Positions 1 to 64,000 of a stretch of 64,000 nt of DNA are shown piece by piece. Source of the DNA: Spinacia oleracea (Eukaryota; Streptophyta; Magnoliopsida; Caryophyllales; Amaranthaceae); the NCBI RefSeq assembly GCF_020520425.1, contig NC_079487.1, positions 129,788,385-129,852,384 on the forward strand. Direction: 5' to 3'. Within the stretch, counting starts at the first letter, position 1, and each line of letters starts with the position of its first letter. A program made the position numbers and the translations under genes. The notes below the pieces were generated by a model. The model was not told where the DNA came from and did no database searches. It saw only the letters and a list, made by a program, of their open reading frames with translations.

Positions 1-213
1 CAAAGTATTGTACAGATGGGATTTGGCCAAAAGGAGAATGGATTTCAACTACAACAACCTTTACATGGTAATTAATTGAGAAGATTGATAATCAAAAGTG
101 TTTCCTTAATAACTTCATTATTAGTGAAATTTGATGTTTAATTAATTAATTTTGGTGTTGTTTTGTGTTGTGTAGGGTCAAATCCATCATCATTAATGAA
201 AATTGAGTTCTAA
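1..213 (+). CDS. 3' end of an unidentified gene (last two exons, partial)
   Basis: Frame 1 is open from the window edge and reads QSIVQMGFGQKENGFQLQQP, then LH. It is split at 67/68 by a GT donor and resumes at 176 after a TGTGTAG acceptor. The second exon ends SNPSSLMKIEF with TAA at 211-213, so exons 1-67 and 176-213 join in phase. The tail is rich in Gln, Asn and Gly, as is common at the disordered C-termini of plant transcription factors, but no domain is visible and I do not name a family. The body of the gene lies left of the window. Coding status is inferred from the matching splice phase and the short AT-rich intron. Confidence 0.55.
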
Positions 214-654
214 CAACCAATCATCAATCTTGAATATGATTGCCAAAGAAAGAGAGAAAGAGAGGCTACTTGTATATACAAATGAGACTTTGAATTATTT
301 TCAAGGCCTCCATTATAGTATTTGCATATCTAATCAAGAAATATATTATTTCCTTTTTTTATTTTACCCTATTGAACTTAGATTCATCTCTCCTTTCCAT
401 CTTTAAATTTTTTTGTTTTGGTTATGTCATTAATTTTTAGGTGAAGTTAACTAGCTATGCTTATATAGTTAATTATATGTATCCTTTGTAATATTCTATG
501 ATCATTTGGTACAAAAGTCTTGGTTTTGCACCACCCAATGTAACATATTAAGTTGAAAAGGAAAGGGAGAAAAAAAGTTACTAGTATCATTTGTTTACTT
601 ACTTAGTACACCATATGTTGTTTTCACTACAACTTACTTTTGTGCATACCAATA

Positions 655-837
655 CTTCCTCCGTTCAGTGAAGCGTCATGTAGATCATGTTAGATTCGTT
701 TCAATTTAATTTCTCAAGGTGTTAAATTTCTATAAACGTTATTTATTTATAATGAGAGATATGAAGGAAATGTGAAATTATGAATTGACAAGCGTGAAAA
801 CATTAAATTAAAAGTAAACGTAAGAAGTATCTTATTT
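655..837. mobile_element. Stowaway-like MITE
   Basis: The left end reads CTTCCTCCGTTCAG and the right end reads, inverted, CTTCTTACGTTTAC, so the ends match imperfectly. TA lies on both sides. The element is 183 bp, AT-rich and non-coding. Old and diverged. Confidence 0.5.
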
Positions 838-1698
838 CTGTTTAATACATTATCGGTTAAAGTACCACGGAATATGAAGATAATTATGCAAACCTAAATG
901 ATTAGTTTTATAACTTTGATTATTTACATCATGATTGAACATTATATTTTCTTGATTTTCCAAAGATTTAAATGATGCATAAAATCATGTTAATTAAAGT
1001 GGTTGGTTACAACTTACACAAGCATAATCAAAATTAAGTTGTTTACCAGCTGTGATTAGTGGGCCTATTTCTTTTTTACTAAACAATCATATGCATAACA
1101 GCATAAGCTTAAAAGCTTTATAAAAAAGTAATCCTGAATTAGAGTCAACTCATGACTTACCTCATTTTTTCTCTTTGTAAAATCTTTTTACTCTGTTATC
1201 CCAAAAATAAAAAATAAATATATTACTGTAATAAAGAAGGTTCTGTTCTCTTTTTTTCACTGCTAAACTATAATCAGGAAAATAAATAAATATGTAATTT
1301 AAATACAATCCTTCAATTTTCAATTTTATTAATGTGAATTCATTATTTATAAAATTGGTGTATCAAGAAGAATCCCAGGTTGGCAGGGCTGAGATTCTGT
1401 CCAGGCCCAATGAATGAAAACAGAAGCTTTAATTATCTGATCAACACTTTACTCAATTAAATATTATGTTAATTTTTTATATACAAAAATATTGTCAAAT
1501 GATTATCACAAATTTTCGTAAACGCCCGTATAACAGTTACTCTGTAATAAACTATGAGATTACATGTCATATTACCGACCTCTTATACAATATAAGATGA
1601 TAAAATGGTGCGATATAAGACTAGTTTAAACTTTGATACAAAGTACTCCATAATACGGGGTAACAATTAAAATAAATTGCAAAAAGTTTTGTTTTATA

Positions 1699-1957
1699 CT
1701 TCCTCCGTCTTTTAATACTCGCAACGTTTGGACTTTTGCCACTATTCATATAATCTACTTTGACTATTCGTAGTATTTTTTATATAAGATAAAACATAAT
1801 CATGTGAGATCTTGTTAGATTCGTCTCAATGAGTATTATCAAAATATCAACTTTTTATAATTTTTGCATAAAGAGAATTTAAGATATAAATGATCAAAGT
1901 TGTGCATTGGCATGCGTGAAACTTACAAACGTTGCGAGTATTAAAAGACGGAGTAAG
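1699..1957. mobile_element. Stowaway MITE (259 bp)
   Basis: Long terminal inverted repeats: the left end begins CTTCCTCCGTCTTTTAATAC and continues through TCGCAACGTTTG, and the right end carries the inverse almost base for base. TA target duplications flank it at 1697-1698 and 1958-1959. Stowaways are non-autonomous Tc1/mariner elements. Confidence 0.9.
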
Positions 1958-2950
1958 TATATAAATAATAAAGGAGTCAATGTGGATTTGAGCTGAAAAA
2001 AACTAAAAAAAGATGCTTTTTTTCCACCTAAAGAAATTCGGACTAAGAATAATAATTAAAATTAATAATGGAGAACTAGTGGTAAAAAATCCAGTTTCTT
2101 GGGTTTAACAAAAGATTACTGGAAATGCAGCTTTTAGCAATTATTAAAATTTAGGAATGGTATTATTGGCCTGCAAATGCAGTATAATTGGATTAAATTA
2201 ATGGAAGATGCTTTGAATTTGTAATGGAAGAGTTAGGTTTTTATTAATAATTTTAAAAAAGAGGGGTGTAATAGTAATAATGTGTTTAGGTGACAGCCTT
2301 GTTTTGATTGGTTTATAAACCTAACCAATCATTTTGGTAAAACCGTGTCTGACATCTAATTTATATTTTAATCCTATGACTTTAGTTGTTGTCTAACCTT
2401 TTTAGCTCCATTAATCTTAATGCTTAAGGACTCACTAACTTGCCATACTTGTATGTTTAGACATTCAAAACCTTGATTATTTGTGTAAGTATGTTTCCAT
2501 TATTCTTGTGTATATGTAGGAAACCTTATTCTTGTAGGAGAAGTCCATGGTACGGCTTGTTTGGTACGGAGTAATTTCTGGTGGATTACTCCATATGTAA
2601 CTAGTTTTATATGTACGCGATGTGTGCGAATATAAGAAATATATTTGTTTTATTACATTTAAACCTGAAATAACATGTAAAAATTATAATACAAAAACGA
2701 TGCGTGCGAATATAAGAAACAGATAAGTTAGATAAAGCCGAACGCATATAAACAAATTGATTAAAATGGTAAGAATTTATTTAAGTGGCTAAATTGATTA
2801 AAATGCTTCTTTAACCTTTTTCTATTGGGTAGATTGTCATTATATTATCTATTATAAAAGTGTAGAGGGTATTATCTACTCATATTACCAAATTGTGCAT
2901 AAATGTGTTTATATAAATTTATGTAACGAATGAGAAAGGATAGACATGCC

Positions 2951-3490
2951 TAGGGGTGGACACGAGCCGAACCGAGCCGAACTCTATATGGCTCGGCTTA
3001 GTTTGGTTAAATTTTTTCGAGTTCGAACTCGAGCTCGAACTTACCTCGAGCTTAAAAATCCTTATCGAGCCAGGCTTGATAAGAATTCTTCGAGTTCGAA
3101 CCGAGTTTCGAGCTTTTTCGAGCCTTGACTCGATAAACTAATAAACCATATTCTACCAACCGGTACAATAATATATTAATAAATTTCTTAATCTAACATT
3201 ATAATAGTATTTTTCTTGGACAAGTTATGTAAAATATTTTCCCCTATTTATCATCCAATTGATAATTTAGACTATGGTATTAAAATTCTCATAAATATAC
3301 AATATTATTCTTAATTTATCGAACTCGCGAGCTTTCGAGCCGAACACTATTGAATTTGAGTTTGGTTCATTTAGTTATAGAACCATAAATTTAAGTTCAA
3401 GCTTGGTTCATTTACAGACGAATCGATCTCGAACTGAAATCGAATTGATTCCGAGCTGTTCACGAACAATATCGTTCGTGTCCACCCCTA
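2951..3490. mobile_element. hAT-type non-autonomous element (540 bp)
   Basis: A 15-bp perfect terminal inverted repeat (TAGGGGTGGACACGA) is flanked by an exact 8-bp target duplication GACATGCC at 2943-2950 and 3491-3498. The interior is full of GAGC/TTCGAG words that fold on themselves and no transposase is present. The 8-bp duplication and the TAGGG-type end place it in the hAT superfamily. The exact duplication suggests fairly recent insertion. Confidence 0.9.
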
Positions 3491-3824
3491 GACATGCCCT
3501 TTTAGCACATTCTTTCTCATTGGCCTTAAGTACATGTCGATTCCTCATGCCCCTATTGTTAAATTAAATTCATTGAATTTCGAAAATGTTAAAACCTTAA
3601 AATAAAAGTGGCTTGAAAAAATAGTATTCCTTATTAAATTAAACAGTTTTCAAATAATATTATCGATTTATACCTCAGTAATAATTCTTTAGTATTTTGA
3701 AACAACATTACCAACTTCATAAAAAAGTTCCATGAATTATATATGAAGTATAACTTAAAAACTTAGAATAATGAATAGATTTAACAAGTGGAAATGAATT
3801 ATTAATGTTGGTTGAGGATTGAGA

Positions 3825-3985
3825 TCCTCCTCCTACTGATTCTTTGAAGCTCAATTTTGATGAGTCGACATCAAATCTAGAATTTGTCTTAGGCAGTTGG
3901 TGTGGTTATTCGCAAATCGCAATGATATATGGGGTCAGCTTATTGCTGCTACTCTGCATGGGCCAATTAATCTTATGAGTTATGA
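3825..3985 (+). pseudogene. LINE remnant: start of an RNase H domain
   Basis: The plus strand reads PPPTDSLKLNFDES, then after a frame change AVGVVIRNRNDIWGQLIAA. This is the beginning of the RNase H domain at the end of plant L1-type LINE ORF2, where PPP..FKLNFDGS is the usual opening. It is truncated on both sides and frameshifted. Confidence 0.65.
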
Positions 3986-4189
3986 ATTCATTCTCCATCT
4001 TGATTGTTGATTAAATGTAAGCATAACATAATGATACTTAGTTACGTAGTATTCTCTCCGTCTCTATATATATTCTAATAGCAGGATTAAAAGGATGTAT
4101 AAACACTTATTAGATTTTCAAATAATCACCTTCGGAAAAAATAAAGTAAAAAAGATTCATTTGATAAATTTAGCTTGATCTAAGTTCAA

Positions 4190-4636
4190 ATGTTTTTGGG
4201 GGTTCATAGCATGTTCACCAAGTCACCTTTGGCGACTTGGTTTGTTATTGAGCTTCTGCTCACAAGGTCGTGTCAACCATTTCGTCAACTTGTCGTCCTT
4301 TCGTGTCTTTCTTTGTCCTTTGAATGCTACGGGTTTAAAGGGGTTCATCTTAGTGTTTGTTGTTGCCCAAGTTTTGGCCCAAGTGAAAGTGGAAATAAAA
4401 GTGTGGAGGATGACTTCAACAATCGAGAGCCAGATTACAAGGTGATTACTATCTCTGTAATTTTATTTTATTTGCGTTGTAAGTGGTTTGTAAGAGCTAG
4501 TAGAGCTCATTTTAGTAGCTTTGGATGTGTAAGGGTCTTGATCGGTCCCCAAAACTTAAGTAGTTTTAGTATAGGTTGTAATCCGTGAACTTTTTAATAT
4601 TGTATGTTTATCCGATGTAAAAAAAAAAAAAAAAAT
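4190..4636 (+). mobile_element. poly(A)-tailed retroposed segment, source unknown
   Basis: About 430 bp ends in an A-run at about 4619-4636. It includes an open frame of 132 codons from 4190 that matches no family I recognise. The A-tail suggests reverse-transcribed origin, perhaps the 3' end of the LINE whose RNase H remnant lies just upstream. A short inverted repeat (CAAGTCACCTTTGGCGACTTG) lies near 4217-4238. Confidence 0.35.
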
Positions 4637-4639
4637 TCA

Positions 4640-5460
4640 AATTAATAAGAATTTCAAAAACTCGTTCAATCTCGAATGAAAATAATTCTTTTCGATCTAT
4701 TGGTCAATTCAATTCTAACTCTTTAAATTACTTCAACGCTATACAAATTTGTCATATCCATTGCAATTCAGATTGCATACACGATTTTACAGACAATGGA
4801 AGAACTATCGTAGCTCCTTAATTGTTCAATATTGCTACCAAGTTGATCGGGTCAATTCAATTCTAAATCCTTTATGCCCTGCTCTCTTCCCCTTAATTTT
4901 ACTGAACTTCAATTACTTTTACTTATCTTTTTTTTTTACCGATTAAAACTTACTTCTTACTAATTTTATATTGCATTTGTTTATTGAATTTTACTGATTT
5001 GAATTTAATTTATTAAACTTAACTTAATTTTGCTGAAGTTAACTTATTTAATTGAACTTAAATGATTTATACTGAACTTATTTTTACTAAATATTATTCC
5101 CTCCACCCCATTTAATTTGTTCTTTACGTATTCTGTTTAGGGTGCACCATTTTGTTTTTTACATTTGAGAATTTTTTCTTTTATATTATCACATGAATGT
5201 CTTAATATTCTATCAAAAATTGTGTCAAATTAATATTTTAACCAATTAAATTCACTAAGACATTTAATCTCTCACATTTTTCCATTTAATTATTAAATCT
5301 TTCACATTTTGCCAATGCCAGATTTTGGATAAAAGTGAAAACATTATAAACAAACATAATATGCTTTGTTTAAATAAAAAAAATAGTAGGAATCTCAATC
5401 TATATTAATTAGTCATTAAATCGCGTGCATGATACCAAACAGAAAAAAATAATTAAAAAA
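4640..5460. other. non-coding, fragment of a Stowaway-like end
   Basis: No gene seen. At about 5097 the words TATTCCCTCCACCCCATTTA look like a Stowaway left end, but I could not find the matching right end. Confidence 0.4.
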
Positions 5461-5461
5461 G

Positions 5462-6720
5462 GATTTTTTATTTTTATTTTTTTACAAGGTAAGAACAAAA
5501 GGAAAAACACTATGAGACCCTCCTCACGAGGTGTACTCCTAATGCATCAGAAGAAATGATAGGAAATAAACTAGAGTTATTACAAATATCAATATCTAGG
5601 CTAGCTAGTAGAAACAAGATGTCCAATATTAGCGATCCAATCTCCTGCTCTATTTGCTTCTCTGTAGACGTGTCCGATTTTTCAATTGCAGAAGGAATTC
5701 AGGAGAATCCGATTATCATTAATAATATGATCAATTTTCCAAGGAGAGGACCAAGTACCAAGCCGCATTTATTACTAAGAGGTTATCACCTTCGATGTGG
5801 AGATTATAAATACCCATATCGCGAGCAAGGACGATGCCAAGGTGGAGAGTTGTGGCTTCTACGATGAACGAGGAAGTATAACCTAGATTGTAAGTGCAAG
5901 ATTTATGAGGTTGGCCATTGGAGTTGCGGATGATTACTCCTGCTGTTGCAGAATTATGACGAGTCGAACCATCAAAGTTGAGTTTGAAGAAATTAGGAGG
6001 AGGGGCCTCACATGCTACTGAGATGAGGTGGTGGTTAGAGAGAGGATGAGAATGAGGTTGCCTGATAGGCCCTCCCAAAGAAAGAAAAGAGTCTATACGA
6101 ATTCTGTAGTCCCATTCCATAAACGTGAGACGAGCGTGATGATAAACTCTAAAAACATCAAACATTTCATTGTGGAAAATGGTGGCATTGTTCTTTCCAG
6201 AGACTCCAAATGAGGAAAATGAACTTCATAAGCGCGGTCTTATGCGTTTGATAGTTTTTAAAAGCTTCTTCGATTGAAATAATGGAGACAAGAGCATCTA
6301 GTCAATGTTTGGTTATAGGGAGAGACGGAGAGTCAATAATTCATTTGTCTTAGGGCAAGAGAGAAAAAGATGGTCAATCGTCTCGATATGAATGTCACAA
6401 AGAGAACAAGTACTGAAGGGGATTATATGTCGTTAAAAAAGGGTATTCCGTACACTTAAGCTGTCATGGATGATTTTCCATTGAAAAATTTGAATTTTCG
6501 GTGGTATATCCACTTTCCACATCCATTTCCCCTTCCAAGTTGGTTTTTCGAGATTTATTCCATGAGCAAACCAAGTTGCAGATTTAACAGAAGGTTCCTG
6601 AGTTTGGACCCCATACCGGAATGTCAGTCATTGGTGAAGTGGGAAGGGGAATCCCAATTATTATCCTGACATGGTTGTCCGAAAGAATGATTTTAAGCTT
6701 ATCTAAATCCCATTTTAAGG
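5462..6720 (-). mobile_element. 5'-truncated LINE (RNase H end, minus strand)
   Basis: A T-rich run at 5462-5484 is the poly(A) tail of a minus-strand insertion. Upstream of it the frame 6165..5731 reads PPPNFFKLNFDGS, then TAGVIIRNSNGQ, EATTLHLGIVLARDMG and LHIEGDNLLVINA, which are the RNase H motifs of a plant L1-type LINE. Between 6170 and 6720 the minus strand keeps fragments of the zinc-binding region that precedes RNase H, with stops. It shares its 3' end with the copy at 13806-14310. A dead truncated copy. Confidence 0.8.
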
Positions 6721-6726
6721 GTAAAG

Positions 6727-7080
6727 ATGTTAAATACGGGTTGAGCCGCACCCGTCATCAAGAGAGAGAGTCCACTTAACAAGACCAAACGAGATTCCAC
6801 CTTAAAACCATATGGCAATAAGGGGAGTAGTCTTTTGACCTTATTAAGTGATTAACTCTCTCCTCTTTTATCAATGTGGGACTTTCACACGTGTTGTTTC
6901 ATGGGTCAGATCTTAACACTTCCCCTCACGTGTGAGGTCCCTTTTTAGTTCGATCACGTATGGTGTTTCATTGGTCAGAGCGCGTTTCTCGACACTCCCC
7001 TCACACATGCCATTTTAACTTGGCCCAAAATATTAACGGTTCAAGATCTAAGTCGTGGGCCCAACTCTGATACCATGTTA
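6727..7080 (-). mobile_element. TRIM-like LTR retroelement fossil
   Basis: On the minus strand TTAACA is followed by TGGTATCAGAG near 7066-7076, which resembles the initiator-Met tRNA primer-binding site used by terminal-repeat-in-miniature elements. The adjoining GTGGGCCC, CCTCACGTGTGAGG and GTGGGACTTTCACACGTG words recur in such elements. No protein-coding part is visible and I could not confirm two matching terminal repeats. Treated as an old, broken fossil, assigned from the primer-site word only. Confidence 0.4.
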
Positions 7081-7082
7081 AC

Positions 7083-7146
7083 GGACCAACTCAACCAAAA
7101 GCTTAAGCTTCAAAGCTGAAGCTTAAGCTTTTGGTTGAGTTGATCC
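7083..7146. repeat. 28-bp palindrome (hairpin)
   Basis: The arms 7083-7110 and 7119-7146 are inverse copies with one mismatch around an 8-nt loop. The core is AAGCTTAAGCTT next to CAACCAAAAG. It abuts the tRNA-primer-like site of the TRIM-like fossil. Confidence 0.85.
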
Positions 7147-7968
7147 GTCGACAAAAGATAACAAAACCTTACTTCAATGCCATACACGTTTGTCATATCG
7201 ATCCACTTCAATTCAATTGTGTATCAATTTAAGACAGCAGAAGAACTATCTCAACTCCTCAAACTTAATTATAAGGTGGTTAGTAGAGAATATGAGTCAA
7301 TCTGAAAATTTAAAAATTTATAACAAGAAGTCAATTGCAATGTGGGATTAATCTTGCTAACAAATTCTCCATTTTTTAAATTTTCTTGGCCTTCCAGCTT
7401 TTCTGGGCTTAAATTATTTTCTCAAAAAAGGACATTTGGAATTGTCCTTTTGTTGCTAGATTATGTTTAACATGATTTTTTATTATTATTATTACGTTAA
7501 AATGAAAGTTGAAACCATCAGTCAGGCAGCTAGGCGGCAGCCCACTGAATCAGAGAAATGATTAACAGTATGTAGTTGCAGAAACGTTTAACTGCTTTTA
7601 ATGTTTGATTAATTTATTAAAACAAAACGGGGGAAAATTATTCTCCTATTAGACATTTAGACCGCCATATACGTACCTTATTTATTAGAGGTCGATCTCC
7701 CCCAACAATAATTGGGAGGAAAATGGTACTTATTCACTCAAACCTCATCCAGAATTCGAATTAGCCTCTAAGAATGAACCGGGTGCTAACACCAAAAAAA
7801 AAACATTATGTATTAGAGGAGTCGTCTAACACTTTTTTTAACCGTTAAACTATGCCTAATAGATGTGAGGTGAATACAAAGTGTACGACAAGACATCTTA
7901 CAATTAAATAATATAAGGTCATATTCGGCAAAATTAGCGGTAGCGATTGAGCAGTTATTAGAGTACAA

Positions 7969-8456
7969 CTAGTATGTAATCCGGGCGTTGTCCCGGGTTT
8001 TGACTTTTATTCGTGTTTTTTTTAAAATATATGCATGTAGAGATGGTGTCATCATCAAATTACGGTGGTGACATAAGATTAGTGGCTGATCAACAACCTC
8101 CCCGATTAAACCCTACATCCAAAAATCTAAACAAAGTCGTATCATTTTCTTCAAAATAATAATTATACATTTATGAATTGTGTAATCATTCCTTTTTTTG
8201 CATTCACTTTTATTCAATGTATTGTTTATTGTAAAAAGAATATATAGGCTTATATGGAAAGATATTACATAAGTTGTAGTTGGTTAAGATGGTAAGAAGT
8301 GTAACTTTTAACACAGAGGTTTGGTGTTCGATCCTTGCTAGATATTTTTTGGTTGTAATGACATGTCATGATGCTAATTAGTGGTGACGTGACGTAATAA
8401 GGAGAGGTCTACGTGACACGTATACGTTTTTCAAACTTTTAATATATTAGTATAGA
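7969..8456. mobile_element. ACTAGTAT-type repeat with tRNA-like core
   Basis: The left edge reads ACTAGTATGTAATCCGGGCG with a GGGCGTTGTCCCGGG foldback. The right edge reads AATATATTAGTATAGAT. Between them, 8283-8335 has the spacing of tRNA A and B boxes (TGGTTAAGATGG and GGTGTTCGATCC), as in tRNA-derived SINEs. Family not determined. Confidence 0.35.
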
Positions 8457-9259
8457 TAGCGAGTAACTAATTAATACTCCGTATTAGTGTACGAAAAGAA
8501 GTTGTTGATATTAATTACAATAAAAGTTACTCTATATATATTATTTAAAAAATTTACTATAAATTTACCAATTAATATCCGCCTCCTTTGAAGTTTGAGC
8601 GCTACTAATTTTAACGTTTGACAAAAGCTACCCTACCGCTACCTCGGATAACCGCTACTTAAACCACTACTTTATCAAATGCTTACAAATTTTACAAGTA
8701 ACGTCTTAAGTCAAAAAGCTACCCACCATCTCAAACTTTAATGTTGAACAAGCCTAAGTGTCAATGTGTCATACAATCTTTTACGAGAATTTATAAAAAT
8801 TCAAATATTAAAACAATCTCTATAGATTAAAAACAAAAGAAAAGATTAAATTTATATTTTTAAGGAGGATTGGGAAACCGGACACGAAGAATACCTACTA
8901 TATATAGATGGCTTCTTGGCAAGAGCATGCATGCAGTAAAGTTTGAAAATTAAGATATTTTTTTAAATTATCTCAAACTTAGGTTAATGTTTACCACAAG
9001 CTAATGTAATTTTAGGTAGCTAGAGTACATGTAGTCAAATCTTATGATAATATATTTACACATGTAATAACATGGACCGTGACTTCTAGCTATAGATTTT
9101 ACGGTGATTTTTATGCTAAATATGAGTAGTATAATGCACCTAATTAGGAAGCTAAATTTGGAGGTTTATAGCCCACAATTAGTGTGTAGATGTTGAAAGT
9201 TTTAATTGATTAGCTCATGTTAATTTTATTTTATTTTGGTGTAAATAAGCCATAATGAT

Positions 9260-9327
9260 GGGGATGAGAATCGATCTCACGATCACCTAGAACCGGGAGG
9301 AAAACTCTTACCAATTGAGTTATCCCC
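9260..9327 (-). mobile_element. tRNA-derived SINE head or tRNA pseudogene
   Basis: Read on the minus strand it begins GGGGATAACTCAATTGGTAA, a D-arm with an A-box-like word, and ends with the B-box-like GAGATCGATTC, then TCATCCCC. The acceptor ends pair except for one A/C mismatch. The middle does not make a good anticodon arm, so it is not a working tRNA gene. A tRNA-derived SINE is more likely than a lone pseudogene. Confidence 0.5.
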
Positions 9328-10830
9328 TATCTCATTAGGTCAAGTTAATTTTGCTGTTATAGCTTTGCATTATGTGTTAACGTTGGATACCGTTCTAATT
9401 AAATTTAGTAGTACTTCTATATTCCAATTAACCTCACAAGATCACGCGACGTGATACAATAAGATATCATTGCAAATGATAATTATACGACAAGATCAAG
9501 TAGTACCACAAATGTCGTCATTCTAATTTAATAGAGAAACTTTTCATCCCTTTATCAGTATATGAATTGATGAAATATATAGACGCAATTCATCAAACAA
9601 ACATTGTACAATAAATTAGAAGTCCAATTTCTTCTCTATTTATAACTTGTATTTCACTTGTAATTCATAAACCCTTGGAAAAAAATTAAACAAGAAAAAA
9701 TGAAAAAGAGAAGAAATTAGAAAAGGGATTAAGAAAAGGAAAAAGTATTGAGCGTCACAAAGCAAATTATGTGCGGGAAGCATAATAAGCTTTTGGAATA
9801 CGACTTTCCGCTTACAAAAGTTTCTGACTAATATAGTAAAACTCGTCTACCCAAATACTCCACTTCAAGTGCCAATCCAACGTACAAATTTGGGAAAAGA
9901 AAATTTAAATGAGATGATATGATATTCCATTATCAACAAAGTTGGGATACATCGTACGAATTACTTCCTCATTTTCATAAAGTTTCTCACTTTGCTGTTT
10001 ATATTGTACATTTTTTAATTTTTTGATCGTGATTAGTACGAGTAATTAAAATGTTGGATATTATTAGATTTATTTCAATGTATTTTTTCAAATATCTAAC
10101 TTAAAAACGTTTATTACACAACAATACATAATTACATGTTAATAGTCAAAGAAGTGCATGCATTGTGGACATGAGTATATGTTTAAATTTTACATAATAT
10201 AGTAAATAGTCATTTGTTTCGTCCACCTTAGTTTCAAATATGCGGAGTACATCAATTTTGTCTTTTAGAAAAACTAAATATAGAAAAATAATTTTAACTC
10301 TTTTTGTGAAACTAAAACAAAATATTTCATGTCATAAGATGAATTCTCCACCAAACAAGTTCGTTTATAAAACCTAGTACATGCTATTGAGTTGTTCATA
10401 AGTAGAGTCTAACGATTTTGGCCAACAAGGTTCCCTCTTAAAATCAAGGTGGAAAAGTCCACTTCCACTAATCCTATACCATGTAGGTTAATCATCATTA
10501 TTCTTCCTTTTTTATATGGGATAATTAGTCGCAATTCACATATAGCTTATTATTCTTACTCGACATATATTTGATACTATTACTCTCTCTGCCCCTTAAA
10601 AAATTATCCGGTATACTATAAAGTATAAACAAATGTCCTTGTTTGGTTGATCATGTCTTATTTAATTTGTGATCATCATATGTCTCCCCACACATACTAC
10701 GTGGTACTACATTATTTACTCCATCTGTCGTTGGAAGATTGCCAAATATTTTTTTCCACTTTATTAAGAATTGAGTATATTAAAAAGCAGATGAATAGGT
10801 AAATTTATCTTTTAGTAAGATTAAATAATA

Positions 10831-13283
10831 CTCCCTCCATCCCATAATACTCGTCCCGCTTTCCTTATAAAGTCGTCCCTTAATACTCGTCTCGTTTCTA
10901 TAAATGGTATAATCTTACTAATATTATATTATTTCTCTCACCTAACCATGTGTAACGCCCCGACTTTTCGGCTCCTTAATTAGCGGTAATAAACCGTACT
11001 TAACTGATCATTAGCAGCGGAATTAGGCTTAACTAATCCTGGGACCTGTGGGTATGGGCCCACAAATAAAATAATCCTTAAAAACATTCCATAAAAAAAA
11101 AAAATACAATTTTCCCATAAAATATAAATCAATATTCTTATAACAACCTCAATAACAGGATTTCCATAATAAATAATCTCTCATCTCGATATCTCCATAA
11201 TAAATAACCAACTCCAGTAATAACTCTCGTTTGAGCAACTTGAGCTCCTTAATTGAACCTGTGCATCATCATAAAAATAGAAAACAGGAAAAAACACAGA
11301 AAATACAAAAATGAGTGGAAAACTCAGTAATATTACTCCAGCCCGTCAAAACGGTTTTATTTTGAAAATCATTTGGCACATATCAATCATTAACATTTAT
11401 TGTTCGGAAATAACTAACTCAATCTCGTTATCTGGAAAACTGTGTCGGCAAGGAATCATTTCCTTTACAGCTCATTGGCAAGTACAGGCTTTGGCGGGAC
11501 TTTTCTTACATCTTTTCAGGGGGGAACTGTTTCCCTTTAACTTTAACTTTGACTTTAACTTGCCTCCACCTGTAACTTGCCCATTTACTAGTTCAGTTCA
11601 CTTTTCCAGGCCGACAAAAGCAACATCGTCTTTCTTTAAAATAACTTTATAAATATCGTAATTATTCCCGAACAACGTCTTTAACATCATGATCATAATC
11701 ATGAACATATATCATCATAAAATAATAAAGTACGTCAACATATTATCATAAAAATACTCATAATATTTTAAATCATACATCATATCATTTAGCACTTAAG
11801 TCACATAATAGTCATATAATCATACATAATACACATACGGGCATATAAGCTTAAATGCTGGACATAATAGTTACATAACATATACGGGCATGTAAGATAA
11901 AATGCTAGACATAATAATTACGGTAACATAATATAATACTTTTATATACGGACATATAAACATAATTGCTAGACATAATAGTTACCTCGGTCGTAAAAAT
12001 CCGAATGCTTAACTTAATGTCGAATTCTTGCTTTCAAACCCATAATCCCGAATCATCGTAGTTGAACTCCAACAACCTCAATATTATAAGCATAATATGA
12101 ATTATTCATTTCCTTAATAAAAATACTTTAATTATTACATAGAGTACTTAATTAGTTAGTTTTTACTTACTGGAAAATCTCAAAACCATGCTGCATTTTT
12201 CCTTGAAGCTTGCGGCCCACTCACCAAAACCCATAATAATTGCTCCATAATTACCCAATCATAACCCACTAAATAACAATCCCCTTTAATCTTTTTGGGC
12301 TTTGGACAAAAAAAAAGAAAAAAAGAAACATAAGCAGTAGAAAGGAAATAACGGTGGACGCCGACGACGGGCAGTGACGCCGGGTCTTGGTTCTGGGCAA
12401 CGAAGGAAGGAGTTGCTGGAATATGGTGGTGGCAGCGGCGGCGGTCAAGGGGTGGTGCCGCGGTGGTCAACGGAGGAGAGAGAAAAATGGTGGTCAAAAT
12501 TAATGGGGTAAAAAGTTCCAACCTTTAACAATGGTGTTTTTAATTTGATTACTCAAATTTGAGTTGGATTTGTAAGCTTGAAGATGACAGAAACTTTAAT
12601 GGCTATTTATAAGCTTTCTTGACATGGTGAGTCATGAAATTGATAAATAAATTGGACATTTGGCATTTCAAATTAACAAGGTTTTGCCACGCATAAAGGA
12701 GAAAGAATGAGAAATGAGTTTTTGCTTTGTTCTTGGACTGAAGAATGAAAAGTCAAGAAGCTTGATGAGAAAGTTCTCATACGTGTAAAGGAGGAAGAAG
12801 AAGGCAGACAAAGAAAAAGATGGTGTTTGGTCTTTAATTGACTTAAAGTCAAAATGAAATTTCCAAACCCCATAATAAAAATCAGATTTTTGGGAATAGA
12901 TGGGCTTGAAAGATAACTCACACATGAAAAAGAGATTGGGCTTCTATTATTATGTCACAAAAAAAAAGTAGACATAATAAGATAATTAAAATAGATCGGA
13001 AAAAAAATTTGGGACGTAATTACGTTAACAATCGTAATTACAGAATAATAAAATAGGCTTGAAAATACGGGGTGTTACACCATGGATCTACATATATTAC
13101 TATAACAAACATAAAAAATTCAACCACCACCTCTTTATACATTGGACACATTTCACTCTAACTATATTAAAAAAAATGCTCCACTATAGCTATCAACTAA
13201 CACCTAATATATTAATAAGTCAATTAAATTATCTAAGACTATGTTACGATCAAAGCGAAGCGAGTATTTTGGAACGAAAGGAG
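10831..13283. mobile_element. Stowaway MITE split by an LTR element
   Basis: The left end begins CTCCCTCCATCCCATAATAC, then TCGTCCCG. The inverted right end begins CTCCTTTCGTTCCAAAATAC, then TCGCTTCG. TA flanks lie at 10829-10830 and 13284-13285. Without the 2.1 kb insertion at 10951-13079 the MITE would be about 320 bp. The insertion order is clear: the MITE came first. Confidence 0.8.
10951..13079. mobile_element. probable solo LTR (2,129 bp), fossil
   Basis: The segment begins TGTAACGCCCCG and ends CGGGGTGTTACA. It has TG...CA ends with a 12-bp imperfect inverted repeat, flanked by an exact 5-bp target duplication CCATG (10946-10950 and 13080-13084). No gag or pol sequence is visible. This is what recombination between two LTRs leaves behind. 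The TGTAACGCCCCG opening resembles plant Ty3/gypsy LTRs (from memory). An internally deleted element is the alternative. The exact duplication suggests moderate age. Confidence 0.75.
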
Positions 13284-13805
13284 TACTCCGTACTTCTTAG
13301 TGTGTGAGGAGAGAAACGAGGGGTCTGCATACCGGATAAGATATGGGACAAACTAATAAAAATATTTATATATGATATATGAGGTAATTTTTTAAGGTCA
13401 GAGGAAGTAATTTAAAGAGCGCATCATCATCATAATAATGGACATCAAAAACCATTATGAATTTCCACGAACCGGTCAAAGTACCAAAATAGCATATTCT
13501 TGTACGTAGCACAACCGTTGTTCATTAAAGTACAAATTGATTCCATTGTACATTTGTACAGCATAAATCTAAAAATATGTTGGATATTATTGCGAAAAGG
13601 CTACGTATATTCCATGGGTATGGAATAATGTCATACTCTAAGCTGTGATCGGTTTAGATTTATAAATTGCATGTGGGGTTGCTATTTTAGATTTAAATTC
13701 AAATTTCATGTGAGTATGCTTATGTGAAAACAACCAATGAGAGCCCAGGGTAGGACACTATTTCATACACAGGGGTATATGTATCAGCTTCCATATTATT
13801 GTACG

Positions 13806-14310
13806 TTTTTTATTTTTTTTAACAAGGTAAGGAAAAAAACTTAGGAACCCCTCCGCACGAGGGAACTCCTAAGTAATCATTGGTAAGAATGTCATTTAAT
13901 TTCGGGCTATATCTAGGTGAAAAACACATGGGCTCAATAATCAAATGACCTACATTAGCAATCCAATCCGCCGCTCTGTTAGCTTCTCTAAAGACATGCT
14001 GGATATGCACATTGTGAATATTGTGGAGCAGAATCTTGATATCCTGGATGATATTATGAAGTTTCCATGGGACATTCCAAATGCCCTTTAGTGCGTTGAT
14101 GGACGAGAAGATTGTCACCCTCAATATGAAGATTTTGAATCCCAAGCTGAATTGCTTCTTTAACACCTTTATGGAGCGCCAGGGCTTCTGCCATGAAAAC
14201 CTGAGTATCTCCAAGATTAAACGCCTTTGCTAAAACTGTAACCCCCTTCGTGTCTCTAATAATGATACCTGCTGCTGCAGAGTGGGTTTTGCAAGACCCA
14301 TCAAAATTAT
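13806..14310 (-). mobile_element. 5'-truncated LINE tail (minus strand)
   Basis: A T-rich run at 13806-13821 marks the A-tail of a minus-strand copy. The next bases (ACAAGGTAAGG...CGCACGAGGGAACTCCTAA) match the 3' end of the copy at 5484 onward, so both belong to one family. Frame 14214..13819 reads HVFREANRAADWIANVGH, the end of an RNase H domain, and farther out the minus strand recalls DGSCK.HSAAAGIIIRD. Frameshifted and dead. Confidence 0.75.
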
Positions 14311-14964
14311 TGTACGTTCTTTGCGCAAAAAGATTAATGTTATAGATATACTCATATACTACAAATGACTTATCTTGCTATATATCGGCTTCAGAGTTCA
14401 GACTTCAGACACAAACAGTTGGCCCATAATGGCCAATTGGCCATAAGCCATAACCATGTAAATTTCGTAGCAACACACTATCTATTTATCCAAAATAATT
14501 AATTGTTGCAATTTTTAATTTGTAACTACAACCAAAAGCTTATGCTCCAACTTAGAGCAATTTTATAAATAACGATAGTTAATTAGATATAGTATGTTAT
14601 ACTTACGTGGTGTGTACTACAAAGTATGGAGTAGTTTGTACTAATTTTTTTAGAGTTATTTTCTCCGTTGTTTTTTAGATGACACAATTTTTTAGACACG
14701 TTTAACAATGCACAATTTTAAACATTAATATTTTCAATTATGAATAAGAAAAATTATAAAAAATGACCTTTGAAAAAGTTATAAAATACTAGTAGTAGTT
14801 CATTAATAAGATCTCACATAACTATATATTTTTTCTTAAATAAAAATTAGAAAAGGAAATCAAACGAGCTTGTGTGAATAGTACGTGTACTCCGTAAAAA
14901 ATCACATTGTGTCATCAAATAAGAAACAGGAGAGTATAACCAAAATAGTGAGGTACTCCATATA

Positions 14965-15217
14965 CTTCCTCCATTCAGGAAATATCGCACCATGGTTGAC
15001 TTTTACTCTTCTAACCATTATTTTGACTCTTAATAACTCAAATCGTGTGCAAGTAAAAATTATAAAAAATTAATATTTAGAAAATATTTATGGATACGAA
15101 TCTATCATGATCTCACATGACTAAAATTTGCTTACGTACAAATCACAAAAAATGGCCAAAATCATAGTGTAAATAGTGTAAAAAACAAATGGTGCAATAT
15201 TTCAGAAACGGAGGAAG
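14965..15217. mobile_element. Stowaway MITE (253 bp)
   Basis: Ends CTTCCTCCATTCAGGAAATA and, inverted, CTTCCTCCGTTTCTGAAATA, followed on both sides by a GCAC word. TA lies at 14963-14964 and 15218-15219. Same family as 37078-37331. Confidence 0.85.
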
Positions 15218-15470
15218 TATATAACATGATATTCGTTCATTTATAGCTGGAAGAATAAACGCCTTGCTAAACTAATATCGATTGAGTACACTTATGTTGA
15301 ATAAGAGGTTTAAGTTTTAAATTTGTATCAATATGTGGCCGCATAAGCATTTAAGCACTTATATTTGGAATGCTCTTGCAACAACGCAACTATAGCAAGG
15401 AGTGAGAATCAAACCCCTTTTTCAAAGATGGAAGGAAGGTCTCTAACCATACTGGACTTAGAGTATATTA

Positions 15471-15592
15471 CGTGCACTCGGGTGTATCGTGCACCCTCTC
15501 ACATTTTCTCCTTGCATGTGAGGAGAAAATGTAATAGGGACCATCAATAGGCATAAAAATATTCTTATGTGCACTGTACACCCGGGTGCACC
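15471..15592. repeat. small foldback element
   Basis: Outer arms CGTGCACTCGGGTGTATCGT and, at 15569-15592, GTGCACTGTACACCCGGGTG are inverse relatives. An inner hairpin ACATTTTCTCC...GGAGAAAATGT lies at 15501-15532. It is flanked by TATTA/TAATA. Probably a short MITE, family not assigned. Confidence 0.55.
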
Positions 15593-16323
15593 TAATAATT
15601 TTCATGTATACTGGACTTGCAACCTAAAATCTCATTACAGGTTTGATATGGACTAGCATTAGTCATATCTCATTGTTTATCTCTTTAAATACAGTATATA
15701 GCATTACATCTTTGACCTTTCCATGCAATTCTTGCTCCTTTTGGAAGCATAAAACATGTTCTTCAGACTTCAGTAATCAGTTGCATGCATGTAGCCATCT
15801 CAAGGACATTAATCACCACTTCTCCACGTTTAAAGAAAAAAAAGTAAAACACATAAGAAAATGTCACTGAATACTGAGTACCATACCAATTACCAAGCAT
15901 GCATGCGAATATATCTTTCGTAAGAATATGGAGTTACATTGGACTCATTAAACGGTAGGAAATTGCAGTTTTAAGAGAAGACTATCTTACACTTCTGCAC
16001 CACCAGTCCAAGGCTGTATCTAGAGAACAAACATTAGTTAACCCAAGTTTTTCAATTGCATGACAAATGTTGTTACGTATCATAAGCACTCCGTTTGTTA
16101 TGATGTAAAAGATTTTCATGCAAAACGATTTTCCTCTTTACAATCATTTTACATTGTTTGGTTTTGCAAGGGATGGAAAACAATTTTACATAACTCCCTC
16201 AAAGGGTCAAAGGTGGAAAAACCTTTTCCATTTGAAAGGGAAGGAAACCCATTTTCTAACTTTTCACCTTTCTTCCTCACTTCCTTTTTCCTTCTTCCCC
16301 TCCATCTTCACCATCTTCCTTTA

Positions 16324-16655
16324 GGCCCAGTTTGGCTCATTATTAGTAAGGGAAAGGAAGGGAAGAGAAAAGAAAGCAAAAGGAAGAGATTTTATTTTCT
16401 TATGTTTGGTTTAAGGGAAAGAAATGAGGGGAAGAGAAAGGAAATATAAATAACAGCTTTTAATTTTCCCTTTCCTTTCAAATTCCTCCAATTTTGGGAG
16501 GAAATGAAACTGAAATTTTTATAAAGGATATTTCCTCTCATTTCTTTTCCTTTCCCATCAAATTCTATGGCATTTATCTAAACAAACATGAGAACATACA
16601 AAAAATCATTTTCTTTTTTTTCTTTTCCTCCCAAATCCCTCAACCAAATAAAGGC
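16324..16655. mobile_element. Tourist-like MITE inserted in another MITE (332 bp)
   Basis: Terminal repeats GGCCCAGTTTGG and, inverted, GCCTTTATTTGG are flanked by exact TTA on both sides (16321-16323 and 16656-16658). The interior is GGAAA/TTTCC-rich and folds back. A 3-bp TTA duplication indicates PIF/Harbinger. Confidence 0.8.
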
Positions 16656-16720
16656 TTAAGGAATCAAACAAATGAAAACTAGTTTGAAATTGTGTTTTCC
16701 ATGAAAAATCATTTTACACT

Positions 16721-17048
16721 GACTCCATTTGGTAGGGCGTAAAACGTTTTCATTGTAAAATGATTTTCCATGGAAAACATTTTTCAAGGGAAAACACAAT
16801 TTCAAATTAGTTTTCCTTTGTTTGGTACCTTAAAGGAAGATGAGAGAAGATGGTGAAGATTGAGGGGAAGAAAGGAGAGGAGGTAAGAAGGAAAAGTGAT
16901 TTCCCTCCTTTTCAAATGGAAAAGGGTTTTTCCCCTTGGAGGGAGTCATGAAAAATTGTTTTCCACCCCTTAACCATACAACGTAAAATCATTGAAAAGG
17001 GGAAAATCGTTTTTCATAAAAATATTTTACGCCCTACTAAACGGAGCT
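16721..17048 (-). mobile_element. Tourist-like MITE, inverted copy inserted in its own family
   Basis: Ends GACTCCATTTGGTAGGGCGT and, at the right, ACGCCCTACTAAACGGAGCT. The interior is the reverse complement of the outer element at 16086-17080. The target duplication is not clear. Confidence 0.7.
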
Positions 17049-19070
17049 TGAAAACGTTTTACACCAAATCAAACGAAACCTAGAAGTCAACTATTTCTGA
17101 AGTTATTATACACCTGTTAGTTTTGTGAACCTAAATCAACTGTCTTAAGAAAAGCCGAAAACATGATCGACACGTTGGCTTCATTAAGAAAAAGAAAAAA
17201 GAAGCACATGAAGGAAATTGAAAAATTTATGGATGAATGAATTGGAAGAAGCTGTAAATCTGTAATTGTCTTAATCTTATCAGGTTCTGGCAAATTAAAT
17301 TCATGACATTTCAAGAAGACAAGGCTTGGAGTCCCCGCAAGTTAAAAGTGAAAGATAACTTTAATCAGGAAATAGCACCAATTTTTTTTTTTTTTAATGT
17401 AAAATCAATTCATTAATAAAAAGTCATACGACATCTACAACTGAAATCGAATTTAACAAATACAAAACAAATTGAATCAAAAAGAGGTATTCCTTCATCA
17501 AAACTGCCATCGTTGGGAAGATCTTGCACTGTGGGACATCTCTTGCACATATACCTGGAGCATACAACCTTTTCGGAGAGGCAGTCTAACGATTTGTTGT
17601 AGCCGCGAGGACGGTTTCCATCCGATTCATCTAAGTCAATTTGAAATTTTGATAACTAGTTCAATCTCGTATTATTCTTTATCAACGAACCGAATTCACG
17701 ATGATACTCCACCAAAACTATACTAATACTCCGTACTAAAACCCAGATACTCAACTAATCCCACCATAGGTGAACTTACTACACTCACTAATCCCACCAT
17801 AGGGGAACGTACTACACTAAAACGATGTAGTTTTATTGAATCTGAAAACAAACACATGAATTATTAAACCCAAAAGGGCCGGAAATAGCCAAATTTCCAA
17901 AGAAATTTGACTATTTCCGACCTGAAAACCCTTTGAAATTTGTAAACCCTAGAGAGAAAAAAAAAGGGAGGAGGACGGCTAGGGTTTTTACACCAATTTA
18001 ATTTAAGATAGATCAAAATGTAGTAGAGCAGAGAATGAGAACTTACATTTTTAATTAATTCATTGACACATCCAATTAACTATCCAAACACTTCATTGTT
18101 TGAATTGTACTCAATTAACTTCCAAGGCAACCAACTATCTTTGGTTGCTCCTGCTCATCATCTGGCCGCCTGTGCTCGTCGTTTGGAGCTGCTCTCTTAT
18201 TGCTTTTAGTTTTTAGTTGTTTGTCCTCTTTGTTAAAAAAAGAAAAAAGAAAAAAAAAACATGACAATGAACCGATGTATGGAGTTGGGTAGATGTGTAC
18301 TTGTGTAGTTGAGTTGTTATGTACCGATGTATGGAGTCTAAGCGTTGGTGGCTATAGATACGGACATACAATGAACATGATGCACCCAACTAACATAAGT
18401 GTATAAGAAAAAGAACATGAAAGTTTAATAAAATAACGTGAGATACACGAAGTGCTTCGAATTCTTTTACTTTTAAATTTTTTTTTGAAACATTACTCGT
18501 GTTTTGAAATAAAGTCATGTTCTTTTATACAAACACCTGTATTCTTCAGATACATCATGATTAGTATCACTATACATCATTATCCACCATCTAAATGGGC
18601 GATTAAAAACTAGCACTTATAATAAGTTCTAAGTCTAATCTTTTCAGCTTTTTTTTTGTCCTCCTCGTTCACCATATGCTCAGGTAGCATCTTGTTTTGT
18701 GTTTAGGCACGTCTCCCTTTTGCAGTAGCGGATGAAAGTGGGGTTAAATCCATCAAGTTTTTCACCAAACTTGGGCATTTCATGCTCCCCAACTTTTATC
18801 TTTTAGTTACATCATCAATGTTTTGTGCAATTCAAAGCTATCCCCTTTTTAGCTTTTTTGAGACAGGGGATTCATTTTAGTTAATATGCTCAGTTTCGAA
18901 GCTTAGGTTTTGTTCTCTTAACCTTAATCTTATTGCTTATTAGATTAAATCAGAAAAACCTTATCACCAGATCAGAAAAAGAAAAAAAAAAACGCTTACA
19001 GATAACATTCAGACAAATCATAACAAAAACTAGAAGAAGAAAAAACCTACAAAAAGTCTTGCGCGCACAA

Positions 19071-19353
19071 GGTGTACAATAAATTTATTGTACACCAAAA
19101 TAACTTTAACCCATTTTTTGTAACTTTAATCTAGTTTTGATTAACTTTTATATTGGTAAAAAAAAGTTGATAGATAAACATTTTAAAGGATTAAATGATT
19201 AATTTTATACATTATTAGAGATTTTGAAGAAATAAATTTTATTAAAATGAAAAAACTTATCACTAAAAATTAGATAACTTTTACACATATAAGCATAACT
19301 TTTAAGCATTTTGAGTTAATTTTTACTCCGTTGTGCAATAATTATTGTACAAC
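19071..19353. repeat. repeat with palindromic ends
   Basis: A perfect 26-bp palindrome at 19071-19096 (half-site GGTGTACAATAAA) and a near-perfect one at about 19330-19353 (GTTGTGCAATAATT, then ATTGTACAAC) bracket about 230 bp of AT-rich, non-coding sequence. The two palindromes share TTGTACA words, so they may be the ends of one small element. Confidence 0.5.
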
Positions 19354-20319
19354 CATTGTAAATAAGAATTTGTGAAAAACCTAATCACCAAAAAAAACAT
19401 AAAACACTTATTCGGAATAGAAAACATTCAGAACTGGCCAAATCAAACCAGAAACTAAAAAAATCAAACCAAGTGAAGAGAACAAAGCCTCAAAACTAAA
19501 CTAGTCATTAATTCTCAAGCCACGATAGTTTGAGTAAAAATTAAGTCGTGTAATTTTGAGCACAGTTCGACCTGGGTTTTTGTAATCAGGTCGAATAAGT
19601 GTGTTCATTCCTAGTTATCAATTGGTAGAAGCTTCTTTGTCAACCCACACACACATATTAAAAAACAAAAATAAAATCGTTATCATTAACAATACATCAG
19701 CTTTCTTTTTCGGAAACAATTGCTAGATGTAAGGAGTATAAAGTGTTGTTTCACATTAGGATTATTATTTTATGAAACCAGACAAAAACCACTCCAACGG
19801 CCTCAGTTCCCTACACCTCATTTTCCACCGGCAACAACTTACCCGTCAATGACTATCTCTCCGGCAACCACAACACAACCACCGTCTCATGGTATTAACC
19901 ATTAAAGGTTACGTGGAAGCTATTACCAGAACATAGCCAATTCAGTGACACACCCGAAACAGTCAGATACAAGATTACAAGAAAAGTTCCTGATAGTGAA
20001 AAGATGCTAATTTTATCAACAAAAGGATGGATTTATGGATTTCGGTCTTATCGCAGCAAATCTGAAAAAATAAGACCTACAACATGGAAACCTTATAGAT
20101 TAAGGTGAGATGTTCATCGTCATAACCCAAAAGGATGAAGATACAACAAATAAACAAGTCCAAGGCTAATCTAAATTTATCCTAGATGATGAAAAAATCG
20201 ACACTACTACAGTCTACAGCATACAAACCTGAACTGAACTTTTGTTTGCACCAGAATCTGCATCCTACAAATTTGATTCCACCGTATTTGTTGAAAACAT
20301 ACTACCTCGAGAGACCGGC

Positions 20320-23300
20320 CTATCTAGTTCGTGTTTTCGCAAATTTGGGTCTTGAAGCTTTCCTTTCCATCTTTTCCCTTTTCTTACGAGTCTTTTCATC
20401 CTCCTCCCCGCCCTGCAAATAAGTATCGTAATCATTACTCCGTACTGTTATATGTGACTGTTAATGTTGTGAATGGAGGGAGTAATGATTATGATTTATG
20501 ATTGGACTTCCTTGTATGCCACTACATTCAAATATATGATGGGTCTTTTCGTAAAACAATATTATAGCCTACACTAAGAGGGGGTGGACGAATGTGACAA
20601 ATAACTCAGGACATAGGAAGCATATAAATATAATCTTTCGACTGCACAAACACTAGACCAATGCTGAAAACTGCATGGGGGAAGGGAAGGTACCTCCGAA
20701 TCGTTTGACATGAAGCCTTTGATGAAGCCAGAAGCTTTATAAGCCGCAAATCCTGGTATCTAAAAGAAAAGATGGCAAAATTGCTTAGAAAGTTGCCTAT
20801 GAATAACTGAATAAGCTATTGTGCTCATTGATTAAAACTTTGCTAAAGCATAACCAACCCGCGTTGCTCTATCACCGAAAAGCAGCAAAACCTATGTTAC
20901 CTAGACTCTTCATTTAAACTCAAGTACCCGTGTCGGATCCTCACATCCGACATGGGTATAGACTCTTCGACACTTCAGTTTCGACCAAAATCATGCAATT
21001 TTTTCACAAAATTGCCATGTCGGCCATGTGGACGTGTACCCGTGTCCGATATGGGTATCTGAGTCCGGGTAACATACATTGAAAAATGTGATTCCTCGTT
21101 CATCACAAACAAGACCAACATTAAGTGAAACTCTTTGAAATTTCTCATTGACTAAAGTCAAGAGATTTCTCCTTAATGAAGTTCCTCTTTCCTTCCAATT
21201 AATGTTGTTAAATAACATAATAAATTAATAGAGAGTTTTATGCTCACAAGACTTTCATTGACTTTGGCCGTTTTACAGAGATGCACACAATCGACAAGTT
21301 CTTGATACAAACATTCTCAAATGGGTGAGAAAATGATCCTTCTGATGAACTTCAGTCTCCATTCAAGATGTGCTATATATAAAAATACAATTGCCCTAAA
21401 CTGAAGAAGCTGACATTCACTAATCCAGAAACACCATACTAGCATCATGCATGTATTACGTAATCTATGAAAGCTCACAAATCCTTTTACATAAGCTCAA
21501 AATACGCATCTCAAAATTTTATCCAACAGTTTGGATATGTCCTTGAGAAGGGTCCCCTAATTGTCTCTGCATCTTTTTACAATAAAAAATTATTCATCAA
21601 GCTATACTGAGAAACATTGATCTACCAGCAAGCATTATTAAGTTGTCATTTTATCTTTAAACAGAAGCCGTACATGCTCTTTTATCTTTTTACGTCCCAA
21701 AAACAATTCATTAAGCTGACTAGAGCTTTAGGCATATTCCACTTATCCTTTCATAGGCAATTACAAGCCCACAACTAGCAAAAAGAAAGTAGAATTCTAA
21801 ATGAACCCAGCTCCTGTGAAGAAATTTAGTTGTGCTGAACACAAAATACAAAGAACTGCAACATTTTCTTTGTATATCCCAAGTCCATAAACATCAAGTG
21901 AGTGAAACAGTTTGACATCACGTTTAAGTTAATCATCATATATTCTCTTGAAAATACTTGAATGCAATAAAATGGTGTTTGGCTGGGCGCAATTCACGTC
22001 AAAGTCAGGGCCTGTAAAGTAGCCAACTAAACACAGGGGGGAAACTGGAAAGGGTGGTGCATCATTGAATCTCTTAGGAGTTACGAGTTGGGGCACTGAC
22101 CCAAGAATCAAGTACTGCCTAGGAGCTGATGTGGAAAAGGCTTATCTCGTAATACTAAGGTCAATTAATTTTTCCTCAAAGCTAAGGGCCAAAAGCCTAA
22201 AACTATTATACATGACGATGTGCAAAACTCATTTATAAAAAGAATACAATTTCCAAAATAATAGAATTTCCTACATCAAAACTTCCTTTCATAGCTTTGT
22301 TCTGCGGCACTATTGTTAGCGTAACTAATGCAATGCTAGACCTGAAAATTTGCTGCTGCCCAGCACATGCCACACATAAGTCCCACATTCTGTCTTACAA
22401 TATCATGGTTTGTGAAACAGCTCAAGATGAATAAAGAGCTTAAAGATTCATTCAAGCACAAGAACAGTCACACCTTTTCCCACTTCTCTCCTAGCCACAA
22501 ACACAAAACAGACACACACAAAGGACACACACACACATCAGGGCAATAGGACTTACCACTAAGTACGTATACCAAAATTTGTCGGAGATGAGTGAGGCAA
22601 TCTGAACAAAACATGTGATGTAGATTAAGTCATGCAAATACCTGCAATGCATAGTGCCAATATCAGGAAAAAGTCCCTTTTCAAATTTTTGATCTAGGTT
22701 CTTAAGCAAAGATATAACATCACAAACAGGAAATGTAGCTACGGATACTATCAGTAGCAAACACAGCATAATCAATTTTTTTTTTTTTTTTTGGGGGGGG
22801 GGGGGGGGGGGACAACAGGAAATGATAAAAGGTAATAAATTGATAAGTGAAGACATACTGTAACCATACCCACAAACTCCTCCGGTACTCATATCAAAGC
22901 CACCATCGATAAGCTCGCCATCGTTTGTGTAGGCTGGTTTAGCCATACTGGCAAGTTGTTTATAGGGCATTGCATAAGCCAAAGATGTCAATATCAGGCC
23001 AACCCAGTGCTTCCAAGTGAAGGAAGAATGATAAAAAATCATCCTCAGCAAGATGTAGGCAACCTGGGTGATGGAAATATAATCACCAATTATTGCATCA
23101 CAAATAGTTTCCCTTTTACATTAATTGGTTAACATCAAAACTGAAATGGAACTATTAATGAATAACTAAACAAGTAAATAAGAGACAGAGCTCCATACAG
23201 GAAAAAAGCACTGTCTGAGGCTGCAGATTAGATGGCTAAGGGGTCTAGTGAGATGAAATGCAGATTAAAACCATTGTGAATATACATAAAGCTTAACATT

Positions 23301-24358
23301 TTAATACTAAGTATTTACCTCCGCTCTTATATCACAGCTAAAGCTATTATTCTAACTGCAAACAGCCGTGTAGATAAAAATTGGAATGAGTAAATTGTAG
23401 GGTATAAAACAATCAGCACAAGTATTTCTTTAGTCCAATGCATTTCATCACCAAATACTAAAAGTCCAATGCAGACTAATTGCAGAGATAATAATTCATC
23501 ACCAAGTTACTCCATGAAAAGATGATGTTCCCTTGGATGAAATAGCTCTTCAGAATGTTAATAAAGATTTAGATCACATATGTAGAAACAGTAGTTCTTG
23601 GAAGAAGAAATGAATCAACTAGGCAACAATATCACAGGAAACAAGCAGGTAGTAAGTTAATATGGGGTACTATTAAACATGACATTCCGAACAACGCTAC
23701 AATAAACACCTCAAATCGAAATGACTTTTTGAAAGGTAGAGAGAAGGAAAGATCCAAGCATCACGTAAGTCAAATAGCACGAAAACTATTCGGCAATCAT
23801 TGATTATATTGATAGATAGCGCTCCATACTTAAAGACCCTAACATAAACTTAAAGCTTTAAACCTTATCGATCATCACATTTACCCCCTATATCAAGTCA
23901 TCGACATTACCCCAATACCACTATAGAGGATTCTGGTTCAGTCGAGTAAGGGGTCAGATTGGTGTGCCTCACCCCTGAAATAATAGGAAGAGTATCCATA
24001 TTTCCAACTTACCCTTAATCGAATATGCAATGAACATATGCTACTTCACAACTGTAAGAAAGGCAGGAATTTGATTGGTAGTTTTTAGTGCTTCGTAACC
24101 ACAAGATAAAGATCAGTGAATTTCAGACAACATTTTAGTTAGACATACATTTACCCCTCTTGAAAATAAAATATTAATATATACATTTGATGATTGTTTC
24201 TAATCACAGCATCTATAAATAGTCACAGAAAGCAATCTAAAACAAGAGGATAAAAATAAGGAATTAGAATTTACATTACACCCAATTATTAAACGAAGAA
24301 TGTTTGACATATGACGGGCATTCTCTTCCTTTCTCTTCTTAGCTCCCTGGTTTGCCAT
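20320..24358 (-). CDS. TMEM208/SND2-like ER membrane protein (DUF788)
   Basis: Five coding exons: 24358-24275, 23063-22870, 22641-22557, 20759-20694 and 20412-20320. They join in phase with GT-AG introns to 173 residues. The start MANQGAKKRKEENARHM, the middle SFTWKHWVGLILTSLAYAMP, then GGFDMSTGGVCGYLHD, YITCFVQIASLISDKFWYTY, and the basic tail EDEKTRKKREKMERKASRPK are those of plant TMEM208 homologues (the Arabidopsis At2g23940 family, DUF788). Two to four hydrophobic segments fit an ER membrane protein. In yeast and animals Snd2/TMEM208 helps insert tail-anchored and other membrane proteins at the ER; the plant role is inferred. Plant members are about 175 aa, so it looks complete. A 5' UTR intron probably runs to about 25050. 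A MITE and a T17/G19 homopolymer sit in its introns. Confidence 0.93.
20892..21076. mobile_element. foldback MITE in the fourth TMEM208 intron
   Basis: Left end CTATGTTACCTAGACTC, inverted right end TATGTTACCCGGACTC, with inner GTACCCGTGTC/GGACACGGGTAC words. The copy at 44174-44345 has the same ends. Non-coding; superfamily not assigned. Confidence 0.65.
22776..22811. repeat. homopolymer pair T17/G19
   Basis: A run of 17 T (22776-22792) is followed directly by 19 G (22793-22811) inside a TMEM208 intron. The lengths are likely to be unreliable in any assembly. Confidence 0.9.
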
Positions 24359-25099
24359 GTCTCTTTGAAATCCTATAACACAAATCGTATATAGAACCAA
24401 CAATCCAGGTTACTTGTATTCTTCAGCGGCGTATCCAAGATTAATAACTTAAACATGGCACCAATCAATACAATAGTAAGACCAAAAAGAAGTTGAATAG
24501 TTCATAAAGCTCACATTCAACAGCAAGCCATAAAGTTTCAAATTATAATTTATTAGTACTACATAAGTAATTTTAACAGAAGCTAGTACTTCATCTGAAA
24601 ATCCACATACACTATTAAAGAATCATGACTCTAACATGTGCTATTGATCATCATATTCATATAGTACTAATTTCAATTTCACAACAATTCCAAGTTAACA
24701 GCAACAACTTGAGATGCCAAATACGGTTTCGCGAACCATTAAGAGAAATTCAAATTGAATCACAGGAATTAAAGATTACCGGAACTCAAAACAGTACCTT
24801 ATAAGAAAATTCAAAGGAGAACCCACAAACAAAATGGAATAACAGGAAAAAGATAACAGATCAGGCTAAATAAACACAGAAAAACTAAATGCTGCAAAAG
24901 AGGAAATTATTAACGGAATCAACAACACAGGCAAGCTCAAATTCTGCAGTGGCGTATCATCAAATCTGATTTTTCTAAAAATCAATCTGAATTCGAAAGA
25001 GTTAAGCAATGAATGAAATTAAGGCAACCATTGAATTACCTGGAGCGGGTGACTGTGGAATTCGATTACTGGAAAGTTTGATTCTTCTTTCTCAATTTA

Positions 25100-26199
25100 G
25101 ATCCTCAAATCGTCGATTTTTGGGACGATGAAGAAGTTCGATGGAAAAATGGACAAGAAATAAGGTTTTGGCCCTCTGTATTAACACTCCTAATACGACT
25201 AGTAATAAGACCGTCGGGGTTTTTTTTTTTTTTTTTTTTTTGTGTGCGCGCGCGGGGTGAGACTTGAGAGACGGACCAGGTGACAGTGTGATCGGTGTTC
25301 TATGAGTTAACCACTGAAACTAATTAGTTAAATACTTGGAATTAATTAGTTAAGCAATGGAACTAATTAGTCAAGTATTAGAATTAGAACTAGTTAATTA
25401 GTTAAGCAATGGAACAAATTAGTTAAGCAGTGAAACCAATTAGTTAATCAATCGAAGTGGTCTTTCCGGTAAGGGGGTCTTATACAAAAGTTGTCGTTAG
25501 ATATATAATATTATACTTACACTTTGTAATTACATAGTTATTATGTGCAGTTAGTTATACATTGTTATTGTCTTAGTGTTTTGATATTGGATTGTGCGGC
25601 GTGCTCTTGCCTATTTGGCGGCAAGGGTGTCTCATGGCTCGTAGGGCACGAGTGAGTGTTTGATTCAAAACGAACACTTTTTCCTACTGGCCATGCACAC
25701 AAAGGTCGGCCCGGGCGCTTGTGTAGTTGTGTGGGCACACGAGGCACAAGTTGGGGGCGACAACGAGAATGTATATGGTTTGCGCGACTTTGATGGATTT
25801 TGGGTGCTTTAGGGCGAGTGGCTGTGTATTATCTATAAATAAAAACCTACAATTAAACACTATCGATAAAAACAATTGGTGAGAAGAACTATAGGAATTT
25901 CATTCATTCATTCATACCCCTCGTATGAGCATAGAGGTTTATTTTGAATACCCGTTGACACTAGATTAACAATAAAATAATTCTAACTAAAGTTAGAAAT
26001 TAGAAACCCATTAGAAAATCCATATAAAGCACTAGATAAGCAAAATACATATAAATAAATGTTGGATTCTAACACAAATGCTTCTACAACAACTATAATT
26101 CGACCTCTTTATCACCACTAACATCATCATTTTAAAAGTCAAATAAAGTTTATATAAATTATAAACAACTATTGCCTTGTTTGGTCGCTGGTTTAACTA
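25100..26199. other. intergenic between TMEM208 and the mariner
   Basis: No gene seen. It holds the likely TMEM208 promoter and 5' UTR near 25050-25180, a T-run with GTGTGCGCGCGCG at 25218-25256, a degenerate short tandem repeat at 25310-25452, and at 26171-26197 the left part of a MITE-like repeat (CCTTGTTTGGTCGCTGG) into which the mariner jumped. Confidence 0.5.
25310..25452. repeat. degenerate tandem repeat of AACTAATTAGTTAAG
   Basis: About six copies of a word like AACTAATTAGTTAAGCAATG, of roughly 23-25 bp with substitutions, lie head to tail. Non-coding. Confidence 0.75.
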
Positions 26200-26226
26200 C
26201 TCCCTCCATTCCCTTTTGTTCTTCCC
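26200..26226 (+). repeat. mariner left terminal inverted repeat
   Basis: Begins CTCCCTCCATTCCCTTTTGT and runs to TTCTTCCC. It is preceded by target-site TA. Confidence 0.9.
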
Positions 26227-26618
26227 CTAAAGAATGTTGGGTGTGGTTTAAGAAAACTGAATCTTGGTTTGTATTGGGATATGAGTAATGATTGGGTGTA
26301 AGAATAATGATTGGGTGTAAGAAATTGAATAAAGTAAAGAGAGAGAAAGTATTTAATTAATAGGGAGAAAAGTAGATATTTTATTAAAGTAATGAAAGAA
26401 ATCAGAAAAAAAATTCAGTCACATGGGGTATGGGACCCATCAGCTCTTACATGGACCAATCAGATTTAAGCATACAATGACTCACGTTTTTTTTGGCTGG
26501 AAATTAAGCCCAAACAATTGATTTCAGTTTTCCCTCCAAATTTTCCCCCCAAATAAAAAAACAGGGGATTTTTAATTTCCCTCCAAATTTTTGAGGGGTT
26601 GACATAGTGAATTCCCTT

Positions 26619-26626
26619 TATAAATA
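26619..26626 (+). promoter_or_regulatory. TATA box of the mariner transposase
   Basis: TATAAATA lies 121 bp before the transposase ATG, in the context CCCTTTATAAATAGGG. This is a good plant TATA box and leaves an A-rich 5' UTR of about 90 nt. Confidence 0.6.
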
Positions 26627-26746
26627 GGGTCACTTTCCCCCCACAAAAGACCAAAATCTGACTTTTACCAAGTTCAATAAATACAAGCAAAACACCAAAA
26701 TTTCTTCCTCAATTCAGCATTAAATAGCAAAAAAACAGGGGACTTA

Positions 26747-28393
26747 ATGGCTTCAGATCAAGAGGATGACGATTTCCTCGGATTTTCTGATGATGAAGGC
26801 GATGGCATTAACTCCGATTCTGACTCAGAGGTAGGTGATGATGCTGCTGACTTGGTACAAGCTTCTCAAAATACTGCTGCTGATTTTGGGGACATTGGGT
26901 TTAATGAAGATGTACCAAACAGCACTGAATATGTACAGCAAGTACCAGAAGTAGAAGGGGAAGGGCACCAGCAAACTACCAACTTTCAAGAGGTACCATT
27001 TCTTTTTGATTTGAACTTTCCACCACCATCAGAAAATGCATCACCAATTCATCATCAAACAGCAACACCCAGAACAGATCATCATAAGCCTAGGACTCCT
27101 AGAATAAATAATGAATTGAGGCTTGAAATTTTGGTGTACCTGCTGAATAGAAAAATTCCAGATTCAGAAACTCTTTTGTTTGGGACAATAAGGGATGCAG
27201 CCATAGAATTTGATTACAACAGAAAAACCATAGGGTCAATATGGGACAAAGCAAAGAAGCAGAAGGCAGCAATGAATTCATATGTGGTGGAAAGTAAGTA
27301 TCACAAGTGTGGCAGGAAAAAGGTTCAAGTCACATATGACTCTATTGCACAAATAGCCATGGGGGACAGAACATGCATTGTAGATCTTGCAAGAATGCTC
27401 AATTTGGGACCAACAACAGTATGGAGGCTCATCAAGAGGAAAATTATTAAGCCACACTCAAGTCCCTTGCATCCAGGCATTTCAGATGCATGCAAAATGG
27501 CAAGGATGAGGTGGGTACTCAGACTAATAATGGATTACACTATACCACAGGAACCAACTTATTACAGCATGTATGACTTCATTCATATTGATGAGAAGTG
27601 GTTTTATTTGACTCAAAAAAACCAGAGAGTTTATCTTGCAAACAATGAACCCTATCCACATAGAAGTGCAAGTTCAAGAACCAAGATACCAAAATTCATG
27701 TTCATGGCAGCAGTAGCCAGACCAAGGTGGGGTGAAAATGGGAATTGTGAATTTGATGGTAAAATAGGCATATTTCCATTCACAAATGCAGTTGCAGCCA
27801 AGAGGACATCAAAAAACAGAGTAAAGGGGACCATTGAAACAAAGCCAGTGAAGTCTGTGAATCAAATTGAAACAAGGGCAATGATGATCAACATGCTAAT
27901 TCCAGCAATCAAGGCAAAGTGGCCACCACATGAAGGGGAAAAGGTCATCTATATCATTCAAGATAATGCAAAGGCACATATATTGCAAAATGATCCTGAA
28001 TGGCAACTACACTACAAACAAGATGGGTTCACTTTTGTGTTGACTCAACAGCCAGCAAACAGTCCAGATTGCAACATCTTGGACTTGGGATTTTTCAGGT
28101 CAATACAATCACTTATGCACAAGAAAATGCCTAAAACTGTGGAGGACTTAAGTGGAGCAGTGTATGATTCTTTTAATGAGTTGCATCCTAAGACATTGTC
28201 TAATGTGTGGATGACATTACAGTTTGTTTCTAATGAGATTCTAAAACACAAAGGCAACAATGATTACCAACTTCCACACAACAAGAAGAAGATTTTAGAA
28301 GATGAAGGCAGACTGCCAGAGCAAGTCAAGGCACCTATATGGGCAGTTAATGAATGCATGCAACTCTATGATGAATGGAAAGCAAACCAGTGA
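26747..28393 (+). CDS. mariner transposase, DD39D (548 aa, intact)
   Basis: Cut-and-paste transposase of the plant mariner type. Residues 1-60 are strongly acidic. Two helix-turn-helix regions follow at about 118-170 and 197-232; the second ends LGPTTVWRLIKRK and would bind the terminal repeats. The catalytic domain carries FIHIDEKWFY (D282), IIQDNAKAH (D406) and SPDCNILDLGFF (D446). The 39 residues between D406 and D446 are the DD39D signature of plant mariner-like elements such as beet Vulmar and rice Osmar. The frame is unbroken, intronless and starts at an ATG downstream of a TATA box. The length fits the family (about 450-550 aa). It has no detectable defect, so activity is plausible but not shown. 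Confidence 0.95.
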   Translation: MASDQEDDDFLGFSDDEGDGINSDSDSEVGDDAADLVQASQNTAADFGDIGFNEDVPNSTEYVQQVPEVEGEGHQQTTNFQEVPFLFDLNFPPPSENASPIHHQTATPRTDHHKPRTPRINNELRLEILVYLLNRKIPDSETLLFGTIRDAAIEFDYNRKTIGSIWDKAKKQKAAMNSYVVESKYHKCGRKKVQVTYDSIAQIAMGDRTCIVDLARMLNLGPTTVWRLIKRKIIKPHSSPLHPGISDACKMARMRWVLRLIMDYTIPQEPTYYSMYDFIHIDEKWFYLTQKNQRVYLANNEPYPHRSASSRTKIPKFMFMAAVARPRWGENGNCEFDGKIGIFPFTNAVAAKRTSKNRVKGTIETKPVKSVNQIETRAMMINMLIPAIKAKWPPHEGEKVIYIIQDNAKAHILQNDPEWQLHYKQDGFTFVLTQQPANSPDCNILDLGFFRSIQSLMHKKMPKTVEDLSGAVYDSFNELHPKTLSNVWMTLQFVSNEILKHKGNNDYQLPHNKKKILEDEGRLPEQVKAPIWAVNECMQLYDEWKANQ

Positions 28394-28653
28394 AGCAAGG
28401 TGAAAACAATTAGATAACTTTTTGTGTTTTGGGGACATGTTTTTAAATTGACAAGTAAAACCAATGTGTCACTTTTGTAAGCTTAAATGCAAGCATAACA
28501 TGTAGGCAAAACATTTTGTAAGCATATCTTTTGGAAGCATCAATGAATGAATCTCATGTTTAAGTTTAGTAAAGTTTTTTTTCCATCATTCTTATTCACA
28601 TCAATGTAGAGTAATCAAGGCAAGGCAATAAACATCAAATGAGTACATAACAA

Positions 28654-28760
28654 GAACAAGGCAGCATTGGCAGAAAAAGTACAAGGCACAAGAGGTAAGG
28701 CAGCATTGGCAACACTATAAACAAGGCAGCATTGGGTTCTTAAGAACAAGGCAGCATTTG
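28654..28760 (+). repeat. four short direct repeats GGCAGCATTGG
   Basis: AAGGCAGCATTGG recurs at about 28658, 28697, 28724 and 28748 (last copy TTTG), spaced 25-40 bp apart. Confidence 0.8.
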
Positions 28761-28778
28761 CAATATCACAACTCTAAA

Positions 28779-28858
28779 CACATCGGCTTCAAAATGGAAA
28801 TAAATAATAATATCACATCATTTTCAGATGGAAATTATTCCCATTTTGAAACCGATGC
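28779..28858. repeat. foldback 1 in the mariner
   Basis: Left arm ACATCGGCTTCAAAATGG and right arm CCATTTTGAAACCGATG pair with one mismatch. The loop holds ATCACATCATTTTCAGATGG, which recurs in foldback 2. Confidence 0.8.
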
Positions 28859-29132
28859 GTCAAAAGATGTAATTTTGACAAAAACAATCAATTCATCATT
28901 GATAACACATGGAATATGCCTCACATAAACAAAGATTCATAAATATCTCAGAATGTCCCCAAAAATCATTGAATCAAACCCTTTCCAATTAAACTTAGCT
29001 CCTGAAAAACATCATGGATGCTAATGGTGCATGAGTTTGATTGAAAAACAAAGGGTTTGACACTCATAAAATGAAGACTCATCACAGATCACAAGGCATA
29101 AGTACAAAAACTTTATCACATCACATCTCTAA

Positions 29133-29211
29133 ACACATCGGCACCTAAATGGAAAGAATGCATATCACATCATTTTCAGATGGAAATTCTTCCCCATTGG
29201 ATGCCGATGTG
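29133..29211. repeat. foldback 2 in the mariner
   Basis: Arms CACATCGGCACCTAAATGG and CCATTGGATGCCGATGTG pair imperfectly. It is a diverged copy of foldback 1 with the same loop words, about 354 bp downstream. Confidence 0.75.
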
Positions 29212-29340
29212 CCAAAAGATGTAATGGACAAAGAAACAAGAACAAAGCAGAAAAAACAAGGAAGCAATGAACAAGGCAACATCATTGACTCTCAGTTAAG
29301 TTGTTTTACATCATTGACAGATTTGTTTCTAAATGATTTA

Positions 29341-29430
29341 CAACCTCACCACCAATTCACCAAAGGGGATACTAGATCAATCAATGATGTGACATGATCT
29401 GTATTCCCTTTGGTGATTGGTGGTGAGGGA
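29341..29430. repeat. foldback 3 in the mariner
   Basis: Arms CCTCACCACCAATTCACCAA, then AGGG, and CCCTTTGGTGATTGGTGGTG, then AGG, pair over about 23 bp with one bulge. Confidence 0.8.
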
Positions 29431-29500
29431 CATGTTTAGAATCAAATATCTCAGGTTATCAACACATACATCACAGATCAGAAACACTAACATCATTGAA

Positions 29501-30616
29501 TATCAGAAACACATTATACATGTTTTGCAATACATGAATTGCCTCTCCTGTCTAACCTGACATAAGATCTCAGAATGTCCCCAAGCATCATTGACACAAA
29601 CCCTATCCCCTAACACTTAGCTCCGGAAGAGCATCAATGATGCTAATGGTGCACAAGTGTTATTGGAACATTGGGTTTGAGTCTCAGCAAATGAAAGACT
29701 CATCACAGATCAAGCATAACAATAACAATCAACAATGCATCAGATCACCATGAACTGATCAAAGCATAGGGTTTGAACCTCATCAAATGAAAGACTCATC
29801 ACAGACCTCCACTGATTCATGGGACATGAAGCATTAAACAGATCATTAACATGTAGGGTTTCATTTCTCAGACATATTGACACACATCATTGATCAAGTA
29901 GTTTCAATACTATCATATCTTTAACATTCTTCTGCCGAATGGAATGATTGATATTCACATTCCATTGTGTGAAATGACATTCACTCCGTTCGACAAAAGA
30001 AGTTAAAGGACAATTATCAAAACAAAGATCTCAGAATATCAACAATCACATCATTGAATATCAGAAACACATTATACATGTTTTGCAAGACATGAATTGC
30101 CTCTCCTGTCTAACCTGACATAAGATCTCAGAATGTCCCCAAGCATCATTGACACAAACCCTTTCCCCTAACACTTAGCTCCGGAAGAGCATCAATGATG
30201 CTAATGGTGCACAAGTGTTATTGGAACATTGGGTTTGAGTCTCAGCAAATGAAAGACTCATCACAGATCAAGCATAACAATAACAATCAACAATGCATCA
30301 GATCACCATGAACTGATCAAAACATAGGGTTTGAACCTCATCAAATGAAAGACTCATCACAGACCTCCACTGATTAATGGGACATGAAGCATTAAACAGA
30401 TCATTAACATGTAGGGTTTCATTTCTCAGACATATTGACACACATCATTGATCAAGTAGTTTCAATACTATCATATCTTTAACATTCTTCTGCCGAACGG
30501 AATGATTGATATTCACATTCCATTGTGTGAAATGACATTCACTCCGTTCGACAAAAGAAGTTAAAGGACAATTATCAAAACAAAGATCTCAGAATATCAA
30601 CAATCACATCATTGAA
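29501..30616 (+). repeat. 558-bp tandem duplication in the mariner
   Basis: Two nearly identical units, 29501-30058 and 30059-30616, differ at only a few scattered bases by eye. Each includes a foldback (about 29922-30007 and 30480-30565) whose arms run from CTTTAAC...TGCCGAA to TTCGAC...GTTAAAG, and a second one around AAGCATCATTGACAC / CATCAATGATGCT. Related, older pieces of the unit lie at about 28948 and 30640. Confidence 0.9.
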
Positions 30617-31280
30617 GATCACAAACCTCCTAATATTGATCTCAGAATGTCCCCAAGCATCATTAAAACAACTCCAAACCACAAACACTTAGCGCCCGAG
30701 AAATATCATTACTGATACTAATGGCAGCACGAGCATTTGTGGTTAGTTGGACTTGTTCCTCAGCAAAAAAAAGACTCATCATCGATCACAATAAATAAAG
30801 GGACATTATTGTATCCTAAAGGGACATGCTTGGACATTAAGCATTCAACACCAGGCCACACTGAGAGGACTGAAATAACTCAAACCCTATCCCCAAATTA
30901 TATTCATTTCATGCCTTTACTAATCCAAAACATAGTTATACTGATCAAATCTCATACTCACCAAAGCATCATATTTATCATACACAAAACATACCATAAA
31001 ACAGGGGACATTTAGCCATCAAATCATGTTCATCACACAGACAACATTCCACAAAATTTCATAACCATATGGAAACACCATCATCCAATCATCATTATCA
31101 ATATCAATTTCATAACATCATTATCTAACATCAACATCCATACAACTAATCACAACATCATCATCCAAACAACAACACCCCTGGCCAACAACAGATCACA
31201 GTTGTTGGCATCCACCTTATGACTCCACAGCTAGCCAGCATTCAATAAAATGAAAAAAGGGAGAAAGGAGACAGACTTAT

Positions 31281-32518
31281 CTAAGCATCATCAGATGCTG
31301 AAGCCGATTTTTTTCCCTTTTCTCCTTTCTTTGAGGAGGGATAACCAGATGAAAGTTGTCCTGGAGACCCAACAGCATCACCATTCTCATTTTCACACTC
31401 TCCAACATACACCAGATCAAATGAATCAGACCCACTTGGTTCCTTGCAATCAATAGGGGACAAACAACATGATTAGTGCCATCATAAAATAACAGGGGAC
31501 CATGAATTAAAATCAGATTTAATCAAACAACTCAAAATAAAGTTCCAAATAATTTCAGATCACCATGGTTACCACATGCAATGAGATAAATGAAAGCAAA
31601 TCACACAATAATTCCATTAAAATCCAACTAATTTTCGGAATACATCCAGATCCCAATTTTACCCAAAAAATGTGAAATAATATCCCAAATACATCCAGAT
31701 CCCATTTTTAACCACATGCAATGGGAAAACAGATCAACAAAACACATGAATATTCCGATTTTCTTCAAATAATTTCCAAATAGCTCCAAATAAAATCAGA
31801 ACTCAATTTTAACAACATGCAATGAAAAAACAGAGCCCAAAATAAAATCAGAACTCAATTTTAACAACATGCAATGAAAAAACAGAGCACAAAATAAAAT
31901 CAGAACTCAATTTTAACAACATGCAATGAGAAAACAGAGCAAAGAATAACATAAAAAGCCCGAATGAATCCAACAAATCTCCAAAAAATTCCCAAAAATT
32001 TCGAAAAAATACCAGATCTGCATTTTTAACACATGCAATGGGAAATCAGAGCAACTACTCCAGAAAATAATCCGAGTTTAATGAACAATACTCCAAATAA
32101 ATCAAACATTTATCAAATCCCACTTTTTTAGACATGCAAACATTCATCAAACCATTTTAATAAAACCGACATCAATAACCCTAAATAAATCGCAAAAAAT
32201 CAAAATTAATACCTCATCGGAATCTCCTTCACCGAAAAAACGCAGATCTGAGGGAGTGGGTTTCCGATCGTCATATTTTGACTCAACCTCCTCTCCTGGC
32301 TCCACTTCCCTCTTCCGAAACCATTCTTCCAAATAGTTTCGAGTACTCGTATTTTCTTTTTGGGCCAAATACAGATTGTTTTTATATTCGGCGGAGTAGG
32401 AATGCTCGTTATTGGGACAGTTGCACTTGGATCCCCAATCACAGTTGGAATCGGGGATTCTTTGACCAGAAGTTCCCACCCCAGAATCACCTCGAGTTCT
32501 AGACAAAGAAGAACCCAT
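31281..32518 (-). CDS. predicted spliced antisense protein of the mariner (155 aa, unknown)
   Basis: Exon 1 (32518-32213) is 102 codons from ATG in a good context (CTTTATGGGT). It ends GEGDSDE at a GAG|GTATTAAT donor. Exon 2 (31442-31281) follows an acceptor with CACTAAT and a T/C-rich run before TTGCAG-like TTGCAAG|G. It keeps frame 0 and ends KKGEKGKKSASASDDA. The product starts MGSSLSRTRGDSGVG, has a Cys/His cluster (C26, C32, C34, H39), a middle RNYLEEWFRKREVEPGEE, and an acidic then Lys/Ser-rich end. I recognise no family. A GA-rich stretch at 32718-32790 reads as a CT-rich leader on this strand. It is convergent with the transposase and wholly inside the terminal repeats. That it is a real gene is an inference from splice phase and composition. 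Host-gene capture or a regulatory cofactor are both possible. Confidence 0.5.
31571..32060. repeat. degenerate repeats in the intron of the antisense gene
   Basis: ACATGCAATG followed by (G/A)(G/A)AAAACAGAGC recurs at about 31574, 31714, 31815, 31868, 31921 and 32031. The middle three form a 53-bp tandem with the words AAAATCAGAACTCAATTTTA. Confidence 0.8.
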
Positions 32519-33022
32519 AAAGTACCAGAAAAACAGAGATCGGCGACGATTAGGGACCAAAAAGGGGACAAAAATAGAGGGGATCTGATCGGAAAATGAT
32601 TCCGAGTAATTTTTATGAACGTTTTTCTGCGAAAACGTTTCAGATTTGCGAGATTTGGAGAGGAAAACCCAGATCAGAGGCGGAAAACCTAGGGTTTTCT
32701 CAAGAACAGGGGAGGAATTTTAAGAGAGAGAGAGAGTGAAATAAGAGAGAGAGAGAGATCCGAAGAGGTGAGAGAGAGAAATCAGAATGAGAGGTGAGGG
32801 AGGGATTGAGAGATAGGGACGGGTAATAAAGGGAGGGGGGGTAGGGTTAGGTTAATTAATAAAATAAGGTGGGTGGGGTAAAAGTGGGTGGGAAAGGGTA
32901 GAATCTTAGGGTATTTTTTGTAAATAGTGGGGAATCTTAGGGTAAATTGGTAAAAAAACTATGGCCAAAAATAGTAAAGATTCAGTAGGGGAAGAACAAA
33001 AAGAAATGCTAAAAAAGGAAAT

Positions 33023-33049
33023 GGGAAGAACAAAAAGGAATGGAGGGAG
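33023..33049 (-). repeat. mariner right terminal inverted repeat
   Basis: Read inverted it begins CTCCCTCCATTCCTTTTTGT, one mismatch from the left end over 27 bp. TA follows at 33050-33051. An inner direct copy of the TTTTTGTTCTTCCC word lies about 30 bp inside, a plausible second transposase-binding site. Confidence 0.9.
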
Positions 33050-33051
33050 TA

Positions 33052-34260
33052 GTTGTTAGTTGTTTGTATTAGCTGGTTTGACTAACTGGTTGAATTAGCT
33101 GTTTGTGTAAAAGTGTTTGGTAAATTAGTTGTTAAATGTTAGTTGTTTAATATGTAAAATGACCATTAAGGATACGTTGTTGTTGGGTACTTTGTTTCTT
33201 ATTAGTATTAGACAATAGTTTATGTTAATTATCTTCTCTTTATTTTTTAAATAAGCATAGAATAAATAAATAAATAAATTATATTTCGTTTTAAAAAATT
33301 AAAAAATTAAAACAATTCTTTTTCTAAAAAATTATTCTTAATTTCAAATTTTAAATACATAAACTATTGATCGATATGCAAATAGCTAAAGAAATGCTAG
33401 TAATGACATTACAAGCATGATTGCAATAGTTTTAATTAAGTATTTCAACGTACTAATATAAATTTTATTACAACAAGTAGCGAGTAGTAAATAGGGTAAA
33501 TGAAATAATGTAGAATGTTAAGCTAGGCTGTTAAGTGTTGTGATTTTAGGCAATATTAGGACAAAGTAGTAATTTTACATTCACTTTCTCAAACCGCTAA
33601 TTGCAAAAAGCTCATATATTGAGTTTTTTGAGAATTAACTTTTTCACCCCAAAACTCTCTTCCAACCCTCTCCTAACCAAACACTCCCAATTAGCTTTTT
33701 GAAAAAGTCAAACCTCTAATTCACCTCAAAAATATTTTCCCCCCTCAAACCTCTCCTAACCAAACACTCCTAATATAGCGAAAACATTAACACTGTGTTT
33801 GGAAACCAAGTTAACTTGGAAATGCGAGGAAAAGTAAAATTATGAAAATCTGTAGAAAAGTAAATCTGAAGAAATATGTAGAAATCTCTAAATTTTAATT
33901 TGTTTGCATGCCTAATTATTATGGAAAACTGGAGAAATTGGAATATCACATATTTTTCACTTCTTTAATTTTGTTTTTCACAGATTTCCACAGTTTTTCC
34001 ATCACTTCTCGGGGGGAAAAGTGTGGAAAACAAAACAGTTAAAGTATAACTAGTTGATTTCCATAGTTTTTTACACATTTCATTTTCCCCACTTTTTCAT
34101 TTAAATTACCAAACAAACTAAAATCAAGGAATTCTCTTATTTTACACACTTTTCCTCATTAAACTAGAGTTCTCAAACCTATTATAAACGTAGTATATAT
34201 GAAATTCAAAATATAAATAAACACCGGCAACAGCAAAAAAATTTACTAATACATAATCTG
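33052..34260. other. non-coding MITE-like sequence right of the mariner
   Basis: 33052-33775 continues the repeat the mariner entered (TTAGCTGGTTTGACTAACTGG..., ending CTCTCCTAACCAAACACTCC). 33785-34170 looks like a second, old MITE with TGTTTGG near its left end and GAGGAAAAGT words inverted at both ends. No gene seen. Confidence 0.4.
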
Positions 34261-34264
34261 GCAA

Positions 34265-35702
34265 AGTAAAACCGGAGGTTATCTTGGAGTATGAGGGGTA
34301 TCTTTCGAGCTAGTAATCTTCTGTTCAAGGGTTGTGATTGGAAAATTGGAAATGGTAAGAAAGTTTGGGCTGGTAAGGATAGGTGGGTCAATGGAAGAGT
34401 GCCTGAGTTTAAATCAAATGTCACACTACTCAATGCAGCGACATGGAAAGTTAATCATTTTATTCTTCCTAATGGTTCTGGTTGGAATCTTAATCGGGTT
34501 CATTCTTGTTTTGAGTTTAACGACGCCAGGGAAATTGTGGCAACAGAATTGCCTTCTACTAGTGTTGAAGATTTTCTTTACTGGCGTTTTCACAAGTCGG
34601 GTAAGTTTACTGTTAAAACAGCATATGCAATGTTAGCAGTGGAGGATTATGGGTTGGCACAGGCCCATCCAGGTTTGGATTTTTTTAAGATTTTGTGGGC
34701 TCTTAAGATCCTCCCAAAATGGAAGGTTTTTTTGTGGAAATTGTTTCACAATGGAATTGCTTCAAAAGTGAATGTTCGAAAGAAAGGAGTTCAGTTGTCT
34801 CTTACTTGTGATTTTTGTGCAAAAGATAACGAGGATATTCAGCACATTTTCAGGTTTTGTGACTGTGCGAAACGCGTTTGGAGGTATGGATCACTTGCGA
34901 TCCATTCAGAAATCAATGAGAACCTTTCCTTTATTGACTGGGTTCTCTACTATATCCGGCTTTTTCAATGCCAGGATGGGAAGAATAGTGTTAGGGTTAT
35001 TTATTTCATTGCAACACTTTGGGGTCTTTGGTTATCACGTAATAACCGAATATTCAGGAATGAAAGGGGTGAGGTTCTCGCAGTGTATATTATTATCAGG
35101 GAAGGTTTGAAGCAGCAAGAAATCTTTAGCAATCATCCATTTCCTGCATTACGTTTCCTACATCCTCCGGAAAATGATCCGCTTTATCCGCCGGGTTTTT
35201 TTAGAGTGATACTTGCTGACTCAGAGATACAAGGAATAATGTCTTTCATTCAGGTTGATGGATCTTGGAAGAAGAATACTCGGATAGCTGGAATGGGTTG
35301 GGTGCTTAGTAATCCTCTGATAACATCGGATAGGATCTTAGGTGGAGCTTCTGTAGGGACAGCGAAGTCAGCTCTTCAAGCGGAGGTCCTTGCATGTTTG
35401 TTTGCACTTAGATGGAGCATTACAGCTACAGTTCGACATATTACTGTTCTAACGGATTCTCATATGTTGGTTGAAATGCTTCTCCAACAAAGCACGATTG
35501 ACATTAACCTGCTTTGGACCATAACTGAGATTAAGCGTCTGGGAAGAATGTTCGACTGGTGCAGCATCCAAAAGGTAGGTCGAGATCAAGTTCAAGGTGC
35601 TCACGACATTGCAACCTCTGCAGCTGCAACTTCTATTTCTTTTGCTTTCTTTCCTTAATGTTTGTTTAGCACTTGTCAAAAAAAAAAAAACCAAAAAAAA
35701 AC
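34265..35702 (+). mobile_element. 5'-truncated LINE with long open 3' frame
   Basis: The plus strand is open for 455 codons (34291-35658). It reads SWSMRGI...FKGCDWKIGNGKKVWAGKDRW, the end of a plant L1-type reverse-transcriptase ORF. Next comes a zinc-binding region (about residues 133-195: KWKVFLWKL, CDFCAKDNEDIQHIFRFC), then RNase H (D323 in QVDGSW, E in QAEVLA, D in LTDSH). An A-rich tail with one CC break lies at 35678-35699. The 5' part, with endonuclease and the RT core, is missing, so the copy cannot move by itself. The unbroken frame shows it is younger than the LINE tails at 5.5 and 13.8 kb. Confidence 0.88.
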
Positions 35703-35914
35703 CGAGTGTTCTAGCACAATGCAGTTGATAGAATAGATAAAGTTATAAAGCAAATACAATGCAATGTAAAGATTCATACAGGGTATACTCTTAAAGATAA
35801 ATCTAGTATCCATGATAAATTTGGATCAACAACTTGTAATATTTATGTCTAGTCGATCAGTTAAAGGCACTTTAAGCCTGATTATAATTAAAACCTTTGT
35901 TGAGTTAGGGAGTA

Positions 35915-36459
35915 AGAGCTGGCAATGGGTTGGGTTGGGTCGAAATCAGGTCGACCCATTTATAAATGGGTTGAGATTTTCCCAATTCAACCCGACCTGT
36001 TTAATTAAGCGGGTTGAGATTTTCAACCCAACCCAACCCAACTATAAACGGGTTGACCTGAAGTTGACCCGTTTAATTTACTTTCCACTTTTAAGTGTAA
36101 ACTGACTTGAATTGCGAGGTGATGTTTTTGTGGTACATCTCATAGCAAAAAATAATACTTCAATATGTATTTGACATGAATCAAAATGTCAAATAATTGT
36201 TCAATGTTGAAGGAAAAGTGAGAAATAAAATCTTTCAAATAACATTCTACAGATCTATATTACATACTTGCTTGAACTTAAACGGGTTAGGCGGGTTGTT
36301 TTCGGGTTGAAAATTTCAACCTGACCCAACCCATTTAATTAAACGGGTTGGGTTGGGTTGACCCATTTAATTAAACGGGTTGAAAATCTCGACCCAACCC
36401 TTTATTATTGGGTTGGGTTCGGGTTGGGTTGGTGGGTTGGGTCAATTTTTGCCAGCTCT
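35915..36459. mobile_element. hAT-type MITE rich in GGGTTGGG (545 bp)
   Basis: Terminal repeat AGAGCTGGCAA, exact in the inverted right end, with an exact 8-bp duplication AGGGAGTA at 35907-35914 and 36460-36467. The interior is made of repeated GGGTTGGGTTGGGT / AACCCAACCC and TTTAATTAAACGGGT words that fold back. No coding capacity. Confidence 0.92.
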
Positions 36460-36838
36460 AGGGAGTACTTCCTAAAGGTTTGTCATCGCTTCAAAGATAG
36501 GATGTGTAATCTTTTAGGAAATTAATTCATAAAACTAACTAATCAGACGAGTACATATATTGAAAATATGGACTACAATTACTCTACAATTCATTCACTA
36601 GAAGTGTTTGAAAAGTTTAATCAATTTATTCACAATATAACAGTGCAATTTTTTTTTGTCAAAGATACCTAAACTTATATACTCCGTAGTACGGAACATA
36701 AGAGGTTATTGTATCAAAGGAAACTATTTATATGCATGATAAGATTTGTTTGAAAGTTGACCAAACAATTAAGAACAAATTTTGTTTTATTTTACTCTTT
36801 TTAACAATTTAAATTGATTGATGAAGGGCAGTTAAGAA

Positions 36839-37033
36839 AAAAATAATAATCCTCATTTCTGAAATTGGCATAATCAAAGAATTTACTTAAAAATTTAAAT
36901 ACTCCGTATATAATCATTTATACTCATCAAACAAATAAATTAATATAAGTAGGTTTGATTATATACGAAGTATTTATATTTTTAAGTAAATTCTTTGATT
37001 ACGCCAATTTCAAAAATCATGATTATTATTTTT
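36839..37033. repeat. long inverted repeat (arms about 75 bp)
   Basis: The left arm (about 36839-36917) contains GAAATTGGCATAATCAAAGA, then ATTTACTTAAAAAT. The right arm (about 36957-37033) is its inverse with few differences. The spacer is about 40 bp. Likely a small foldback transposon. Confidence 0.85.
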
Positions 37034-37077
37034 GCGTCAATTAATCGAGTTGAAGTAATCAATTTTTGAAATTAATA

Positions 37078-37331
37078 CTTCCTCCATTCCGAAAATATCG
37101 CACCATTTGTTTTTTATACTATTCACACTACGACTTTGGCCATTTTTTGTGATTTGTACGTAATGAATTTTTATTCATATGGGGTCATGTTAGATTCGTA
37201 TCGATATATATATTTTCTAAATATTAATTTTTTATATTTTTACTTGCACACAATTTGAGATATTAAGAGTCAAAATAATGCTTAGATGAGTAAAAGTCAA
37301 CCATGATGCGATATTTTCGGAACGGAGGAAG
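37078..37331. mobile_element. Stowaway MITE (254 bp)
   Basis: Ends CTTCCTCCATTCCGAAAATA and, inverted, CTTCCTCCGTTCCGAAAATA, each followed by TCGCA. TA lies at 37076-37077 and 37332-37333. Close relative of 14965-15217. Confidence 0.9.
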
Positions 37332-37344
37332 TATATATTATATC

Positions 37345-37648
37345 CGTTTCAAAATGATCTTTACACTTTTCGTTTTAGTACGTTTCATAATGTTATTTAC
37401 ACTTTGCTTTATTCTATTTTTGATATCAAAATTTATTACCCTATCTTTCTTAGCCCATACGAGTAATATTTACAATTTTTACACTTTCTCTTATTTTATT
37501 TATTATTTTCTTACACTCACCCACCTTTTCTAAACATTTTTCTTACTTTATCCATGTTTTATTATACACAACTAACTTTTGTACTTATGTCTAAATCCAA
37601 TATTTATGTAAATAGTAACCGAAAAAATATTTATGAAACGAAGGTAGT
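37345..37648. mobile_element. possible second Stowaway abutting the first
   Basis: TATCCGTTTCAAAATGATCTTTACAC at the left and TTATGAAACGAAGGTAGTA at the right are roughly inverse. The match is short, so only tentative. Confidence 0.4.
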
Positions 37649-38224
37649 ACAACAACTTACGTACAGGGATTAGAGCTTGCACTTACGTCATATAAAAACA
37701 ATGTGATCACCTGATCGGATCACCGGAATAAAAAAAAAAAAAATCCGCCCCCCATTTTCGGCGCCACCCAACTGAGACCCGAACGAAGATACCTTCCAAG
37801 TTTCCAAAAGAGTGAAGACCATGACCGGCTTTAGCCTTGCCTGAGTTTTATTTCGACGTGCTCACAACTATACAAGCATACATATATTGTAAAATAAAAT
37901 AAAATAAAATAGTTGTAGTTGGATTTAGAGCTGGACACCGGTAAAGGCGGTAATAATGATTAGTTACTAATTTTAGATATATTAATAATCCCCTTAAACT
38001 TCGGATCGTTAAGACAGAAGAGAGAGAAAACGACAGACCCCACTTCCAACACCTCAGACACTCCCCCTCAACTTGCCATGACTGAGAAAGAGATCTGAAG
38101 AAAAAAAAAGAGAGAGAAACAAAATTAACAATTAAAATCCAATCAATCAATCAATCAAACAAACAATCAAATCTCAATTTTCCGCCATTGAAGCTAAGCT
38201 CTCAAGCTTTCTCTCTCCTCCTCC

Positions 38225-41200
38225 ATGCCTCGACCTCCAAACACCGAGTTCCAAGAATGGTGGAACAAGCAGCAAAAGGAGATTCACAACAATCTCAATC
38301 ACAACCACAACCACAACACACCTTCCTCTGCTGCTACTACTACTACTTCGTCAACTTCCAATGTCGAAAACCCTAATTTCGTCTCCGTCGAGATCGCTAC
38401 ATCGGAATCTGTATCATCGCCTGTAAATCACAAGGATCGCCGCAATCGAACTCGCAGCATCCGCCAGCTCTCCTTTTTCTGTCTTTTGAAGGTTCAGCAA
38501 TTCCTCCACTCTATCTCTTCCATTTTCTCCTCGTTTCTCTCTCTCCTCCGCACCGCCAACCGCCGCATCGCTAATTCGCCGCCGCTGCCTCGTCGTTACG
38601 CTGCCGATTCTAGATTTTACCGGCTGATCAAAGTGCTTTTAGGTGTGGTTCTGATTTTGCTGTGTTTTGAGCTGATTGCTTACTTCAAAGGCTGGCATTT
38701 TAGTCCGCCGTCGTTGCATAAGGCGGAGGTGTTAGGGTTTGTTGAGCTGGTTTATGCTAGTTGGTTGAGAATTAGGGCGGAATATTTAGCTCCGCCATTG
38801 CAGAGCTTGTCCAATATCTGCATTGTATTGTTTCTAGTGCAATCGGTGGACCGTGCCGTGTTGATGTTGGGTTGTTTTTGGATAAAATTGAGAGGGATTA
38901 AGCCGGTTGCGGAAATGGAGTATTCTTCCAAGTCTGAGGATCATAATGTGGAGGATTTCCCTATGGTTTTAGTGCAGATTCCTATGTGCAATGAAAGGGA
39001 GGTAAGATGATGTAGGTTTCATATTCCCTGCTTTAATTTTGACTTTGATTTAATATTTTTGCTCATTGTATATGCATCTTGTTTTGTTAGTGGTTGAGAC
39101 AAGAAACTGATGGTGTAGATGTTAGATTTTGCTTAGATGTCTAGTGGAAGTTTAGAATTTGTCTAGTCAGATTTCAAATTTAGAAAAGAATGGAGGTTTT
39201 AGAATTTGTTCTACTAAGATTTAGAATTTTAGAAATGAATGGAAGTAATTGATGTGGCTCAGTGGCTACGAACATGCCTTGATTGGTTGATTGTAGAAGA
39301 TTCAAATGACGTAGCTTGGAGTCTAAGACTTTTTTTTTTTTTTCTATGAAGGAAATTAAGGTAGGGGAATATAGTATTGCAACATAAAGTTCGCCAAAGT
39401 TGTGAGACTTGGAGGATAGGAACTACGGAGTAATACAGATCAAATCCGAGTTATCACCAATGAGCCACCGTGTTCCCTGCCCTTATCATATGGGATGTAA
39501 TGAAATGATAGAAATCTAACACATCTCTCCTAATATCTTCGAAAAAAATTGTATGATGTGAGTAGGACCTTGAAAAACTTGCATTTTTCTCTTTGAAAGT
39601 GAAATTTTTATTCCCAAAAAAATTCATGCATCAAAATACCCAGGCAGGTATATCGTATTAGTGTACACTTAAAGAGCACAATTATTAAGGAAATTAATAT
39701 AAGTCTCTGCTACAAACTACTCAGATTGCTATGTTTCAAGCTCTCAGCTTTGAAAAGAAATTATCAAAGATAATGTCCTGAAATTATCAAAGATAATGTC
39801 CTGAATGTTAACATTGGAATACCGGATGCCCCCTGCTGCAGCCTCTGGTTCGTGACAGCCTGAATCTTTTGAATTATACTCTCTCCATTTCTGTATAAAT
39901 GCATCACTTTGACCAACACACTTGCCAGTGGTACAACTTTGACGACTAATGTTTTTAATTGTCTATTGTAAATGCTATAAAAAAAGTTGAAATAGTGAAA
40001 ATATACGTTGTGACTAATCCAATAACATATTCCATAATAACAATTAACTGTGTATATAGTAGTAAAAAATCAAGCCAAACCTAGTATATGAATAGTGCAA
40101 AAGTCCAAGTGATGCATTTATTCAGAAACAAAGAGGGAGTACCACATTACCACCCAGAGCAGGTTTACTAATTCTTAGCTTTTCTTTCTACTGGTAGTCC
40201 TCCAAAAGAGAGAAATTTGACAAATGAGTGCTGAAAGAAGAATAAATACCCCAGTAGAAAAAAAAAGAATAAATGGTCAGGAACTCAGGGCTTTCCATAA
40301 CTTGATCGCATAAAAGGTGGCAAGAAATGCCAAAATTAAAGCAACATATCTTGAGTGGTCAAACCATCAATTTATCTGACAGCCAAACACAAACAGAAAT
40401 TCTCCCTAGGTTTTGCAACGAGTGATCAAAGGATTGTTTTTGTCTAATGAGGCACCTTGTGCTTTAGGGATAGCTTTTCATACAATTTTTTCCTGTTGCA
40501 GTTATCAAACCCCATAAGACCTGCTGAAACGATTGAGCTAAAACAACATCAGTTCCTTAATTTCAAAAGTACGGGCCAGCTTACTCAGCTATATGCCTAC
40601 ATGAATTAAAATGTCAATCTCAACAAGTCATTTACATGAATTCTTCTTCTCCTATCACTGATGAGTTCTGTAGTTCTGCCCAAGCATTACGGATGACGGC
40701 CATGTCAGAAATCCAAATCTTTTATTTCCCTTTTTTTTACTGCCACTCAAATATCCTTGGTCTATCTTGATTTCTTTAACCCTAAAATCCTCTTGATGAT
40801 CCAAGCAGCCTGTTTTGGGTAAGGGATATCCCACAGTACACTGTTCCACTAAGTACATAGTAAGCATGAATCCATTGACCCCCTAAGATTCCAGCTCCAT
40901 GGTATGCTGACTATGCTCCATATTTCAACGTCATTGCTTCTTGACAAAACCATTGATATTGTCTTTTTATAGATTGTCCCCATAGACTCACAGTGAGAGA
41001 AAGTGGCAGGGATGCTATAAGATTGACGGTATCCATATTTTTTTGTAAAGAATAGTGGCAAGTAATCTACGGAGTAGCAAGATCATTAGTGGTACTTTCA
41101 AGATTAGGGATTTAACTTAGTAGTACAGATATATTTTAGGTCATTGAATATTTGAATGGCGTTAAGGCCTAATATTTGATGTTGGCATTTGACTACTATA

Positions 41201-44200
41201 GAATGAGACTCTATCTTAATCTTGTCTGATTAATTAGTTCTTCCAAAGATCTATCATAATGCGGTTGTCATGAGGATGAATCTATTTTTTGTTTTGTTTT
41301 GTTTGCTAAGAATGAGAATGATCCTTTTGTGGATTTAGCTTAGCATTTACACGTTTCAAACAAACTTTCTTCATAATTCAGTTTTTAATTGTCTGTTTTC
41401 ATGAGAGGTTGTGTACTTTGACAAGCTTCTGCAAGAAGTTGCTCTTTCTCTCATGTTTTCTTACTTTTTTTTTGCACCATACATACAGACGTGGGAGCTA
41501 AAAAGACCACCCATTTTGCCAATTTCAATTTCTATCTTTAATTTTCTGACCTTTCCCCTAACTCTGTTTCCCTCTTGAAATAATCCTCTCCTTTTCTTGA
41601 TTGGTTTGCTGCCCAGATTTTTGCATGTTATGTTATTATAGTTTCTTTACAATTCTTGCAAAACTGGTCTGGAAGTGGATATACAACACTTAAATTCATT
41701 GCCTTTTGAATTTGGCAGTTAAGTTCCTAGGTTAAAATGAGGAACTGTATGTTAAGTTGCTAGCATTTGTCATGAAATCATTGAGTATCTACTAGTAGGG
41801 CATTGTGATCTAACATAGTTTTCTGATAATTGGATCATCTCTGATCTTTCTCCAGCTAAAAGTTCTTTGGTGTATGTTGAACAGGTCTATCAAAATTCCA
41901 TTGGAGCAGCATGTGTCCAAGACTGGCCAAGGGAAAGAATGCTTGTGCAAGTTTTGGACGATTCTGATGATCCAGATGTCCAACAGCTGATAAAAGCAGA
42001 AGTTCAAAAGTGGCAACAAAGGGGTGTTCGCATCTTGTATAGACACCGTCTTATCCGGACAGGTTATAAGGCTGGAAATCTAAAATCTGCAATGAACTGT
42101 AACTATGTCAAAGACTACGAGTTTGTTGCCATATTTGATGCTGACTTTCAACCAACACCAGATTTTCTGAAGAAAACTGTTCCATATTTCAAGGTAGTCT
42201 ATTTGTTATTTATGAATTTCCTCTACTGTTAAGGTTGAATAAATACATTTTTGTTGAGAAGCTGAGACTTTCCTTCACTTATGCAACTCTTGCACTGGTC
42301 TTTCAAACTTATACGGGGTAAGGCCTATGAAGTTATGAAGTCAGAAAATTAAATGCGTAGACTGGTGAATGACATTATATCATTTTGTACTGTCTCATTA
42401 GATTATTCAAAGTATAGTAAGCTATTTGTACTTCATCTAAATGCCTTCTTTCTTCTCCTCATTGTATTTAAGGGAAATGATGACCTTGCATTAGTCCAAA
42501 CAAGGTGGGAATTTGTGAACAAGGATGAAAACTTGCTGACAAGATTGCAATACATAAATTTGGCCTTCCACTTTGAGGTTGAGCAGCAAGTCAATGGAGT
42601 GTTCATCAACTTCTTTGGTTTTAATGGAACAGCTGGTGTCTGGAGGATCAAGGCTTTAGAGGATTGTGGTGGCTGGTCAGAAAGGACAACTGTTGAAGAC
42701 ATGGATGTTGCTGTCCGTGCTCATCTTTGTGGATGGAAATTCATCTTTCTGAATGATGTGAAGGTTGGTACATGCCGGAATACTTATAGTTTGATAATTT
42801 GGTGAAATGATGAAGCATGCTTGTTCTGAGTTTATATATTTTTGCAGTGTCTTTGTGAGCTGCCAGAGTCTTATGAAGCGTACAAGAAACAGCAATATCG
42901 CTGGCATTCAGGCCCTATGCAATTATTTCGTATGTGCTTCATGGAAATAATTCGTTCGAAGGTACGTAGTATGTTATCTCAATTTCTCAATATGTTTAAT
43001 CTTCTTTGATTTGGGATTGAATTTTACATTTCTGTTTTCTCTGCTTTTGCTTGCCCTTGTAAGCTTGCTGCTGATTATTCAATGTTGTCAGCGAGCTTTT
43101 GGTTGGGTTAGGTAAATATGGGATAGGGAATCCAGGGAACTGTTATGACTAGGTTTTAGAGAATGTGCAGGGAAATTGTCATATGGATTTTGTCACAAAT
43201 CATTTATTCGCTGCAATAATTCAAAGATGCGGATGTTACATGGTTCTGTGGTTTAAAGGATATAATTAGGAGGAGGTAAGTTGGAGCTACGGATATTGAT
43301 GATAAAATAAGGGAGAACCAATTACATTGGTTTGAGCATGTGAGACGGAGATCCGAAGGTGAACAAGGAAAGTAGAGAGTTGGGATCAAGGGGATCTTAG
43401 AAGAAGCTGAGGGAGACCGAAGATGACTTGGATGGAAGGAGTTAAGAATGATAATGAAAATTTTGGTTTGCAGGAGCATATAACACTTGATATAAGGGAA
43501 TTGGAGGGAGAAGATCATGGTTGACAAAATGGTTAATGTAGCCAACCCCATCATTTGGATTAAGGATTCAATGTTGTAATAATTCAAAGATAAAATGCAC
43601 AGATACCTTTTGATATAGTTACCAAGTCACTTGTCATGGAGGGTTGGCGTGTTGGATTATAGGGACTAATGTCTGTGGAGTGGGCGGCTGGGAGGATTGG
43701 AGGGATTTTTTTTTATTAGTTACAGTACGGGTCTCGTCTTTCAGGAGATAGCGGCTGGGGGGAGATTGGAGGGTTTTTTATGGTTAGGTACAGTATGGGT
43801 ATCCTCTATCAGGAAAAAAAGGGGCTGGTGGGGGGGATTGGAGGTTTTTTTTCTTTTTTATTTTTTAATTTTTATATCAGAGTTACAGCCCAACCATCAC
43901 CGCAGCACAGCCACGTTGAGGCTTGAGAGCGTGGAGAGGTGAGGGATTCAAAGTACCGGACTTGATCTCATGACCTCGAGGATTTATTTTTAACTTTGTG
44001 ATGTATACTAGAATTAAACTGAAGCAAGTTTATGGTAGGTTGATAAGACTAGTTGTGAGCTGTAGCATAATTGCACCAAAAAAAGGGGACCATGTTGAAA
44101 CTTGAAACTGAAGTAATATCGACTTATCGTTTGAAAGAGGATATGTCCTTTGTCCACTTTGATGATTACGAACCTATGTTACTTCGACACTCTGGTTAAC

Positions 44201-45458
44201 GGATGGTGTCGGATCCTCCGATCCTTCGACACCACAAGACACCCAAATATAGAGTGGTCTTGAATGAAATTTATTACATCTAGAGTGTCAGATCCTCCAA
44301 TCCCTTGTCGGACACGACACCCAAATAATAGTCTGAGCAACATAGCTACCAACTGTTAAGGTTTGTGCCTTTTCTAGTGAGGCCTAACATTGTTTGGAAT
44401 TCTAGAAATTATGCATATTGGCTTCAAGGCCATACTTCTGCTGTTGTACAGAACTTCAGATCTCCTCCAATTGTTTTCTGTATCTTCCTTTTATCTGGGG
44501 ATTGAGTACTTGAGTAAGTCACGTTTCAGTTGGGATTTGGACTTTTCTTTGCGAAGAAATACTCTTTGGTTTAGCAGGTTCAAGCCTGCATCCTTTTCTT
44601 AGCAACACATACATTAGCAGTTGCAAATGCCAGTTACAAGTACTATCATAGTACCATCAATAAAGTTATTCAGTGTTTCCCTGTGATGAATATTTAAACT
44701 GATATTTTAGAGTAGTTTAGTGTTATAAAATATAGTGTTTTGTAAAAAAAATAGATTATGGACCTAATTTTGTCTAGCTAATACACTTTTTCTTTTGTGA
44801 TATTCTCTTTATGTTTCAGGTGAGTTGGACGAAGAAGTTCAACCTAATATTTCTTTTCTTTTTGCTCAGAAAGCTTATTCTACCCTTCTATTCCTTCACT
44901 CTTTTCTGCATCATTCTTCCACTGACAATGTTTCTCCCAGAAGCTCATTTACCGGCTTGGGTAGTCTGTTATGTCCCTGGTTTCATGTCTCTGTTGAATA
45001 TCCTTCCAGCTCCACAGTCATTCCCATTTATAGTTCCCTATTTATTGTTTGAGAACACTATGTCAGTTACCAAGTTCAATGCCATGATTACTGGACTATT
45101 TCGATTTAAAGGTTCCTATGAGTGGGTAGTAACAAAGAAATCAGGAAGGTCATCTGAAGCCGATCTACTCGGTTTATCAGAAAAAGAATCTGAAATTTCA
45201 GCGAACACGTCCACTTTACAAAGGTCTGCGTCAGACTCGGGCCTTGAAGAGCTGAACAAGTTGAACATGAGTAAGAAAAGTGGGAAAATTAAAATAAATC
45301 GATTGTACAGAAAAGAACTTGCCCTGGCGTTTATTTTATTGACTGCCTCGGTCAGAAGCTTGTTATCAGCACAAGGAATTCACTTTTATTTCCTGTTATT
45401 TCAAGGAATCACTTTCCTGATTGTCGGCCTCGATTTGATAGGAGAGCAAGTAAGTTGA
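38225..45458 (+). CDS. CSLC: cellulose synthase-like C, xyloglucan glucan synthase (709 aa)
   Basis: Golgi family 2 glycosyltransferase that makes the beta-1,4-glucan backbone of xyloglucan. Exons 38225-39001, 41885-42193, 42473-42763, 42848-42961 and 44820-45458 all join in phase 0. The N-terminus [16 protein letters not shown] and the segment [12 protein letters not shown] are typical of CSLC, with hydrophobic segments at about 135-155 and 195-220. The catalytic motifs are DDSDD (284-288), DAD (344-346), TVEDMD (D438) and QQYRW (474-478). Further membrane segments follow in exon 5, and the end [10 protein letters not shown] is the usual CSLC C-terminus. Length and motifs look complete, close to the Arabidopsis CSLC4/5/6/8/12 group; which one I cannot say. 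The 5' leader is CT- and CAATCAAT-rich. Introns 1 and 4 hold a Stowaway, SINE-like pieces, a LINE fragment and a MITE. The stop codon overlaps a GTAAGT word, so a spliced 3' UTR is possible. Confidence 0.96.
39250..39480. mobile_element. possible SINE pieces in CSLC intron 1
   Basis: GTGGCTCAGTGGCTACGAAC (about 39254) followed at tRNA B-box distance by AGATTCAAATGAC looks like a tRNA-derived head, with a T-run near 39330-39344. A second, inverted GGTGGCTCATTGGTGATAAC word sits near 39450-39470. Family not known. Confidence 0.35.
39879..40139. mobile_element. Stowaway MITE in CSLC intron 1 (261 bp)
   Basis: Ends CTCTCTCCATTTCTGTATAA and, inverted, CTCCCTCTTTGTTTCTGAAT, then AAATGCATCAC on both. 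TA lies at 39877-39878 and 40140-40141. Confidence 0.85.
43215..43480 (+). pseudogene. LINE reverse-transcriptase tail in CSLC intron 4
   Basis: The plus strand reads KDIIRRR, then after a stop [20 protein letters not shown], then VRRRSEG, then degenerate [19 protein letters not shown]. This is the C-terminal signature of a plant L1-type RT (...APIEDKIRENRLRWFGHVRRRP...GRPKKTW). Stops and frame changes show it is dead. No tail or target duplication found. Confidence 0.8.
43687..43860. repeat. imperfect tandem repeat in CSLC intron 4
   Basis: About three copies of a 60-65 bp unit with GGCTGGG(A/G)GGATTGGAGG and TACAGTA(C/T)GGGT(C/A)TC words, diverged from each other. Confidence 0.7.
44174..44345. 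mobile_element. foldback MITE in CSLC intron 4
   Basis: The left CTATGTTACTTCGACACTC and the inverted right CTATGTTGCTCAGACTATT pair imperfectly, with inner GTGTCGGATCCTCC / GGAGGATCTGACAC. Same family as 20892-21076. Confidence 0.6.
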
Positions 45459-47234
45459 AGCCTTATGTTACATTGCCTGGGCAGTAACAAGCTGCTATGG
45501 AAATCTTTGCCAAAGAATCTGGTCTATGCGAAAACGATATGCCTAATCACCTATATTCCATTGGGAGTACGAATAATGAAAGCTTCTTTGACCGCACAGA
45601 ATTTGTAAGAAGTTCAGCTATTTATTCCATTGGCATTGGATTACAGCCTATATCTGTATTTATTCGTTCGTGGAGACAGTTCATATTTACAGTTACCAGG
45701 TTACGCAAAAATTTAGTATCGCATAGCCTGGGTCTTCGGTGCAGATCCCTGTAGTGGAGGAAGCTCAGTGTGCTTTGGATTGTTTGTGGTAAAACTACAC
45801 TTTTACTGTAAATCACTGGTGTCAAGAAAGGGTGACCTCTGGTGAATATGTTAATTTTTCAAACCATTCTTTATAGTAAACATTTACTGCTCTAGATCAG
45901 TAAAAAAATTGTTCTTTACCTGATGATTAAATCTGTTAGCAGTGACATTTGATTAGGTTGTGAGGATTTGTTGTATCCTTGCTCCTCTTTAGATACGGAA
46001 AATAGGAAGCCAGATTAAGATTTTTGTTGTATCCAACCTCGGAGAAGGTGTATTGTATTATTTCCTGTATTATTTCATGTATCATGTGATTCGTGTCTCA
46101 TCTTGAGGCATATTAGGACTTGCTTGTAAGAATCAAGAGATGCTAGTTTACTTCCCAATTCCCTAACTGTGGTTGGGATTTAATTTTTGTTTTGCATTTG
46201 CAGTACCTCTCAGAGGCAATTACCCAACAATAAGCGTCGGATGTTTGATTGTTATCATGATATGGTCTTTAAGTGCACTGTTAATCAGGGAAAATGATAT
46301 CCAAGTGTTAAAATCTTTTTTTAATCTGTTTTGTTGTTATTTTGGTTGTCACTGGGGAGGGAATTTGCTTTGGAATTTCTTCCTTTTGTAGCAGGACTCT
46401 TTAGAAGTCTATATGCCAGGAACGTAGCATGGTTGAGCGTAGAGTGCTCTTTCTTTTGCTTTTTTTTGCACCAGAAAAAACCATTACATCGCTTTGTGCG
46501 TATCAATATTGAAGAACACGGTAACGTGTGTGGAGTCGACCTTGCCTTTTTCAGTCTTTTCAATACAGGTTATTAATTGCATCTTAGGACATGCTTGGAT
46601 TGAGGGTAATGTATTAAAGGAGTAATAAAAGTCAAACGGTAATTGAAGGTATGATGAGGGGATAAAGGGGTGGCAAATGAAACAATACCACCACACCACC
46701 CTCCTTGCAACCACCTCAATTCGACTTCATTGTCTTTTTATTATGGTGGTTTGACTTTTATTACCCCCATAATCCATTACACGCAATCTAAGCATACCCT
46801 TAATATTACCAATGGGGTCGAAGAAGAGAACACGCTAAGCGCCATTAAAGCTACGGGAATACATGCATGGCGCATGTTGCCATGCCCACGGTCAACTTGT
46901 TGCAGATCACAAAACATGAGCACTCTTCGCTCAACCATGCTACCTCTTCCAAGCATACAGTGTAGTTTCTTTTTTCCTACTTGAAGTAGGAGTAATATAC
47001 TGGCTCAGCGTAATATTCAAATGTCTATTCCAATTCATAATTAAACACTGGTTAAAGAAAAACCAATTATCCACTATGAGAGGAAACCATATCAGCGTTT
47101 CTCAAATCAAAAGGATTTCCATGTTCTGTAACTAAGGTCAAAAGAAAGGTAATAGTGAAACCACAACACCCTTTAGTTGAATAATTGCCATATTAGTTCT
47201 GCTCCAGCTTATTCCTTACAGTCTTGCATTTGAA
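45459..47234. other. CSLC 3' UTR and region convergent with FKBP62
   Basis: 45459 to about 46110 reads as the CSLC 3' UTR. A TTTGCAG acceptor-like word at 46203 could mark a spliced UTR exon. A Tourist MITE lies at 46587-46799. The rest includes the FKBP62 3' UTR on the other strand. No further gene seen. Confidence 0.5.
46587..46799. mobile_element. Tourist-like MITE (213 bp)
   Basis: Terminal repeats GGACATGCTTGGATTG and, inverted, GGGTATGCTTAGATTG, with GTAATAAAAGTCAAAC inside both ends. Exact TTA duplications at 46584-46586 and 46800-46802 point to PIF/Harbinger. Confidence 0.85.
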
Positions 47235-50200
47235 TCAAGCGAACTTTGAGAACATTTTGCCATAAAGTTGGGCGTCCTTCTTGTTATATTCTTTCATTTT
47301 CTCCTTCAACTTCTTCTGTTCCAGTTTAACATCTCTGCATCAGCACAAAGCAGTGAAACCGTCAGTATTTTGATGTATGCCAAATTCAACGACAAAAAAG
47401 AACCAACTTTACTCAGCAATTCAGCATGGTCACCAACCACATCCATACATCACATTCAAATTCATTTCCAATTTTCTAACAGTAAGACTTTAAAGTAAAT
47501 AGGACAGTCGTTTGTAATCGGTCAGAATACAAACTATAGTCATTCAACCATCAAGGAATCAAAGATCAAACATCACAGCAATCAAAGGGAAACTGACCAA
47601 TTCCATGTGAAGGTTACCTCTTCAATCCTCAGGTATTTTGAATGTCTATTTATCAGTTCCTTAATAATCGTTTTAATTTATTTAGAAGTTAGAAACGTCA
47701 TGTGTAGTTTGAATATACCTGTTTTCAGGGTCAATTTCCAGAGCCTTCTTAATGTCAAACTCTGCCAACTCAAGATCTGCCAAGTTCATATATGCCTGTG
47801 CCCTTCTGTAGAGTGCTTTAACATTCATGCTGTCCATTTCCAACACCTACAATTTCCACACAAAATTAATCAAAGGTAAAGAACCAAATCTCAGAGACAA
47901 GTTCATAGTTAATCATAGTGTAGGGCATGTCTTTTACCTTGGTGCAAAGTTTCTCTGCCGGTTTATATTCTTTCAACTTCAGCTTACAGGCTGCATTGTT
48001 CAAATTGCAAGATATCTTCAAGACCTTTGTCTGCTTCTTCTCCTCGTCACTGAATGATGTGTCATACTCTACATATTTGACAGCCTGGTACGGAAGAAAA
48101 TGCATGTTAGGTTTCTTGCACACAGAACAGTAAAAATTATAGTATCTATGATCTATAAATGTTTGCTGCTTCACCTTCTCATATCTCTTTGATGCTCTGA
48201 CATATTTTCCAGCTTTAAACAATGCATTTCCTTCTTCCTTCTTCTTGCCTGCTGCTTCAATTTTCTCTTCGGTGTTCATGTCCCAGGATTCCTTCTCCTG
48301 AAGTAACCATTAAAATCGATTGGACATAGAGTTCAAAAATAATTGTCAAAACTAAAATTTCAAGAAGGAAAAAGCCAACCAACCTTCACGAATGAAACCA
48401 ATTCTACTTCATAATACACTGTAGAGTTGGGAGGAACCACAGCCAAGTCCTGCTTGGATTCCACTGAACCAAAGGCATATTCTGGAGCAATAGTCAACAG
48501 GGCCACCTCTCCTTTCTTCAATGTCAAAACAGCTCTATCAAGCCCGTCGATAACTTGTTCTGCTCAGATGTTAGAAAGTCATACACTTATAAAGAAAATT
48601 CTAAAGAGACGGAAATTAGGGAACTATACAGGCCTACAGGTGATGTACCTTCATCTGTCATAAATTCAACAGGCTCTTCTCCATCTTCATGACCCTTCTT
48701 TAAAAATACAGTGCCATCTTCAAGCTTTCCAATTAATTTCACTGCCAGAAAACAATCAGTGTCAAAATAGTGCACAGCCAACAACTGCCTTTGTTAGAAA
48801 AACAGAGACTCTCCCTACTCACATTTTACAACAGCTCCCTCGTTAGGGCGGTCATATCCTTCTCCTTCCTTCAGTATCTTTTTGACAACCTTCTTGTCAT
48901 CAGTGACATTAGACACAGTCTTCCACGATACCAGCATTAGGGTGATTTGAAGTGTGGCATTTGGAGGAACAGCACCTTCATTGCCAGAAGCCGGCTTGCC
49001 TTGCTCTCCAAACCCATCTGCAATAAACAGAGTCAATTAATACAAAAGACTTTTATTACCAAATACAGCCTTCTTTTAAAGATAAAAACCTTACATTGCG
49101 GCATAACAGTTAGAAGCACCTTCTCCCCCTTCTTCATAGTCTTCACAGCCTTTGACAGTGCAGGACAGAAATGACCTTGCTCAGACAAAAAATCACCATC
49201 AATATCTTCATATTGAGAAAACTTCTTATAAGACAGAGTGCATATATTCATATGTAAACACACCTTCACTAACAGTGAACTCCACGCCGTCAGACTTCCC
49301 AACCAATGTTCCATCTTCAAGGCGAGCTTCGTAACTCACTGCATACAGTTTAACGGATAGGTAACAAAGTACTATGTGAGATTGTGAGGCTATTTGCACT
49401 TACATGGTAACACTTCAACCAAAATCAGTAGCTTACCAATCACCTCATCAGCATCCTTTGGATTTTCCCACTTCTCTCCTTCAGTGAGAATTTTCTTAAA
49501 GATTCCACCATCCTTGCAAATATCCTTCACACTAAGCCAAGATAGAAGCTCGACATCAAATTGCAGAGTAGCATTCGGCGGGATGGTAGGAGGTGAACCA
49601 CTTTCTCCATAGGCCATCTCGGGAGGAATAGTCAAAACAGCATTTTCACCCTTTTTCATCGTTTTAATACCAACATCCCACCCCTTAATGACTTGACCTG
49701 TTACAATCATTATACACAATCATGTCAGAAAGAACCTACACATGGGAAAACTTCCATCTTAACAGACATACTATCAAATGTATTCTCAAGATACAGCCTT
49801 ATGAATGTTTCCATTTCCCCTAAGGCTCCGTTTTGGTAGGGTGTAAAACGTTTTCATAGAAAACGATTTTTCCCTTTTCAATCATTTTACGTTGTTTGGT
49901 TGGGCAAGGGATAGAAAACAGTTTTCCATAACTCCCTCCAAGACGGAAAAACCTTTTTCATTTGAAAGGAAGGGAAAACACTTTTCCAACTTCCCTTCTT
50001 ACCTCCCTCTCTCTTCTTCCTCTCAATGTTCACCATCTTCTCCCATTTTCATTTAAGGAACCAACTGAATGAAAACTAGTTAGGAATTGTGTTTCCCTTG
50101 AAAAATGTTTTCCATGAAAAATCATTTTACACTGGAAAGGTTTTACACTAAACCAAACGGAGCCTAAATTCTCCAAAACTTAGATGGAGTTTGAACTAAA

Positions 50201-51154
50201 CCTAACTTATTAAACCTAACCTAAACTGAATTTCATGTCTTAAATCACATTGCAACTTACTTTGCTCAATCAAACAGTAATATTATTAGTATTATTGTTG
50301 TTGTAGCTATATGTTCTTCCTCTAAAAACCGAGAGCCAGTCGAAAAAAGGACAATGTCAAAGAGGAAGCAAATGCATCTAAAACAACTAAGGCCCTATCT
50401 AATGTTCTTATAAACATCAACGCTGCTAGCCTGCTAGTACTACCACTACTAAAACAAGCAAGCCCAATGCTGCTAAGATTAAACATTCAAACAACCATAA
50501 CATACACAATAGAAAAAGGTCCATTAAATTACTGTATCAACTTTAACTGGGGATTAGCGCTAATTGCACATTATCAAAACCAATGATCCAACACTTACAA
50601 ATTACATCAACATCTACTCCTCGCTGATTTTAAACCAAAACATTCAATTCAGATACAAATATCGAAGTAACAACATCATTTACACATCAATAATTACAAC
50701 CTCAAAAGGTAAATAAAAAAATAAAAATAAAAAAATGAAGCAATGTTAGTTAGTTAATCAAACCTTGGCCAAGAGTGAACTTGAAAGGAGTGCCTCTATC
50801 GCGGCTCGAATCGAACTTCGTTCCATCCAACAATGTTCCAGTGTAATGCACTGCAAATTATTCAAAAATTCATTCGGAAAGCTATAATCAGCGTAAGATA
50901 GAGAATAAAATAGGAAAGTTCAATTCGCTGAAACAAACTGAGAAATTCGGAAATGTGAAGAAACAAAAACCTTCAACTTCGTCGCCATTGTCAGGAGTAT
51001 CCCAGCCATCACCTTCCTTGAGAAGCTTCTTCTTCAAGCCATCTTTACCGATCTCCTGTTCTTCGCCGACTTTCATCGGTGGAGCTTCGTCGCCGAAGTC
51101 CATTGCTTCGTCGTTCATCATTTCCTCCGCCGCCGGCATTTCAAAATCTTCCAT
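47235..51154 (-). CDS. FKBP62: ROF1/FKBP62-type immunophilin, three FKBP domains plus TPR (549 aa)
   Basis: Multidomain peptidyl-prolyl isomerase that binds HSP90 and takes part in plant heat tolerance (known for Arabidopsis ROF1/FKBP62). Twelve exons join in frame: 51154-50971, 50850-50764, 49697-49437, 49338-49264, 49175-49095, 49017-48823, 48741-48649, 48559-48384, 48297-48175, 48084-47938, 47846-47719 and 47334-47235. Residues about 45-150 form FKBP domain 1 ([36 protein letters not shown]), the most canonical. Domains 2 (about 165-265) and 3 (about 280-385) are less conserved. Three TPRs follow ([60 protein letters not shown]), then a basic tail. Length equals the family's (about 550). 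Intron 2 carries a Tourist MITE. FKBP65 (ROF2) is the close alternative. Confidence 0.96.
49824..50164 (+). mobile_element. Tourist-like MITE in FKBP62 intron 2 (341 bp)
   Basis: Ends GGCTCCGTTTTGGTAGGGTG and AACCAAACGGAGCC (inverse GGCTCCGTTTGGTT), with exact TAA duplications (49821-49823 and 50165-50167). The interior AAACGATTTTCC / GGAAAA words are shared with the nested cluster at 16086-17080. Confidence 0.9.
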
Positions 51155-51270
51155 TTTCTAGATGAGAGAGAAATGGACTGAAGTGCGAGGTTGATTGATA
51201 GCAGCTGAATAATCTAGAGAGACAAATCTAGGAATTTCAGATGAAAATGGGTGAGAAGACGGAGAAAGGG

Positions 51271-51276
51271 TTTATA
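51271..51276 (-). promoter_or_regulatory. TATA box of FKBP62
   Basis: On the minus strand CTCTCTCTATAAACCC has TATAAA about 117 bp before the ATG at 51154, a normal distance. A CT-rich leader follows. I see no clear heat-shock element. Confidence 0.55.
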
Positions 51277-51517
51277 GAGAGAGAGGGGTGTTGTGCTTTG
51301 GGGTTCTAGACACTTCCAAATTCCAATCAGAGCTTAAGGCAAAAAAATAGAAAAAAAAATAGAAATGGAAAAGAGTGGGGAGAAAGAAAGAGAAGTTCGT
51401 GTAAGATGGGCCAGCCGGCCAGGACTAGCATAGGATTGTTCTAGAGAGGTGGAGTTTTTCTAGGAGTAGACTTCTCCCTCTCAAAAAATTAATTAATAGA
51501 CGGTGTAAAAAATCTGA

Positions 51518-51700
51518 GTCTGTTCGCGAATTACTCGATGTTCGATTTAATAAAACTTGAGCCAAGCTTGAGCAGCTCAATATCTTAACAAGCCAAGCCT
51601 GATCTATCAATGGTTCGGCTCAAAAACTCGTGAACAAGCTCGAGTTCTTTTCAATATTTTAATTTTTTAATAACATAACTATATTTCTAATGGATATTTA
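51518..51700 (-). mobile_element. fragment of the hAT family seen at 2951
   Basis: TTCGCGAATTACTCGATGTTCG, then TTGAGCCAAGCTTGAGC, GGTTCGGCTC and AACAAGCTCGAGTTC resemble the interior of 2951-3490 in inverse orientation. Its ends are not recognisable. Confidence 0.4.
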
Positions 51701-52132
51701 TTTAGACAAATTTATGAGAATAAACCTTTAATATCACAGTCTTTATGAGAAAAAATCTTTAAAATCTTTTTTCTTGTGAGAAAACACCTTACATGTTAAT
51801 TTTTATTTTTATAAAACGTACTTTAATGTCGGATTTGCCAAAAATCAAGTTTTCGAACGTTAACTTCCATTTTTATCCTCCAAATATATTACACGGTTGA
51901 CAATTATCATAGAAAAACAATGCATGCCACATATAGTTGGAAGGAAAAGATGAAAATCATTGTCCGGGAAGTTACTTTTTGGTCTAAATCATATCTTACG
52001 CTATGCTTATATAACAATATTAACATGTATGGTGTTTTTTCAAAATGAAAAGTTTTAAAAGATTTTTTTTTACAAAAAAATATAATATAAAAGGCATTTT
52101 TTCACAAATTTTCCTTATTTTTAACACATAAA

Positions 52133-52898
52133 CAGGGCCGGCCCTGGGGCAGGGCATAAGGGGCCGCCGCCCTGGGCCCCAGGGAAAAAGCCCAACATTT
52201 ATTAAGCCAGTTAATGCTAAAATATGTAATATTCAATGAAAAACTTATAGTATGCACTGTAGAGCAGTGGTTTGATTGCCTGATATATCAGGGCGTCCAC
52301 CAAGGTTCGACAACTAGAGGTGGTAGTTTGTTTTTATTTTTTTTATTTTTTTTGTTATTTCTCATTTGCTAACTATGCAATTATAATCTATTACCCAATT
52401 AGAATCCAAATAAACACCAAAAGTAGAGCCGTGTACTATCCTTAGAATCATATATTTTCTTCTTCATTTGTTAATATAATCACACTCCTTATTTTAATTT
52501 GGAGTTTAGCAAAAATAATTGGGTTATAGTTTATTGTACTTCAAAAATTATCACTGATAAAATTTCAAGTTTCATTTCCCTTCAGTAATTCATCGTTGTC
52601 TTATGCTTGATGATTAATATTTAAAATATTAGAATATAATTCATGTTTAATGGCACAAGGTTGAAAGTATTCAAGCCTTCATATTTTGTAATAGAGTTAA
52701 TTTCTCATGGCTAATTTAATTAGATATAGAGTAGTATTGAGTCTTAAGAAGTGAAACGCCAATTATTTACATAAATTTTTCAATAATAAAAGTACATTAC
52801 ATCGATTCACAATTTTTTTTTCTATGTGCCCTTTTAAAAGTAAGGGCCTCGATTTTTTGTTTCGCCCATAGGCCACCAAAAAGTCAGTACCGGCCCTG
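52133..52898. mobile_element. hAT non-autonomous element (766 bp)
   Basis: Ends CAGGGCCGG(C/T) in inverse orientation, flanked by an exact 8-bp duplication CACATAAA at 52125-52132 and 52899-52906. Near the left end GGGGCCGCCGCCCTGGGCCC and near the right end GGGCCTCGATTTTTTGTTTC are typical of a common plant hAT group. No transposase frame remains. Confidence 0.92.
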
Positions 52899-53249
52899 CA
52901 CATAAAACATGGAAAACTTAATGATCAAATATTTCTTAGTTAAAACATTTGATGATCAACCTCGAACAAACCTATCGAGCTTCATAATTTTTTGTTTAGG
53001 GTTCTAAACAAAAATTCCTTGATCAAAAATCCAAAAAGGCGATAGAACCTTGGAAAAAAAAGGATACAAGTTATTTTCCCATTTCAAATACGAGTGAAAT
53101 TACTGATCTCTCACTTTACTGAGGTTTGACAAGTTGGACATCCTACTCGAATGGTGTGTTCAACAAAAAACTACTGTGGGAAACTCAATGATCTAACAAC
53201 ATTATATATGTCTACTTTGCCCGTAAACTTAAACTAGTGATCTTCCAGT

Positions 53250-56037
53250 CTATAGTTCTTCATCAAAGGCTTCTAGGTCTTCGTCAATGTCTTCAGCTCC
53301 GCTGGATGGTGCTCCATTCACAGAAACAAGCTCAGTGTCAAATACTAGAGTTGCTCCACCTGCAAGCATTTTACAGTTTAGGATTTAGAAAGCAGATCAT
53401 TCCACAAATACACAATGATTAAGAATCTTGCAGAAATTTGATTTATAGGTCAATTAGCGATTGTTGGGAGTAGAATTTGACATAGAAAATGAACCTGTTT
53501 TTATGATCATACCACAAGCGACGAGCCTAATTCATGAAGTAGTATCAACAATCAATCTCCATGTCAGTAAACTATTTTCTAAGTATGTGTCACGTTAGGA
53601 GCTCAAAAAAAACTTTTCGGGTGAGTTCTATTACTTGTTGAACTACTCTATTTTCCAAGAAAAACATAACCAACTAACCATAATGATTTAAAATACTCCA
53701 GCATCAAATATAATCTGAATTCTAAAAAACACCCAAATCTAGACTATTAACTAATTCGTGCAATAGTACTGCAAGTACCAAAAACTCAGGACTAGAGTCG
53801 TCCAGTATGGCAGTATCCAGTAATCAATGGATTTGAAATTTGTGCGGCACAGCAAAGTTAAGTCTAAGGTTAGTGCTACATTCTCAAAGGCAGTATTTGA
53901 CAGTTATCAGAGGAAAACCAGAAAGAAACAAAAGAAAAGCTAGAGAACATATGTTCGGCCATGACTGAAATTAACGCACATTCAATAACCAACACTTGAC
54001 ACTTCTACTTTTCACACTAGCTACACAGTAGTTAGAAGTTGAAGAAGTTTACCTGGAATTGTTGGAGGAGATCCTTGCTCGCCATAACCGAGCTTTGCTG
54101 GTATTTTCAATTTTCTCTTCTCGCCCACACACATTCCCAACAGCCCTTGGTCCCAACCTGCATTTACAGCAATTGTTAAACACCAGCCAAGTTTTTAGCA
54201 ACTAAATTTATTGTTCACTGTTAAAGATTTTACAACCTAATTTGACTGCCATCAACTTGCAGCTTACTTTACACGCCCTTAAAAAAATCGACTAATCAAT
54301 GAAATAGAATTAGATGAGGGAACGACTAAAGATTATTGAATTACGGAGTACTTTTCATTCCAAGCATTCTTCGTTAAAAAATAAACCTTGAATTGCCCAT
54401 TTCGAAGAAAGGATAAGCAATTGTGCACTTAAGCACCAGATTACTGTTCAACTTCTACAAGCATATACACAATGGTGCATTTACTGTATCGACTATCGAG
54501 TTCATACTAAAACTTATCAACGATTGTATTTCTTGGCTTCTTGCTCTAACCACAACTAATAAGAAGCAAAGCTACCATAGAAGATGAAAGAGACAAGAAC
54601 TAAAACTTAAAATGTGAAATGGCGTGGGGAAGGCAGGAAGAATTCTTACATCTCAGAGATCATAGCAGGATAATTGTCTGATTTTATCATACAAAGAAAC
54701 ATAATTTGAAAGTGTAAAATGGGTGTATTTGTAGTAATCATCATATTTTTGAAATACTGATATTAGATTTTTTTATACTAGGAATAGTTAAAATAGAACA
54801 ATGCAAGTTCACATAACAAGGACACGAAAACAGCAAGTTCCTGGATACCTTTGATCACTTGGCCGCCACCAAGTTGAAACTCTATGGGATCGCCCCTTTC
54901 AAAGCTGGAGTCGAAAACAGTCCCATCTGTGAGTTGTCCCTGCCGGATGAGGCAACATGTACCAGATAATGTCAGTGACCATTCTGAATATCCTTTGGGA
55001 CTAACCCTAACCTCAAGCTTGCTAATAGTTGTATTGAACTTCTCCAAACAATAATAATAAGCGAAATAGCAAACTCACCCGATAGTGGACCTTGATTTTG
55101 TCACCTTTGTGAGCTTTGATCTCACAAGATGTTGGCTTGTACTGTAATGAAAACAGAGAGTGAGTTTCTACCATATCTAAGTGCACAGATGTAAGTATAC
55201 AGCGCATATCAGCATATGGGACACCGGATCATGGACGGAAGGTACTTCCAATGCCACTGTTTGAAAATGTAGTGTACATGCACTTGTTGCTACAGCCTAT
55301 GAGCAAACTTAACCTCACAACTGAATACTATAACATACATTTTCTACACAACTACACTATCTCCAAACACAAATGCTCAAAACATCATCCAAAAACTGTG
55401 TAATTTGACAATTTGTGCATCAAGTGCTTAATAACTAAAATGAGCTAAATTGATTTGAAGATCAACCTGGGAATATCCCACATCATATAAAAGCATCACT
55501 GAGTGCTAATCACACTTAAAAAAACTCAGGATATTAATTAAAATTCAAAAAATAAAAAGGCAGGGAAAACAAAATTGAGTTCTTCCTATTATCAATTCAA
55601 ATAAAAATCAAACCAACCAATGAAATCATCATCTAGCTTGTCAAACAAGTAAATCCCCTACTTGCCAAAAAAAAAATATATATGTAAATCCCATGAGACA
55701 GATTCAATCGGAGAACAGAATTAAATCAGAAAATATATATAATGCATATGGAATTTACCACTAAACATAGAAAATACTAACTCAAAATCAGAACGAAAGT
55801 TATACCTTAACACCGATCTGCAACTCCTTCACATCATCTGACTTTTTTGCATAAGCTGAACCTGTTAACACACACAGAGAATACGGAAATGTGGATTAAT
55901 GGGGATAATTGAAAATGTCAGATCCAGAAATATAAAAGTTGAAATTAGAGAAGAGGGAGGGGGGAGACTGATGAGAGAGAAAAGTTACCCAATGCGATCA
56001 GCACCAGAAAGAGTAAGATCCCGATTGCTCTCGCCAT
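53250..56037 (-). CDS. FKBP15: secretory FKBP15-type peptidyl-prolyl isomerase (157 aa)
   Basis: Small FK506-binding isomerase of the ER (FKBP2/FKBP15 family), which assists folding of secreted proteins. Six exons in frame: 56037-55989, 55861-55806, 55141-55079, 54939-54849, 54157-54053 and 53359-53250. Residues 1-21 ([20 protein letters not shown]) are a signal peptide. The single FKBP domain (about 35-135) has [40 protein letters not shown] and [20 protein letters not shown], then [10 protein letters not shown]. The tail is acidic and ends FDEEL, a KDEL-like end that may serve ER retention. Length matches the family (about 150-165). A good TATA box stands 46 bp before the ATG. It lies beside, and on the same strand as, FKBP62, but the two are too different for a recent tandem duplicate. 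Confidence 0.95.
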
Positions 56038-56082
56038 TGTTTCTTTGATTTTTTGTTGTTTGATAAATCAGCTACTCTATCT

Positions 56083-56090
56083 ATTTATAC
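56083..56090 (-). promoter_or_regulatory. TATA box of FKBP15
   Basis: TATAAATA on the minus strand (context GTGGTATAAATAGATAG) lies 46 bp upstream of the ATG, implying a very short leader. Confidence 0.65.
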
Positions 56091-56200
56091 CACGTTTGTA
56101 ATTTTCAACACAACAGTGACACGGTATACATGATTACATGGGTGATAGACTGATAGGGCTATGGGCTCACATAGACACGACAAAAATGACCCGACCAAAC

Positions 56201-56538
56201 TAAAGATGGTTGTGGGCCAGGCAGGGCCGGCCCGAAGCCCGATCCGACACAGGAAATGCCCGGCCTGGCACGGGCACGAAGCCGTGGGCAGGGCCTGTGC
56301 CTTAATTTTCTGGGAAAAAGCACGACAAGGTACGGCACGACTCGACTCAGCATGCTGAATTTAGTAAAATTAACCTTAGACACGACGGCCCGGCACGAAA
56401 GCCCGAGGGCTCGGGCTGGGCCTCATTTTAAACTTTTTGGCCCAACACGACTTGACTCGATACATTGTGGGTATATCGTGGCCCTAGCCCGGTTAGGCCC
56501 ACATTCTGTGGACTCGGCCCGGCCGACGACCATCTTTA
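56201..56538. mobile_element. Tam3-like hAT MITE, GC-rich (338 bp)
   Basis: Ends TAAAGATGGTTGTGGGCC and, inverted, TAAAGATGGTCGTCGGCC. The first eight bases match the Tam3 end TAAAGATG (from memory). Flanks GACCAAAC and GACTAAAC are an 8-bp duplication with one change. The interior GGGCC/GGCCC words are far more GC-rich than the surroundings. Confidence 0.75.
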
Positions 56539-57388
56539 GACTAAACCACTTGTTATGAAGGTAAATAAATAGAAATGGGATTATCCGTAACTGATGTGAA
56601 TAAATTGGGTTAATATTTTCAATTTTTACGCTACATAAACTCAAAAATTACCTAACTCTAAATGAAAAGCTTTTCAATTGGTTAAAGATGACCAAACCCA
56701 AATGGACTTGATCAGTTGATCCCATATTACGAATGACCTGAATGGCTGAATGTCATTGCCATTTCAGCTCCTGTACAATGCTCGTCTGAGTAACGCATAC
56801 TACGTAACAACTTTGATAAGCTTTGTTCCATTAGTTTATTTTATTAATTGATACGGAACAACATATACGGAGTAATGAATTTTATTGAAAAAACGACTAA
56901 ATTAGAGTTTTACCAAGTTCAGAATATATATAATTAGTTTATTACTTGAAAAAAGTATTCCGTAGTAAAGTTTGTTAGGAATACATGTACCCATATCTCG
57001 TGCATTAGATGCATAAACATAGTCAAAGTTTAACTAACTTCAAATATTAATAATATTAATTTAGAACGAACAGAGTGTTTATCGATGAAAGATAAACTAG
57101 AAGATTTATTTTTCTTTTTTCTATATGCTCCATCTCATTTCATCAAAATTTCCATAGATTTTGGATCAAGTCAAATAACAATTTGATTGACATTTGATAA
57201 GTGTTCTGATCCAGCTGTTACACTACAGAAATTTCCACTTACATTACATGCACGTAAATTTGCAAATTATCAACCATCAATTGTTATTCCAACTTCCTAA
57301 AATTAAGCTCCCATCACAAACTCCCTAGCTCCTCTCATCTCCTTCCAATTCCTCTCACCCTTCTCTTCTCTCTCCTGGAGAGGAAGCC
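56539..57388. other. TMK upstream region, no gene seen
   Basis: AT-rich non-coding DNA. The last 90 bases are CT-rich (CTCCTCTCATCTCCTTCC) and look like the TMK leader. Confidence 0.5.
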
Positions 57389-60300
57389 ATGGAAGAAGAC
57401 GACGACAAACTCCCTACCACCACCGCAACCACCACAATGGCGTTTGTCACCGTCATCTTCCTCCTCTTTCTCTCCACCCTCTCCCTCACCACGGCCGATG
57501 ACACAGCCATCATGATGAAACTATCCGCCTCCTTAACCCCATCACCTCCCACCTGGTCCGGCAACAACCCTTGCAAATGGCAGGGCGTAAGCTGCGACTC
57601 CTCAGGTCGAGTCACCGCTATAACCCTCACCTCCAGGTCCCTCACCGGAACCATACCTTCAGAAATCACACAACTCTCTAGCCTACAATCTCTCTCCCTA
57701 CAAAACAACCAACTCACCGGCACCATCCCGCCCCTCGCCAACATGACTCAGCTTCAAGAGGTTTACATTGATGGAAACTCCTTCACCAAACTTCCTTCCA
57801 CCTTCCTTGTTGGCCTACCAAACCTCCAAACCTTCAGCATGAACGATATCCCTTTACCTACCTGGACATTACCTGTAGGGCTATCAGATTCATCCTCTCT
57901 CCAAGAGTTTCGCGCTTCTAATACAAACCTGGTTGGATCAATCCCTGACATTTTCGCGTCATTTCCTGGTTTAAAAGATCTAAGACTCTCCTACAATAAC
58001 CTTACTGGGTTCTTGCCTGCTTCCTTGGCGGGTTCAGGCATTCAGAATGTTTGGATCAACAACCAAAAGCAAGGACTCTCCGGAGTCCTTGACGTGTTTG
58101 GGAAGATGCCTAGTTTGTCACAGTTATGGGTGCAACAAAATTCATTCATCGGTCCAATCCCAGACCTCTCTAAATGCACCTCATTGTTCGATCTACAGCT
58201 TAGGGATAACCATTTAACCGGGGTGGTACCACCTTCTTTAAGCAATCTACCAAACCTAGTAAACATTTCAATGCAAAACAATCAACTTCAAGGACCAATG
58301 CCGGTTTTCAAGGGAGGTGTACAAGTCACCCTAGGGTTTACTAACAGCTTTTGTAAGGACACACCAGGTCCTTGTGACCCTCAAGTCACCTCCTTACTTG
58401 ATATTGTAGGTTCATTGGGTTACCCTAGCGAGTTAGTCGTGTCGTGGAAAGGAAACGATGCTTGTAAGAATTGGGCTCATGTGAGTTGTGATTCTAATGG
58501 GAATGTGGTTATGGTGAATTTTGCTAAACAGAATTGGTCAGGAACCATTTCGCCGTCTTTTGCTAATCTAACATCACTTACTTCAATCCTTTTGAATGAT
58601 AATAATCTTGTAGGAAGTATACCGGGTGTTTTAGCCAGCCTTAAGATGCTACAGAAGTTTGATGTTTCTAACAACAACTTGACAGGGAAGATTCCTACCT
58701 TTGCTCGAACCGTGGAGGTGATATCTACAGGAAACCCTTTCTTAGGGACAAATGTCGATACTACTAAATCCTTAAAGTCACCTCCTGATATGAACAACTC
58801 TCCTACAGAAACAAACGATAGTGATAATCCTACAACTTCATTGTCCAAACTACATTTTTCTCGCTCTGTTGTCATAGGGGTTGTCATTGTTGTCATAGTT
58901 CTGTTAGTAGCTGCAGGATACTTCTTGTACCCTGGCTTAAAGAAGCTGTTCGCCTCACGAAATATCAAAGGGAAGAAGAAGAAGAAGAATAAGTTTGAAG
59001 ATTTAAAGATGAGCCCCATTGGTAAATATCCTCAAGGAAGTCCAAAAGAGCAAAGTAATATGCGTAACAATGGGCATAATAATCCTTTGTATGACCAAGG
59101 TAACAGCTTCCCAATTGAAGTCCTACGTGAGGTAACAGATAATTTCAGTGAAAGGAACGTTTTAGGACGAGGAGGGTTTGGGATTGTTTACAAGGGAGTT
59201 CTTCAAGATGGGACTGAAATCGCGGTTAAAAGGATGGAATCTAACCTACAAGGTTCTAAAGGGAAGAGTGAGTTTGAGGCAGAAATTACTGTTCTAACTA
59301 AGGTGAGACATAGACATTTGGTGGCACTTTTAGGATATTGCATCAATGAGAATGAGAGGATTGTTGTTTACGAGTATATGCCTCAAGGAACGTTGGGGCA
59401 GCATCTTTTTGAGTATGATCAAGAAGGACGATCCCCTCTGACGTGGAAACAGAGGCTTGTGATCGCTTTGGATGTTGCTAGAGGTGTTGAATACCTTCAT
59501 AGTTTGGCTCAACAGAGTTTTATACATAGGGACTTGAAACCGTCAAATGTACTTCTTGGGGATAATATGAGAGCTAAGGTTTCAGACTTTGGATTGGTGA
59601 AAAATGCTTCTGATCAAGGAAAATACTCGTTGGAGACTCGTTTAGCAGGAACCTTTGGGTACCTTGCACCAGAATATGCAGGTAAGTTAATTAAAACTCC
59701 TAATTAAATTTCCCCTTCTTTGTTTGTTAGTTTTAGATGATCTAGTTCTGTTAGGGTCTTGTGCAGATGTTGAATTTGAATACTTAATTTGTGTCACATA
59801 ATTGGCTTTCCTGAAAATAAAAATAAAAAAATAAAAAAAATCCTGTCTTTGAACTAATGTCTGACTTGTTCCTTAAGACGGAAGTTTTTATTATGCATTC
59901 ATCCATACACCGTCTTCTGTTATTTACTCCCTTTGTCCCTTTTTGTTTACCCCATTTTTCATTTTGGTTCTTCCCCAAAATATTACTCCATTACTAAAAA
60001 TTCTCACGGGACTACAACTTTTACTCTCACATAAATTACATTTGGTTCAAACATTTTTGTCTTTTCTCAATTCCACAAACCCAACTCTTAATAAAACATA
60101 TCTAAAGCATGGGGCAAACAATTAGGGACATAGGAAGTACTACACACACCCTCAGTTTTAACCACTAGGTCAATACCTCATTAGTGTCTTCTGTTATTAA
60201 TGACAAGTGAGGGTTGTGCATGATTCTCATCACTATCCTGTAACCCAATTTTGTTGGCTTCTTATTGTTATTTAATCAATGAATAACTATATTTTGATAT

Positions 60301-60870
60301 GCTTCCTTTTGCTAAATCATTCAATTTCTCAACGCAGCCACCGGAAGAGTAACAACAAAAGTCGACGTGTTTGCATTTGGTGTAGTACTAATGGAGATAA
60401 TAACCGGAAGAAAAGCCTTAGACGAAAAGCTACCAGAAGACCAAGCACAATTAGCATCGTGGTTCAGAAGAGTTCTCATCACCAAAGAAAGCATAAGAAA
60501 GGCCATAGACCCTAACCTCGAGACAGACATAGAGGAAACTTTCGAAAGCATTTGCAAAGTGGCTGAGCTCTCAGGGCACTGCACAGCTAGGGAGCCACAA
60601 CAGCGTCCTGATATGAGTCACGCGGTTAACATCCTGTCCCCTCTGGTGGAGCAATGGAGACCTGCTGAGCTGGATACTGACAATGATTGTGTTGGGATAA
60701 ATACCGACGTGAGTCTTCCTCAGGCTCTTCAGAGATGGCAAGCTGGTGAGACTACGATGATGAGTGAATATAGTAGTGTTATGGATGATGATAATAGCAG
60801 ACATTATCACTCTAGCGCTCCTACTACACCTGCTATGGGGGAAAGCTTTACCAACTTCAATGGTCGATGA
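57389..60870 (+). CDS. TMK-family leucine-rich-repeat receptor kinase (941 aa)
   Basis: Plasma-membrane receptor-like kinase of the TMK1-4 family, which in Arabidopsis acts in auxin signalling at the cell surface. Exon 1 is 57389-59681 and exon 2 is 60338-60870, joined within an Ala codon (YAATGRVTTKVDVFAFG). After a signal peptide (MAFVTVIFLLFLSTLSLTTA) come two blocks of LRRs split by the Cys-rich hinge typical of TMKs (SFCKDTPGPCDP to NWAHVSCD). A transmembrane helix lies at about 492-515, then a Lys-rich stop-transfer stretch, then a kinase with GRGGFG (593-598), VAIK-like Lys614, HRDLK (Asp715), DFG (Asp733) and APEYA. All catalytic residues are present. The length equals that of TMK1 (about 942). 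The first ATG gives 16 extra residues before a second ATG (57437) that begins the signal peptide directly; either could be used. TMK1, TMK3 or TMK4 is not decided. A Stowaway sits in the intron. Confidence 0.95.
59937..60137. mobile_element. Stowaway MITE in the TMK intron (201 bp)
   Basis: Ends CTCCCTTTGTCCCTTTTTGT, then TTACCCC, and inverted CTTCCTATGTCCCTAATTGT, then TTGCCCC. TA lies at 59935-59936 and 60138-60139. Confidence 0.85.
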
Positions 60871-62767
60871 TGTGAAATTCTTATGATTCTTAAAGAGTAT
60901 GATGTATAACATTCATGACCCTTATAAATGGGAGGGGGGTTGGTGATGACTGATGAGTGATCTCCTTATCTCGAGGCCGAGCAAAAATCGTATAATTAAT
61001 CTCAAGGGGGCATACTGTAAAACATTTGAGATGGCTGTTTTTGAGATACGAGGCAGAGTAATACCACTTGAGATTGAGAGGTTGTTTTAGTTGGAAGATC
61101 ATGTGTGAGAAATGTTTCTGTTTTACTTTTGGGTTACAGGGTCTTCCTCTAATAGTATTCAATTAAATTTACAGTATATTCTATCTTCTGTAAGTCTGTA
61201 TCACAACAACAGGAAAAAGAAAAAAGAAAAAAGAAAAACAGGAATAGGCAATTGTTTTCTTAGGGTTTGTTTGTAATGATTTTCAATTTACACCTGTTGA
61301 TTCCAAAAGCCAAATTGTGTACGTAGGCATTTTATATTTTTAGGTCAAGATTATTGTCAGTTTTGTTGATTCCTCTTGAATAGGATGAGAATTAGCAAGC
61401 GAAACTGATATGAAGTACGGATTATTACTTTTCAAAGCGCTGTAAAAAGACATGTAGGGATCAAGAGTTACAAAAGCTTAAGGAGGAAATGGAATTGAGA
61501 TCAGAAATGCGATTGAACTCACAACAATTGCTGATTTGCTGCTGATCGTTGAATGAATTTGCAGAGACAGAAAAATAAAAGTGCTATGAAATATGGAGTG
61601 ATCTTAAATTGGCAATCCCTTGCATGAAGTATGACATACCTCTAGGTGGAGTTGGACTTTTGTCTACAGCCATGCCGGGGATGAAGATATCATCAAACCT
61701 GCCTTCTTCAATGCTGAGCGAGGACAATGAGACAGCTTTAATCTTCAATTATCTTACAGTCCCTGTTTATGCAGCTCTTCAGATAGGAATTGAGTTACTT
61801 TCACAGCTGCAGGTTAAATATCGTGAACCAAGTTTGACAGTATTCCAACTTCAGATATTCACAGTAATTGAATTACTTGTTTCTGCATGAATTGATACAA
61901 GAAATCCTGTTCAGATTCTCATGCTTCTGGTTGTAGAGATTATATGTCTCATCACAAGGGAAGAACCCAGTATGTTTTGACAATCATTGAATCAAACCAT
62001 ATGAAGATAAACTATACATGATGATATGAATGTATCAAGAGTTCAAGAGTATCTTAAGCAAATCATTTCTTCAAAAAGATCCCAAGGTTCAAAATAGTAC
62101 TTCGTATAATGTATCAATGCACAACTGCATCATAGAAGAAAGGGGGAAAAACTTACACAATACTACAGAGTACTATTTACAAGATCAATATTCTGAGAAT
62201 ATCATATCTTTATACATTGAGAAATCTAATAGCCAAGTAAAAGGAAGGTTCTTCCGGTCAAGGGCTTATTCCAGAGATATATCTGTGTGACAATTGTACG
62301 AATCATTTAGATACGATGATATGTCAAAGTACTCCATACACATTTCACTGGTGGGTAATTTATACATCTACAGACTACAACCCTTACTGACCAAAAGGGA
62401 CTTCATTTGCACATACAATTCTACAAAGCATTTAGGCAACTTTGGTATCATCCAGTTCCATTTACTTCATGTACCTTGAAATCTGTGGTAGTACGAGTTG
62501 AAGAAAGCTCCAGAAGCTTCCTGTATGAGTCCAACTTCTCAACTAAAATAATGCAGGAAGCATGAAACATGCTGTTGTTGATGCGTCTAGGCATACCACC
62601 TCTCTACTCAACTCCAATCTTGGCATTTGGTCAATCATATACATTGTTCCCCTTGTCCTGTATATCAACTCTCTACTCAACTCCAAACTCATCACCACCA
62701 TAACAAAATTGATGAGCACGATTCCATTCGGAACACAAAACCAAGTACCAACAACATCATCCCTTAC
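60871..62767. other. region between TMK and PPR, no firm gene
   Basis: The first 300-400 bp should be the TMK 3' UTR, and 62400-62767 the PPR 3' UTR on the other strand. An AAAAAG-rich microsatellite lies at about 61213-61240. One open frame of 93 codons is listed separately. Confidence 0.5.
61609..61890 (+). other. open frame, possible exon fragment, unidentified
   Basis: Open from a TTG and reading IPCMKYDIPLGGVGLLSTAM, then PGMKISSNLPSSMLSEDNET and ALIFNYLTVPVYAALQIGIE, ending at TGA. The composition is protein-like and a CAGCTGCAG|GTTAAA word could be a donor, with ATTTGCAG|AGAC upstream as an acceptor. I recognise no family. It could be a gene fragment, a pseudo-exon or chance. Confidence 0.2.
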
Positions 62768-63871
62768 CTACCGATCCACAAAATGCAATGTATCCAACAA
62801 CGTTCTATAAGTCTTCTCCCCCATCGAAACATCCGTCTTCCTAAACTCCTCAAGAAGCTCTAATGCATCAACACCCTGTCCATCCCTACACATCTCCTCC
62901 AACAAGGTCTTGTACGTTAACAAATCTGGTTTCAACGCATTCCCCAACATATCACGCAAAACCTCAACCGCGTCCTCAAACTTTCTCTCCAACGCCAAAC
63001 TACAGACCAAAACCATATATGCACCACTCGAGGGCACCAAGCCTTTTTCCCTCATCTCCTTAAAAAACCCAAACCCCTGCCACACCCTCCCCTTCTCACA
63101 ACACCCCTTGAACAAATAACCATAACTATACGCATTCGGCTCACATCCATACAACCCCATCTCCCTAAACACCCGCACAGCCTCGTCCACCTGCAAACAC
63201 TTCGCATATGCCTTGATAATCATATTCAACACATAAGTATCAGGCACCACCCCAAGAGCCTTCATCTGCTTAGTCAAAGACCTCACAGCATTCAAATAAA
63301 CATAACTAACATTCAATCGATTGAACTTCTTAAGCAAAGCATTGAAAAGCATAGCATATGTTTCTAAATTAGGTTTACAATCTAGGGTTTGTTCCTTCAT
63401 CATCTTCTTATACACATCGAAAACGCGATTAAACAAACAACGATGGGAGCAACAGAATCGAATCAAGGAGTTGTAAAGAGAGAGAGTTACAGGGCAAGCG
63501 CCGGCAAGAACCTCTTCCAGGAGGGCTTCAGCGTGGCGATGACGGCGGCCGGCGACGGCGAGTTGGATCATGGTGAGGTAGGTGGAGGAATCGTGGGTGT
63601 AGCCGCGTTGTGTGGCGGTCCACCGGAAAATATCGTAAGCTAAATCGGCATCGGTTTGGGAGTTGAGGGCATTGTTGACGTCGGACGGGGTGAACCCGGG
63701 TTTAAGGTGGTCAACCCATGTTTGGAATTGTTTTTCGGAGGGGGTTTGGGATTTGAAGAAATGGGGTTGTGAGGGAGGAGGGGCGGTGGAGAGAAGGCGG
63801 TAGTGGAGGGGAAGAGCGAGAATTTGACGGAGGGGTGTGGCGAGGGCGCGGCGGATGAAGGTGGTTATCAT
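62768..63871 (-). CDS. short mitochondrial PPR protein (367 aa)
   Basis: Single-exon pentatricopeptide-repeat protein of the P class. Such proteins bind organelle RNA and steer its processing or translation. The N-terminus MITTFIRRALATPLRQILAL is Arg-rich without acidic residues, as in mitochondrial presequences. After a leader domain (WVDHLKPGFTPSDVNNALNS) come about six to seven 35-residue repeats such as PDTYVLNMIIKAYAKCLQVD, PNAYSYGYLFKGCCEKGRVW and PDLLTYKTLLEEMCRDGQGV. It carries no E, DYW or SMR extension. It resembles the Arabidopsis At3g25210 type (from memory). The frame is intact, and the coding strand is GC-rich compared with its surroundings. Confidence 0.92.
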   Translation of the reverse strand: MITTFIRRALATPLRQILALPLHYRLLSTAPPPSQPHFFKSQTPSEKQFQTWVDHLKPGFTPSDVNNALNSQTDADLAYDIFRWTATQRGYTHDSSTYLTMIQLAVAGRRHRHAEALLEEVLAGACPVTLSLYNSLIRFCCSHRCLFNRVFDVYKKMMKEQTLDCKPNLETYAMLFNALLKKFNRLNVSYVYLNAVRSLTKQMKALGVVPDTYVLNMIIKAYAKCLQVDEAVRVFREMGLYGCEPNAYSYGYLFKGCCEKGRVWQGFGFFKEMREKGLVPSSGAYMVLVCSLALERKFEDAVEVLRDMLGNALKPDLLTYKTLLEEMCRDGQGVDALELLEEFRKTDVSMGEKTYRTLLDTLHFVDR

Positions 63872-64000
63872 GGTGGTGGTGGGAGGAAGGAGAAGGTGGG
63901 TTTGGGGAATGGTAATTGGGTGTTGCGGAGGAGTCGAGGAAAGATGAATGGGCCTAAAGTTTGGGTTGGTACTTGGGTAATTTTAGGGACTATACAGCCC
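63872..64000. other. PPR upstream edge
   Basis: Only 129 bp remain before the window ends. They should hold the PPR leader or promoter; no motif is clear. Confidence 0.4.

Follow-up and report, generated by a model that had tools for sequence, protein, structure and literature searches.

Mariners are treated as the simplest cut-and-paste transposons, with one gene between two inverted repeats. In plants, the PlantMar (DD39D) group, which we take to comprise the mariner-like elements of the Osmar, Soymar and Vulmar1 type, has CTCCCTCC inverted repeats, a TA target site and a DD39D transposase, all of them common to the spinach element described here. The accessible passages of the literature call the PlantMar structure typical for Tc1/mariner, give a length of 2-6 kb (PMC7325037; the spinach element has 6.85 kb) and describe plant mariners as usually single-transposase elements (PMC4423477). 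The spinach element fits this group in its TA target site and its CTCCCTC-type inverted repeats, but it departs from the single-transposase plan, since it carries an extra convergent, intron-bearing gene (ORF2) and, in addition, internal hairpin modules. In the open-licence full-text literature, within the portions of text accessible there, no mention of an additional gene was found for plant mariners (Repbase and subscription papers lie outside that body).

Extra genes as such are already known from other superfamilies and from the ciliate TBE elements. MuDR and the MULEs have a second gene (mudrB, or the antisense PMD ORFs) inside their inverted repeats, as the spinach mariner does; mudrB is convergent with its transposase gene, and ORF2 shares this orientation with a mudrB-type helper. 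In some MULE groups the second gene is often antisense, according to the available sections of PMC6446971. MULEs, however, belong to another superfamily with other proteins, and they are likened to ORF2 by description, not by sequence. In the VANDAL elements, as far as the available text of the two papers goes, an accessory gene occurs with non-coding tandem repeats that carry a one-way short motif (PMC5735166; PMC10398659), and VANC binds motifs held in these repeats, and in introns too (PMC5735166). An accessory gene together with non-coding tandem repeats or an intron bearing a one-way short motif is also seen in the spinach element, but VANDAL elements are MULEs, unlike the spinach mariner, and VANC is likened to ORF2 by described features alone.

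The TBE elements of Oxytricha are Tc1/mariner elements with three ORFs, the extra ones under purifying selection and one of them reversed, and with short tandem repeats (PMC4724952, in the part available). Extra selected ORFs, one in reverse, combined with tandem repeats in a Tc1/mariner element make up the likeness; the differences are that TBE are ciliate elements with a 22-kD ORF and a 57-kD zinc-finger/kinase ORF, and this comparison, too, is one of description alone. The second protein of Harbinger is Myb-like. PIF/Harbinger resembles the spinach element as a two-gene cut-and-paste transposon (so described in the relevant passage of PMC4423477), but no Myb-like domain was found in the spinach second-gene proteins.

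Structure of the element and its second gene

The genome searched was that of Spinacia oleracea (894,210,420 bases, six main contigs of 115-189 Mb). The window is the whole stretch of 64,000 nucleotides of contig NC_079487.1 that was analysed, and its features are collected in Table 1.

Table 1. Positions of the mariner, its genes and its repeats in the window, and of the convergent ORFs at three further loci
Feature	Position	Strand	Remarks
Plant mariner element	26200-33049		6,850-bp, DD39D; TA on both sides
Left terminal inverted repeat	26200..26228	+	begins CTCCCTCCATTCC, TA before
Transposase	26747..28393	+	548 aa, intact, DD39D
Hairpin module copy 1	28945..29093	+	
Hairpin module copy 2	29566..29718	+	
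Hairpin module copy 3	30124..30276	+	558 bp after copy 2
Hairpin module copy 4	30638..30791	+	
ORF2 exon 2 (predicted)	31281..31442	-	53 codons + TAG, preceded by CTAATCATGTTGTTTGTCCCCTATTGATTGCAAG
ORF2 intron (predicted)	31443..32212	-	770 bp, GT...AG, branch-point-like CTAAT before acceptor
Six copies of CATTGCATG	31575..32040	-	all in sense direction of ORF2, within intron
ORF2 exon 1 (predicted)	32213..32518	-	102 codons, ATG to GAG, then GTATTAAT at GT donor
Cys/His cluster NCDWGSKCNCPNNEHSY	within 32213..32518	-	in ORF2 exon 1
Right terminal inverted repeat	33021..33049	-	begins CTCCCTCCATTCC, TA after
L029 convergent ORF	3662-4093	-	no Cys/His motif
L030 convergent ORF	3762-4205	-	no Cys/His motif
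L031 convergent ORF	3103-3624	-	no Cys/His motif

At its ends the element has 32-nt inverted repeats that match at 97% and, with a few flanking bases counted in, occupy 26195-26226 and 33023-33054. In its transposase, 39 residues lie between the second and third catalytic Asp, a spacing found in eight of the nine transposases of the tree, L036 being the one unmatched by the pattern. In the surroundings, open frames at 5731-6225 and 34270-35658 look by eye like remnants of RNase H-bearing non-LTR retrotransposons flanking the element, and host-like genes (a leucine-rich receptor kinase and a pentatricopeptide-repeat protein, also recognized by eye) occupy 57329-60870 and 62768-63982.

An initial annotation had placed a spliced antisense gene inside the terminal repeats, convergent with the transposase. 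This is borne out: ORF2 (31281-32518, minus strand) lies within 26200-33049, antisense to and convergent with the transposase, and starts near the right inverted repeat. The proposed coordinates and the length of the joined product (155 aa) were also correct, with exon 2 resuming after the AG acceptor in the same phase (phase 0 across the junction), and both exons, their phase, the splice sites, the copies and selection agree on a spliced antisense protein gene inside a plant mariner.

The further claim that the 102-codon frame ends exactly at a GT donor stands for the donor and falls for the frame end. Specifically, in the window copy the exon 1 frame stays open for 21 codons beyond the donor, inside an open stretch of 190 codons, and the donor in this copy is therefore a gene-model choice. 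The comparative data nevertheless support it, because the frame closes in other copies and identity drops at the end of exon 1. The frame stops one codon past the exon 1 end in six of 20 copies (L011, L012, L015, L016, L017 and L022; in L011 it closes there, yet the donor itself is lost). Against six divergent copies, the last 60 bases of exon 1 have an identity of 0.64-0.75 (without gaps in five of the six, with 12 in L024), versus 0.56-0.62 and 10-24 gaps for the first 60 bases of the intron.

The divergent copies are 20 loci taken from 26 exon 2 matches at <=88% identity; exon 1 is present in 19 of them and in the window, and four (L016, L017, L026 and L027) have transposase and ORF2 between CTCCCTCC ends adjoining TA. 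Of 20 copies (divergent loci and the window), 17 retain the GT donor (L009, L011 and L013 are without it), that of L019 lying three bases downstream of the projected position; the AG acceptor is retained by all of 21 sequences (20 divergent loci and the window) except L009. The acceptor context in the divergent copies mostly consists of a branch point resembling CTAAT, a tract resembling TGTCCCC and TTGCAAG/GA (junction at the stroke), the intron measures 563-1143 bp, and a core of exon 2, SDSF(D/E)LxYVGECEN, is conserved. From the conserved splice sites we infer that ORF2 is spliced, with one intron, in the window's lineage.

Copies, selection and relatives in other mariner lineages

Exon 1 has at least 150 matches in the genome, and many retain the frame: among the best 150 of 271 candidates, which were scored, 145 are free of stops. 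For the transposase, 79 of 695 candidates were scored as matches, all at 94-100%. In all but one of these (78/79), exons 1 and 2 follow on the opposite strand no more than 25 kb downstream, the distance from transposase to ORF2 being at most 5.7 kb in 73 of the 78 and 9.4-21.9 kb in the other five; of the 69 transposases free of stops, 62 are accompanied by stop-free exons 1 and 2. Distances from transposase to exon 1 cluster near 3.5, 4.1, 4.8 and 5.5 kb, which is consistent with gain and loss of the internal repeat. The exon 1 protein is identical in 44 of the best 150 of 271 candidates (window counted), beside many near-identical transposase copies, and these near-identical copies suggest a very recent burst of the window's mariner family.

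Exon 1 is under purifying selection, about as strict as that on the transposase. Its frame is intact in nine of 20 copies and broken in the others, and the nine intact copies give a median pairwise dN/dS of 0.154; exon 2 is under weaker constraint, with a median of 0.36 (19 copies) or 0.51 (8 copies). Across eight exon 1 copies of equal length, pooled pN/pS is 0.25 in frame. Four wrong frames give 1.45, 1.52, 1.73 and 1.89, and the one remaining, which is read in reverse, gives 0.35 but contains 18 stops across the eight copies. Against the L027 family, pN/pS is 0.19 for exon 1 and 0.26 for the transposase. Values well below 1 across divergent copies, which the initial annotation had named as a mark of a real gene, are thus found together with retained splice sites. 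A chance open frame is ruled out by the wrong-frame controls and the conserved splice sites.

Other mariner lineages were found with a generic query for the catalytic region of plant mariners, and of 20 loci first chosen, five with open transposase frames (L029-L033) were analysed. Their transposases are 36-50% identical to that of the window, and all five have an opposite-strand ORF downstream of the transposase; chance ORFs of >=80 codons are common on both strands of these loci, and the presence of a convergent ORF alone is therefore weak evidence. The motif CDLGxxCEGEHSYSREY is common to the ORFs of L032 and L033, the latter with a frameshift after it, and ORF2 homologues occur in L032-L039. 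The L032 protein has 59 match rows in the genome (all candidates scored), including L033 and the L034-L039 group, and it weakly matches three members of the window lineage in the same frame (E 0.012-0.074), each match crossing one stop that precedes the start codon. The L036 protein, used as a query in turn, recovered the same group in 41 match rows. Compared by hhalign with an alignment of 13 homologues, the window lineage matches with a probability of 88.7 (E 2.5e-6, 27 columns).

The transposases of L032, L033 and L036, the three measured, are 43-50% identical to that of the window. A convergent transposase is seen in L032, L033, L035, L036 and L037, and within 5 kb none was found in L034, L038 and L039. 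For the L032 homologue, dN/dS is 0.11-0.29 between subfamilies and about 1 or more in close pairs, which have few changes; such a contrast would be expected if master elements are constrained and their copies drift.

The tree separates the window, L016, L027, L032, L033 and L036 from L029-L031 (support 1.0), and the second gene is firmly established for the former clade. Outside it, in the lineages of L029-L031, a second gene is plausible, not firm. The convergent ORFs of these three loci differ in sequence and have low-complexity, acidic stretches (with YDSDET in L029 and L030), and none has a Pfam match above the cut-off. That of L030 is found at nine places in 13 match rows, six of the eight others being convergent with a transposase found by the catalytic query; that of L029 has 22 match rows, with at least five places convergent with such a transposase and a pairwise dN/dS of 0.29-1.05 in its group; and that of L031 has one further match (74%), likewise convergent, with a dN/dS of 0.84 and one stop.

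Internal repeats and the Cys/His cluster

The region between the convergent genes is repetitive and contains copies of a hairpin module of about 157 bp. A profile made from the window repeats was searched against 32 sequences (the element and L009-L039) and matched 25 of them, namely the element and 24 of the 31 loci, with one to six matches each on one strand, partial ones counted; the same profile search did not find the module in L010, L012, L025, L029, L030, L031 and L038. Full-length matches lie on the transposase-sense strand, downstream of the transposase stop codon, and in the 19 sequences with both genes the matches lie between the genes on that strand; a few partial matches on the reverse strand reflect the palindromic form. 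The flanks of the module are well conserved. ORF2 occurs without a module match in three of 20 window-lineage loci (L010, L012 and L025) and in L038, and L029-L031, whose second ORF is without the Cys/His motif, have no module match either. As both occur in a single clade, the co-occurrence of gene and module may be one event.

The window copy of the module folds well (z -3.4). Over 46 copies, the mean z is about equal in sense and antisense (-3.15 and -3.11), and L036, L037 and L039 have conserved module sequence with little sense-strand folding. The alignment used to assess covariation has 28 rows, from the window lineage and L032 (the divergent copies of L033-L039 were left out), and the structure applied to it, of 32 pairs, was that of the window copy, a choice that favours the window structure in the slide control. 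This structure is paired in 86.3% of cells (28 module copies). Both sides are changed at 12 pairs in 73 cells, versus 28.4 in shuffles (0 of 500 as high) and at most 20 in the slide control, although each cell stands for a sequence rather than for an event and the existence of two module types accounts for part of the signal; further pair types are weakly raised (26 vs 22.8, a level reached by 16 of 500 shuffles). RNAalifold, applied to the 46-row module alignment, gave no consensus structure and no pairs, and for 28400-31200 of the window Rfam gave no match at gathering scores, the sub-threshold ones being mostly miRNA-precursor families.

A second kind of repeat lies in the ORF2 intron, as an array of CATTGCATG, which contains TGCATG, the core sequence that B3 factors recognize in the plant RY element. 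In the window intron TTGCATG occurs seven times where 0.26 would be expected, and the introns of L016, L017, L019, L021 and L023-L027 contain 5-11 occurrences, nearly all pointing the same way; the remaining loci have one to four, and the introns of L010 and L014 none. Non-coding tandem repeats of the element's own with a dense short motif, of the kind that VANC binds, are thus found in the window and in L016, L017, L019, L021 and L023-L027, not at every locus. The repeat units of the intron arrays of other lineages differ in length.

The spacing range of CCCH zinc fingers is C-x4..15-C-x4..6-C-x3-H. In the L032-L039 group the cluster reads C-x4-C-x5-C-x3-H, with the three Cys invariant (13/13 in the alignment of homologues) and the His in 12 of 13, and we take it to fall within the range of RNA-binding CCCH fingers. 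The window lineage falls outside this spacing; its cluster is degenerate (C-x5-C-x-C-x4-H), the first Cys of the homologues being absent. A Pfam scan of the second-gene proteins gave no family at the cut-off (including no zinc-finger family and no Myb-like or other DNA-binding domain), a PDB sequence search with them gave nothing significant, and AlphaFold2 models were unusable (pLDDT 55.8 and 50.7). A zinc or nucleic-acid role therefore rests on the motif. An APLF-type PBZ zinc finger was also considered and set aside as a lead, the best APLF chain having an E of 0.18, which is chance level.

Possible roles of the ORF2 protein

It is almost certain that ORF2 is a genuine, old second gene of a plant DD39D mariner clade, inherited with the transposase. 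As to its function, the evidence overall inclines somewhat towards an accessory protein that acts on the element's own repeats and keeps the element expressed. The product would be small, and its Cys/His cluster would grip nucleic acid; its targets would be the element's non-coding repeats, i.e. the hairpin modules and/or the one-way intron array; it would keep the element expressed, most likely by countering silencing, as VANC does for Arabidopsis VANDAL; and it would have no part in DNA cutting. The chances that the protein acts on the element's own nucleic acid, to judge from its motif and the repeats, may be about even, and a specifically anti-silencing action, drawn by analogy with VANC, is possible and put forward tentatively.

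The anti-silencing proposal has two close rivals. Firstly, the protein could be a transposition helper that assists the transposase as a cofactor, whether in entering the nucleus, in binding the ends or in integration; mudrB of MuDR and the PIF/Harbinger second protein would be its counterparts. This is unlikely, given that the mariner transposases of rice and bamboo (Ppmar2) reportedly move elements in yeast without a second protein, and that the second-gene proteins scanned lack a Myb-like or other DNA-binding Pfam domain. A helper would nevertheless agree with a constraint similar to that on the transposase, with the presence of ORF2 beside 78 of 79 transposase copies and with the small size of the second gene, as in mudrB, which the accessible text of PMC6446971 presents as apparently required for integration.

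Secondly, and rather improbably, a CCCH-like protein could bind the hairpin modules at the RNA level, either towards the 3' end of the transposase transcript or in an antisense transcript overlapping it, and control transcript stability or shield the transcript from small-RNA silencing. The modules do lie 3' of the transposase stop on the sense strand and show compensatory changes, and the C-x4-C-x5-C-x3-H spacing of the L032 group points the same way, but wobble counts are without sense-strand preference (46 vs 42, or 20 vs 42 without one pair), and the modules could equally well form a DNA cruciform or simply give rise to small RNAs.

Plant transposons often capture host genes, and the initial annotation had entertained a captured host exon pair beside a cofactor and an antagonist; yet a host gene fragment caught by an ancestral mariner and carried without function is highly improbable, for although exon 2 is weakly constrained and 71 of the 150 best exon 1 matches have no transposase within 25 kb among the matches listed, purifying selection acts across lineages with near-saturated synonymous sites, the splice sites are conserved, and the gene recurs in lineages with transposases 43-50% identical. 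Recent capture in particular is disfavoured because the homologues in these distant mariners (L032, L033 and L036) stand in the same convergent position; no host source gene was identified among the spinach exon 1 matches looked at singly, a subset of the best 150 of 271.

The preferred reading, in which an accessory protein acts on repeats of its own element, also allows a wider and distinctly speculative version, in which plant mariners are generally two-gene elements and, in one large clade, the Cys/His protein co-evolved with hairpin module and intron array as a sequence-specific self-recognition system, either anti-silencing or RNA-protecting. If an accessory role is true, at least one large clade of plant mariners would have a function that was not found described in the literature searched. 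It would be a further case, beside VANDAL/MuDR and the ciliate TBE, of accessory genes occurring together with non-coding repeats, and it would offer a testable answer to the question of how mariners stay expressed and abundant in methylating plant genomes.
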